From Phytophthora quininea (Eukaryota > Oomycota > Peronosporomycetes > Peronosporales > Peronosporaceae), in the NCBI GenBank assembly GCA_011947345.1, contig JAAVTG010000037.1, positions 21,757 through 85,756 on the forward strand: a stretch of DNA of 64,000 nucleotides, written 5' to 3'. The notes below the pieces were generated by a model. That model searched no databases, had not been told where the DNA came from, and saw nothing but the letters and a program-made list of their open reading frames with translations. A program made the position numbers and the translations under genes. Positions 1 through 64,000 of the stretch are shown in pieces. Each line of letters begins with the position of its first letter. Within the stretch, counting starts at the first letter, position 1.

Positions 1-2190
1 ATTGGGCACTCACCATTCAATTGGATCTGCTGAATCGGAAGAAGCATCTCGAGCGTCACGGCGAGCAAGCACCAACAGACCTGTTGATGCTGCAACAGCA
101 TCATCAAATTGGCACCAGCCAAGATTTTAAGTATCTTGACTACTGACCAACACTGTCTGGTACCGGCTGACGTGAACTTTATCTTGGCGCTGACTGTGAT
201 AGGACGAACCACAGCCACGAGAAGGCGTAACAAGGCGCTCTGAAGGACGTAGTGAGCGGTAAAGAAGGCATGACAAATGCTGACGAGGATGTAAGGTTAC
301 GTGGATCCCAGCAGCACAGGAGCAACGCCCCATGCTGTTTAACTTTCTTTAATGCACTCGCTTTTCCATTTGAAGTCGTCGTCGTAGGCGCGACACAACA
401 AGCCCCGAGTTTTGATAACCTTTTCGGGAAACAAACGCAGTTGATCTAGCACCAATTGCAGGTTATCGACACCTTGACTCACCAGGTCGAGGCGCTAGAC
501 GAATGCGTCGGATCTCTCGAAGGATCAGAGATTCCGGCGCTCGCAACTCTGGTACCGCTAACCTCGCTTGAAGAAATTGCGCAAGAAGCCTCCAGCCATG
601 CAGACGCAACTCCGGGAGCGAGCGAAGACACTCGCAACTGTGTGGTACTCTTGGTTCACAGAAGACGTTACCACGATGCTAAAGTGGCAGTCGTGTTGAT
701 GAAGATTTTCTGACCTAACGGATACGACACCACCGGGTCGAAACGATGATTCTGCAACTGGAAAAGAGGCGGAAGCTGACATCCTAGCGTTTCTGCAAGG
801 ACAGAACAACAAAAGCATACGGAACAGTCTTCAAGACGTTGAAGCGCATTCATATCGAGGGTAAGCTCAACGATAGGATTCTTCGCCATGTAGCGCTTAC
901 CGCGCAAGGGCAGTCCACATGATCCTTCCCCAGCGAGCGCAAGAAAACTACATGAAGTCTACAAACCGGCGGTCCGGCTTGTAAGTTTTGACGCGAAATC
1001 ACCATGTAAAAATCCAACTGTGACAGTGTGCCCTAGACCGTAGTTTTTGTCCGCGGTCCGAACCTGCACGGTATAGATCTTTAGCGGAGCTTTTATTTGA
1101 GTCTGCCAAAAAGGGCAAAAATCTTTACTTGACTCGCAAACCCCTTATGAAAATATGTTGAAAATATCCGTTAAGCAAATATGAGGCAGGCAACATCTTA
1201 AGCAATAAAATGCGTGTCTGTCGCCATATCAGTCACAGTTGCGATTGGCTGAATTTTTATGTATAAATAGTAGACTGGGATGTCCAAGATACTGAGACAA
1301 TTTAAATAATTCCTAACACGTATCTATAATAGGCATATTATAATAACTACCCAAATCATAATTATTATGGTTTCGGTTGTTACTTGCTTGACGAGGGTTG
1401 TTACCTCCAGCTCCAACATCGTGCAGCACGCTATCGTCTCCATGCACTGGCGGTTCACGCTGTGTAATATTCTTTTATGGAGCCCGAAAAAGCAAAGCAT
1501 GTGACCAACAACAGATCGGTTGTAAAGTTATTTTTTATCAGTACATTTATGGGAAACTAATTGAAACGGAGCTGGGGCGGTTTGCTTGTTTCAAAAAATA
1601 TTGGACAGTGCAGATCCTGCCAAATTCCCACGAAACATATTGACCACCATCGATAGCGTGTGTCCTGGTACAAGAAGAAGAAATTTGTGGAGCTGAAAGG
1701 CTACGTGGCAAGTATCGTCAGCTCATGAAAGTCTGAATAAAGTGACGAGACCAAAGTTCACCCGCGTACGACTACGAAGTACTCGAGTTTGAAGATACTC
1801 GGCACCGAACGAATGTTCCGAACGGCCGCGAATAGTGAATACGCGTACGCAAGCAACATGCGCTGGAAGTCGATTTTAGATGTCGGAGGTAACCTTCCCT
1901 TCCGAGACCAGCAGAAATAACGGAATAACGATGCTGCAATTAACTCGTAATTCAGCGTCACTGACGGTATGCGAGTTCGGATGAGGGGCGCATCGGCAAG
2001 GTAGAGTATGTCGCATCAGTGCAAAGTAAGATATTTTGGATGCATTAGAGGTCATGGCATGCATGGGAAACATTGACGATCAACTTGTTTCGCTTCGTAA
2101 TGACTTCCTGTTACAACCGCCACACTCCAAACGTCTGCATACCTCCGTTTGGCGTGGGCTCCTACGAGTGCGCCAAGCTAACGCAATCCT
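1..2190. other. Region without a supported gene
   Basis: I see no convincing gene here. Short open frames are present on both strands but none carries a recognisable domain or a plausible splice chain. Part of it (about 450-900) translates in broken frames into peptides that look like decayed multicopy oomycete repeat sequence. About 1130-1390 is AT-rich and non-coding in appearance. The 3' end of the TM9SF gene begins just downstream. Confidence 0.5.
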
Positions 2191-4303
2191 CTAGTCGACC
2201 TTGATCGACGCGTAGATCTTGCGCGTGAACCACAGCGACGCGCCAACACCCACGGCGCCGGTCAACAGCGACAGAGCGCCCGAGATGACCGCCATGTAGC
2301 CAAAGTAGAGCATGGCGCCGATGACGTTGCTCACGTCCAGACGCGTCCAGAAGTAATACGTCGAGTAGAGGAACACGTAGCCGCCGCAAGCTCCCGACAC
2401 GAAGAGTGACCGCCACCACCTGCGTCGGCAAAGGTAAATACACAAATCAGTCTCAGACAACTCCAGCAGAACACAATTCTGCGCTAAAACGTACCAGTTG
2501 TAGTCCTCCGCACAAAGCTGGAAGTAGGTGAGCACGATCGTAATCTCCGCGCACGTGTTGATAAGAATAAGGAAGGCCAGCAGCAGGAAGCCGAACACGT
2601 AGTAGTACTTGTCCGACCACAGCGCAGACAGCACGAAGAATAGCTCGACAAAGATGGCGCCGAAGGGGAGCACACCGCCGACAGCCGCCGCCGTCATGTG
2701 GGTCATGTACCATGGCTGAGGAGGCACAGGCCGCGGATGTTGCTCGTCGCAACAGGGAACGTGATCGGCGTTTTCCTGTGAGGATTCAAACAAGAATACA
2801 TGAGTAACTCGTCACAGCTCACGATGAATCAGCGTAACGCACCTGAAGCCGAAGTAGGCGCCTGCAAACACTAGCGGCACCGAAATGCCCGTCCAGAGGA
2901 AGAAGACGAGCAGGATGGAGCCGAAAGGCACAGCAGCGTCTGATCCAGCGCCCCACACAAACAGGTTGAGGAAGAAGAACAGCGAGAACATGATGCCCGG
3001 GAAAAGCACAGCCGTGAGAACCGTGTTGAGCTGCCAGCGCTTGCCCTTGAACATCTTGTACGTGCGCGCCGACATGTACCCAGCCAGCATGCCGAGCAGT
3101 ACAAAGCACACCAGTAGTGCGATCACCAGCTTGCCGCGGTTCGACGGCGCCAGAACACCCACAGCAGCGAAGAACAGCGTGACGAGCGCCATTCCCAGCA
3201 GCTGGCAGCCCGTGCCGACCATCACGCAGAACAGCATGGGGTGCTTCGACGGCGGGCGGAACACATCCGCGTGCACCAGCTTCCAGCCAGACTCCTCACG
3301 TTCTTCGGCACGCTCCTCCTCGGTAGGCACGCGGTTGTAACGGCTGATATCGCGGTGAAGACTGCGCATGAGGATCATGCCGACCATTCCGCTGAGGAAC
3401 AGCACGATCACCAGCGCATTGATGATCGAGAACCAGTGCACTTCGTCGCCTCCCGATCCGGCGTCAAAGTACACGTCCCATCGTGTACGCCACTCGTGCT
3501 CGTTGTCCTGCACCCACTCGACACTGTAGGTCCAGAAGACGGGCATCTTGCCTTCCTTGTTCTTGCGCACGTACAGCGGGCGCTTGAGGTCGCTCGAGTG
3601 CTCGCACGAGTCCATGCGGTTCTGCTCCTGGTCGTAGTTTTTAGCCGAGTAGTCGAAGCTGTAGGGGATGACTTTGAAGTCCACGATGCGTCCTTCATCC
3701 TCCGAGGACTCGGCTGTGCCCAGTGGGTTGTTGTTGTAGCCGATGAGGATCTTGACGTGGTTGTTGAGCTGCGGCACCACCTCCACCTCGGGATTGAAAC
3801 TCCCCAACGGGAAGCCGACCGTCATGCCGCCCTCGGCCGAGACGGAGGTGGCCGGCAGGTTGTCCAGGATCCAGTTGACTCGGTACGAGTCCTTGACCTT
3901 GTCCTCGAAGTTCTTGACGTCCTTCTCGCCGTACTCCTGTTGGCACAGCACGTTGCACTGCTGGCCTTCCAGGAACTTGATCTCGTACGGGGAGTTCTGG
4001 ATGCGGTTGGCGGTTAGATACTCGCCCAGGTTCTCCGACTTGTACTCGATCTTCTCCGGCTGCAGGAGATAAGAAGTTTAGCTAATGTTTTATAAATTAT
4101 GTTTATATAAAAATGGGTACCTGACAGAAGGGCAGCTTGTAGTAATCCAAGGGCAGCAGCGTCTCGCCCGACTTGAGGCTGTTGACGAAGAGCGGCAGCG
4201 CTTCTCCCTTGCTGTACGTCGTCATCTGCACGCCCGGCAGCGAGAAGGCCTCGCTGCGCCCGCACAGCGCCGCGGCCAGCGCCAGCACCTGTCCACTCCG
4301 CAT
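2191..4303 (-). CDS. Transmembrane 9 superfamily (nonaspanin/EMP70) protein, 4 exons
   Basis: Nonaspanins are endosome/Golgi membrane proteins implicated in sorting of membrane cargo. Exons read 4303-4121, 4059-2843, 2775-2495 and 2419-2191, with introns of 61, 67 and 75 bases, all GT-AG. The first exon gives a signal peptide, followed by the family's KLPFCQ-PEKIEYKSENLGE junction created exactly by splicing. A large luminal domain follows, then about nine hydrophobic segments from residue ~270. The family's RKTPITFP and DYNWWWRSLF stretches are both rebuilt at intron junctions. One base appears missing near 2735 (a CC that should be CCC in the sense strand, within the SNIPRP motif). Restoring it gives about 636 residues, the normal family length. 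I therefore treat this as an intact gene with a probable sequence error. Confidence 0.9.
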
Positions 4304-4465
4304 GCCTGTCCTCTCAACTGAAGATGTGAATGAAGGACTGGGGCCGCCCCTCCGATTCCGGTCGCACTTTACGATGCAACGATAGTGCCGCAAATGCCAA
4401 AAATTACGATACGATATCGTTGCAGTGCCAAACGTTGCAATCCTGTTTTCTTAAGGGGTTTGTAT

Positions 4466-5997
4466 CTACAGCTCGTCTCCTTCCCACTCGTCGCTGTCGA
4501 GTTGCTCGAGTTGGCGGGTGTTCACTTCGTCGCTCTGCCAGCCGCCGCCTTCGTACACGTCCTTCTCCACGACGTAGTCTCCGGCCAGCTCGCAGCCGGT
4601 GTGCACCGCGGTGCCTGCCTCCAAGTACTGCACGCCCTCGGGCGAGATGCCGTCGATCAGAACGTCGCCGACCTTGATCGCGCGCACGGGCAGGGCGGAC
4701 GCGCAGGAGCAGCCGTCCACGTCGCACTCGCGCACCTCCTCCTCGTCCATGATCTCGTCGTTGAACAGCGACAGCTGCAGTCGAACCTGGCCGACGATCG
4801 TGTCGTCCGCCTCGATCGGGTAGTTCTTGTCCTCAAAGTTGCGTCCGATCAGCATCTCGACCTTCAGACACAGCTCGCCAATGAGGGTGCTATTGCAGTT
4901 GAAAACGCTGTCAGTATAGCAGCAGAATCAACCAGATACAGACCACTTCAACGTACTCTTTGACGGTGTTGTCGTTCATGACGCGAATGACAAGGAAGTC
5001 GTGCTCTATGCACCGCACTGTGACTGCGATGCCTTCGATCCATCGAGGGTTTTTGCCTGTCATCGAAAAAGGATCAGCTAGTGCTCAAAGCCACCTGTAG
5101 CTTGCGAGCACCTACCTCCATTGTCGTGTGTGCGCGTCTTATACACCAGGTCCTTGCTCGTCGGCATGCGGCTCCGTCCGAGATACACCTCGCAGAGCGG
5201 GTCCTGCGTGCCGAACGACTGGATGTCTCGCAGCTTGCTGCCAGAGATCAGTCCAACGTAGAGCTTCGTTTTTCCTGGGATAAAGTGCTGCGGGTACTCG
5301 CCAAACTTGACCTTGGGCTGTTGCGTCGGGTTCTCTGCAAGATCAACCACAGCAGTATCAGCAACCCATAAGAGTCCTCCGTCCATCTAGCACTTGTCCC
5401 CACCGTGTCCCAGTGATAGATACATCAACACTCTTAGGAATCCCTTGGGCGTCAGTGCAAACTCCTTTTCCATCGACCGTCCGCGAGACAGGTCTCTCAT
5501 CGCTAGCGCGATTTCTCCGATCACCGTGCTGCACAGCAATAGCAACAGCAGCAGCATTAGCCGCCTCCACCCCACTATTGCAAAAGCAATTGCAGCCACT
5601 CACTTCTTGCCCCAGTTGTCGTTCTTGACCCGGAAGCGAATGACGTCCGACGAGATGTCGGGGATGAGGATTGTGCCCTTCGTGTTCCACATGGGCTGCG
5701 TGCCTGTAGCAGATAGCACACGTGAGCCTTACTCTTTAAGTGGATTGTCACTCCTGATTGTCTCGGACCTCCATTGTCGTGGGTGTCAGTCTTGAACGCC
5801 GCCTTCTCCTGCTCGCGGCCGCCCGTCGTCAGGTACACGCTGCAGTACGGGTCCTGCTCGCCCACCACCTGCACCTTCTTGAGGTCGCGCGCCGACAGGA
5901 TCGTCAGGTACAGGATGGCGTCGTTGCGCAGCGCCGTGGGGGCGCCCGCCACGCTGCTGGAGATGGAGCTGCGCGACGCCCGGCTGTAGTGGCTCAT
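4466..5997 (-). CDS. Tandem C2-domain protein, 6 exons
   Basis: C2 domains bind phospholipids, often with calcium. Six exons splice cleanly: 5997-5769, 5703-5604, 5528-5404, 5334-5116, 5056-4957 and 4889-4466. The introns are 65, 75, 69, 59 and 67 bases and all phases agree, giving about 398 residues without any frameshift. Two C2 domains are visible. The first (residues ~25-150) has ILYLTILSARDLKKVQ and GEQDPYCSVYL, then THDNGG, then FRVKNDNWG. The second (~165-300) has KLYVGLISGSKLRDIQ, QDPLCEVYLG and again THDNGG. The repeated THDNGG is split by an intron at the same place in both domains, so the domains arose by duplication including the intron. The tail is acidic with two short Cys clusters. 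An upstream ATG at 6198 is in frame; I chose 5997 because the C2 fold starts soon after it. Confidence 0.82.
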
Positions 5998-6294
5998 CTG
6001 AATAAACGACTTGGGTGGAGAGTTCAAAAGTGGTTGGCGCAATACAAACTCCAAGGGAAAATCAGGCGCTGGATTATTGACCAGCTTGACCCACATGGCT
6101 ACCAAGGTGATCACGCTGATCAACGGAGACAGGAAACACCGGCGACGGCGACACAAGACGTTGGCAAACGAATGTTCATAGGAAAGGCAAAAATGCATTA
6201 GGAGGAAATGATCTCTCTCTCAAAGCACAGTCAACACAGCAGGAAGGCGCTGGGAGGAAGCATACGACGCTTCCCTGCTCCATCCACCTTCCGT

Positions 6295-7446
6295 CTAGTT
6301 CATCAGAGCAACCACAGCCGCCGACGCGACCAGGAAGAGCGAGGAGGCCACCGACGCGGCGTCGCTCGTGGACGAGCCCGAGCTCTTCTTCTTGCCACTG
6401 CTGCTGCCGCTCGACACCTTGCGCGTGCACTGGTCGCCGGCGTAGCCAGAGTCGCACTTGCAGACGTTGCCGTCGCCCGAGCTGGAGCTGGAGGCCATGC
6501 CCACCGTCTCCATCAAGAAACGCGCAGCCGAGCTGTCCGAGCCAGCGGCCACAACGGTGCCCGCCGACGAGCCGGCGGTGGCTTGGGTCGTCGACGAACC
6601 GGACGACGTGGACGAGCCCGAGGACTCGGTCGAGGCAGCCACGCACGTGCCCTTGCCGTTGCAGGCCTTGCTCGAGGTGGGGTCGCAGTACGCGCACTGG
6701 TCGCCCGTGGTGCCTTCGTCGCACTCGCACTCCTGCGTCTTGAGGTTGCACGTGCCGGCTTGGCACTGGCTTTCGAGCGTGCACTTGTTGGACTCGACCT
6801 TCTGGCAGTAGGTGCCGTTGTAGCCGACGTTGCACTCGCAGTAGTAGTCCATGGAGCCCGACGAGTAGGGCGCGCACGTGCCGCGGCCGGAGCAGACCAC
6901 GTCCGAGTCCTGCGCGTTGTTGGGGTTCACGCAGCCTTCGTTGATGACGGCCGTGTAGTTCATGTTCTCCGACAACGCCCAGTTGTCCGAGTCCTGCAGG
7001 AACAGCAGGTTGGTGCCGTCAAAGTCGACGCAGCCGTAGATGACGCCGACAGACTCGGCAGTCGAGCCCGATCCCTCGGTGATGTCCATGCACGACACGT
7101 AGCCGCTCCGGTCCGAGCCCGAGAAGGAGCTGTTGAGGCACTGGTCCGTGCCCGAGGGCAGCTGGTAGGCGCAGACGCTGCTGATGGACTGGAAGGCCGT
7201 GTCCCACGTGCTGAAGCTGGGGCACAGGCCCGGGAACGTGCCGGAGCACACGTCGCCCTCGGTCGTGTACGGCAGGCACTGCTTGACGTCCTCGATGCCC
7301 GAGCGCGTGGTCTGCACACTGATGCACACGTAGTTGGCCTCGCACGAGGTGTCGTCCTTGCAGTAGCCCGCCTGGCCAGAGCCCGACTCGGCGCGGGCCG
7401 AGGCCAGCAGAGCCGCAATGCTCGCGATGTACGCCGCCGACTTCAT
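6295..7446 (-). CDS. Secreted EGF-like, Ser/Gly-rich, probably GPI-anchored surface protein
   Basis: Single exon, 383 residues. Residues 1-19 are a clear signal peptide ending in ASARA. A Cys-rich N-terminal half is followed by EGF-like modules from about residue 185. These show CSGRGTC, YYCECNVGYNGTYC, CECDEGTTGDQC, CNGKGTC and CKCDSGYAGDQC, with Cys spacing typical of EGF/laminin-type folds. Between and after them are long Ser/Gly/Thr stretches likely to be O-glycosylated. The last ~20 residues are hydrophobic with no basic tail (SLFLVASAAVVAL), as expected for a GPI-attachment signal. I therefore infer an external plasma-membrane or wall protein. The start is the ATG immediately before the signal peptide, although the frame stays open upstream. 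The family is not one I can name. Confidence 0.8.
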   Translation of the reverse strand: MKSAAYIASIAALLASARAESGSGQAGYCKDDTSCEANYVCISVQTTRSGIEDVKQCLPYTTEGDVCSGTFPGLCPSFSTWDTAFQSISSVCAYQLPSGTDQCLNSSFSGSDRSGYVSCMDITEGSGSTAESVGVIYGCVDFDGTNLLFLQDSDNWALSENMNYTAVINEGCVNPNNAQDSDVVCSGRGTCAPYSSGSMDYYCECNVGYNGTYCQKVESNKCTLESQCQAGTCNLKTQECECDEGTTGDQCAYCDPTSSKACNGKGTCVAASTESSGSSTSSGSSTTQATAGSSAGTVVAAGSDSSAARFLMETVGMASSSSSGDGNVCKCDSGYAGDQCTRKVSSGSSSGKKKSSGSSTSDAASVASSLFLVASAAVVALMN

Positions 7447-7754
7447 CTTACGCTTGAGCCTGAGTGTGCCTGGCCGGAACGTGGGGTCTCTCTGTCTAGC
7501 AAAAGAGGGAATGGCAGCAAAGGCGAAGAGCCGGCCGGAGAGAGAGGGGAGCCGCCTGTCGTCGCGTTGTGGGGCGGAGGGGAAGTACGCTGTATGCGAG
7601 GGGAATAAGCAGGCATGCTCTATCGGGGCATTATGCACATAAAAAGCCAAAAACCCTTTTGAAACTCTCCAGGAGTGCCCATTTTGCCGCTCGGATTCTA
7701 GGCTGTTGAAGGAGTTCTCCAGCCAACATTTGCTGTTACCTACATACCGACACG

Positions 7755-8841
7755 TTGGGAGTTGATACACGATGCATGCCACTTTCTGTTGAAGAACTAC
7801 GTTCGTCTTGGGATTCTCAAGACGAAAAGGCTAACACGAAATCGAGTGACGCATGGTGGTTGTGCCTATTTGTGGTCTGCAAGTTGACCGAGAAGATCCG
7901 CGCCTGCTTTCGCAAGCTGCAGTATAAAACGGTTACTATGCGCGAACAATACGCTGCTCTGAATGAACTCCACTTATCACTGGCGTTGAAATTTGAAAGC
8001 GAAATGACGAAGGTGAGCCAACTGTCGATTCACCAAAGGTCTCTGAGCATTAACCGTGATGCTGCCTTCACTCAAGAGACCTTTTCGACAAGATTGCCAC
8101 GGGACACCACAATGTTCATACATGCCGTCAAGGAGCTGAAGTGGGTTTCGCTGGCATGGCTCTGGACCAACCAAACATCCACGAGCATCAAGACGGCGAA
8201 GAGACTTTGGAAGTTTCAGCGCATCTGGCGGACATGGTAGACGAAGATACCCCGAGTAGGATGAAGACATGCCACAACTCAATGAAGTAAATGAACCGAC
8301 TGAATCCCAGCAATCAACGAGTCAGCAAGGCTTGGTGGAAGCTGTTACTACAGCTCGGACCGTGATGATCGACGGAATTACCGATATCAAGCTCGATATT
8401 GCAGCAGAAGCCCGCGATGCGCCTCCAACGAGGTCGATTGACATCGTGAAGTGTACGGATGGAGCGTTACGTCGTCTGCTGATCGCTTATTCAGCAAAAT
8501 TGCAAGAACACCTAGGTGAATCGGCAACCGAGGAGATCTGGAGCCAGCGCAAGAACCTGATCCACGAATACAAGCTAAAGCGTGATGTTTGCAGAAAGGT
8601 GAAGGATCAAGGTGATCTGTCGCTTGAAGACGCGTGGGCTAAAGTCGAACCTTGTGGTGAATTTGGAGCGCTCATCGAATTTACTGTTGGTCTCGCAAGT
8701 ATTGCTCCAGGAACCCATACTGTGGAAGGGGATTTCAGTACGCTAAACGGTGTAGCTGGTCCACCGGAGAACTGCAAGCGCGTCAATACTTCGAAGTCAT
8801 GGAGCTGGCAGACAGATTGGAGTCAAGCAAGAAGGTTATAG
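7755..8841 (+). pseudogene. Decayed hAT-type transposase remnant
   Basis: Two broken plus-strand frames, roughly 7755-8240 and 8269-8841, carry a degenerate transposase-like sequence. The second contains a stretch (8520-8760) resembling the C-terminal region of multicopy oomycete hAT-like elements: a HEYK segment, an acidic EDAW segment and a VEGDFSTLN motif in the position of the hAT dimerisation region. No intact BED finger, ends or target duplication were found. Nearby frames are interrupted, so this is an old fragment. Confidence 0.5.
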
Positions 8842-9453
8842 CACAACAGTGAGTTTCTGATCCAACAGAGCGTGCGTAGGCTAACCTCACGTACATTTCC
8901 ATGCGTAAGCTAGTGCCCTTTAGGGTTTTCTGGCAATTCAATACATTTCCTGTGCAATGCCCCTTTGAACTTTCCCAACTCTGCCCATTTTACATCAAAT
9001 CCCATCGACTTTCAAAATGCCCTGTTTGAGCATGCCTGGGAATAAGAGCTGGCCGACAGCCGGTGTAGCTATATAATACCACATTCAAGTACGCGCACGT
9101 CACAGATAAAGCCGCAGCGAGCCGACGGTACGCACTATCAGTTCCCTGCAGGCTACCGGTATTAGGACTGGCCGCCCATCCCAATAAGAGCGCTCTCGCA
9201 GAATCAGCTCAAGCAGCGGAAACGGGCGCCGCCTCGGCTTCGGACAGAGCTCTCGCTGCAGCCATCCACGAGCGCCATCGTGCATCTGCTTGGCCTCGGA
9301 GCCATGTTCACCGCCACGCTGTGGATGGTCTTCGCCCCCATCTGGGGTGCTAATTTACCAGTATTTCATTCGCATTTTGCGACACCAGCCGGGGCCTTAA
9401 AGTGCCAAGAGCCGCGGGCGAATCAAAACGCAGAAAGGCATACTTTGCAGGGG
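8842..9453. other. Intergenic, no supported gene
   Basis: No recognisable coding region. It borders the inverted-repeat element that starts at 9454. A short hydrophobic peptide is encoded around 9280-9350 on the plus strand but has no supporting context. Confidence 0.4.
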
Positions 9454-9525
9454 TTCGCAAAATGGAGAGCTTTTGTGAAACGATTCGCATTTGGGGTTCG
9501 TTGACGCAAAATGAGGAGCAGCTCT
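9454..9525 (+). repeat. Left terminal inverted repeat (72 bp)
   Basis: Begins TTCGCAAAATGGAGAGC and ends GGAGCAGCTCT. It matches the reverse complement of 10109-10180 with about three mismatches. Confidence 0.85.
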
Positions 9526-10108
9526 CACGAAAATTGTTAGCGCCACATCCTCACAGCAGGATCGGACAAACAACCATGAGCTCCGTGGCGAGCCCTTCAC
9601 TGACGTTTCCCTCTCAGCACCTGCACCAAACTCGCCTCGGTCGCCACCTGAAGTGTCGACGGGGAAACTATTGTACGGGGCAATTACTTCCCTAGACACG
9701 GAAAACCGATCAAGATGGATGTCGCCAACCGGGCGATGCTCAAGTACAAGTGTGACAGCGGTGAACAGTCCCGTTTTGAGGTTGTTGCTTTGCGACCAAG
9801 GCGGGAACCGCAGCGAGGTTACTTCATCTTTCGCGCTAACCCTGTGCACAACATGTGCATTAGCCGCTCAACACTAACTGCTTCCCAGCTTCGAGAGGAC
9901 GAACTCATACGCTCCTAAGTTGCTAGTGTCCCGCAGATCAGCGGAATCGTGATCGTCGAGCATTTCAAGCGTATATGGGGTGCTGATGTCAAGCTAGGAG
10001 AAGTCTACAGAGCTAGACAACTCACGTAGGAACAACATGAGCTGTCCATCGATGTAAGGAGTGATAACCAGCAGGACATGCAGTCTATCGCGAGCTGGCA
10101 GTGTCAGC

Positions 10109-10180
10109 AGAGCTGCTCCCCATTTTGCGTCAACGAACCCCAATTGCGAATCGTTTCGCAAAAGCTCTCCATTTTGCGAA
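10109..10180 (-). repeat. Right terminal inverted repeat (72 bp)
   Basis: Reverse complement of the block at 9454-9525. The close similarity of the two arms suggests a relatively young insertion, or maintenance of the arms by hairpin-mediated conversion. Confidence 0.85.
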
Positions 10181-10753
10181 AACAACTACTTGGCACTTGT
10201 ATAGAACAGGCGATTGCGGCCGTCCCCGAGACCGACGCGCGGGACAAGATACTCAAAGAGCCTCGTCGGCTCGAGCTGCTGCTGGTGGGTCACTTCATCC
10301 GGCGGCACCGTACATGCACCGCGGCGCGGGATCCAAAGGAGTCGATTGCTGTAGTCGATTGCTGCAGTTGTGTCGGTCGATGGCAGCCATTTAACGCGTT
10401 GCAATCGTTGCTGCCATTACGCTGCTGGACGCACGCACTTCAACTGCGCTGAGCCGCTTTTCGCGCGTGTGTGTCGAATATGACCCGGATGAGAAGCGGC
10501 TAGCGTGGCGCTCGCCAGGTGAGTTCTGCCGAGAGCTCTCTCGCAGCCTCGACAGCGCTACGTTGTCGATCGACGGCATCTTCGGACCGTGCAAGGCGCT
10601 CTCGTCAAGCGGACGACACTGCACTCGATCAGCCACTCTGACTGGAGAGGCAACGGAAGATAAGGATCGCGGTCGTTCGAGGCTTCGAACGGAGTGCTGT
10701 GCGCCTCGGTGGAGCAGTCGAAAGCAACGTCTACTTATGAATTCTGCATACAA
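10181..10753. other. Intergenic, possible gene relic on the plus strand
   Basis: No complete gene. On the plus strand about 10440-10740 encodes a short peptide with a VCVEYDPDEKRLAWR segment that could be the start of a PH-like domain, but it has no start, no splice partner and runs into the 3' end of the ABC transporter on the other strand. I do not call it as a gene. Confidence 0.3.
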
Positions 10754-13700
10754 CTATCTCTTCTGGTGGTTCACGAAGCGCAGTGCTAGCAGCGACAGCA
10801 CTCGCAAAGCTACGATCCAGAGCATGAGGATGCCAAAGTTCGTCCAGATCTCGCTGTGCTTGACGTGGAACTGGGTGTCGAGGTATTCCTTGACCGTAAT
10901 GGCGTCGCCAAGTTCGGGCGGTGTGCTAGTCATCCGCTGACATCCACGGTCGCTGCCGTCTCCGTCAGCAGGACAGTCCCCAAACACGATGGCGGTCAGA
11001 CTTGCGAAGCTGTAGTGCGACGGAACAATGTCGTAGAGCCACTTGTAGCCGCGCGGGATCGAACCAGCAGGAGGGTTGTATCCCATGAGCAAGACCAACA
11101 AGTTCTGGATGATCACCACAAACACCGTCGCCACCTCCAGACTCGGCAGGGAGTAGGCCAGGAACTGTCCGAGATAGGCTTCCAGCAGCACAATGATCGA
11201 CAAGTTGACCCAATACGTCAAGAACTCGGCCACGCCGGTAAACCCCACCATCGGAAAGAAAATCGCCAAGAAGAGCATGGTAGACGCAAAGCAGTACGGG
11301 ATCTCGACCAACGTGGCGCCGATAAAGTACCAGAACGCGTTGTACGTCTGCGTTGCTCGTTCGCGATAGAACGCTGCTCGCTCTTGGCATGTAATGGGCA
11401 GCACGCTGCCGAACGTGATGAATGTAATGTACGAGGTCGTCATGTAGATCATGCCCAGTCCAGAGTTGATCCCTTGGTACGACGTGTACTCGGCGCCAAC
11501 GAACGTGATCCCGAACACGATTCCAAGCAGCACAGCAATGACACATCGTGTCAAGTTGTACGACGGGGTCCGCCAGTAAAACGCAAAGAATCGCTTGACC
11601 AAGAACGCTGCCTGAGTCCAATTGCTGGCAGCGCGTTTGTGGTGGAACGACACTTCTGGGAGTCGTGGAGACGGTCGTGTCACGCCGTCTTGGTCCAAGC
11701 CTGTCTGTAGCTGACGATACAGCTCGCTGGACTTGAACAGAGCCGCAAAATCTGTGCTATCTGCGTGGCCATTCCCGACGCCTGCGCCAATGACTTCCAA
11801 CATCCAGGTCGCTGGATTATACCCTACTTGGAGTTGGGCTACCCTGTCGATTGAAGAAAAGTACTCGATCAACTTGGATGACTTGAACCCGAGCTCACCG
11901 AAAAACACCATCACTCCGCCGCGCTTGAGTAGCAGCAAGCTGTCGAACACTTCAAACACAAGTGTAGATGGTTGGTGGATCGTGCAGACGACGGTTCTTC
12001 CAGTGTCGGCCACTTTGCGAACGCCTTCCATGATCAGCTTGGCTGACCGAGAATCTAGTCCACTGGTAGGCTCGTCTAGGAAGAGCACACTTGGCTGAGC
12101 TGCAAGCTCCACGCCAATGGTCAGACGCTTCATTTGCTCTGTGGAGCTGCCGCGAATGATCTGGTCTGCAATGGGTAGTAGTCCTAAAAGCTCCAAGCTC
12201 TCGTTCACAGAGTCATACTTCTTGCTATCAGGGACGTCAGAACCCTGCCGCAAGAACGCACTAAACGTTAACGCCTCGCGGAACGTCGATCCCTCTGAGT
12301 GGATGTCCATCTGCTCGCAGTAGCCCGTGCACCGCCGAATAGCGACTTCTGTCGCTGGATAACCATTGAGAAGGATTTCACCTCGAATGTTGCCTCCAGT
12401 CTTCCGCCCAGCGATCACGTCCATGAGTGTCGTCTTGCCAGCTCCAGAAGACCCCATCAACGCCGTCATGGAACCAGGCACAGCGTATCCGCTAATGCCC
12501 TTCAGCAAGTCGATGGAGGCTTTGGGGTGGGCAGAATCCGGGACCGAGTACCACAAATCTCGAAATGCTAAAGTGACAGGAACAAAGTCCTTCTCGGGTG
12601 GCTGCAGCATTGGCACCACCACTCCAGCTTTTGGTGTAGTCATCAGACCGTACTCGGTCGTCGCTGAGGATGATTCCGTGGCAGCACTGGTGTCTTTCAA
12701 AGTCGTAGAAATGTTACTAGGACTTTCGTAGCGCCAGTACTCCAACACGAGGCAAGCGACCCCCATGCAGCCGATGTAGAATCCGATTTCAAAGACGATT
12801 CCGAGCCACAGCCAAGTCCGCTGCGTCGGCACGTCAAAAGAGCTTAGCGAGTATTCGCCCATCGTCATCCCGTACTCAGCGCAGTAGTTCACCGCGTTGT
12901 ACACGCACACGATAAATCTCTTGTCTGTGTACTGGTTTACTGAAAGCGCACGAATGCCCCATGCCAACGGACTGATCCAGTACATCCAAATCAAATAGTC
13001 CGGAATGTGGCCTTTCGTGATCGTGAAGCCCGAGAACAACGTGAAGAGCAGCAGCGCGAGGTTCGAACTCGACGTTGCGACGTTCATGTTTGGAGAGACC
13101 ACAGCCAACATGAAGAACCAGGCTGCGAACAGCATGTACGTCAGGAACAGGATCAACTCAAACAGCAGATACCCGGCTGCAGTCGGCACGAACCCACACA
13201 TCCAATACATGATGGAGCCGTACACCAGCGCCTCGAGCAACGCCAGCGGGAGTTGGCTCATGGGCATCGCAAGAACAAACGACGAGGACCGGAAAAGTTG
13301 GCGCCGCGCTGCTTGTAAAACACTTGTCGAATCGACATGAAGGTCGGCACTTGCGCCGACTGCCCCATCATCATGAAGTTGATCGCCACGTAGAGCACAC
13401 CCATGACCACTTGTGCGTCAGTCTCGTCAAACTGGAAGAAGGTGCTGGCGTTCAATAGTCCGAGAAAAACGCACATGAGGAAGCGGCTTCGTAGTAAGGC
13501 CCGGTTGCGCATCGTCACCGTCAATTGCCGCCTTGTGAGCGTTAACGCTCCTTGCCAGAAGTTCTGGTGGAACTCTGGCAGCGGATCCACATGCTGTTGG
13601 TTATCCTCGATGAGTTGAGGATTCAGTGGGGCATCCAATTCCCCAGCATTCGTAAATGAATGTCGGATCTCTCAAACGCTTCGGCGAATTCGCTGGGGTC

Positions 13701-14837
13701 TACAGGAACCGAGACAGACCCGTATTGGAATTGTTTGTTAGTGCCGAGATCCATCAAGAAGTCGGCCACATCGCGGTTCGGAGGACATTTGAAACCCAAA
13801 CTCTCAAAGTATCCCAGCACTTGGTGACGAGGCCCATGGTATATGACGTAGCCGTCATTCAGCAGGATGAGGTCGTCGAACAGCTCAAACACCTCCGGAG
13901 GCGGCTGCAGCAAGGAAATCACGACAGTTTTACGGAGCTTCTTGGCCAAGCTGCGCTGTGTCGAAACAATGTCGAATGTCGCGGCGCTGTCCAAGCCGGT
14001 GCTGATCTCGTCCATCAGCATCACGTCTCGGTTTCCAAAGGCCATCTCTCCAGTTGTCACGCGTTTGCGCTCGCCACCAGAAACGCCACGAAGCATGGCG
14101 TTGCCAACGACGGTATCTTGGCATTTGTCAAGCCCTAGCTGTCGGATAATCACGTCAGGGTGGTGCTTATACATGGCGCGAGCTGCCTCCAGAGCAGTAC
14201 GATTCTCTTCAGATGAGCCCGCAACGAATTGCTGTTCGACACGTTTCGGCAGGCCGCCACCGCTACACGCGTGAGCAAATTCAAGCGTCTCCTTCACTGA
14301 GAGCGTCGGGAAATGCGTATCGTGCTGATCCACGTACGACACGAACTGGGGAAGTCGCTTACGGAGTTTATCTTGAGGAGTGCCGTTGTACATCACTTGG
14401 CCTTTCACAGGAACGTGGTTATCCGCTGGGAATCTCCCGCTCAAGGCTTTCATGAATGACGACTTTCCGGAGCCTGGTTGGCCAAGAACCAGCGTGATTG
14501 AGCCTGGTTTGAGCACCCCGCTCATTTGTCGAAGAATGTGCTTCTGCACAGTGTGCTTCTTGGCGTTCAGACTGACGAGCCACATCTTGACGGTGTTGGG
14601 GATTGTCGGAAGTGCCAGACTCGTTTGGCTCTCGTCCTTCACGACAACCTCCGCCGTGATAGCCAGGTCTCGAAAGCGAACTTCCATCTGTGGCAACGGT
14701 TTTCCGAGAGCTGTCTCCAAGCAGGACGATACGTGGTTGTGTAGAGCAACCGATCCCTGCGCCATGAGCGATTCGCCACTGTCGTAGCCAATTCGAGGCG
14801 AGGTCATCGACTTTGCTTCATCTTTCGGCTGCTGCAT
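10754..14837 (-). CDS. Full-size PDR-type ABC transporter (ABCG, NBD-TMD-NBD-TMD)
   Basis: Pleiotropic drug resistance transporters are plasma-membrane ATP-driven exporters of hydrophobic compounds. Order: NBD1 with Walker A GQPGSGKSS, signature VSGGERKRV and Walker B VMLMDEIST; first membrane domain; NBD2 with GSSGAGKTT, EQMKRLTIGVELA and LFLDEPTSGLDS; second membrane domain ending near WTNFGILMLW. The frame is interrupted twice, at 13637-13638 (T run in the sense strand, after the LGN of the NBD1 tail) and 13293-13296 (T run, within GANF). One extra T at each place restores a continuous 1361-residue protein, the normal size for the family, with family-typical sequence across both joins. I start at the ATG at 14837; the frame upstream is open but has no nearer ATG. 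No intron is needed. Confidence 0.9.
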
Positions 14838-15304
14838 TGCGGGGTGACACACCGTTGATGCTCGACTAGTGATGAAATGCTGAGGAGATGTTGCTGGCTG
14901 TGAGCAGAAGTACAAATGAGGATTTCCTTACTCCCAAATGGCACAACAAGTTGAAGCGGGCGACCAAACCATTTCCCACCTTGTTTTGGCAGTTTTGCGG
15001 GCCATGTGCATCATCCAAGTGCAATCATAAACTGGTCGTGGTGCACTCATAAACAACCCAGGCCCCACAAGCACGGCTCTATAGCATGTGCAGCCGCTAG
15101 CACGCGAGCTACATGGCTAAATCGACAAGTAGTTGCGACCAGTCTCAAAGAAATTGTGCTCTCGGAAGTAAACTCTGCGAGTCACGTGAGCAGCTGCAAA
15201 TTCGAAGATGTTCTCCAACGCGTGTTGGTTCAACACAGGTAGCGGCGTCTGGTGTTTCCGCTTCTTGTACCCCACGACTTCATCGTATTGTGACCCCATG
15301 ACAC
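14838..15304. other. Intergenic spacer
   Basis: Presumed promoter of the ABC transporter plus the 3' flank of the next minus-strand gene. I see no gene or repeat in it. Confidence 0.4.
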
Positions 15305-17384
15305 TCAAAAAGCGGCTTTGCAGTCGACGCCAACAGGAGATTCGACCACTGGCAGCGACTCGAGGTGGTGCGCCTTAAATTCGTTGAAATGAACCATGTA
15401 AGGTCTCCCGGTAACAATATCCAGGTACTCGAGCGCAGTATTCATCTCCAGCATTCTTAGGAGCTTCCTAAACCAGTCGTTAGACATATACCCGGACGCC
15501 GTGTGACCCATCCGAACTCGCAGACGTCGAGCACACATGGTCAGCGGACTCTCTGGATCAGCGAGGGCTTTTGCGATGCCGCCGACGTCATTCAATGAGA
15601 GATGCATCGCGTCGTGCAGTGCCAAGTCCCTGTAATTGCCGTCTCGAAGGCAGAATCGCATCTCGAGGGAGGGAGTGCAGATGGCTAGCTCGATCAGCTT
15701 GGGGCAGCTCGCCACGATGCCGGCCAGCTCACAGGTATTAAAGCTCTCAAACTCCAGCGTTAAATGCATCAACGACGCACCAATGAGTGTTAGTAAAGCT
15801 TGTAGAGTTTTCGGGTGCGGGTCTTCGCCAAACTTGATCGACAGCGTCGTGACTCCAGCCAGACCATTCGATGGCAACTCCACTGCTCTGTGGCGAAGAC
15901 TGGATTGCTGGACTTGGCACTTGCCAAAACCTGGAATTAAAACATCGAGCAGGCCGCTATCGTCAGGCTCGCTCAGCAGCCGTACACCGACAATGTCCCT
16001 CGCCACTCGAAACGTGGTAGCGTAGGCTTCATTAAAATACATCGGCTGCAGTCGGATGGGTGAGTTGGCTTTTACACTAATGTCCACGGAGGCATCAGAC
16101 GGCAGGGTCGTGCAGCCGAGAAGAGCTTCCTCCGGACCGTCCGTCGCTAATACCTCGGCCATAGCCTCGACAGCTTCGTCCGTAATGATAGCGTTGCGAA
16201 GACTAAGATTCTTCAGACACGAGTGCAGACGCGCTTTCTCCGAGAAACAGGCAAACGTTATCCACTGCCATCTCCAGCGACAAAGCTCCCAGTCTCCATC
16301 GTCACTGTCGTCTCCGTCGTCCATTTCGAGCTCGAGAGAGAGTCGTGTGGTGGTCTGGTTCACTGCAACAGCCGAGCACATGCGTTCAAACACCCAGTGC
16401 CGCATTGCCTCGCAATCAAAGTGAAGAGACTTGAGTGAAAGTTGATTCGCGTGGCCATATGTGGCTGCTAGCGGCCCAGTCATCGTCGTCGCCTCAAAGT
16501 CGTACTCTCCTTCACGTCGCTTCGTGCCGCCAAACAACCCCACGCATATCTGCCGACCGTCTCTCGAGCAGCAGTTAGACCGCCATTAAACGCCAAGGAC
16601 TGGTGCAGTTCCTGCCGCAGAGTTAGTCCAGAGAATCGGATCCCATCATGGGCAAAGCTTTCCATTAGCTCGGCTATCTCGGCACTGAGTCGGACGTCTC
16701 GGAGATCCAGCAGGATGTCCTCTAACACGAAAGTGACGCTCAGAGGAGCTCCGCTTCTTTCAAAGTAGTTTTGCCATTGCATTCGGATGGATCTAACCCT
16801 CTTCTGTAAATCCCGGAGATACTCCATCATCTTATCGGTACTTTCAGTGATCCAAGGCCCAAGCTGGATCGTGACTGGGACCTCAATCTCAGTCGAACCA
16901 GCGGAATGTTTCCCACCCGCTAGAGCTGCGACCCTCGACAGAGCCTCCTTGTACTCCACACTCGCAGCAAAGTGTTGCTTTGTGTTGCAGAACGCCTCGA
17001 TCCCATTCAACAAGTCTCCGTCTGTATCCGGGTCGCTAACCAATGCAAGCTGGAACCGTGGCATGAACTCCTCCTCGAAGAGCTCTTCCTGGCTCTTAAT
17101 TTCCAGCTTTGCGTGGTCCACCAGCAGCCGCTTCCAGGCAGCATTGTCGACGTGAGCAACAGCCGCTAGCAGTCCCAAACTCTCACGCAATTCCTTCATC
17201 GAAGTCTCGAATTCCGCTTGGTCGTAGTCTTCGTCGTCGGGCTCTGGGGGCTCGGTAGCTGCACTTGGATCCCTCGATAGCTCTGTCCACGCGCGTCCTC
17301 CATCAAGCCCGTCACATACCGCAGTCGGTAGGCAGGAAACCTGCACCAAGGCTCCAGGAAGCTCCACACCCAGTCGTCCTCCAT
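15305..17384 (-). CDS. Oomycete leucine-rich-repeat-like (RNI-type) protein
   Basis: A large protein of a kind common in oomycetes whose function I cannot name. The C-terminal half has loosely repeated leucine-rich segments, e.g. LKNLSLRNAIITDEAVEAMAEVL, LMHLTLEFESFNTCELAGIVASC and LIELAICTPSLEMRF, as in ribonuclease-inhibitor-like folds. The N-terminal half is acidic and helical. The frame breaks twice: at the GGG of 17369-17371 just after the start (sense MEDDWG-VELPG) and at the GGGG of 16538-16541 (AWG-LFGGTKRR). Adding one G at each restores 693 residues. The start ATG at 17384 is only 39 bases beyond the stop of the upstream ankyrin gene on the same strand. A pseudogene is possible, but the break pattern matches the sequence-error pattern seen across the window. 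Confidence 0.65.
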
Positions 17385-17423
17385 TACTTAAGCCTTTCTA
17401 TGGAATGATTTGATCAGTCAAAG

Positions 17424-19040
17424 TCAAAGTCCGCGCCATCGATTTCCGAGTCGTCGTCGCCGGTCGAACGCATTGACTGCTTCGTATCTGGCGAGCGATC
17501 GACGTGGACGTTGGTCGGACTTGCGCGCAGAGAGCTCCTCGAGACCGGATGCCAGCCGCGATCCGAAGCAACGCAGCGACTTCGACGTACCCTCCAGCGA
17601 CAGCTCGAGACAAGGGGTCTCTCCCATCGCGTTCTTGGCAACGGGCGAAGCTCCACTTGACAGCAGCACGCGGACGACTTCGAGACGTCCCTGGGTAGCA
17701 GCCAGCAGCAGTGGCGTATCTCCGATGCAGCTTTGAGCTTCGACATTGGCCTGGTGTTTCAAGAGCAGGTGAACGACATCGATTCGACCTCGTAATGCAG
17801 CTGTGGACAACGCCGTATACCCGCGCGTTCGGTTGGGAGCGTCCACGAACGCCCCGCTCTCCAGCAAGACACGAACGACTGCAGCGCGACCGTTGCGAGC
17901 GGCGATCTCAAGCGGTCGATTCCCGTCGCCGTTGACTGCTTCGACGGACGCGCCGCGGTTCAACAGGAGCTTGACGATATCTGTGAAGCCTCTCTTCGCA
18001 GCCGCCATCAGCGGCGTGTAGCCCCTCCACCCTGCAGCGTCGACAGCAGCCCCACCAATATCCAGCAACAGTTCACACACCGCCTTGTGCCGCTTTGACG
18101 CCGCCAAGAACAAGGCCGTGCAGCCCTTGCCGCTCTTCATGTCGACGGCGTCGACGTCGAGCTTTAGCACCAACGGAAGCAGCTCCTTCACGATGTAGGC
18201 GTGGCCTTGGACGGCCGCGTACATTAGTGGAGTGAGGCCTTTCACCCTGTCGCGTGCGTTCAAGTCGTCCCCAGCACGTAAGAGCTCCCGAACGACCTCC
18301 AGACGGCCGTTGCCGGTCGCGAAGTGAAATGCTGAGAGACCGGAATTGCAGTGCAGATCAAGCCTCGCCCCTCTAGCCAGCAGCAGCTCCACGAACGCGA
18401 GCTGGCCGTTGCGAGCCGCGTACATGAGCGGCGTCATCCCTTCAGCATCGGTAGTGTCGACCTTGGCGCCGGCTCCGAGTAGAAGGCGAGCGAGGGTGAG
18501 TCGACCGCGTTGCACCGCAGTGCTCAATACGGTGGCGCCGCTGGGGTTCTCGATCTCCAGCTTCGGCCGTCGAGTCAATAGCGTCTGCACTGCGTTGACG
18601 TGCGCTCCCTGTACTGCGAGCATTAACGGCGTGCAGTTGTTTGCGTCGGTGCGGTCGATTGCAGCCCCGTTGGTCAGTAGCAAGTGACACATCTCGAACT
18701 TTCCGTTGGCGGCAGCTACATGGAGTGCAGTGCCGCCTTCCGCGTTCCTCGAGTCAACAGCGACGCCCTGACCAAGCAGACAGCGGACATTGCCGGTGTG
18801 GCCCCTCCCCGCTGCCAAAATCAACGCGGTCGTGTACGTTCTCGGGCTCCGCGCATCGAACGAGACCAGACCTTCGTCCTTCAGCACACGCAGCACGTCC
18901 GATTGGGTCCGAGCCACCGCGAGTTTCTGCGCAGTGCTGTGTCTGCGGTCGAGCGAGTTGAGTGTGAATCGGTTGCATTCCAAGTCGACGATCGCAGACA
19001 GCGGCGTCCAGCCGTCGACGCTCACGGAGTGTCGGCTCAT
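17424..19040 (-). CDS. Ankyrin-repeat protein (about a dozen repeats)
   Basis: 538 residues in one exon from the ATG at 19040. From about residue 60 to 500 it is almost entirely ankyrin repeats, recognisable by the G-TPLMxAA--G and V--LL--GA-V signatures (TALHVAAANG, TPLMLAVQGA, TPLMYAARNG, TPLMAAAKRG, TALSTAALRG, TPLLLAATQG). Ankyrin arrays are protein-binding scaffolds; no second domain shows the partner or role. The frame stays open upstream of 19040 but that extension looks non-coding. The C-terminus is uncertain: another frame over the last ~110 bases would give a more natural acidic end (GDDDSEIDGADFDFD, stop at 17414), which would need a change other than a single added base. Confidence 0.8.
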   Translation of the reverse strand: MSRHSVSVDGWTPLSAIVDLECNRFTLNSLDRRHSTAQKLAVARTQSDVLRVLKDEGLVSFDARSPRTYTTALILAAGRGHTGNVRCLLGQGVAVDSRNAEGGTALHVAAANGKFEMCHLLLTNGAAIDRTDANNCTPLMLAVQGAHVNAVQTLLTRRPKLEIENPSGATVLSTAVQRGRLTLARLLLGAGAKVDTTDAEGMTPLMYAARNGQLAFVELLLARGARLDLHCNSGLSAFHFATGNGRLEVVRELLRAGDDLNARDRVKGLTPLMYAAVQGHAYIVKELLPLVLKLDVDAVDMKSGKGCTALFLAASKRHKAVCELLLDIGGAAVDAAGWRGYTPLMAAAKRGFTDIVKLLLNRGASVEAVNGDGNRPLEIAARNGRAAVVRVLLESGAFVDAPNRTRGYTALSTAALRGRIDVVHLLLKHQANVEAQSCIGDTPLLLAATQGRLEVVRVLLSSGASPVAKNAMGETPCLELSLEGTSKSLRCFGSRLASGLEELSARKSDQRPRRSLARYEAVNAFDRRRRLGNRWRGL

Positions 19041-19715
19041 GGCAAGGGGTCGAGACGAGGAATGCGACCAGACCTGCATGGAGGCAAGGGTCGATGCAAG
19101 ACGACGACAGCAAGAACCGCGGATGGTTCCTGCGCATTTTCGAAGCCAAGAACTCATGGAGTGGAAGGCCCCTAGGGCAACAGTCCAGTGGCATCGGATG
19201 TCGCGAGCGTGGTGGTGAAATGGAATCGAGTCGATGCAGACCGTACTGGCGGTCCATCGAAGGCGTGCTCCTCGAAAAGGCGTTCCCAATATTCGTTCGA
19301 GTGCCACCTACATGCCGCTCACCGAGTGCGTGCTACAATTTCTAGCCCAACAAATCAGTCGTTGGTAGCCAGCCGGAAGTGCTTGGTTCGTGAGCACGAC
19401 GATCCTCTCGGCCGTGGAGGCCAAGGGAGGAATGGAGCGGATCGAAAACATCGTCGGCCTGCCTTGTCGAGCTGATGGTCCGCTTGAAGCTGTGGCGGTA
19501 TGAAGGGCGTTAAATCAAGTGGAAGGTCCGAGGCGTTCGCGATCAGCGGATGATCGGGCGGTGACTCAACTCGCCTCTACTTTTCCGGCGGGAAGGCTAC
19601 TCTTCAATCACGCCAACACCAAGTACCGACGATCTCTCGTTGCATTGAAGACACGTTCTGAGTCGCTACCGATATTACTTTGGCTACTACGCATACACAC
19701 GACGCTCGACAGCAC
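19041..19715. other. Intergenic between two minus-strand genes
   Basis: Contains the upstream flank of the ankyrin gene and the 3' flank of the first GPH transporter. I see no gene, RNA or repeat here. Confidence 0.4.
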
Positions 19716-21131
19716 TTACAGGCTGTACATCTTGATCTTCATGAAGATGGCGGCGGTCAGGAAGCCCAGGGTGGTCATGATCCCACCCAGGAAGACCGGC
19801 AGCTTGTACCCCATAGAGGTGTTGACGATGGCCGTGCCGATGGCGAAGTTGAGAAGTTGGCCAAAGCAGTTGGCCGAGTTGAGTGCGCCCACATACATGC
19901 CAATCTCGATGTCGTCGCCCATGACGTGGATGATCACCGGCACGATGCACGAGAACCAAACGGAAGAAGTCATGCCGCAAATGGCCACGACGAACACGTC
20001 GAAGCCCTTGTTGGTGACCCAGGCCATGATGAGCAGGAACATTTGAGGCACCGTGGACATGGTGAGCACCCACTTGAGACCGAGCTTGCTCACGAGGAAC
20101 GGGATGCACCACGAGTAAATGTAGCCGACAATGTTGTAGAACAGGTCGGCGTTGCCGCCGGCCAGACTGACGCCGTCGTTGTAGGCGTTCTGTTCCTCCG
20201 TGCACGGGTCGCAGGAATCGGCATTCGTTGCTGAGCCGCCGTACACTTCAAGTCCGAAGAACTGACCCTTGTTGCCGTTGTAGGCCGTGTAGCCGTACTG
20301 CACGAAGAAGAAGCCGATGGCGTACACAACGAGCACCTTGGGCAGCGTCTTGACGCCGAGCCACACCGAGTAGAAGGCGTTGTACACCTGGGTCCACGCA
20401 GACACCTGTTCCACCTTGCTGGGGTCAAGCGGAGTCTCGTGCGCGAAGATGGTGGCGACAGCGACGCACACGATCATAATGACGGACAGCGTGCCCATGA
20501 ACCAGTGCATCGATCGGTACGCAGCACCGAAGGCGTCAATGTAGACAGCGACGACGATGGAGCCGAGCGTCGACCAGGCTTGACCGAGAGCAGCTCCCGT
20601 GGTTTGACGGTCGCCGGCGAAGTCGGCCACCAACAGCATGGCTGGAGTTTGCACGACGTTGACGGTGATGTCCATCCAGGCGTAGAAGAAGATGGTGAAC
20701 ACGGACGTCCACGTGCGGTTGTCCGTGCCCGAGTCGCCGAGAGCCTCGCCAATGTCGCTAGTGTAGCCCATGGCGATCCAGCAGATGACACTGAGGATAC
20801 CAGCGACGACGAGGTAGGGGCGACGGCGACCGAAGCGGGAGGTGGTGCGGTCACTGAAGACGCCGATACTGGGGCCGACGATCACGCCGACGATGGGGCC
20901 GATGAACTGCGTGGCTTGCACGGCGGAGTTGGAGAGCATCGTCGACAAGTATGGGCCCAAGGCGGCCCACTGAGCGGACCACGCCATGTTGATGGCCATT
21001 CGAGGCATCGACACGGCCAGCAGCAGCCAAATGGACGGGTGGCCTAGCGGTTGGTCATCGCCGCCAGCGATGGAGCCAGGCTTGGGCGAGGCGTGCAGGT
21101 CGTAGCCTGCCGCGCTTTCGAGGTCCTTCAT
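19716..21131 (-). CDS. GPH/sucrose-transporter-like MFS sugar:cation symporter, copy 1
   Basis: 471 residues, single exon, about 12 membrane segments. The loop between segments 2 and 3 carries SDRTTSRFGRRRPY, the MFS motif A in the form typical of plant sucrose transporters and the glycoside-pentoside-hexuronide family, which move sugars with protons across the plasma membrane. An extracellular Cys-containing loop (NADSCDPCTEEQNAY) lies between the two halves. The start is the ATG at 21131 (MKDLES). The frame extends further upstream but without membrane-protein character. The copy at 24461-25881 is a close paralogue in the opposite orientation. The substrate cannot be told from sequence. Confidence 0.88.
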   Translation of the reverse strand: MKDLESAAGYDLHASPKPGSIAGGDDQPLGHPSIWLLLAVSMPRMAINMAWSAQWAALGPYLSTMLSNSAVQATQFIGPIVGVIVGPSIGVFSDRTTSRFGRRRPYLVVAGILSVICWIAMGYTSDIGEALGDSGTDNRTWTSVFTIFFYAWMDITVNVVQTPAMLLVADFAGDRQTTGAALGQAWSTLGSIVVAVYIDAFGAAYRSMHWFMGTLSVIMIVCVAVATIFAHETPLDPSKVEQVSAWTQVYNAFYSVWLGVKTLPKVLVVYAIGFFFVQYGYTAYNGNKGQFFGLEVYGGSATNADSCDPCTEEQNAYNDGVSLAGGNADLFYNIVGYIYSWCIPFLVSKLGLKWVLTMSTVPQMFLLIMAWVTNKGFDVFVVAICGMTSSVWFSCIVPVIIHVMGDDIEIGMYVGALNSANCFGQLLNFAIGTAIVNTSMGYKLPVFLGGIMTTLGFLTAAIFMKIKMYSL

Positions 21132-24100
21132 GGATCTGAAGCTCTGAGGAAGGTGAGGAACCGCTGGGGGCGCTGTGCTCCGGAGGAAGCAAGTTGAGGA
21201 ATGAAAATGGCGCTGGGTTGGGAAGCAATTCAAGCATCCGCTGCAGCATTGCGAACCGATACACCGTACACCACCGCGGCAGGTTTTCGGTGGGGCCGCA
21301 GCGGTTGCAGCCGCTTTCTCGTCGGGCGAGCCCGACGTTAAGAGCACTGCAGCATGGAGCAGGATTTGACTTCGGTCAACAACAAAGCAGACATCTCACT
21401 TGCCCCGCACACCTCGCGGCAACGCGATCTATCAGCCAAATCATTGAAGAACGGATACGTGGCCACCTGTCCGGCTCGCCGTGGGGATCCAATTCAGCAG
21501 CATTTTGTCTGCAGCGGTGCGTCGTGTATTTCTCTTGGCGGCTTCAAAGGCGAAGGTTGTTGCGCTGGAGCTTGCATTGAAGTCGTTCGGTTCGTCCGCA
21601 CTGCAACATGATGGTCGATTAACGGAGAGTGGGACGGTGGGCGCGGTGCTAACGCGGCAATCTTTGCTGCGTGGATTGCAGTTCGGTTTGAACTTGTCGA
21701 GCCAGATGCCAAGTCACGCCACGCTCAGCGAGACTCATCAAGTCGCTGCTGGCTTGGCAGTCTGTACGGGTAAAGGATAACGTGACGGCGCTGTAGCGGC
21801 GCCTCGAAGCCTTTTGGCGACGGAAATTGCTTGTCGGCGTCGACCAGAGTGGCCCGAGTGGCCTGGGTGGCAAAGTGTCAAGTCGATCAGGACGAGCTGC
21901 ACTTGAAGACACTTGATCTTTTCCGGTGGGACTTCCGGCTCGGTGCACCGCTCCATGTTTACCAGGGTCTACTAAACAGCACCCACTTTCCGGCGCCGAA
22001 CTGCGGCAGCGCGTTTCCACTTCGAGGAAGGCATGGGCCACTGGCTTGCGGCACTACTCGTACTAGCCTCGGAACCTCGCCCGAGCGGTTGTGACAGCAG
22101 TGAGCAGTGAAGGCGTGCAACATCCAAACCATGGCTTACAGTTCCACGTGATACCCAAAGAGCAGAACGGAGTTGGTGCGTTGTAGTGACTGTCGCTGGC
22201 TGTTGATCATTGTCTTCAGTAGTTCAAGACAATCCCCATCTCGGATAGAGCAAGCGTAGCAGCTCGAGGAAGCTGTGCTGTGGGCCTTGGTGAACTCCAC
22301 CCTGGAGCCCATGCTATCGATTGGATCACCGCCTGGCAGCGCTATCGAAGATGCTGCTGAGCCTGAGCAACAACCGACGCTTGTTAAACCACCCCGAAGG
22401 CGCTTCAACTTGAAGCCCAAGTGCCTCCACACATATTCGATTACCGAGAAGCTACCGATCCTCAGGACTCTTTTGTTGTCAGCCGTGATGCGGCCTTCAA
22501 GCATCTCGGTCGGCACCGCTCGCTAGCTGCACCAAAGCGTCACTTTAGCCTCCGGTGCTGTAGTCGGAGCTGCTACTCTCTCGATGGCATTCGCACAAAC
22601 CGCTTCAAGTCTTCGGCTGTACTGTAGATGTCAGGGTTACGTCAACGCAGCGGACAGATTTGATACCGCCGCGCTGAAAGCCCTCCACGCAAGAGCACCG
22701 ACCTCCACAAGGGATCTGCTTCGGCATCTTTTCCTCGGCCATAGGTCGATTGCTGCCGAATTCATCCCCACCAAACTGCAGCCGCGCAGCCAGTTGATCC
22801 CCATCTCGAAGTGAAGTCTGCGCACCCTATCCAGAGAGACGACGTAGGATCGACGCAGCTAAAATCTGAATGCGGCACATGTACGTTTCCGAGACAATCT
22901 CGCGACTAACAACTTTGACATTTTTTCTTGCCGCCGCTTGTCATGCTTTCCGGTAGCACAAGCAGCGACGTCTCCATGTTCGACCACATTGTACGGCGCT
23001 TCATGACGCACTACACGTGTAGGAGAGCTGCCGCGCGCTTGAAGTTGGTCCCACCAGTTCGCTTTTTGCACCTTGTTTGTCCATGTTCACCAATTACCGC
23101 CGTAAAGAAAATAATCAGCAAAAATGCAAGCACGGATTTACACTCTAGTTGTTCGCACCACGCCAAGAATGCCGCAAATGTTGGGAAATCTCGTCAGTCA
23201 GAACAACATCTCCACGATTCTTCTCGCTAAAACACAAGAATTATCAGCTTTATTTTGTACGGTATGGATAGTCGACCAGAAAAAAGTTTGAATTGGACAA
23301 ATCGGTTCTCGCCGAAAAGTAATGTCGGCTGTGGCGGGATGCTCATCGCATCGCAGCGATGCCTCTTGCTTTGTGTTCACGAGGGAGTTTATGCCATAAT
23401 TATAGGCTTCACGGGGCCAAGGACGTCTTACAAAACGTTATTTTCGCGTGGGGAAATCAGTCAAGGCTGGGGGCATGGCATGGCAGCACAATTGAGTTGT
23501 GCTCGGACCTTACTCTTTACGGGACATCACCCTACCCCACCTCACCTCACGGCCTGAACAAGAAGGCCAAGAAGGCCGCGGACGGCGATGAGACCACTCG
23601 TCACTCCGCTTCAACCGAGATCACATGGGATCGTCGACGTTATCATCAACGCGAGAAAGCCATCGAAAAGCGTTCGTTGAGGCGAACAAGTCGCCTGGGA
23701 GTCCAACTGCCAGCGCCTGCTTGTCTGCAGACAAACAGACACTTGGACAGATCGCCGGACGCAAAAGTGCTGCTCCCGCAAATTGACAGCAGCACTGGCC
23801 GGGCCGATTTGCTGGAACGCGGGGTCACTTTCTTCAACCTTGAAGCGCCAGGAGCTTCCACTCAAATCGGATTGCCTCGCGGATAAAACATACTTTTCCG
23901 AGTTACATCCTCGGGTTTTGCAGACTCTGGCTGGAGAAACTTTACCCACAGAAGTTGGGCTAGCTGTGGTTGAACTTTTCGACGCGGTTTTGAGCTTTTC
24001 TCGGAGGAACCTCAGAATCGCCAAGCAGCAGCGGCCAGCTGGTTCAGAAACGGCAGCCCCGCTCAGTTCTCTCCTACTGTGTAGTGCCGTTTGGACTGCA

Positions 24101-24460
24101 CTACAGTTCTGCGAGTTCTCGGTTGGCCATGTCTGCAGGACGCGCTTTCTCCTCGGAAAAAAGCCGCTGATTTTAGTAAAAAGTGTCAAGGCCCTTCCTT
24201 TGAGCGCTGCAACCGCACACGAGTTGCTGACATCGTTCGTCTGCTGCACGCAGATGCCCAGAACCTATCCGACGTTGCACATAAATCTACTGCCAGATGG
24301 CGGAGACCGACACAAAGGTCTCGGCTTTCCTTCGGCCGTGTGCCACCGCGAACGTTGTGCACTCTGGTGGGGATTGAAGCACCGCCGACGTGCCGGCAAC
24401 AATTGTCCATTCTCCAATTCGCTCTCTGCAGCGCACAACAACCACAACAACTCTTCCACG
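21132..24460. other. 3.3-kb region between divergent GPH paralogues
   Basis: This should contain both promoters. Open frames on both strands are short and none shows a domain or conserved splice chain. A segment near 22350-22480 resembles a basic helix-turn-helix leader of a decayed transposon but is too short to call. I see no tRNA or clear repeat array. Confidence 0.4.
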
Positions 24461-25881
24461 ATGAAGGACATCGAGGCCGGCACCCCGGGTACGACCTGCA
24501 CGCTTCTCCCAAGCCCGGCTCCGTGGCCGGCACCGGCAATGAGGAACCGTTGGGACACCCGTCGATCTGGCTGCTGTTGGCCATCTCGATGCCCCGTATG
24601 GCCCTGCAGATGGCCTGGTCCGCTCAGTGGGCTGCCTTGGGCCCGTACCTGTCGACCATGCTGCCCAACTCCGCCGTGCAAGCCACGCAGTTCATCGGCC
24701 CCATCGTCGGTGTGATCGTCGGCCCCAGCGTCGGCGTCTTCAGTGACCGCACCACCTCAAGACTCGGCCGTCGTCGTCCGTACTTGATCGCCGCCGGTGT
24801 GCTCAGTGTCATCTGCTGGATCGCCATGGGCTACACGAGCGAGATCGGCGAGGCTCTAGGCGACACTGGCACCGACGACCGCACGTGGACGTCGGTATTC
24901 ACGATCATCTTCTACGCCTGGATGGACATCACGGTCAACATTGTCCAGACCCCGGCCATGCTGCTGGTGGCCGACTTCGCTGGCGACCGTCAGACGACCG
25001 GCGCTGCTCTGGGCCAGGCCTGGTCGACGCTCGGCTCCATCGTCATCGCTGTCTACATTGACGCCTTCGGTGCTGCGTACCGATCGATGCACTGGTTCAT
25101 GGGCACGCTGTCTGTCATTATGATCGTGTGCGTCTTGGTCGCCTGCCTGGCCGCGCACGAGACTCCGTTGGACCCGAGCAAGGTGGAACAAGTCTCAACT
25201 TTCGAGGCTGTTAAGAGTGCCTTCCAGTCGGTGTGGCTCGGCATCAAGACGCTGCCCAAGGTGCTTGTCGTCTACGGTATCTGCTTCTTCTTCGTGCAGT
25301 ACGGCTACACGGCCTACAACGGCAACAAGGGTCAGTTCTTCGGACTTGAAGTGTACGGCGGCTCAGCAACGAATGCCGATTCCTGCGACCCGTGCACGGA
25401 GGAACAGAACGCCTACAACGACGGCGTCAGTCTGGCCGGCGGCAACGCCGACCTGTTCTACAACATTGTCGGCTACATTTACTCGTGGTGCATCCCGTTC
25501 CTCGTGAGCAAGTTCGGTCTCAAGTGGGTGCTGACGCTGTCGACCATCCCACAGATGTTCCTGCTCGCCATGGCCTGGGTCACCAACAAGGAATTTGACG
25601 TGTTCGTTGTCGCTATCACTGGCATGACCTCCTCGGTCTGGTTCTCGTGCATTGTGCCGTGCATCATCCACGTCATGGGCGACGACATCGAGATCGGCAT
25701 GTACGTCGGTGCACTGAACTCGGCCAACTGCTTCGGTCAGCTGCTCAACTATGCTATCGGTACGGCCATCGTCAACACCTCTATGGGCTACAAGCTGCCG
25801 GTCTTCCTTGGTGGCGTCATGTCGGCCATTGGCTTCTTCGTGTCGGCGATCTTCCTGAAGATCAAGATGTACAGCCTGTAA
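24461..25881 (+). CDS. GPH/sucrose-transporter-like MFS sugar:cation symporter, copy 2
   Basis: Paralogue of the gene at 19716-21131, differing by scattered substitutions over its full length. It has the same SDRTTSRLGRRRPY motif, the same Cys loop and the same C-terminus (KIKMYSL). The ATG at 24461 (MKDIEA) clearly corresponds to the start of copy 1, but the frame shifts 26 bases later at the CCCC of 24483-24486, before GYDLHAS. One more C gives a 473-residue protein aligned from its first residue with copy 1. No other in-frame ATG exists upstream of the first membrane segment, so I consider the shift a sequence error rather than a different start. Role: proton-coupled sugar uptake, by family. 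Confidence 0.85.
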
Positions 25882-26047
25882 GCCAGGCGTACGCGTACAC
25901 GCAGTGTTGCGTACTAGTGGCGTCGGGGGTAGACGTGTTAGCAGCGCTTTTTAGTTTTTGTAAGTTGTTTGAAATGAATATGTAAGCTTTACGCTATAAC
26001 AAACAAGCTTTCTTGTCGAATTTCTTGTCCCCAGGTTGATTTCTTGG

Positions 26048-29000
26048 TCAAGTGTTGCATGATCTACCTGACTTTGCAGTCTGCATCATTTTACTACTGT
26101 AGTAGTCGGCAAGGACAAAAGGAGTTTCCAATATTGACCACATATTATGACTTGGCCCCCTCTTTTCTCCTGCATCTACCTCCGCGTCCACGTTAGCATT
26201 GGGCTTGGTTTCTTCGGGTGGATTGGCATCCTGTGGCTGCTCAACAGGCTCGCTCTTTTCGGGCCCGTCGCTTTCGGCGTCTGCAACTGCAATGTCCGTC
26301 GCCGTACCCTCTACAGCAGCGTCTCCGGTGGTGCTCTCGTCGTTGTTGCTGGCGGAATCCACCTTGACAGATTCGTCTGCTTCAGCAGTCGCGTCCTCCA
26401 TGTCTACATCTTCGCTTTTGGCAGCATCGCCAACATCTTCCATTCGTACATCCGTGTCAACGTGTTCTCCGCTTGCCGTTGTACTCAAAGTGGCTACATC
26501 TTCAACGGTACTTTCAGTTTTTACGGCGCTGTTGTCATCCTCAGCAGGAGCGTCTGATTTCCCAGCAGAATCGCTGTTTGCCACTCCAACGGGTTTGGTA
26601 TCATCATTCTTTACGTGGCTTTCAACAGACCCGTTTGTTTCAGTCTTCCTGACTGTGTCGTTAGCGTCAACAATTGGTTTCATATCCTCATCGAGAGCTG
26701 CTTTACCATTCTCAGCAATGCCACTTGAAGCATCCTGTTCAGTTGTCGAGTCCGCGTTAGCTTCCGTCTTAACCGTCGCCTTGTTGTCTTCGCTTTTGAC
26801 CTGGGCGGCGGCCTCTTCAGATTTAATCTCAGAACTCGCAACTTCAGTTTGTACAGCGCAATCGGATGGCAGGACTTTGAACAACTCCTCATGCACCTGT
26901 GGACACTTGGAAAGCATCGGTTCATAGAAATGCCGGCAACCTGCAAATACCTCACTATCCCAGAGTGCCTCAAACTCCTCCAAGGAAGAACAGCACAAGC
27001 GCAGAACGCCTAATGTTTTCTTGACGTACAGAGTTGCCGTGGCGTCCACTCCCGTTGCAGAGCCTGCCTTCTCTATCAGCGCGAGCAGCGAAGACAGCAT
27101 CATCACCGCTTTTCCTGGAAAACGGGAACCGGGAAGCCCTTCACGATGTGTTGGCGTTTTCGTTTCTTAGATTTTACGTCCTCGCTCTCGTCCTCGACAG
27201 GGAGGATCATCGGATAAAGCAACAGCAGACCCAGTTGCTCGTTTTGCAGCTTTCATCCGTTTTGCCAGCACGTCCACGAAGAACCCGTCGACGATTTGCT
27301 TCCACACAGGGAGGGCCATTAATTGCTCTCCAACTGTCATCGTCACCTCGCCGTTTTCTGCTGCACTCGGGCCACTGTCGGAGTTGTTGCTGGTGCTACT
27401 GTTTGGGATAGCAGTCTTAACCTGATCCAACACGACTTGAGCGACTGCGTGGAGCAACACACGATCACGCAGCAATGCATCGTCTTCAGCAACAAGCAGA
27501 TGCTGAAGCAACTGAGCACTGGCATCAACCTGGTGATCCACCAGACACTGTACAGCAAACGATTTGGTCATTGCGCGAATAGCCGAGCTGGCGCGTAGGA
27601 CGTTCTCCCACAGCATCGCGTTCAGAACATCTTCCTTGGCTTTAGATTTGGAGTCGCGCTGTAACCCCTGTGGGAAAGCATAGTACACACGAAAGCTAAC
27701 CATTGATCGCAACAAAAGCGGCAAAACCACCCGCATGGTGACGACTTGAGGAGCGCGCAATACAAAATCCTGCTTCCGGATCATACGACGTACGCTGGAC
27801 GGGTTCCCGATCTGAAGTAGCTGCACGAGCGCCCGGCAAATTAAATTATCCGTGGGCAGTTCCATTTTCTGCCAACATAACACCAAATTCTTCATGAGAG
27901 CCTCACAGAGAAGTTGCTTCACTAGCGGGTCCGACAATATCAGCGCTACATCCGCCAGGAGATCGTCACATAACCCTTCTGGGATCATGCCGGATTGATC
28001 CACGTCACCAAAATCTTTAATAGACACGATCCCCGAGCTAGTAAGCATGCTGAGGGCTTCACTGGAAGGACCAGCTCCAGCTTTGCGGCGCTTCTTAGTG
28101 CGGATTCGCTGCGGTTCACCTCGCAACGCTGTGGCATTCCGCTCGATTAGTTCGTTGCCTCGCTTGCCAATGCGCTTTCCTTCCTTGTAGAAGATCGTTG
28201 TGTCAGGGTTGAACGTCATACAGTTGCGGATCATCAGATTGAAATCTGCCACAAACGCGTCCAACGTCTTGTACTTGCCGCGCTTCGCCTTCTTCTGCAT
28301 GGTGGACAAGTCCATAGGATCTTTGATGATCTCGCGATATTTTGGCACGTCATCCGGAACAGGTTCCGCAAAAATTAACCGGGCATCCGTCTTCGCGATC
28401 TTCTCCAATACAGACAGTAACTCATCCACTGGCGGTGGACCCAACACGACTTCAAAGCTCTCCTCGTCCTCTTCACCCTTCTTCCGGAACTTTTTGTTTG
28501 CTGGCAGATCCGCCGTCCGCAGCCGCCCAATGAATCCCAGCAGTTCATGAAGCTGTGCAATCTCTAGCGTCTGGTTCTTTAATGCACGATCCAAAAACCA
28601 AATAAATTTGTGCAATGGATCTGTCCGTAGCAATGGAGTCGTCTTGTCACGCTGGAGATTCGCCAGATCACTACGCATAGCACCGAGAAACGGCACGTAG
28701 TCTACATAATCTTTGGGGTGGTTGTTTGTCGTGCTGCCAGGGATGTTCGCGGATACCACGTAACCGCGCCAGATCTCTAAGGTCGATAAATACAGAGACT
28801 CTGAGTCGCCAATCACCTCGTTCAACTTCTCTAGCGCCGCGTTGTTGCGTCGGCGGTCGTCTGGAGAATATAGCGGATGCCGTTCACTACTAAATCCAGA
28901 CGATGAAGTCGACGACCCTACAGCGTCAGCTGCGGAGGGGACGTGACTCGATACGTTCCACAAACCTCCACCTGCAGCTTCATCAAGGCTGCGCTTCCTG

Positions 29001-29715
29001 GTATTGTTGCCCACTCGCACACTGTTTCTCCGTGTCAACGGTCGATTCGCAGTACCATTCGGGTGGTTCAAATACCACGCCAGTTGCTCATCCACATATT
29101 CCTTCGTGCATTCCTCCACCAGCAGCTGCAGCTCTCTCCTATCCACCTGCAAGATCTTCCGCCGCACATGCACTGGCAGCTCGGCCAAGATCCGGCGGTT
29201 CTCCGTCAGCTCCCGTAAATACATCTCGGGCGTGTCTTCCTGTCTCGCCAGTACTGCGATTGGGATGGCTCGCAGCTCTCTAAACTCAATATACGGGAAC
29301 GTCTGCTCCAGCACTCTGGGCAGCTCGCTCTGCGGGAGATCCGCGATGCGCAGCAGCATCTCGCGCTTCATAGCATCCAGCAACGATTGGTACATGCTGG
29401 ACCGCCGCATCTGCAGCAGATCCAGCAGCTCCACGGCGGGCGTGAACGTCGTGGGCTGCTCCTTCTTGCGGCCCTCCTTCGTGCGTGCGAACAGCTGCGC
29501 ATGGGCGTCGGCCACGCCGTGGGCCGCTTGGAAGTCTCGGATGGCCACCTCGATGTTGGGCGCCGTGCTCAGCAGCTCCTTGACGGCGGCGCCGCCGCGC
29601 GCGCCGATCAGCAGCTTCTTCTGCGCCTCCTCGCGCTCGCTGGCGCTGGACACGCTGAGGAGCGCGGCAGCTTGAGCTTGAGTTTGAGCTTGAGCCCGTC
29701 GCCTGCCTCGCTCAT
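26048..29715 (-). CDS. NELFB: NELF-B (COBRA1) homologue with an internal bromodomain
   Basis: NELF-B is a core subunit of the negative elongation factor that holds RNA polymerase II at promoter-proximal pauses. Exon 1 is 29715-27178, exon 2 is 27114-26048; a 63-base intron (GTAAAA...TTCCAG, 27115-27177) joins them in matching phase. Residues ~60-390 resemble NELF-B: FQAAHGV near the N-terminus, then LLDAMKREMLLRIADL, and DPLHKFIWFLDRALK matching the family's DPCHKFTWCLDA. Residues ~425-520 are a BRD7/9-like bromodomain: FAEPVPDDVPKYREIIKDPMDLSTM, then NCMTFNPDTTIFY with the acetyl-lysine Asn. NELF-B similarity resumes at ~575 (LLADVALILSDPLVKQLL). The last ~300 residues are acidic and low in complexity. 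The ATG at 29715 needs one base restored in the CCC at 29695-29697 (sense GGG) to connect; otherwise the only start is a GTG at 29653. Confidence 0.8.
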
Positions 29716-30122
29716 GTCTGCGGCCTCGCTTCTCTTTGTGTCTGGGGAGCGGCGGGCTGCGGGGAAGAGCGGATCGTCTTCTCTTGGGCTTGGAGGCTTG
29801 GGACGGCTGGCTCTTGGCTTGGCTTGAGGCGGAGAGGGGAATTTCAATACTATGTCTGGTTGCCTGGTGGGTCTTTTACAATGGGGTACCGTGCACACTT
29901 TTTAGAAGAGCCCTGCGCAAATCCGGTCTTCCCATTGGCCAAAAAATGTATTTCACTGCTGCCCCTTCCGCACAACTCGCCAGATTTGAAGAAGCGAACT
30001 TCATGTACTTGCCGAGCACAACCGCATTTGTAGTGCTGGAAGACCTCGAGACTATCATCGGAGTTGGTCCCAGAGACATACATTTCGAGACCGCAGTGCT
30101 AGAGTACGTGGCACTTCGAGGT

Positions 30123-30152
30123 GATATACCTGCCATCAACGGCAGGTATATC
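30123..30152. repeat. Perfect 12-bp inverted repeat with 6-bp loop
   Basis: Left arm GATATACCTGCC (30123-30134), loop 30135-30140, right arm GGCAGGTATATC (30141-30152). It is a perfect palindromic hairpin about 150 bases upstream of the decayed Fanzor frame. It may be part of the element's end or a remnant regulatory structure; the function is unknown. Confidence 0.75.
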
Positions 30153-30300
30153 AGCCAGGCTTTACGGTTCGGCAGCAGAGCAAATGGCAAAGGCAACTCA
30201 ACTTAGCGCGACACGGAACCTCGGCCGTCGGCTTCGACTGTACGTCTTTGCTAAGTACAACAAGAAATTCGGTGACGCGACGGATATCGTCTAAGGTGCA

Positions 30301-31690
30301 ATGGAAGAAGTGTATACAAGAAGGCGCCAGTCCTGCCGCAACAAGAAGCGCATGAAGAAGGCTCTACCTCCTGACTGTGCCGTTTGTCTGTCGAACCACG
30401 ACGCAGCCACCGAGGTTCGAAAACAGGTTCCTTGAGACAGTGAAGGCAAGATCAACTGCAGCACACAAGCGTTGTTATCGCTCTCCTCAACCATCCTTTC
30501 TGCCGTGGAGACCGCAAACGAAGAGAATAGCGAAAATCCCAAGTTCCAGGCCATCCGAACGTTCAGCTTAGTCCCGACGAAACAAGGCTTCCGCTGCGCC
30601 TACGTGCACGTCAACTCGACGGGGCTGAAGGATCTGCTTCAGTGTAGCATGTTGAACCGACGTATGACCGTGGTAACCACGAGCGGGCAGCTGGTTTCTC
30701 TTGGTGAGAGCTTTGAAGTTTTGGGCTCGGTTGTGGAACTATGGTGGCGTAAACTATTTCGTGTTGCAAGCTTCGAGAAGAGCGGCCTTATTCACTGCGA
30801 GCTGGCAATGGACGGAAAACGATATCAGTATTACTCTGCATCGGAAAAAGCCGGCGGCACCAGCAGAGCCACCACCTCGGCGTCTCGAAGACTACGATGT
30901 CGTGTGAGGCCTAGACCCCGGCAGCACCGACATGTTCACCGCCGCGAGATTCTACGTCAGCACTCACACGCTGTTTGATGAAATAGTACATTACTCGTCG
31001 ACTAAGTTTTACGGGGACAGCAGCTACAGACGTAGCACCAAGCGCATCCAGCGCAAGATCGCAAGGGCCTCCGACATCCAGACAACTCTCAAGAACGTGC
31101 CAACCAAGAAGATGGCCTCTCTGTAGACCTTGAAGGAGCACATCCGCTACGTTGTTCCCAAGCTCGACAAACTACTGACGTTCTTTATGCAAAATACGAT
31201 CAGGAACCTACGATTTCGTCAGCATGCTAGCCGAGAAACACGTGAAGAAGGCCTACACCGAGCCGGCCGGCAACAGCAGCTAGCGCACTCTGGTTGCTTT
31301 CGGGAACTGTGCTGCCACCAACTCCGCAGGCATCATCAAGAAGAAAACTCCTGGACTGGTGAAGCGCTTGGAGCGCATGCTTGGAGCGCATGCGCTCCCA
31401 CTTATGCGACGTCAAGTCCACCGACGAGTACCTGAGGAGCCAGATGCACCGCGGCAGCCCCAGTACAGAGCGAATGGTGAACCAAAGCACCATGCGTCGC
31501 TGCCGCGACAATGTCGTGCGACCCCGTTGCTGTGCACAAGGTCTTCCATTGTCGACGCAGAGATGGTGGCTGCAGCCAAACCGTCAACAGGGACGTGAAC
31601 GCCTCGAGGAATTGCTTGGATGTGGCACTGTGTGAGCTTCAGAACGGCGAACGAGCGCGGCCAGTGCGACTTCGCAGGCCATCTTCATAA
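30301..31690 (+). pseudogene. Decayed Fanzor (eukaryotic TnpB-like RNA-guided nuclease) gene
   Basis: Fanzors are eukaryotic relatives of transposon TnpB that cut DNA guided by an RNA. In sliding frames the region keeps the expected order. It has a basic N-terminus (from ATG 30301) with a Cys pair, and a TFSLVPTKQGFRCAYVH segment near 30560. The RuvC-I motif GLDPGSTDMFTA sits at 30908-30943, and a LVAFGNCAATNSAGIIKK segment lies near 31290-31345. The C-terminal zinc-finger/RuvC-III block follows, with FHC...GGC and VNRDVNASRN, whose catalytic Asp codon is 31592-31594. A natural-looking stop is at 31688-31690. In-frame stops (30435 region; TGA at 30905-30907 just before GLDPG) and several frame changes mean it is not functional as read. 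Unlike the host genes, it has substitution-type stops, so real decay is likely. Confidence 0.7.
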
Positions 31691-32071
31691 TTTCAAGCAA
31701 CCGAAGTCTCCTGTGAGGGGCTGTGCATCTGAATGGCTGGTGGAGAGTGGGGCTGCACCATCGGACCCCGGCTCGGAAGATAAACACCGTACAACGTACA
31801 CGCAGAACTTCTGGACAGTGCCCGATGTGCTGGACGAGATCCGCGACAAGAAGTCACGCGCTATTCTGGAGCGACTGCCGTTCACGCTCAAGACCCGCGA
31901 ACCATCGGCGGAGGCCATGAAGGCTGTGGTCAACTTCCGGTGCGCGGGACTACATGTAGCAACTTGGAGCGATTGACATTCACTCCTGCCGTCGTCGGCC
32001 GCTCGAATAGAAGCCCCTATCCAGCACTCTCCGGCCATCCACAAGCGATCTGTCCAAAGAAGCTAGCTACG
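31691..32071. other. Spacer between Fanzor relic and NAA10
   Basis: A plus-strand frame across 31730-31976 encodes a hydrophilic peptide with no recognised domain. It could be the 3' part of the Fanzor element or a host remnant. The last ~100 bases should hold the NAA10 promoter. Confidence 0.35.
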
Positions 32072-32772
32072 ATGGTGTCGATCCGCAACGCGACGGTGCG
32101 TCGCCCCGGCAGCTTCTCCTACGCTAACGTGCACAACAGACTGACCTCTCTCTTTCTTGTAGGCTGACGACCTGCTGCAGGTGCAGAACTCGAACCTCTG
32201 GTGCCTGCCCGAGAACTACCAGATGAAGTACTACTACTACCACATCATGACGTGGCCCCAGCTGCTGTATGTGGCCGAGGAGCGCGGCGGAAAGATCGTC
32301 GGCTACGTGCTGGCCAAGATGGAGGAGGAGGCCTCGGTGCCGCACGGCCACATCACGTCGCTGGCAGTTCTGCGCACGCACCGCAAGTGCGGCCTCGCCA
32401 CCAAGCTCATGAAGGCTGCGCGTGCGTCCCCATGCTACTACACTATCCACGTACACTAGAGTACTAATTGGTGGCTGTTATTTTATTGTAGAGCGCGCCA
32501 TGGTGGAGAGCTTTGGCGCTGAGTACGTGTCGCTGCACGTGCGTGAGGGCAACGTGGCTGCTATTCACTTGTACCGTCAGACGCTCAAGTACCAGGTCTA
32601 CGACATCGAGAAGGGCTACTACGCTGACGGAGAGGACGCCTACGACATGCGCATGCCGTTCACGAAGAAGTGCAACCAGGCCTTCGCCTCGCAGGTGAAC
32701 CGCTTCAAGAAGGTGCTGGCGGAGAAGGACGCCGAGAAGGCAGCCAAAGAGGCTGCGGAGAAGGCCGCGTAA
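32072..32772 (+). CDS. NAA10: N-alpha-acetyltransferase 10, catalytic subunit of NatA
   Basis: NatA (NAA10 with NAA15) acetylates the N-termini of nascent proteins starting with small residues, on the ribosome. Exons are 32072-32095, 32163-32421 and 32492-32772; introns of 67 and 70 bases are GT-AG with matching phases, giving 187 residues. Motifs match the family almost word for word: [12 protein letters not shown] at the first junction, [49 protein letters not shown] (acetyl-CoA loop), [17 protein letters not shown] and [12 protein letters not shown] Lys/Glu/Ala-rich helical tail ends the protein. No frameshift. It converges on the IQ-motif gene, whose stop is about 110 bases away on the other strand. 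Confidence 0.95.
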
Positions 32773-32879
32773 GGTGGGAAACTATTAGAAACGAATAGTG
32801 ACTGAAGTGACGAGGGTGATCGACAGCTAACGTAGATATTTAGCAGCTGACCGGCCCAGCTTCCAAGTGTTGTATTGTT

Positions 32880-35755
32880 TTACTTTCTGCTATGACCGCT
32901 CGGCGTTGCAGCAGAATCTGGCTTCATTGATAGCTCTTCGGTGTGGTCGAGGCTTCTACTGGGATCTCCATTTTGTGTGCTGTCTTCGTCGTGCGGCGGA
33001 TCGTTATCAACAGGGGCCTGCTGCTTCACTTGGACCACTGACGCGGGTGCACCACCAACTGCGTTCGTAATTTCTTCGACCTGGGTGTTGGCGCTTTCTA
33101 GAGCGTTGTTTGCTTCGCCTTTTTCGCTAGCAGGTGCTTGCTGTATTGGCGCAGTCACGACTTTTGGCAGCGTGAAGGCATCAATTGAAACGTCAAGCGC
33201 GAAGTCGTTTGGACTGAGCAATTCATCCGCAGGTCGACTGTGTGCGACTGCGGGAGAAGGAAAAGTTTGCTCCTCGAAGTCATCCACCGTCGCATTATCA
33301 CCAGTAATAACAGGGAATTGGTCATCATCGCTTGAATCGCGAGGGTTGACAATTGTGCGAATAGCTTCCGGTCGAATACCCATTGCTGCCGCCGATGCTT
33401 CTGCAACTTCAGACCGTACTCGACGGGCTAATGCATACGCTTCAGCAAGTTCGCTCGACGATCCAGTCTCGCGTGGTGTCGTCTCGTTTGTAACTTTTTC
33501 TTGTTTCGCGACGGTAGTTGCTGTTGGCTTAGCGGGTCGAACGGCCTGCTTTTTCAGTGGGGACGGCAAAGAGCGCAGCTTTGGAACAGGTGTTGCAGTG
33601 CTCTCGACGCAGGGTTTATTTGCAACCATTGCTGGAGTAGGATTTTTCACGCTTTCGATGGTTTCTCGTACTGGAGCCAAAGCTGCAACCGGCGCGACGA
33701 CAGTCATTGGGATCGCCACATGAGTTTTCGTCGCCGCGTGGAGTGCACATGCACCCAACAGAGCGGGCAAAAGTGCAGACCCTCTTCGCACTGTTGGCAT
33801 TCCAGTACAGCACGTTCGTCTCCGCACTCCTCACATCTTCCGCGACGGATGGCTCGACCTCGAACCATCACGAAAAACTCTGCATGTCGATCGCGAGCAA
33901 CTCGACGCCCTTGCATTCCACGAGCGTGCCGTTGAATGGTCACGACCGCCTTCTGCTCTCGGGTAATTCGTGCACGATGTTCTTCCTTGCGACGAATTAA
34001 TTCCAGAGCCTGCTGCGTGTTCGACTCCACTTCAGCCTCCATATCGTGCACTTGGCGTTGGACTTGTACCGTCAACGCCTTCACTCGCTGCTCCACATCA
34101 CGATCCAGATTCTGCAAGCGTGTGCGTCGTTCTGCATTTTGCTGCAAGTTGTACAGATCTCGGTTTGCCACTGCCTCCCCAGTGCAGACTGGGAAATTGT
34201 CGCCTTCACTGTCGACGTTGCTGGTGAACTCTGCGCTGAACGGCTTGACCACAACTAAGCCTCCATGGATGGCCAGATGCGACTGCGTACAGTGAGCGCG
34301 CCACCACTCGGATGCCTCGTGGTCCTTTGTCAAGCTTGTTTGTGGAGCTTTCCCAGTTGCGTCACTCGCCAAAAACCGACGAATTTCTTCCGAAGGCCAT
34401 GGCGGAGGTGCAGTTTGGCCCGCAGTGGAATTGTCGTCCTTACTCGCACCACGTTCGTCATCGCTTTGGTTGTCGCTTTCACCTCGAGGCCAGACCCAAA
34501 TGTTGTTTTCGTCTTCCCAAGGACTCTTGGCCACCAGCACTTGGCGAATGTCACGCTCGGCTCCAGCAAGCTGAGTTTGCCACCAGTGTCGCTTGTCTAG
34601 CACTGAACGAACAGCACGGCGGTGGTGGTTCCACGCCCGAGCACGTCTGGATGAATTCCATTCCTCAATACACTCCATTTTGTCGTGATAATCCTCGCTT
34701 TGGTTGTTCATCGTCATTCCTTCAGGCGATTCTTCTAACAAATGCCTCACTCGGTTGTTGCAGCTCACGTAGTGCTGTGCTGCTCAATCTCCTGTTCAAA
34801 CCGCTTGGAGCGGACGTCTCGATCGTACTGAAGCAATCGCTGCGCAGTCGAATGTTGCATAGCGACTAATTGATCGTACAGGTCACGCCGTCGATTGGCT
34901 TGAGACTTGGAAGTTTCCGTTTGGGTTCGAGTGTCTGACTCGGCGTGTTCCTGAGCCACTTTTCGCTTGATCCTGCAAACAAGTAGGTTGTTAGTATGCT
35001 GGCAACTCTGTAGTGTTTTGCTTCGCACGATGCGGCACGAACCTTTCCCGAAGTGCTTTCCGTCTGGTGGCAAATTCTTCCTCATCAGCAATTGAGGCAG
35101 GCGAGTGGCGCACTGATGAATTGCGAATGTCATCTGCTGTCAGCAAAAGCGACGGCACACGCTTTGAACAACTCTGACCATCGAGGCTCCAGTGACTGAA
35201 GCCTGTAGTCTCTATTCCAAAGGGGTTGAACGTGAAAATCCGGTCGCTGGGGTCGGTGATGCTGTCTTCATGTTTTGCTGCTTGTGGTATTGACGACGAG
35301 ACCGCTCGCCAACTACGTTGAATCACTCTCGCCGACCGTTGCTGCTGGAATGCACGGACCCGTTCCAGTTCAGCTGCTGTGGTGTGCTGCAAGAAATAAA
35401 GTTCCTGCTCGTTTCGCCAAATGCGCAGTTGTCGACGCCTTGTTGCTTGTTGGAAGCCCTCCTACAAGAGCAATCACCATCAGCACACTCACTTGTGACG
35501 ACGGACACCATGGACCATGCGACCCACCTGCTCTCTTGAAAACTCGCGCAGCTGTGCGAACTCACGTCTCGTGAATCGTCCTCGCTGGAGAGCTTGAACC
35601 CGTGTCACCGCTTGCTGTCGACAACCAATCGTGAGTTCGTGATCATATTTCTCCGTGCACACCAATCTTACAATTCTTCGGCGCTGCTTTCGACGCCATT
35701 GGAAGCCTCGAAAACGCGACTGGATCCTCACCGCAGCTTGCTCTTCTGGTGGCAT
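32880..35755 (-). CDS. IQ-motif protein with C-terminal B-box-like zinc finger, copy 1 (longest)
   Basis: Exons 35755-35528, 35461-35043 and 34972-32880 (introns 66 and 70 bases). IQ motifs, which bind calmodulin or myosin-type light chains, are seen at AAVRIQSRFRGFQWRRKQRRR, AVTRVQALQRGRF, SARVIQRSWRAV and VVTIQRHARGMQGRRVARDR. Coiled-coil stretches lie between them. After the last IQ comes a Cys/His cluster (CEECGDERAVLECQQCEEGLHFCPLCWVHVH) resembling a B-box, then a long disordered tail. Two frame breaks occur. At about 34786, copy 3 has GG where this copy has G. At 33725-33728, TTTT (sense AAAA) should be five. Repair gives about 913 residues. Architecture suggests a cytoskeletal or flagellar scaffold, but I cannot name it. 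Partial copies lie at 51.5-52.7 kb and 56.8-58.5 kb. Confidence 0.75.
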
Positions 35756-36403
35756 GACAAAACAACAAAGCCACAAGAAACGCCGCGACCGCTGAAGGAC
35801 ACGTTAATATCATAATATTATTACCGACCACACCTTGCGCGCCGAACCTGGCGAGGTAAGCGAGGCTCACGATCTGCAATAAAACGAAATTCACCAGCGT
35901 TTATATTGCTGTCGATTTCTGCGGATTAAGAAAGTGTTGTAACAACACTGTTGTTGCAGTATCTTTTTTTTAGCAAAATGATTTTTTTACTATCATCCCA
36001 GCCCAACAGATTAATTAGCGTTCTGTCGTTCTGTCCGCAAGTCAAAACTACTCAGTCACTTTCAATCTCACAGTGAGCAAATGACGCTGCTGCGAAGCAG
36101 GCGCGTTGGATGCAGTGCCTCAAACACCACGAAATTGTTATTCTTTATTTCGAACTAAAAATTCAATCCCAGCCTTCGCCGTGGCGTGGTTTAAAAATAT
36201 AACCAGGCTCGCGCAATTTCGCATGCAAAGTGAAGAGATCTTTCTTTAACCCCTCTGAAGCGGGTAAAAAAATCGATTTGGTTATTTTGTCACGGGATCA
36301 ATCTGTCCGTCGGGGAACGGTTGCGCCCGCTGACACATTCGGTACTCGGACGTTGATTTGTGCGCGGCGATTGGTGGATAATGCGCCAAGGCCTGGGAGA
36401 AGT
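35756..36403. other. AT-rich intergenic DNA with a repeat shared with 51.3 kb
   Basis: No gene. From about 35833 toward the IQ gene the sequence is part of the segment duplicated at 56.7 kb. Positions ~36028-36176 are related to 51281-51490, sharing TTCTGT-CGCAAGTC-AAACTAC and GCAGTGCCT-AAACACCAC blocks. The last bases are the left target duplication of the hAT element. Confidence 0.5.
36028..36176 (+). repeat. Dispersed repeat, copy A
   Basis: Shares two blocks of near-identity with 51281-51490 in the same orientation. Both lie beside copies of the IQ-motif gene. No ends or coding capacity seen. Confidence 0.55.
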
Positions 36404-36411
36404 GGCTCGGT
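36404..36411 (+). repeat. Left 8-bp target-site duplication of hAT element
   Basis: GGCTCGGT, identical to 39976-39983. An 8-bp duplication is diagnostic of hAT insertion. Confidence 0.9.
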
Positions 36412-36571
36412 TAGGGATGGTTTTGTATTGGACGAGTAAAGAATGTCTAAAATATTCTATACTATTTTGAACAGTTTAGAAGTGTCCAAAATGTCCAAAA
36501 GTCCGAACTTGTGTTGAGTATACACACGTAGTGTTGAAGAAGATCGCCATGGAACCAGTTACTCCGCCCCC

Positions 36572-38892
36572 ATGCCATCACCAGCACCACCTGCAGCCCC
36601 AGACGCTTCGCACAGAAGGTCAGCAGTGTTCAGATCGCCGGTTGGGCCAGCATTGCGTCGATCTCCACGCTACAGCCCCTATCGGGCTGGTGCCTCATAC
36701 GCCAGCACACCAGAGCAGCCCTCAAGGCCTTCATCAGCAATCAGGCAGGTTGCTTTCTCGCCGCAACTGGTATCTTCTACGCCTTCACGGCCTCAACTGA
36801 CATCAGCATCATCTTCGAGGCCGCCACGCTCACCATCACCTCGTCAGCAGCCCCGGACATCACCGGCAAAACTCGGACGTCCCATTGACGATATTTGGCA
36901 GCACTATGGCATCGAAAGAGAAGGTGGGAAGAAGCATGGGCGCTGCAAGTACTGTGGCTCTCTCAAGAAAAACGGCAAGCCAAGCGGTAACCTTCTCAAA
37001 CATCTTACAAAGGCAGGACAATGTCCAAACGTTCCCCGAGATGTCCAAGCATCTTTGTTGCCACCGCAACCACCCCGACTCGTTGCAAACGACAAGCGGG
37101 CCACGCAACCTCCGCCTACAGAGCTAAACCAAGAGACCTTCGAGATGGCTCTAGCTCGGATATTCTTTGTGTGCGCGCTACCATTTATTTTGATCGAAGC
37201 GACTATTTTTCGGGAGTTCTTCGCCATGGTCGCGCCAACCATGAAGCTCCCGTCGCGTCATAAACTGAGTGGTGTGCTACTGAAACGTGTGCGAGACGAG
37301 CTACATCACAGTCACGTGATCAAGCTGATTAATCAGCACAAATATGTATCACTCGTCACGGACGGGTGGACGGACACAAACAGCTCGAGTATTATGAATT
37401 TTATGGTCGTCGCGCCAGGAATGTCTTCCGTGTTTTGGTCCTCGTGGTCAACGAGGTCGAAACAACACACAGCAGAATACATTGCCGGCGAAATTGACAA
37501 AGTTATCGCGGAAATCGAGAGGGATACGACGGCTAAAGTCATTGCTGTTGTCACTGACAACGCCAACAATATGCGGAGTGCGCCAGGAAGTATACACAGC
37601 GGCCATCATGTTGTTAGCGGTGGGTGCTCAGCTCATGTACTAAACTTGCTCATGCAAGGAGTGTGCCAGTTTCCGGCCGTTAAAGCCGTCCATTTGAGAG
37701 CGGTTGCAGTCACTCGTTTTGTTCGAGATCATCTGGCCTTGCTTGATGAATTTAAGGTGCTACAGAAAGGAGTGCGCGGAGAAGGTGTGAGGGCCAGAAT
37801 TCTATCTCTTCCGGTGCCAACACGCTGGTACTCTGTGCATAATTGCATGCGGTGCGTGCTGGAAAATTCACAGCTTCTGGAGAAATTATTTTTGAGCCCT
37901 GAATACGAACAATTTCGTGACCGATACCGTGGCACTCCAGCGCGCCGTCAGAAACTTCACTATATTATGGCGCTAGTTCGAGATGATCGGTTTTGGAATA
38001 ACTTGCGCACGGTAGTTCGTATGCTAAATCCTATGATCGAAGCATTGCGAAACCTGGAAGCCGATAACATGTATGTTTCGGGAGTTTATAAGTGGTTTAG
38101 ATGGCTGCGCTACCACGCGATGTATGGCGTCACGTCATCTGAACAAGAAGTGGAGCTTGAAAACGCTCACGCCAATCGAGCGCTCGGGATCGAGCTACTC
38201 AGTAGCACAGCGAGTCGAATCACAGTAGTAGTAGCTGGAAATGTTACTGGGCCTGACGAAGATGAGCTCCATCATACATCGCCAGACGATGAGAGGTTGG
38301 TTGAGGGAGGTAGATACGAGAATGTTGCTGTCCTGTTGCCGATCTCCAAAAGTTCATTCGCGAAAGGATTAAGAAACGATGGCAGTATGTGCACACGAAC
38401 GCGATGGCGATTGCGTTCAAGCTTGACCCAACAACTGACCTTGACGACTTTGTCGGTTCCGACAACAGCAATGTCGACAAACAAATACGTGAAATGGCAA
38501 CGCGATGCAGAATAACAACAACTAGTACTGATCCTGAGCTGACAGCAGAAATTTTGAAGTTCAAAAGCATGAAGCGAGGCGGTGGAGAAAACCTCCGGAA
38601 CATGTATGCAAAGTCGAATCCGCGCGATTACTGGAATGCAATGAGTAGCAAGGAGTATCCTCTTCTCCATAAAATTGCTGACATTGTATTTGCCATTCCC
38701 ACGTCATCAGCAGCGAGCGAGAGAGCGTGGAGCATATTGGATCACATCCACTCGAAGAGGAGGAACCGACTTTCCGTTGAAAAGGTCGAAATGCTTGCAT
38801 ATATCTACATTAACTACGGCACGATCAAGAGTGGGGAGGTTGATCTAGCACGACACCAGTCGTGTCCAGACTGTACGGATGTCGATGACTAA
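36572..38892 (+). CDS. hAT transposase with N-terminal BED zinc finger
   Basis: Cuts and pastes its own element. A Ser/Pro-rich N-terminus is followed by a BED finger (residues ~105-150: IWQHYGI, CKYCG, H and C ligands). The catalytic core shows the conserved VTDGWTDTNS and TDNANNM segments and the CSAHVLNLL helix. The C-terminal hAT dimerisation region has FAIPTSSAASERAWS and NRLSVEKVEMLAYIYIN. The frame breaks at the AAAA of 38348-38351; one more A restores 773 residues. An earlier ATG at 36549 would join through a five-C run (36566-36571 region) if that too lost a base. With both ends present, this could be an active or recently active element. Confidence 0.88.
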
Positions 38893-38949
38893 GTGTTAGT
38901 CTTCAATAACACAATGATATTTGTGACGTCTTTGTTTACCTTCTCTCAC

Positions 38950-39890
38950 GCAGCACCTCCAGGTCGTGCTCGGTCAACCATTCCAGGATGAGATTGTATC
39001 CTCACCCAGGACACCTGATGCTGGTCTCTCGGCTTCAGGCTGTTGACACAAAGCACAGTATCGTGAGTTTCAAACAGGACAATAGTTTTACAACCAACGC
39101 ACCTCGCCTTCCTGGATTGCAGCAAGACCGGTGTGCTCGGTTGCTTCTCCTCGGATTCGCCCTATATGGCCGTGTGGGTCAGTACTCGACGTTCTCTATC
39201 AGCGAACACAATGGTTTCGCACCTGAACACAGCCTCGCGCCTTGGAGATGACGGTCAAGTGGTCCCAAGCCTAGTAGCTGTCTTCAGGTCCGTACGCAGG
39301 CAAGACGGTCGCCACGTATAGCTGGTTGTTCACAAGTGAGCGCAAAGCAGGTGTCCCCAGTGTGCCTTGGCACCTTGCTTCATGAGACTGGACAGCTCCG
39401 GATGCCGACGCCAATATTGCCGTTGGGGGTGTCGACGGGCGTCATGCTGTTGCTGGCGGACAGCGTGTCTGACTCCTTGAACGTGTCCAGGATCTCGCCT
39501 TCAAACGGGTGTATGAAGTTAGTGCTGAAAATATTGCCAGCCGCGTTCTTCTCCGGGATGGAGCCGCCCACGAGGAAGTTCTTGCGCTCGGCTGCCAACT
39601 TGGGCAACATGACGGTGGGCGGTTGGTCAATTTTGATCAGCTGTTCCTTCTTATCCGAGTTCTCCTCGGCGTACTCAAAGTCGAGGTACCCTGCGCCTGC
39701 TTCTTGGTGGCCTCGATGACTGTGGCCGTGACGATGTTTGTCTGCTTTTCGTCGCCCATAGCCCCTGGAACAGCGCCAGCTCGAGCTTGGGGATGAACGT
39801 GCTCGTGAGGCTCGAGTGGCGCGGCGCGGCAGCGCAGGATCAATTATAAACTGCGTTATAGCCTGCAAAATGCATTCCCTCCCACAGTTT
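38950..39890 (-). pseudogene. Probable captured host gene fragment inside the hAT element
   Basis: On the strand opposite to the transposase, 39868-39380 encodes a protein-like stretch (MGDEKQTNIVTATVIEATKK joined to LDFEYAEENSDKKEQL, then KIDQPPTVMLPKLAAERKNF and IHPFEGEILDTFKESDTL) with normal amino-acid composition. The two parts connect if the CCC at 39690-39692 (sense GGG) has one more base. Further 3' (to about 38950) the frames become broken. I do not recognise the family. The position between the transposase and the right end suggests transduplication of a host gene. Confidence 0.5.
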
Positions 39891-39975
39891 TAGACACTTT
39901 TGGACTTTGGACGGGATTTTGGACGTTTTGCAAAAGAGTTTAGAATCGTTCTAAAGTAGTTCAAAACCATCCCTA

Positions 39976-39983
39976 GGCTCGGT
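39976..39983 (+). repeat. Right 8-bp target-site duplication of hAT element
   Basis: GGCTCGGT, identical to 36404-36411. Confidence 0.9.
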
Positions 39984-40745
39984 AGAGTTGCACTAAACAA
40001 TCGAGTGCCAAAAGGGAGAGTGAAGGGGTCAGGAAGCGCTTGGCAACGACAACCAAGAACTACGGAATGTGCTTCGTTGGGAAGGAAAGCAGGTCGTAGC
40101 GGAACTCGAGCGTGAGTTGGCCAAGGACGGGGTGTCGACGACGAAGGGACCCGGTTTGCGGGAGCAGATGACAGCGAGGAGAAGTGGCGTCCGGGCTTCG
40201 GCGAGCTGCGGGCCATGCAGTCGAGGATGGCAAGGACGGTCGACAGGGAGCTTCGCGTGATTGGCAGCGGGTGTGGGTGCTTCCGGTAGGCAGCGCCGAT
40301 AGTTATCACTTTTGCTTTTACTCAGTCTCGGACACCACATAACAGCGTCACAAGACTACCTGTATTCTACTTTGATCGACACCTACCCATCTAGCAGCTG
40401 TTTCAACTCTACTTGACCTACGAAACGGTTCAGTAGAGCGTACCAAACACTCCTCCTCAGCAAGAGTTCTTTAGTTAATATTTGCTCGAGGGGCCCTTGG
40501 CTCGCTGGACCTCGCGCGGCCTAGCCTGCTGTGTAAGCAACCCCGCATTACCCCCGCCCCGCGACATTTCCCATAAGAACGGTAGAATCCCACAGGCAGA
40601 AAAATCAAAGACACAATTTGGCAGAAATAGAGATACAAAGAAAAGCGCAGAGATAAAGCGGTCAGCAGGTGTAAATCAACAGATTTAGCGAAGAAAGCCG
40701 CAGATCTGTCCGATGTTTAGGTAGACCACATCAAAACAGGGCTCG
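39984..40745. other. Right flank of the hAT insertion, no supported gene
   Basis: Continues the locus interrupted at 36403. A plus-strand frame around 40030-40260 gives a partly coding-looking charged peptide (ELRNVLRWEGKQVVAELERELAKDG), probably a repeat remnant. Nothing else can be supported. Confidence 0.4.
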
Positions 40746-40746
40746 A

Positions 40747-41060
40747 GTGCCTAACATAGTGAATAGACACTGTCCAACGACGACCGCAACTAAGAGCAGG
40801 AGACCACACATCTTGAGAGTATGCCTCAGTCGGTTTACGCTATTTCACCCTGACGCTACGTTCAAGTTAAGAGACTTAGGTTATCCTGTTATTACATGTG
40901 GATTCTCGGATGCATCAAAATCATACAAATTTGCAGCAATTTTCGTGATAAGTCGTCGCACCGAGAAAGAATATACAATATGCTTGAATGCTCACACCAC
41001 AACGACGCCAGTTGCTAAAGCGACAGCGTCGATGATGGGCACAAGGCGTGTAAGTGTTTA
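40747..41060 (+). pseudogene. MULE transposase fragment 1
   Basis: Encodes LFHPDATFKLRDLGYPVITCGFSDASKSYKF followed by FVISRRTEKEY, the first catalytic block of Mutator-like (MULE) transposases as found in oomycetes, including the D of the DDE triad in the DATFK context. Sequence before and after is unrelated or broken. It is a relic, probably of the same element as the fragment at 41896-42230. Confidence 0.6.
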
Positions 41061-41264
41061 TGACCCGCTCTCTCCGTCACCCATGATACCATCGCTCTCC
41101 TCGCTTAGGTGGCTGTCGAAACTGCCGTCGTCTTCGACACCGCTCTCGTACTCCTCGCCTTGCTCTCTACCAGCGCTGCTGCTTTCACCATCTTTTCCTT
41201 GTGCGCCTTTGACTTGATTCTCTTGGCCACAAAGCTTGCTCCCATTTCTCTGGTTAGGTTGAAC

Positions 41265-41627
41265 CTACTCAATGTGCTTGGTCAAAGAATTTGCGGTGTC
41301 GTAGGACTCTGGGCAAAACAGACAGTCGTAAGCTTTTTGACTCTGCAATCCGATGAGACATGAACGGGAGCATGCACTTCCCACATGCAAAAATCTTGAA
41401 TAGAGACCTCTGCTGCGATCGGCCTTTGATGGACTTCTTCGTAGACACGCATGAAACAGCGTTCCACCCATTATCGCTACAATTACCGAACCTTGCACAT
41501 TTTGAGAGGTCCTGATGCTTGGCCTGCGTTTGACCCCCGGAAGTGATTTTAGCGCATGTGAGTCGATTTGAAAATGGCCGTTGACCGCTACCACACCTTC
41601 TGCTATCTTGTAGTAAACACCCTTCAC
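41265..41627 (-). pseudogene. C2H2-finger-containing transposon remnant
   Basis: A minus-strand frame ends with YDCLFCPESYDTANSLTKHIE, one C2H2-like finger, preceded by low-quality sequence. It lies between two MULE fragments, so it is probably debris of another element nested there. Confidence 0.35.
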
Positions 41628-41895
41628 GGCTGAGCCACCTCAATCACAAGACCAACTTGCCCCCATCCGCATTCCAGATTTTTCCAACACACTTTACAGA
41701 ATATTGGTACCCGCAATACCTCTGTATTTTTCATTATTACGTCAGTACGCTTCACCTTATCTAATTTTGTATAACTAGAGCCCTGGACGGGTTCACTATA
41801 GCTTGATCCAAACACTTCGATTTTGTGCTTCTGTGCAAGCAGAAACGACAAACGCTTGACTACGACGTCACACGGTTCTTGCAAGACAATAGTAT

Positions 41896-42230
41896 GTGTT
41901 CATGCACATAAGTGATCTCCCGATCCACCAGTTCCCTATACAGTGTGTTGTAGTCACGACTTACGACCGGCCTACTCGCTCGTACTACCCTGCAGATTTT
42001 GTTTGTGCACGTCCAAGAAATAGGCGTCTCCTGGTTTTTGATGCTACTGAATACGAGATGGGCACTGATCATATTTATTGTGACTTCGAGGCCGGATTAA
42101 TCAGGGCGCTTAAAGTCCACTATCCAACCGCATTATTTGTTAGAAGCTTGTTTCACATCAAGCAAGCTAGTCAGCGCAAAATGAAGCGTACGCGATTTCT
42201 GTGCAAAATTGCGATGAGATGTATTTTTTT
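41896..42230 (+). pseudogene. MULE transposase fragment 2
   Basis: Encodes MGTDHIYCDFEAGLIRALKVHYPTA and LFHIKQASQRKMKR, the second catalytic block of MULE transposases (DFE-A-I, then the FH-kqA motif). Out of continuity with fragment 1; about 850 bases of unrelated DNA separate them, suggesting a nested insertion or rearrangement. Confidence 0.6.
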
Positions 42231-42615
42231 TTTAGGAATTTCCATATTTCAGTTGTTTTAACTGAGATTTGACTTTGGGATGGTAGTAGCAGCGTGGATT
42301 TCGGAGTGCATCAGTGTTATTAATTTATCTGCAAAATAGTACTATATTTCTTGGTTACTACTATGCAATATTTTTACTATACTGTTTCTCTTGGGCCCAG
42401 TTGATGAGCGCAATTGAAGAGGATTGCGCGCTGGCAATTCTGCATCGACAAAACAGAGCAGATAACATAAATAGCGAATTTCCAACGGCGTCTTATGGCT
42501 TATCTATCCCGGCAAAAATTGATGCTCAAACTTGTGGGTTCAACAACTTTCACACATCATTCCGCATTCTTCCTCGGTCCGCTATCCTCCCGAACAACAA
42601 CCACTACTCTCTCAA

Positions 42616-42933
42616 ATGGCCCCCGCTCCGACAAAGAGAAAGGACTTCGGTGAAGTCCCGTTCTCACTCGAAGCTGCTGATCTGTCGATTGCTCAAGCGT
42701 TGGGACTTCTCCGTACCGGCGTAATTGTTCAGCAAAACGACCCGAGTCAAGACAACTACGGGGTGGCGTATGACCGTCGGGGAAACGTCACATCGGAATA
42801 TCACCAGTCGCAAAAGCCATTCAAGCGCAGTGCAAGTAATTTGCACAAGCTTGTGGCTTTCAGCTCAAGGTTGAAATTTTCAGCTCCAAGCCGAACGGCG
42901 TGGGGAATGCCAAATACGTGTGCATACGCCTGA
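42616..42933 (+). CDS. Small hypothetical protein
   Basis: 105 residues from an ATG in a good amino-acid context (MAPAPTKRKDFGEVPFSLEAADLS). No recognised domain. The composition is protein-like in the first 70 residues and then deteriorates, so it may be the first exon of a decayed gene or a transposon accessory frame. Confidence 0.3.
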   Translation: MAPAPTKRKDFGEVPFSLEAADLSIAQALGLLRTGVIVQQNDPSQDNYGVAYDRRGNVTSEYHQSQKPFKRSASNLHKLVAFSSRLKFSAPSRTAWGMPNTCAYA

Positions 42934-43338
42934 ACGGCTAGCAATTTTTCGACACGAAAGCCAACGCCGAGGATATCATGTGCCAGTTTTCGATCAACGT
43001 ATCCGGAATCAGCGGGTTTTGGAAGGTGACACGAGTAAATTATTGTCCTAATCACATCAAGCATGTGGGTTTTCGAGTCACCTATTTGTGAGCACGTTCA
43101 AGCCTACTCTAATGTAAGGAGATTTGACCAAGTTTGAGCGCTTATATTAGCAGGTTAATCAGATCAGAAAGTAATATTCCTCATTACTATTTTATGAGCT
43201 ACTACTAATATTATCGGTATGATACCTTTTAGCGTAGGTCAATGAGATTCGACCAGTCCAGCTTGGCGAGGTCCTTGGCGCGCTTTAGATTGTCTGGTCC
43301 TGCTACCCAAACATAGGTCGGGTAGTGACTGTCTCCTT

Positions 43339-43632
43339 TCATTTCTTGTCGCAGTTGGAGTCCTCTTCCGGCGGCGTTTCCTCCCACCAGCCGACCTTGT
43401 CCAGCTCACGCTTAACAGCGTGAGCCTTGCTGGACAAACGACCGGCGAGTTTACGCCGTTCCTTCTGCTTGTCTACGGCCTTCGGGCCGCAACCCGTTTT
43501 GCGCACCAAATGATTCTTGAGCTTCGTGGTGGTGCTCAATTTCGCGTGGCACCGCCAGCGCGTAGTCGTTTTCCTAGACTCCGGGCGCCCGGACTTCTTC
43601 TTGGATGGAGGACGACGTAGGACAGGTCCCAT
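43339..43632 (-). CDS. Small basic protein, possibly transposon-associated
   Basis: 97 residues, strongly basic, with a Cys/His pattern WRCHAKL...KNHLVRKTGCG that could be a degenerate BED-like or C2HC DNA-binding finger, followed by a charged helix. It stands alone in AT-rich repeat DNA. I do not know its function; a fragment of a transposase N-terminus is as likely as an independent gene. Confidence 0.35.
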   Translation of the reverse strand: MGPVLRRPPSKKKSGRPESRKTTTRWRCHAKLSTTTKLKNHLVRKTGCGPKAVDKQKERRKLAGRLSSKAHAVKRELDKVGWWEETPPEEDSNCDKK

Positions 43633-44272
43633 CGTCGGCAAAACTGAAAATGAGAAGCGGAAAAATGCAACAAGCAATGTAAGAGCAGAAATAGTTAGTA
43701 ATTGGCGACAAATAGTATATGAGCAATCATATCAGTGATTGTAATGTTACTCAGTGATTTGTCAAATCTCAGTTAAAACAACTGAAATTTGGAAATTCCT
43801 CAGTTTTTTTGCATGCTCACTGTAGTTCCACAAAGCTAAGTACATGGAAAAATATAATTGCAGCTGATTGTTCGGCGGGAAATATTGCATGTCCCACGAA
43901 AAGTGGAAGCGCTGTCGGCAATTTTCTCGAAAACGTCGATTGTCAAAAATCATTCGCTTTTGAGAACGTGGAACCGTCCGCATATAAAAACGGAATCTGC
44001 TGCACCGACAATCTCTCGGAGCGTGAAATTTATTGGAATTTGGTGTAAGTTTGGCTTCGTCAACTGCATCGGTCTTGACGACGGGACAGTGCTGCCTTTC
44101 GAGTTCAAACCGAGCAAAAATGGAGAAGACTATTTCTCAAGAAAAGGCGGATACTCGCTCAACGCACTAATAATTTGTAACGAAGTTGCTCGAATTCGTG
44201 AGGCAGTATGCAGATGACGAGCTCAACCAACCGATCGGCCGCAATGCTCAAGGGGATGAGCGGCGTATGCAA

Positions 44273-45436
44273 TTATTCCACTCTCTCCTCGAGGTTCGAG
44301 ACAAGTAGCGGCAACAGCATTTCGATCTCATTAAGCGGAACGCCTTCATCCCGAAGTTTGTTACGTTCGCGCAGCAAGTTTATCTTGCGATCCATATCGC
44401 AAGCTTCAGCTTGGGCACGGAAGTGACGAGTGCGCGCAGTTGCCTCTGCCACGCGCGCTTCAATCTCGGCGGCGAGCGCTGCAACTTTCTCGCGCTCCAA
44501 TTGCAGTCGCAACTTGGAATTCTCGTTCTTGAGCTATTTGCCTTTTCTTCAGGTCTGCCAAAGGGTAAGAAGCCGTGAGTTCGTCGATGGTGTCTTTGGT
44601 TTTCTTAGTGGAGCGACGAATAGAACGGGGATTGCTTGTACCACGTTTCCTGCCGTTGGCGGGTTGGCTGGTGGTAGAATCACTTGTACTTGCTTCAGTT
44701 GGTGGTGGTCGCTGTGTTTGTGAGTCAGGTGTCGACTGAGACGGTGTACTTGTATCTGACGAGGACTCGTCAGCATCACTGCTATTCTCGCTTGAGTCCA
44801 GATTGTCCGTATTCAGCACCAAAGGTGTCGTACTCGCGCGGTCGTTCATAACATCATAAAGTTCGTAGTAATATGGACAGCGAGCGAGAATCGCGTCACG
44901 AAGGCTCTTCTCATCCTCAACACCTTGGCCTGTAGCACCGAGCCAATCTGTAGCAGCCTTGAAGGACTGCTCGAGACTCGAGATCTTCGACTGCACATCC
45001 TTTGAAGTGCGAGTAGTCGTAACCCCACACTTTGAGATGAAGCGAACTACTTCGCCGGCAATGGTTGTCTTTGTGTCGCCGCTTTGTGCATCCCCACCTC
45101 GGTGACGAAAGTAATTGGTCCCCGTAGTGAGCCAGTCGATCAAATATCCAACCGAGTGGATATTTGGGGTGGGGCCATCGTTGTGCCAAGCCACACACTT
45201 CTTGAGATGGGTCGGGGGGTCGTCAGCCGCTCTCGAGGCCTTCTTCACCGCATTAAAGCATCGTTTTCCACACACAACGACGGTGAAGTCACCGCTTTCT
45301 TCAAAGGATTAGCGAGTCAGGCTCGGTGAATCTTGTTCCCGCACTTCGTGACATTGACGCAACCTAACAACTCCATCTTCTCTTCGACACCTTTGGCCAC
45401 CTTCTTGCACTGTTTCCACTTGCAGACCGACGCCAT
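44273..45436 (-). CDS. Myb/SANT-like multicopy (transposon-type) protein
   Basis: Read from the ATG at 45436 (MASVCKWKQCKKV). A short Cys-rich N-terminal finger and a second Cys element (VCGKRCFNAV) come first. A trihelix/SANT-like block follows: YLIDWLTTGTNYFRHRGG, TTIAGEVVRFISKCGV, SKISSLEQSFKAATDWL and CPYYYELYDVM. Next is a Ser/Thr-rich linker, then a coiled coil (SKLRLQLEREKVAALAAEIEAR) ending at 44273. The frame changes at about 45285 and again near 44515. Proteins of this kind are highly repeated in oomycete genomes and probably serve as the DNA-binding partner of a DNA transposon or derive from one. Whether this copy is alive is unclear. Confidence 0.55.
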
Positions 45437-46660
45437 TGTTGTGAAAACACACGTGATAGTGGTTCTTCTGTCTTCGACGCCAATTGCAGAATAACAGCAC
45501 ATTCTAAACCGCATCGTTCTGTGCCAGCACTGTTGGTAAAACTAGCATGGGACGACGCGGACGGTTGCAACCACCCGCTTAGCAGTTTTGAGCAGAGCTT
45601 ACCTGGCTCGACTTGCGCGTTAAGCGAGTGGGCGTTTCTGAAGCAGTTTAGATCGTAGCAGAAGGAGTATGCCAGCTCCAGAAAAAATATCGCCGTCCTG
45701 CTGCGATGAAAAAAAACTGTGTTTCAGCACCAATTTTGACGCAAGGAACGTCGTTTTATCTGACCAATCAGATGTCTGGATTTTGTTGGGAAAAGAGAAA
45801 AGTTGTTGCTGCTGCCAATGTTGGCGACCACTAATACAGCATTTTTTTTTTTTTGGGGGCTCGAAAATTAAAATCTCCGATTTTGTAAATCAGTTCATAA
45901 TATTTTAATGTCAGTAAATTGACGTTTTTGAGAGGAGTGGGGAGCAGTGGCATGATTGGACCAATTTTGGTTATTGAATTATGGTAGGTCAAACATGACA
46001 TTCCGAGCAAAGTGGTTGCGACTTTTCTATAGGCAAAATAAAATATCATTCGATTGGGATTATTTTCACAACGCATCGTTATTCTTGGGCTACCTATGCA
46101 GTATCTAGTTGTCTAAGCAAAATAATAATAGTTTCTGAACGTATAAGATGTCAAAAACGATCGAATAGTTAGCCATTTTGAGTTTTTCTTCAAGAAACTG
46201 GTATTAGGGGCGCGTCTAGGGCGTTACGCTTGAATATACTCCTAAACGCACACGTTTTGGTAATATTGAAAGCCCTGTGATTGAATGCGTATAACTAGTT
46301 TTGGCTAAGGTGCTATCATTTTAACGGAACACTTAAAGACGAATTTTCTATACTCTGAACTTGCCACCTCCTACATACTATCTAATATAAATCGAATGGA
46401 CGCTTGTTCTGTGGCACAACTTAACCCGCTATGTTTACCTTTGCATAATGTATTGACAAAGTTTAACTATGTCTCATATCTATTTTGGTTTTCGACGTAC
46501 TACGAAAAATGATTTTGTTGAGTCAGGCAAGCGTTGTTAACTTGCAAGCAATATCAATATTTAAAATATATAAAAATGGATGATGACGCGTTTCGACTGC
46601 AATTGCGAGTGGAGAGAAAGAACATATCATCCTCTTTAACGGGGCTGAAGAAAGCTTTGG
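45437..46660. other. AT-rich intergenic DNA
   Basis: No gene seen. Contains a poly-T run at about 45842-45855 and otherwise non-repetitive AT-rich sequence. Confidence 0.4.
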
Positions 46661-46661
46661 G

Positions 46662-47193
46662 GTGTTAACCTCCATCATGCATCCTGGATGGATCCTAGGT
46701 GTGTTATCGGAGCCTGATGGAGAAGTGCAGGAGGTGCACCATGATTACAACTCGAACGACATTGCGAAAACCCAGCGCCTTGAATTCGGCGATATTCCGG
46801 CAAGTATAGTATTTGCGCTCCTAAGAGGTACAAGTTTTCAGGTCTTTGTAGGCTGTATGGAACTGAAGGAAGCGTGTGAGGCCACCGAGATCAGCATCAC
46901 TGCTGGTTTTTTATTTTATTCCGAGGGACATAGTCCGCCACGGCATGTCGTACAATATGAGAAATTACAAGCTTCACTGCATTATGCTGCCACAGTGTCA
47001 GTATTGCCGATTAAGTTGGAGAAGGGGCCTGCACTTCGCAAGCATCGCTACTACTGCTTCCAAAATCGGCAAGGACAGACGAATTTTAATTCAAGATCCC
47101 GTCGCGTTCGTACGACTATTCCACAGACCAATCTTCCGGCTTGTATATTCGAAGAATTCTGATTGGGTATACAACTCATACAAATCAAATTAA
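46662..47193 (+). pseudogene. Degenerate zinc-finger transposon remnant
   Basis: Overlapping frames encode HGMSYNMRNYKLHC and CQYCRLSW then RKHRYYC, i.e. a broken C2H2-like finger of a type repeated in oomycete transposons. Several frame changes. Nothing else recognisable. Confidence 0.35.
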
Positions 47194-48829
47194 ATTCCAG
47201 GCAAGAGCCCGGCAGGCGTCTTCATGAGGATGGCAAATCAGGGATATTTAGCTGAAGGGTCACTCGAAGATACCGTGAGAAACCCCAGATTACCTGGAAT
47301 TTTCCCAGGTTATGGAATTGGTCACTATCCTGAAACTTACGAATCTCTGTCTTGGGGAACGCTACAAGTGGAACATGCCTTCCCATCTCTGCATACCCCC
47401 CAGCATTCGAGCCCTTGTTTTAGACAGTGATAGCTCTCTCTACACCTTTGGTTACTGCACGCTAGGCCTCGTGTAGCCATGGAACAAATTTTCTCCTGAT
47501 CTTATGTGAACAAAGTGTCAAGGAATCGTATCAGCCTGCCTGATAGGACTCAATGTATCAAGAAACCTGGTCCTAATCCGACAGATTTAATAATAGTACA
47601 TACTGAATCATGCACACCTGCTTACTGCGCATGACTAGCGTTCGGGTATTTATCAGCTCCATGCAAGGTTGATGGGGGTACCATTGAGTTAATGGTCACA
47701 CGATGCTCTTCGTGATTGGGCGGCTGCGATGAATGAGGACAACTTCACGTGACCATTTCATTAAAAAAATAAAGCTCGATTTCATTTAATACTGGCCCTT
47801 ACCTCATGACAAAATCCAAAATGCATGCCATTGTATCTTTCTTGCCTCTGTGAACTGGTGCTTATCTGAAAATTCTGGTAGCGAAAACGACAGCGTAATG
47901 GTTCCCATCGCAGGTTTCAACTCATCGTCCACATTGTGATACCAATAGTCAAGTAGAACTGTCACAAAGAGGATAGTGCCTCTAGGCACAACCGTGCATA
48001 TCCAGCAGCCATGAACTGGCTCGTAATTTGGCATGTTGAAAATATGGTATTTAAAAAGTTTGGCTGTTACGTGGTGAATTATGAATCAGCCAGTATACCA
48101 TTAAAGGATAATGGGAGAAACCAAATAAATCGGACTTAAAAATATCGCGATGGCACGATGCGATTGGAGATGTAAAAACGCTCTGTCGTGAAAATCCTTT
48201 TCGTTGAAATCATTTGCTGCGTGATGTGGATGTAGCAAGCTATAAATCATTTTTATCTTTTAAGTCCGTAAATATAGGACTGTTCTAGTAGCATGAAATC
48301 AACATAAAATACGCTAACGTTCGGGTGTTCTTCTTGCTACAACTACTGGGTGTGCACCCCTGATCTGTGGATATTTAATCACTCGGTGTTGCCCAGCTCC
48401 CCACTACGCCATTAGAAGTTACAAGCAAGTAATGTGCTTGCCGCAATGAACGTGTAGCGTGGTTAGAGGTCATGGAGAAAGTATTGCAATCGATACAAGA
48501 CAAAGCGTTCTCGAACTTGTTGAAGAAGTATAGGTTCCAGTCCACAAAACCCTGCTGCAAAAAATGAGAAGATATCAGGTAAAAACAGATAATCTCGAAT
48601 ATGTGGAGCACTTCCCACACCATTTAGTTGCTTGGAGAAATTATCAAAAGCCTAAAATTGATTAGAGTATGACGAGGTTTTCTCTCTGGTGACAGAATTA
48701 CCTCGCGCGGGTTAGTGCCTGCATTGTGTGTCATTTTAGGAATGACAAAATTTGTGACATGAAAAGGCTATGTCGTCAAGAACAGACTCTAACGTTTTGC
48801 AATTGTATAATAGAGTTCAGACGAGAGGA
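47194..48829. other. AT-rich DNA without supported features
   Basis: Short frames only. No RNA gene, repeat array or domain recognised. Confidence 0.4.
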
Positions 48830-49650
48830 TCACTAAAGGGTTGTAATGAACTCCTTGAGGACCTTGTTCGTGGGTAGTCGTCGCTCAAGCGCTGTCCGCG
48901 CGTCGTTCCGATGGGGTTCGCTGTCTGTTTCCAACTGACCGAACTCTGTCTGGCCGACAGGGAGCCAATTCGACGTCCCTGTGCCGGAGATGCCTCCAAC
49001 TTTTTGTGTTTCATTTACCGTCGGACACCTGTCTGTCACCGACGTCCGTGAACTCGACACCTGGTCGGTCCTCAACAATACCGTGAACGAAGCAGCACGT
49101 CTGCTACTTGTCCTCCGTGAGCTAGCTGCTTATCGCCGCTGCCCTCCGTGAACTCGCCTGCTTTCGCGGCGGTCCTGATCACCGTGAACTCGACGCTGGT
49201 AGCGCCGGCCTTAAACACCGTGAACTCGGCAAACCCTATTTCCTATTACTACCTCTCTTTATCCTCTCCGTAAGTCTCTACAGTCATGTACACAGTACAT
49301 CGACTAGTAACATCGCTATGAAGCCATCACGATACCACGCTCGCCTAGGCACCACGGCTTACACTTAGGGTACCACCCCATCTTGCAGCCGTCAGCAAAC
49401 TCGACCACGGACCCCTCTGTCGCGGCCCTGTCCGGTTGCCCTCTTCGACGTCACCGCCAGTACGCTGTATCCCACGTCCTTCTTCAGGTGTCCTTGTTCT
49501 GGCGACCGTGCGAGCTCCACCGTTCGCTGCCGTCCGCTGTCCACACTTGACAGCGTCACTTGCTCGATCTTACAGAGGCACGCACATCAGCCAATCAGCG
49601 ACCAGCGATCAGTAAAGCTAGAATGCCTGAGCGGAACAGGGATCGACTAC
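48830..49650. mobile_element. GC-rich repeat block, possible solo LTR
   Basis: An abrupt change from AT-rich flanks to about 0.8 kb of GC-rich, non-coding sequence containing an internal periodic motif (49046-49228) and a pyrimidine-rich stretch. This fits a solo long terminal repeat, but I could not define terminal TG/CA or a target duplication. Confidence 0.3.
49046..49228 (+). repeat. Six spaced copies of CCGTGAACTCG, period about 35 bp
   Basis: The motif or a close variant starts at 49046, 49081, 49115, 49146, 49182 and 49218, i.e. spacings of 35, 34, 31, 36 and 36. The intervening sequences differ. It is a diverged tandem repeat with one conserved sub-block per unit. Confidence 0.7.
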
Positions 49651-51280
49651 GCTTTAAACACGTTCGAGAATGTGGTCGTGAATGCGATTTTCAATGCGTC
49701 GTAAAGAAATGGAGTGCGTAGTATTCCTGTCGTCGTAATAAATCCCACGATGAGTTCTAAAGGTGGAACTGGTATACAATGAGTCGTCTATGGAAGAGGC
49801 GAACCGCACTTCGGTAACTGCGAGTAGTTTTTTTGCTGGGTTCCCTGGTCTGTCCGAATTACTAAATTACCGCAATTCGTTCGTAGCACTAGAGTCATGG
49901 CTGCTTAGACCATCTAGTGAGCGTCCCTTGCGCGAATAGATGCGATAAATACATCTAAGAGTTAGATGGCACGCCATGCTTTCGTTGCGAATACAAATAT
50001 TGGTCCCAGAACGTGTGCTTTGACGCAATGACAGGAATCACCCGTGGGTTGCACTGTGCGAATGACAAAAGCAATGCGGTAAGAGCAGTCGTGTTGGTGT
50101 TTTGCCAGAAAATGCCACGCTTTACGACGGATGGGATAATAACGTGAAGGACCATGTCGAGTGGATTTCAAAACGAAAGGGTAAAATCTGGTCGTTGTCG
50201 TCGAAACCTAGACCCGCATTTTTAAACCAGGGGCTGCAATAGAGAAATGAATGGTGAGATTGGATAAGCCTCAATCATCGTGTTCCTCAATCATCGTGTT
50301 GGTTGAAATATTCTTACACCATAACAGTCAAACCGCATCGAAAGCCTTCGGTAGGCGACAGTATGCGCATCGAGATGCGCGATATGGCGCGACTCGGATG
50401 CCTAAAGACTCAGCTGGCGATCCTGGGACCTATAGCATAAGTGTTGATGGCGGCGGTAGTGCTTACTAGCTGTTCTTGGGTTTACCTTCTTGTACAGGTT
50501 GCTTAAACTCGTATCTGTGGCGACAGCGGATTCCTCATAGGTGTATACTCCGTAAATGGTCATCAAGATGTTATCTAATACGATTGGATTTACTGATGTG
50601 ATATTGGATGCTGTGCTGGAAGGATTTTGCCCTAGACCAATGACATTCTCCGTGCACAAGGATGATCGCGTTCTTGTCATGCCTCTCGCGTGAGGCGATG
50701 AGGCATTGAGGGCTTCGTAGAAAGTTGTGAACTGAAAATATATGAATGAGAGATTTAGTGCTGCTTGACCTACAGGGGGCCCTTAGCACGAGGGCTCGTG
50801 TCGAGTCAACACTTGCACTTGCACTTGCATGTGCACAGTGCATCCTTACGCGCAATCGGTGCGCGCAAGCAGCCGATATACGACAGTTCTCGCTGACATC
50901 GAACACATACTTCCATGCTTTTTCCGACTCCGATCTATATTCTGCTTGTAACTTCTCCGGTGTAAAAGTGTCGTGGCACGCAAAGATCTGATCAGTTCCG
51001 TGGCAAACCCTGCGTCCCTCTGGTGTCCGAGGTTTTATATTCGGTGTTGATACTCTTCTCCTCGATCACATCGAACATACGTAGAGCGCATATGCACTCC
51101 GCCATACTCATGTTTGAGCTTGCCTCAGGCCTGTTATTGCTGTGACTTTTAAAGTTACAGGAGCTTTGAGCGATGATACATGACCCACCTGTCTCCACCA
51201 CATACACTGAAGCACTGGGGAAAGTGTTGCCGACGACAATGCTGATAAGCCCAGCCCAGATAGAGATTACTGGCAGTTCT
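49651..51280. other. No supported features
   Basis: AT-rich to mixed composition with short frames on both strands. No domain, repeat or RNA gene recognised. Confidence 0.35.
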
Positions 51281-51490
51281 GTTCGCAAGTCGAAACTACA
51301 CAGTAGCTTTGGGAAGATTTGACCAGATACTGAGCAGATTTGATGCAGTGCCTTATTGTATTGTATTGTAAACGCGTATCGCGAGCCGTCTAGCCACCGT
51401 AGTGGTTCAACTTCTGCATGCGTCGGGTTATCTTCCATGCAGTGCCTTAAACACCACCAAATTGTTTTTCTTCATTTCAAACACAAATCT
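51281..51490 (+). repeat. Dispersed repeat, copy B
   Basis: Related to 36028-36176 through the same two conserved blocks. Ends where the IQ-gene homology of copy 2 begins. Confidence 0.55.
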
Positions 51491-52720
51491 CTATCCTGCA
51501 AACAAGTAGGTTGTTAGTATATTGGCAACATTCTAGCGTCTTGCTTCGCACGATGCGGCACGAACCTTTCCCGAAGTGCTTTCCGTCTGGCGGCAAATTC
51601 TTCCTCATTAGCAATTGAGGCAGGCGAGTGGCGCACTGATGAATTGCAAATGTCGTCTGCTGTCAGCAAAAGCGACGGCACACGCTTTGAACAGCTCTGA
51701 CCATCGAGGCCCCAGTGATTGAAAGATGCAGTCTCCACTCCAAAGGGGTTGAACGTGAAAATCCGGTCGCTGGGGTCGGTGATGCTGTCTTCATGTTTTG
51801 CTGCTTGTGGTATTGATGACGAGACCGCTCGCCAACTACGTTGAATCACTCTCGCCGACCGTTGCTGCTGGAATGCACGGACCCGTTCCAGTTCAGCTGC
51901 TGTGGTGTGCTGCAAGAAATAAAGTTCCTGCTCGTTTCGCCAAATGCGCAGTTGTCGACGCCTTGTTGCTTGTTGGAAGCCCTCCTACAAGAGCAATCAC
52001 CATCAGCACACTCACTTGTGACGACGGACACCATGGACCATGCGACCCACCTGCTCTCTTGAAAACTCGCGCAGCTGTCCGAACTCACGTCTCGTGAGTC
52101 GTCCTCGCTGGAGAGCTTGAACCCGTGTCACCGCTTGCTGTCGACAACCAATCGTGAGTTCGTGCTCCGCGCATTCCAATCGACTCTTGAATTAATGACA
52201 GAACAAACTAGCGTAGCCTTGCAACCATTTTTGCGCGCAGTCTCTCCTTTTGTGCCAGCAAATTCTGCTTCTTTGCGTCTAAAGACGTATCCGTTCTCTT
52301 TTGCTCGTTTGTTTTCACAAACCTTGGTGATGGGGATGCCAGTTGTTGTTCAGATGACGTGCTTCTTGCATTTGAAGAAGTTGCCAGGGCGGTCGGGGAA
52401 GAGGAGGTGGAGAAGTAGGTGGTGGTTGCAACCCTAATGACCGAGGTGCTATCCGTTTGATGAGCGACCCGAGGCTCGCATGCATTTCCAGCTCTCTGGT
52501 GCGCCTCTGCCTGGGCAGCTTGTTCGTCCTTCACAAGCTGATCGATCGTCCACGGGATCCACTCCAACGTGCGCTTCTTTATAATACCGCCTCCCCACAC
52601 CCGTTTGCCTTCATGCCGTCCCAAAGGGTTTTGCATCACCCCGTCCGAAGACGCCACTGTCTTAAATCGCTTCATCTCCTTCAACTGTGGCCCCCACAAC
52701 TTCGTTTGTTGCTGCTCCAA
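51491..52720 (-). pseudogene. IQ-motif protein, copy 2, lacking the third exon
   Basis: Positions 51491-52164 are nearly identical to the exon a/exon b part of copy 1, including the same 66-base intron (splice sites 52050 and 51985) and exon b at 51984-51566. Homology stops about three bases past the 3' splice site of the next intron, so exon c is absent. On the 5' side the sequence departs from copies 1 and 3 at 52164. Instead it continues into 52208-52720, a long open frame (LWGPQLKEMKRFKTVASSDG ... LLAQKERLRAKM) that looks like a genuine N-terminal region of such a protein. A TAG at about 52206 lies between the two parts and no clean intron removes it. Either this preserves the ancestral 5' exon or it is a chimera. 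Confidence 0.6.
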
Positions 52721-52787
52721 CGTTAATACCGGAGCTTCCGCCAGCTTTTGCTTGCATTAACTTGCCGCAGCCTCGCTGCGACCGACG

Positions 52788-53325
52788 TCAGGAAGGCCTC
52801 TGCGTGTTCATTGGCTGCGACTTCAACGCGACTGTCTTGCTGTCCTTGCTCTTCCGTTTCTCTTCACTCGTTGTCAACGCCGTCTCAATCTACGACACAC
52901 AAATGCGCAGTAACAACAGGATGAGAAATACCCAGAAAGCAAAGATACTTTCCGAGCGCATCGAACCTCTCGACGTCGCGCTGCTTGGAGCCAGAGTTGC
53001 GGCCTCGCCCGCTTGTCGGCGTCGCAGTGGTGGTGTCTACAGAAGCTCTTGACCTGCTTGCGGTGCTGCTGGCCGCTGAAATGCGCCACCGCGTCCGCCG
53101 TGGCCATCGACACGTCGCAGAAGACGCAGCGCCACCAGTCCGGGGCCGCGTCATCGCCCGTCGCCGCGTTGCCTAGCGCTTGCAGGCGCTGGGCCTGCAC
53201 CTGCAAAAGTCCTTGGCGGCCAGCTGGTGTCCGCGCAAGTAGACGTGCTTGCGCCACTTGACGGCGCTCGAGCGGCGACACACGACGCACCACGGGGCCT
53301 CGACGACGGCGTCGGGCTCGGCCAT
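52788..53325 (-). CDS. CENATAC/CCDC84-like zinc-finger protein, 2 exons
   Basis: CENATAC (TITAN9 in plants) is a factor of the minor spliceosome. Exon 1 53325-52949, intron 52890-52948 (59 bases), exon 2 52889-52788, about 160 residues. It has two atypical C2H2 elements in the family arrangement: WCVVCRRSSAVKWRKHVYLRGHQ near the N-terminus, a helix, then WWRCVFCDVSMATADAVAHFSGQQHRKQVKSF. The frame breaks at the AAAA of 53215-53218 (sense TTTT, in KDF-LQVQ); one added base restores it. The protein is shorter than animal relatives and lacks a long C-terminus, so the family call is good for the fingers but tentative for function. Confidence 0.6.
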
Positions 53326-54384
53326 ACAACACAAACGTCGATTAGTCGATTACGCCGCGCTAGATTTAGCTTTATGGCGTGTACAATCATAAAATCTGAT
53401 AGGATGCTGATGATGGTGATCAGAGACTTTGAGTGGGGAGGCCTCGTTTGGCAACGAGACCCACACATTTGACACGCTCGCGTGCCTGGCTGCCTCTTTT
53501 CGGTCGTCCCGTCGGCAGCTCCGCTCGGATCATGGCTGCGGAGCCGCGCCGCATAGAGAGACCGTTTGGTTTTTGGTGAGGAGGCACTTTGTCCGCCGTG
53601 GACAGCCTCCCAGCGGTCGGTCAGTCAATTTGAGTGTCACTTTTTCGGTCCGCCGGCGGCTTGCGGCTTGTGTTGCTGCTCTTTGACTTTTGTTCGTCTG
53701 GATCGCGTCCAGCTCGAGCCGTTTCCTCTCGCTGTGGCCCGCTCCACCGCATCGTCGCGCCCAATTTTGCCGCGCGCGACTCGAACAGCGATGCGGTGAG
53801 CAGCCCGTTACAATCCCCGCGAAAATGATGTTTGCTGTCCCTCGCAGTGAGACCGTCCGCAGAAATCCAGCGGACAACGTAGTACCATGCTCGGTTGCGA
53901 ACGCCAAAGGGCTCCGCTGCATTGTTGGAGGAGCTGTTGGGCACCTCACGATGGCCCACCTGCATCTTGGTTTGTCATGCTGTTCCGACGGGGCATTTTG
54001 CCACGCTGCCTTTGCCTGTCCAAGTCTTTCTTGGCGTTCTCGTGGCAACGGCTCGGGCCTTTAGATAGCTCAAGTCTAAAGTTGCGGCGGGCTAGGGCGG
54101 TAAACACTGCCGCGTCCCTCAATATCTGCTGTCTCTGAAACTCACTCTCTCGATGGCTGTATGTGTTCACCAACTATCTACTCACTTATTCCGGACCTGG
54201 CCAAAACGTCAGAGAGCTACGCCCAGAGACGGGCCGTCCTGGTCTAGAGAAATGAGCAGGCTTTCGCCCAGTCCGCAGACAGCCAGATCAGTGCGCAAGG
54301 CCCCCAGGCAGCACAACTCGCGCTGCCCTAGCCGAGTATAGGCCCCCGCCTTCCAGTGTAGGCTCCCAGCATTCTCTCTCGGCG
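53326..54384. other. Intergenic, shared upstream region of two divergent genes
   Basis: About 1 kb between the start of the CENATAC-like gene (minus) and the C2 gene (plus). Many short frames, none with a domain. Likely promoter and leader sequence. Confidence 0.4.
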
Positions 54385-56458
54385 ATGGATGGCGCTTTCG
54401 AGCGGCCGGCGTCCACCTCGTCGTACTTTGCCCGGCCGCCACCGCCCAGCCGCCTGCTGCTGCGGGTGTACGCGGCCGAAGGGCTGCGGCACGTGTCGAG
54501 CCACGGCACGTACTGCAAAATCTACGTGGGCAGCACCGACATGGTGCGCGGCTCGGGCGCCTTCGCCCGGCACACGCAGAAGCTCTCGGCGTCGTCGTCC
54601 AGTCACAGCCTCGTCGAGTTGCTGCACTCGCCGTTCGGAAGTAGCAACGGCAGGATCAACACAGCGCAGCCACCGACGATGCCCCTGCCGCCCACCAGCT
54701 CGTCCGAAGGAGATTTGGGCGGCGGTAACAGCAAGATGCGAGTGCTCAAGACGCAGGTGCAGAAGGGGAAGCGACCCAACCCCGTCTGGAACGAGAAGTT
54801 TGACATCCCCGTGCTGGACCCGGCCGAGGACGTGCTGAGCATCCGCGTGAAGAGCGCGAGACTCATGTCGTCCCCAGCCATTGGGGCGTTGGCCATCCCG
54901 TTGAAATACTTGACTATGGAGACCACGGGCACCGTGGACCGATGGGTCGACTTAAAACACGGCAAGAAGGACGCAGGACGCATCCGACTGCAGCTAAGAC
55001 TCGTGGACCCGAACGTGACCAGGATACAGCCCCGAGAACCGCAGGACGACCGGCCATCGAGGCCGCGGAACCACCAGAACAGTGACACATACTTGAGTCT
55101 ACCGCTCGACGAACCCGCAGAAGAAGTGTCGTCGAGGGGGTCATGAAGAGCTCAAGAAGGACACACAAGTACCATCGATCGGCCCGTCGATTTGATGGTA
55201 CACTGCTGAAAACCAGCAGCAGTCGGTCGCTGGATGGAAAGAAGAGCGACGTTGGTGACCACAAGACTCCGGCGACGCCCACGACTCCTACACGAGACAA
55301 TAGTGCCAGCGCGACGTCGAACGAGTCCATGGGTGAGTCGGAGCCGGCTAGCGACGCGTCGGGGTCGCCCTCAGTCTCCCCGCTGCCGAAGCGGTCGTCG
55401 ATCGAAGACGCCGCAGCGTTCAGTGATTCTGAAGTGCCTTCGGTAGCGACTAAGGACAGCTTCGTACACACATCTGAAACGTCGACAGCGTCGACTCCGT
55501 CTCCGCAATCGACTGCCGTTGACATGACTCTGGACGCGTCGTTCGCGAATCGCGGCACCATGCAAGCCTCCGAACTAGGTATGTAAAGGTGCTCTTGCGG
55601 TGTTGACATGCTTTGCAGGAAGCTGACTTGACTTTTGTTGTGTTCAACGTTTTAGAGCGCTCCCGAATGAAAATGGCCGAGATTTCCGGGACAACCATCT
55701 CCGGGAGGACGTCGAACCCGCAGGTGCCTCAGGAAGAAGACGACGACGACGAGAGCGACCTGGGCGACCTGGGCGATGAGGACAACCGGTACCAGTCCAC
55801 AAAGCGATGGACGGGCAATCACACCAAGTTGAGTGTGCTATCGAGCACTCTGGATCCGCGCGAAAGCTCGCGAGTTGACTTTGGCGATGACGACGACGAC
55901 GACGCTGGCTTTGGCAAGCGGAAGACGTCGCTGAAGTACGATTCGAACCACTGGTCTGCCTCTGGGGCGCTGTCGAGCACTGCGACCAGCACCATTTTTG
56001 ACGCACGTGAAAGTTCGCGAATGCACGTGGACTTGAGCGACAGTGAAAGTGATGACGAGGATGAGGAAGAAGATGAAGCAGTCTCGGAAAAGAAACGCGA
56101 GCAGCAACGACAACAGTGGCAGCTGCAGCAACGGGAGATGCAGCTCCGCGAGGTGGATGAGGTGGACGAGGAGGAGTCCGAGTCCTCCTCGATCGATAGC
56201 GAGTCTGACGACGAAGACGAGGACGAGTTTGATGACGAGCTGGAGCTGGAGACCCCGCGGATGCAAATCACACCCACGCTTGCCCACCTTCTTAGCCGCC
56301 AGAGTATGAACGTCTTGTTCGAGGAGGAAGAAGACACGGACGACGAGGTGGAGCCCGCCAAGTCGAACGAGGAGTTTGTTCCCATTCTGGAAGCCACGTC
56401 GCCAGCGTCTCTGGATTTTATCGACAGCGCATTGCGCCAGTCGCGAAGTTTTGATTGA
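54385..56458 (+). CDS. C2-domain protein with long acidic disordered tail, 2 exons
   Basis: Exons 54385-55578 and 55656-56458, intron 77 bases with matched phase, about 665 residues. An N-terminal C2 domain (residues ~22-215) starts with SRLLLRVYAAEGLRHV and YCKIYVG, has a long Ser-rich insertion in the middle, then RPNPVWNEKFDIPVLD and LSIRVKS. C2 domains of this form mediate membrane binding. The rest is Ser-rich and then extremely acidic (runs of D/E) with two repeats of DARESSR or DPRESSR. The frame breaks at the GGGGG of 55136-55140; one more G joins both parts. A single conserved C2 plus acidic tail does not match a named family I know. Confidence 0.75.
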
Positions 56459-56788
56459 GGCCCCACCACCCCAACCTTATTTACCAGCACAAGACCCAGA
56501 GAGCATGCGAGGCGAGACTGAAGTCTCACTGCGCTCGTCCGAGTGCGGTACCCAACCCGTTGTCGAAGTCCAGTGCGTCAATTTTGATGTTTATGTGTCG
56601 CTTGGCGGACAATGGTGAGCTTGAGAAGCTGCTGCTTCTCGCCCACATCTAATTAGATAGTACTTCACAGCCACCAGCCATCCCAAGACTCGGGCAGTAG
56701 TGCCAGCCGTGATCGGCGATAATATTATGATGCCATTTGACGTGTTGTTCAGCAATCGCGGCGTTACTTGTGGCTTCGTTGCTTTGCC
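56459..56788. other. 3' flank of C2 gene and left end of the duplicated IQ segment
   Basis: The duplicated segment shared with copy 1 begins at about 56709, shortly before the IQ gene start. No other feature. Confidence 0.45.
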
Positions 56789-58490
56789 ATGCCAGCAGAA
56801 GAGCGAGCTGCGGTGAGGACCCAGTCGCGTTTGCGTGGTTTTCAATGGCGTCGAAAGCAGCGCCGAAGAATTGTAAGATTGGTGTGCACGGAGAAATATG
56901 ATCACGAACTCACGATTGGTTGTCGACAGCAAGCGGTGACACGGGTTCAAGCTCTCCAGCGAGGACGATTCACGAGACGTGAGTTCGGACAGCTGCGCGA
57001 GTTTTCAAGAGAGCAGGTGGGTCGCATGGTCCATGGTGTCCGTCGTCACAAGTGAGTTTGCTGATGGTGATTGCTCTTGTAGGAGGGCTTCCAACAAGCA
57101 ACAAGGCGTCGACAACTGCGCATTTGGCGAAACGAGCAGGAACTTTATTTCTTGCAGCACACCACAGCAGCTGAACTGGAACGGGTCCGTGCATTCCAGC
57201 AGCAACGGTCGGCGAGAGTGATTCAACGTAGTTGGCGAGCGGTCTCGTCGTCAATACCACAAGCAGCAAAACATGAAGACAGCATCACCGACCCCAGCGA
57301 CCGGATTTTCACGTTCAACCCCTTTGGAGTGGAGACTGCATCTTTCAATCACTGGGGCCTCGATGGTCAGAGCTGTTCAAAGCGTGCGCCGTCGCTTTTG
57401 CTGACAGCAGATGACATTTGCAATTCATCAGTGCGCCACTCGCCTGCCTCAATTGCTGATGAGGAAGAATTTGCCACCAGACGGAAAGCACTTCGGGAAA
57501 GGTTCGTGCCGCATTGTGCGAAGCAAAACACTACAGAGTTGCCAGCATACTAACAACCGACTTGTTTGTAGGATCAAGCGAAAAGTGGCTCAGGAAAATG
57601 CCGAGTCAGACACTCGAACCCAAACGGAAACTTCCAAGCCTCAAGCCAATCGACGGCGTGACCTGTACGATCAATTAGTCGCTATGCAACATTCGACTGC
57701 GCAGCGATTGCTTCAGTACGATCGAGACGTCCGCTCCAAGCGGTTTGAACAGGAGATTGGAGCAGCACAGCACTACACGAGCTGCAACAACCGAGTGAGG
57801 CATTTGTTAGAAGAATCGCCTGAAGGAATGACGATGAACAACCAAAGCGGGGATTATCACGACAAAATGGAGTGTATTGAGGAATGGGACTCGTCCAGAC
57901 GTACTCGGGCGTGGAACCACCACCGCCGTGCTGTTCGTTCAGTGCTTGACAAGCGACACTGGTGGCAAACTCAGCTTGCTGGAGCCGAGCGTGACATTCG
58001 CCAAGTGCTGGTGGCCAAGAGTCCTTGGGAAGACGAAAACAACATTTGGGTCTGGCCTCGAGGTGAAAGCGACAACCAAAGCGATGACGAACGTGGTGCG
58101 AGTAAGGACGACAATTCCACTGCGGGCCAAACTGCACCTCCGCCATGGCCTTCGGAAGAAATTCGTCGGTTTTTGGCGAGTGACGCAACTGGGAAAGCTC
58201 CACAAACAAGCTTGACAAAGGACCACGAGGCATCCGAGTGGTGGCGCGCTCACTGTACGCAGTCGCATCTGGCCATCCATGGAGGCTTAGTTGTGGTCAA
58301 GCCGTTCAGCGCAGAGTTCACCAGCAACGTCGACAGTGAAGGCGACAATTTCCCAGTCTGCACTTCGGAGGCAGTGGCAAACCGAGATCTGTACAACTTG
58401 CAGCAAAATGCAGAACGACACACACGCTTGCAGAATCTGGATCGTGATGTGGAGCAGCGAGTGAAGGCGTTGGTGCTCGACATGAATTAG
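56789..58490 (+). CDS. IQ-motif protein, copy 3 (C-terminally truncated)
   Basis: Exons 56789-57016, 57083-57501 and 57572-58490 (introns 66 and 70 bases), 521 residues with no frameshift. It aligns closely with copy 1 (32880-35755) in inverted orientation and keeps the first three IQ motifs. Homology ends abruptly at about 58474 inside the coiled coil (after EQRVKAL). Four new codons follow and then a stop, so the fourth IQ, the B-box-like finger and the tail are missing. Because the open frame through exons a-c is preserved while copy 1 needs two base corrections, this copy is the best evidence for the true reading frame of the family. Confidence 0.75.
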
Positions 58491-58553
58491 TAATATTATG
58501 GTTGAATTACTACTGTAGTAATAAATGTAAGTACTCTCAAATTGCAGCTCGAA

Positions 58554-59747
58554 ATGGGCGATGTTGCTGGTGATGGCGTCGCTACCGCTGCCCTTCCGCA
58601 GACCTACACGCACCTGGACATGATGCGTCCACGACTGCTGTTCACCGCGCATGAAGAGTTCTCTTCTGCGCCTCCGTCCTGCAGCAACAACTTCACTAGA
58701 GGCGTGGAGGTCTCTCCCGATGGACTGTGCGTGCTCAGCAACAGTGATGATCGTGTGTTACGACTTTTGAGGTCTCCGAGGACGCATCCAAGCCCAGTAC
58801 CAGCACTCTGCAGATGAGAGAGGGCGGCAGCGTCTACGACGTGGCCTGGTACCCATTCATGACGTCGGCAGATCCCAACTCGTGCATCTTCGTGAGCTCC
58901 AGTCGAGACCAGCCCGTGCACTTGTGGGACGCCTACACTGGGGGTTGAGAGCGTCCTACAGAGCTTACGATCACATGGACGAGCTGGCCAGCGCCCAGAG
59001 CCTGGCGTTCAATACTACAGGCACCAGACTCTTTGCTGGCTTCGACCGGATGATCCGGTTCTTCGATCTCTCGCAGCCTAGCAGGGACTTCAAGGCGAGG
59101 CCGTTGAGCAAGACTCGCAAGTCGAGAGAGGGCAGAGGGGATTGATCTCCACGCTGCATTTCAATCCAGACCACTCCAAGATGTACGCGGCAGGGTCCTA
59201 CGCTGGGTCGACGTGTGTCTACACTGAAGACGAAGGCGACGAGCTGCTGACGCTGAGAGATCACGACGGGAAAGGGATCTCCCAAGTGAGGTTCTCGCCC
59301 TGTGGCAGGTTCTTGTTCACTGCTGCACGGAGGGATTCGAGGATTCATTGCTGGGATATCCGAGCTACGAACGAGATCCTGCACACATTCCACCGCGTGG
59401 CGGACACCAACCAGTGCGTGGAGTTCGACTTGCACTGCGGAGGGAGGTATCTTGCTACAGGCAGTCAAACAGGTCGTGTAATGCTGTACGATGTGCTCAC
59501 TGGCACACTGCTGGACGAGCGGATTCAACTGCCGGACTGTGCCAACGGCGTGTCGTTCTTCCCTGACCCAAGTCGAGCTATGGTCGCGGTATCAAGTGGA
59601 CAGCGGCATTACGATCTGCCCGAGGATATGCAGGATGAAGAGGACAAGACGGACAGCTCTCAACCTAGAAACGTCGTGCAGGTCTACGACTTCCAAGCAC
59701 CTCAGAGCGATGAGTCCATGCCAGAGGCTCCATCTGGTGCGCCTTAA
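58554..59747 (+). CDS. WRAP53: WRAP53/TCAB1 homologue, WD40 protein
   Basis: WRAP53 binds the CAB box of scaRNAs and telomerase RNA and brings them to Cajal bodies. After repair the protein is 398 residues with about six WD40 blades. Family-specific motifs are clear: APPSCSNNFTRGVEVSPDG, GGSVYDVAWYPFM, SSSRDQPVHLWDAYTG, LRASYRAYDHMDELASAQSL and TNQCVEFDLHCGGRYLATG. The frame breaks three times, at TTTT 58765-58768, GGGGG 58940-58944 and GGG 59130-59132; one added base at each reconnects these motifs exactly. The ATG at 58554 is only 64 bases past the end of IQ copy 3, so the duplicated segment landed right against its promoter or an upstream leader exon; a splice-acceptor-like TTGCAG precedes the ATG. 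Confidence 0.88.
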
Positions 59748-59812
59748 CGCGTAGAACACAGAATAGATTAGAGTTATCTCACGGACACGATGAGCTGCAG
59801 TTCCTTTTACCT

Positions 59813-60690
59813 CTAGCGGGCTCGACCCATTCCTCCAAAGCTTTTATCTTGCTCGTCGCGACCGTCGTCTTGTTTCCTCTCACCTTTTCTTGGTCGCGGC
59901 GCGTGCGGTTCCATCCGTCCTCGCCACCCTGTCGAGCTCGGTTGGGCTGACGGCTCCATCCGTCCCCGCCATCCCGTTGAGCTGGCCTGCGTCGGCTCCA
60001 TCCTTCCTCGCCAACCTGTAGCACTCGCCTGCATTTCTTCTTCATCCTTCTCTTTCTGCTCCTGGATTCTCTGCTCTTGTCGTCGTTGCTGCACCTGCTG
60101 CATCAGCTCCTGCTGCTTCTTCTCAACCTTCCGGAGCTTCTTGGCTGCTTTGCGAGCCTTCTTCTCCTCTCGTTTCCTCTTCTTCTTGTCCTTGTGACTC
60201 TCTTTCGGAGCTTTAAACACATCCACGCCTTTCTGCAGATCAAAGTCCGAGGCCAGCTCTTTGCCTTCGTAGGCGTGGCCCGGTAGGCCCCGGGCTTCCT
60301 CTGGGCCTCGTCGTCGCTGTCGTCCGAGTCCTCCTGCAGCTCCTTGGGCAGCTTGTACTTGAGCACGTGGTCCACCCGCAGCACGCGGTCCAGCAGTTTG
60401 AAGCCGTTGAGGTTGTCCACCGCCAGCACTGTACTGCGCTGGTCCTCGAACTTGACGAACACGAAGCCTTTGGACTTGCCGCTCTTGCCGTCCCGCACCA
60501 AATGAATGTCCTCGATCTCGCCCCATTGGCTCAGCACGCACAGCACGTCGCCCTCCGATAGCTCGAACGACAGGCCGCCGATGAAGACCCAGGCCGACTC
60601 GCGGTACTTTTGGTGCCACGAGCCCGACAGAGGCACACCCAGCTCCAGCTCGCGCTCATTGAGCCTCTGGATCTCGGCCACCACGTTCAT
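59813..60690 (-). CDS. RBMX2: RBMX2/Ist3 homologue, RRM protein of the RES splicing complex
   Basis: RBMX2 (Snu17/Ist3 in yeast) is an RRM protein of the spliceosomal RES complex with Bud13 and Pml1. 292 residues after repair. The N-terminus (INELNERE-type: IQRLNERELELG, then SWHQKYRESAW) leads into the RRM with RNP2 VFIGGL and RNP1 KGFVFVKF and the signature DQRSTVLAVDNLNGFKLLDRVLRVDHV, very close to the family. The frame breaks at 60288-60294 (a CCCC/GGG junction); one base restores a Lys-rich coiled tail ending in three near-identical TGWRGRMEP repeats. It ends 65 bases from the WRAP53 stop, tail to tail, and starts 62 bases from the next gene, head to head. Confidence 0.88.
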
Positions 60691-60752
60691 CGGGAAGAAA
60701 AAACTGTTTTTATAGTTTGTTTTTAGGAGTTACAAACAGACCTGAAGTGGCG

Positions 60753-62503
60753 ATGGAGTCTGCAGATAAGGCACCGTGTGTCGCGAGGGACGAGGCTTCT
60801 TCATTGCAAGCGGGTGGGTCAGTACGCCAAGGAGGCGGTCTTTTATTTCCTACTGGAACGGTGTCTTCTGGCTCGCCCTCGGAGCCGCAGGGGGCTACTG
60901 TGAAGGTGGTGTTCCTGACCATCAACGACGTGTACGAGCTATTCCCAGACTCGAACGGAGTTGGAGGCGTCGCAGAGTTTGCAACGATGTTGCAGACAAT
61001 CAAGCAACGAATCCCTACTGATTCGCACATCATTGTGACGCTGAACGGAGACTTTCTGTGGCGGTCGGAGCTCGACCGCAAGGACAAAGGGTGCGTCGTC
61101 TAAATGATGATGTTTTTTTCTTTACCTTATCATTTACTTACTGTGTTTTTATTGTAGTGCACACATGGTGGAGCTACTAAATTATCTGGGTATCGAATAT
61201 GTGGTTCTTGGCAACCACGAGTTTGATTTCGGTGCAGAACACATGAAAGAGCTGCTCGACAATGCTCAATTTACCTGCTTTGGTTCCAACGTTCGGTGTT
61301 CTAGCAATCGAGATTTATTTCCTGGGCTGACGGATACGTGCATTATTCAATTACGGAATGGATTTCGGCTGGGTCTTTTGGAGTGACGACGACGGTGACT
61401 GCCAAGGATCCTTTCGCTGGTCCCAGTGTGATTTTTGAAGATGAGCGGCCGCATGCTCGACGATGTGTAGAGGAACTAAAGGGCACGGAGCGGATGCTAT
61501 TGTGGCGCTTACGCACTTTAAAGTGGCGGAGGATATTCGTCTTGCTATGCAGGCTACGGGGATTGATCTCATCCTGGGAGGTCATGACCATGAGCCCATG
61601 ACGTGCGCTGCTGGTCAAACTCTTATTCATAAATCGGGTATGGACGCGTTATGGCTGGGCGTCGTGGAAATGACGCTCACTAAGCATGCAGTACCAAGAG
61701 TAATAACGCCCGTACGAGTAGATTTCCAATGGCACATGCTGCTGAATAAAGGGTACGCTCCAGATCCAAACTGTTTGGCAATGCTGAATGAGTATGCGCG
61801 CTTTATTCAGCGAGACGAAGAAGCTCAAGGAAAACTAGAACCACTCGGAGTATCTCTCACAGCCTTAGATGGACGTCGAATAACGTGCCGCACACAGGAA
61901 AGCAACATGGGCAACCTCGTGGCAGATTCACTACGTGAAGGGCTGAAGGCAGATATTGGGCTAGTGAACGCTGGGTACATCAAAGGCGACATGTTGAATG
62001 ATCCGGAGCTTGTCATCACCCGCAAGTGGCTCGAGCGATACTTACCTTTGGTAAAACCTACCGTCGTGGTAGCGTTAACCCTTGGCGAGCTGAAGGATGC
62101 GCTGGAGTATTGGTTGCGCCGATATCCTGCGATGAGCTCATCGCAACCACATTTTTCTGGTGTCCGCGTCATTTACGACATGACCCAACCTCAATCTCCA
62201 GTCATTTCGTCAATTAAACTGGTCAAGGAAAAGTATGAAAGCGAATCTACCAGCCACGAAGGAGAAAGCAACGAAGGAATGGACATTGACATGACGCACA
62301 CAGTGACGGTTGCAATGCCGCTGCTGAGCAGTATGGATGGATGGCGATTCTTCGCGAACGCGCAGCAATTGCGCTCTGGGCCAATTGTGCGTGACTTGGT
62401 TGAAGAATTTGTTCGGACGCGGCAGCAGATTTCGTATGCTCCCCAAGAGGGGCGTCTCATTGTCCTCACATCACCACCGCCGAGCCCAGCGTCCTCGTTA
62501 TAA
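60753..62503 (+). CDS. 5'-nucleotidase/cyclic-phosphodiesterase family metallophosphatase, 2 exons
   Basis: Calcineurin-like phosphoesterase of the UshA/CpdB type, hydrolysing nucleotides or similar phosphate esters with two metals. Exons 60753-61090 and 61158-62503 (67-base intron rebuilding KGAHMVELL), 561 residues after repair. Metal-ligand motifs: FLTINDVYE, TLNGDF, VLGNHEFDFG, ALTHF and LGGHDHE. The C-terminal substrate domain has ESNMGNLVADSLREG and LVNAGYIKGD. No signal peptide, so probably cytosolic, unlike bacterial UshA. The frame breaks at TTTT 61376-61379 (GLF-GVT) and GGG 61481-61483 (KG-HGADAIVALTHF); one base at each restores it. A tttttag before the ATG could be a leader-intron acceptor. 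Confidence 0.85.
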
Positions 62504-62753
62504 GTTTGGATTGTGGGGATAAGCGGTGGAAATCGTCGGTAGAGTTTGACGCGTCAAGACAATCGTTGTGGAAGAAACATGACGTGGACGCCAAACAACC
62601 AAAGAAGAACAAGCGAACGGAGTTGGAAAAGAGTGTCTTGTTATTGTTACCATTAGTGCACGACCGAGTGAACATCAACAGGAAGTGCTACAACGTCTGC
62701 AGAGCAGCCAGCATTCTCACGTGCTTCTTCGACGACCGTGACCGACCACCCGC
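62504..62753. other. Convergent 3' spacer
   Basis: Separates the metallophosphatase and NmrA-like genes tail to tail. No feature seen. Confidence 0.45.
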
Positions 62754-63592
62754 CTAGGCGAGGAACTCGGCGTACGAGGTGGGCTGCCACTCCGGGAAGA
62801 ACTTGGCCTTGGCCGCCGCCACCTCCTCCTCCGTGCCGGGCACACCGCGGCCGTCCGCGAACAGTGTGTTGAGGAAGGCGTTGAAGTCGGTCAGGTAGTT
62901 CTTCTTGTTCTCTTCGTAGTCGACGAACTCGATGTCGACCTTCTTGCCGGCCTTCTTCTCCACGAGCGCCGCGACCTCGAGACCCGTGAGACGGTCGCCC
63001 TCGAGCGGGATCTTGGCGCCGTGCAGCGCCGCCTTGGGGGCCGTGGCCACCACGTGGCCCACGAAGCGGCCGGCCTCGTCGCGCTTGACGAGGCTGAACT
63101 TGGTCTTGCCGTCGCCCGCGATACGGATCTTGGCCTGCTCGAAGTCGATGCCGAGCGTGTACGGCGCGTAGCTGTAGAAGAGTCCGGTGTAGAAGATGGT
63201 GAAGGGGATGCCGGCGGCCGTGAGCGCGTCCTGCACCTGCTTCTTGAAGCCGTTGAGACCGTCGGTCACGTAGACACCGTACTCGGCCGGCACGAAGAGC
63301 TGCACGCCGGCGGTTTTGGCGGCCCCCACGACCGGCAGCTGCGCGCCCATGGCGAAGGGCCCACGGCGCTGACGACGACCTCGATGCCAGCGAGCGCCTT
63401 GGCGAGCGAGTCCTGGTCCTCGTAGTCGACCTTGGTCAGCACGGCGCCGCGGTTCTTGAGGTCCTGCAGCTCGGGCTTGGCGTCGTCGCGCGTGAGGATG
63501 GTGACCTTCTTGCCGTTCTTGAGCAGCTCGTCGGCCGCCGCGCCGCCGATGCCGCCGGCGCCGATGATCGCGAAGGACGAGTAGGTGGACAT
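62754..63592 (-). CDS. NmrA-like/isoflavone-reductase-like NAD(P)-binding protein
   Basis: Atypical short-chain dehydrogenase with a Rossmann fold, 279 residues after repair. Nucleotide-binding glycine motif AIIGAGGIGGAAADELL at the N-terminus, then VTILTRDDAKPE and IEVVVSAVG. The C-terminal part has FVPAEYGVY, FTIFYTGLFYSYAPY and RFVGHVVATAP, as in NmrA/phenylcoumaran-reductase-like proteins. The frame breaks at the GGGCCC of 63357-63362; one added base joins both halves (AVG-PFAMGAQLPV). Family members are either redox sensors or small-molecule reductases; which applies here cannot be told. Upstream of the ATG is a CCA/TGG-rich microsatellite. Confidence 0.85.
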
Positions 63593-63622
63593 GGTGGTGG
63601 TGTGGTGGTGGTGGTTTGTGGT
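63592..63622. repeat. TGG microsatellite
   Basis: Imperfect run of TGG/TGTGG immediately upstream of the NmrA-like start codon, so in the 5' leader of that gene on the minus strand (CCA repeats). Confidence 0.7.
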
Positions 63623-63925
63623 GGAGACTTGCGTCTGACGGGGAAGTTTGAGTTGTGAGAGGCGAGCTGGTTGTGGATATGCTGGTCACGCATGGGAGCA
63701 TTGCTGGCGGCCTCTGCCTGCTGACGTACGTACGTGGGCACTTCAATGACGCGCGCTGTCCCGTATTTCGCGCCGGGTGTTTGTCCGTAAGAGACGGTGG
63801 ACAGATTGGCAATAACGGGACGAAAAGGTCCAGGCCGATCTGATTACGGGCAAGCGGACTGGTGAGCGACGCAGCGCTGCGTTCGGCGCTGATAGGACAG
63901 TGCAGCAGCGTCCTCGGCAGCTCGT

Positions 63926-64000
63926 GTGCTTCCAGCCGACTGGGAAGTACCAGCTGGAGAGGCAGCTTTGGGTGCTTCCAGCCGACTGGGAAGTACCAGC
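63926..64000 (+). repeat. 29-bp direct repeat, period 46 bp, running into the window end
   Basis: 63926-63954 and 63972-64000 are identical (core CCAGCCGACTGGGAAGTACC). The second copy stops exactly at the window edge, so a longer tandem array may continue beyond it. Confidence 0.8.

Follow-up and report, generated by a model that had tools for sequence, protein, structure and literature searches.

BET proteins such as BRD4 link acetylated chromatin to the pausing of RNA polymerase II (Pol II). BRD4 is a protein of its own with bromodomains in tandem, whereas in the oomycete gene described herein a single bromodomain lies inside a subunit of the pausing factor itself. This subunit, NELF-B, is the scaffold of the negative elongation factor (NELF). 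According to the accessible part of Chivu et al. (PMC11482795), NELF-B and NELF-C/D are widely distributed in eukaryotes and sufficient for some pausing, and NELF-B was lost in several lineages; oomycetes, Phytophthora, stramenopiles and bromodomains are not mentioned in that part of the text. NELF is reported as absent from ciliates in the available portion of a review (PMC12716044). In the open-licence PMC literature, as far as its text is accessible, no report of a bromodomain or other chromatin-reading domain in NELF-B was found. The original prediction that this architecture is undescribed holds for that literature but not for databases, where names already combine or imply both domains: a Plasmopara halstedii entry is called 'putative bromodomain, cofactor of BRCA1', and a P. 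infestans entry is called 'Cofactor of BRCA1 (COBRA1)'.

Human NELF-B (COBRA1; PDB 8w8e_V, 8jj6_A, 9j0n_V) is about 20% identical to the oomycete protein over the aligned part. By hand count, about 180 oomycete residues, including the bromodomain, replace about three residues between the aligned stretches of NELF-B. The embedded bromodomain is a difference from human NELF-B, found in a lineage to which major crop pathogens belong.

Architecture of the NELF-B gene

The window, a 64,000-nucleotide stretch of the Phytophthora quininea genome (contig JAAVTG010000037.1), contains an uninterrupted minus-strand frame of 902 codons at 27170-29875 that holds an N-terminal NELF-B flank, a bromodomain and a C-terminal NELF-B flank. 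When the surrounding 6 kb was simulated 200 times with a first-order Markov model, no frame was longer than 341 codons. The features are listed below; A2 is the alignment of the window protein with 40 of 45 two-domain protein clusters.

29653..29715 (-), conserved oomycete N-terminus MS..LKLKLKLP, in a frame that differs from the body in both copies
28505..29401 (-), N-terminal NELF-B region, A2 residues 72-370
28460..28504 (-), acidic linker, A2 residues 371-385, mostly of low model confidence (pLDDT < 50 at 373-389)
28115..28459 (-), bromodomain and flanking strands, A2 residues 386-500
28178-28417 (-), Pfam bromodomain match, residues 487-566 of the 902-codon frame
28337-28339 (-), Tyr426 codon
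28208-28210 (-), Asn469 codon
27995..28114 (-), basic linker, A2 residues 501-540, mostly of low model confidence (pLDDT < 50 at 503-539)
27410..27994 (-), C-terminal NELF-B region, A2 residues 541-735
26051..27166 (-), C-terminal open frame of 372 codons in the frame of the body, past a stop; no Pfam match alone

The 902-codon frame was scanned with Pfam. The COBRA1/NELF-B family PF06209 was matched in three stretches (E 4.9e-14, 52.5 bits versus a cut-off of 22), and the bromodomain PF00439 was matched at E 2.7e-22, with the bromodomain fold also found. No other domain passed its cut-off, and no PHD, PWWP or BRD7/9-specific domain was among the matches.

Each flank was then given its own five-sequence profile to keep the bromodomain from driving the matches. 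In the PDB search, the N-flank profile matched six distinct NELF-B sequences (E 6e-18 to 2e-16), aligning to residues 43-176 and 191-291 of the NELF-B chain, and the sole non-NELF-B chain appeared at E 0.68. The C-flank profile matched the same six sequences and nothing else, aligning to residues 295-351; at E of about 0.002, this match is weak alone but specific. A chance match to COBRA1 was rejected, as the flanks were searched apart and all PDB matches below E 0.5 were NELF-B. According to the accessible text of Vos et al. 2016 (PMC4940160), the N-terminal region of human NELF-B gives way to the middle region at residue 291. If the chain numbering equals theirs, the insert site is the turn between these two regions, at about residues 291/295. 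Comparison of the predicted structure with the PDB shows the NELF-B helical-repeat fold across the N and C parts, kept on either side of the insert. The flank profiles, the fold, the second copy and dozens of relatives support a NELF-B with an embedded bromodomain and an intact acetyl-lysine Asn, in agreement with the original prediction.

The predicted extent of the gene, 26048..29715, stands only in part: about 27.17-29.66 kb is uninterrupted, while the start is off-frame and the C-terminal part lies past a stop. The N-terminus conserved in relatives starts at 29715; this off-frame segment is clear against four of five relatives and weak against one. A stop at 27167-27169 closes the main frame; past it, in both copies, the same frame matches the C-terminal part of the relatives (compared with four of five relatives, without P0001). 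The stretch just before the stop resembles the relatives in another frame by eye only; with the relatives as tblastn queries, the alignment runs through the stop in the frame of the body. The frame change and the stop may be a shared assembly fault or may be real, and these end irregularities leave the region carrying the finding untouched. An LKLKL-like N-terminal motif occurs within the first 80 residues in 41 of the 45 two-domain relatives. Three of the four relatives lacking it are late-starting or partial, and the Aphanomyces model lacks it.

Conservation and copies

The protein search returned 54 clusters, of which 45 carry both Pfam domains, two are bromodomain-only partial models and seven are unrelated bromodomain proteins. 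The named two-domain clusters come from Phytophthora, Nothophytophthora, Peronospora, Plasmopara, Bremia, Hyaloperonospora, Peronosclerospora, Globisporangium, Pythium, Lagenidium, Albugo and Aphanomyces. All named ones are oomycetes; a few species are counted repeatedly, and the remainder are lgn or jgi records. Because Aphanomyces and Albugo share this layout, the insertion would most simply have happened before the main oomycete orders diverged.

Both families are matched by each of the 41 rows of A2, with COBRA1 at E <= 0.01. The alignment leaves out five clusters: P0021 (a further P. cactorum record), P0042 (another such record, and partial), P0030 and P0033 (both partial) and P0007 (omitted without good reason). 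The mean share of the commonest residue, compared across nine segments of A2, is highest in the bromodomain (0.858) and next highest in the first part of the C-flank (0.851). Outside the two-domain set, Pfam finds just the bromodomain in P0043, P0044 and P0045, whose alignments cover 40-56% of the query, and P0047-P0050 and P0053-P0059 are bromodomain proteins matching 6-11% of it. The protein search with the N-flank profile returned five proteins: P0042 with both domains, P0043 and P0044 with the bromodomain only, P0060 with just COBRA1 (a fragment of 318 aa whose contig is 1,185 bases long), and P0061 (198 aa) without a listed domain. The three protein searches, each scoring about 8,000 candidates, returned no animal NELF-B and are therefore uninformative on the insert in diatoms, brown algae and other stramenopiles.

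Within the genome (87 Mb, 993 contigs), NELF-B was matched at two places, the gene in the window and its second copy on contig C570. At genome scale the two copies score just 24.3 and 23.3 bits with the COBRA1 Pfam model, which could therefore miss a diverged copy. When the flanks were used as protein queries against the whole genome, each led to these two places again, with no further one at E <= 1. A separate bromodomain-less NELF-B was not found in the genome by the Pfam model or by either flank query. By these searches, this gene and its second copy appear to be the only NELF-B found in the genome; a very diverged paralogue might escape them.

Over 6.3 kb, the two copies share 97.6% identity. 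Over 805 shared-frame codons, with 31 synonymous and 12 nonsynonymous differences, the pN/pS between them is 0.12, and therefore both copies look constrained by purifying selection. The bromodomain stretch alone (135 codons) has two synonymous and two nonsynonymous differences, too few to judge. The similarity between the copies (C352 versus C570) stops abruptly at about 30002, just upstream of the gene. For C570 beyond this breakpoint (L009:1-2230, 2.2 kb), blastn reported no match to the window.

The bromodomain pocket and its class

Phe415, Pro418, Tyr426 and Asn469 do not vary across the 41 rows of A2. We take Tyr426 of the ZA-loop and Asn469 to be the acetyl-lysine pocket positions, which fits the alignment to BRPF1 and BRD1. 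The motifs quoted in the original prediction were found, NCMTFN among them. At the sequence level, the pocket residues are intact, also in the Aphanomyces bromodomain (P0052), which is 47% identical to that of the window over 105 positions.

The predicted 'BRD7/9-type' label proved too narrow, as BRPF1 and BRD1 match equally well or slightly better. Phmmer scores were 62 bits for both BRD1 and BRPF1, 60 for BRD9 and 53 for BRD7. In the structure ranking, Foldseek placed BRD9 at the top and VIA-align placed BRPF1/BRD1 at the top, within about 1 Z. At least 41 bromodomain matches occur in the genome; the tree took 27 of the 39 other than those of NELF-B, the 12 omitted having been judged to be fragments or, from their equal or near-equal scores, repeats. 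In this tree of 34 rows, built without BRD7/9, the NELF-B bromodomains grouped with BRD1, BRPF1 and one bromodomain of the same genome (two near-identical loci) at 97/92, and the NELF-B rows alone grouped at only 94/85. In the explanation that we consider probable as a whole, the bromodomain belongs to the BRPF/BRD9 class. BRPF1/BRD1 and BRD9/BRD7 carry a similar bromodomain in another host protein. Among the best PDB matches are structures of the BRPF1 bromodomain in complex with H4K5acK8ac and H3K14ac histone peptides.

Proposed role and alternative explanations

The architecture, with its wide oomycete conservation, intact pocket and purifying selection between copies, suggests the following role, which we regard as somewhat better supported than doubtful. 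An ancestral oomycete NELF-B would have acquired the bromodomain, held by flexible linkers, at the turn that joins its N-terminal region to the middle one, and the resulting protein, as the only NELF-B found, would retain its scaffold role on paused Pol II. The bromodomain would be held on the lobe that in mammals sits close to the +1 nucleosome, where it would bind acetylated histone tails of that nucleosome or an acetylated elongation factor. Such binding would anchor NELF at acetylated promoters or hold it there, and pause strength would therefore be tuned directly by acetylation rather than only via separate BET proteins. The proposed coupling of pausing to acetylated histones fits the anatomy of the protein and the published mammalian structures, in which the NELF-BE lobe is close to the nucleosome (PMC11881899, accessible part). 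In the oomycetes sampled, the acetyl-lysine recognition module and the pausing subunit are covalently joined, suggesting that oomycete pausing may respond directly to chromatin marks; since both are in one protein, a direct effect of acetylation is testable by one loss-of-binding change.

Bromodomains are able to bind more than histones. The main rival is that the domain reads an acetylated non-histone partner, either an elongation factor or NELF in cis, and acts as an assembly or release switch instead of a nucleosome tether. The pocket is intact, and the flexible linkers would allow contacts in cis or in trans, but the histone peptides in the best PDB matches and the nucleosome-proximal position of the mammalian lobe in the same source (PMC11881899) point the other way, and we regard this rival as rather unlikely. 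A purely structural bromodomain, serving protein-protein docking with a pocket that has no role, is improbable: the scaffold could tolerate a flexible-linker module at a turn, yet the pocket Tyr and Asn are unchanged from Phytophthora to Aphanomyces despite the divergence of the domain.

Departure of the protein from the NELF complex, to act as an independent acetyl-lysine reader, seems a little less probable still. The gene with its second copy is the sole NELF-B locus found, the NELF-B fold is kept either side of the insert, and matches to NELF-C/D and NELF-A_N persist in the genome. The shift of frame close to the start and the stop ahead of the C-terminal part could suggest an assembly or gene-model fusion of two genes; this is very unlikely and was set aside, given that a single 902-codon frame spans all three parts, that the same layout occurs in the second copy and in the 45 protein clusters (a few of which share a species), and that both flanks form one NELF-B fold.

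The NELF-C/D (TH1) gene lies on contig C578 in several exons, with four matches, three of them over the cut-off; three pieces were rescanned. NELF-A_N was matched at two places, on C660 and C355, of which the C355 one was rescanned. The open frame on C355 (L047:1764-2792 (+)) carries the NELF-A N-terminal domain PF23553 at E 2e-7. HEXIM gave no match in this genome; the control genomes likewise gave none, so the result is uninformative on absence.

On C578:590000-595500, a frame at 1034-1654 (+) of L045 contains two WW domains (Pfam E 1.9e-20), with a TCERG1-WW match below its cut-off. It overlaps the first NELF-C/D frame (1167-3828 (+)), and the two parts sit in different frames near a run of A. 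From the sequence, a WW-WW-NELF-C/D fusion is plausible. A broader reading, possible but tentative, is that core NELF was rebuilt as a reader of chromatin and polymerase state: the NELF-B bromodomain would act close to the +1 nucleosome and, should the overlapping frames be a single gene, a pair of WW domains at the NELF-C/D N-terminus would bind either the Pol II tail or a proline-rich elongation factor. Acetylation and phosphorylation would then gate pausing from within the pausing factor.

In the window, a multi-pass transporter-like frame, named by eye, adjoins the NELF-B gene convergently at 24085-25881 (+). Part of this region matches 19715-21131 at 86.6% identity, which suggests a nearby duplicate.
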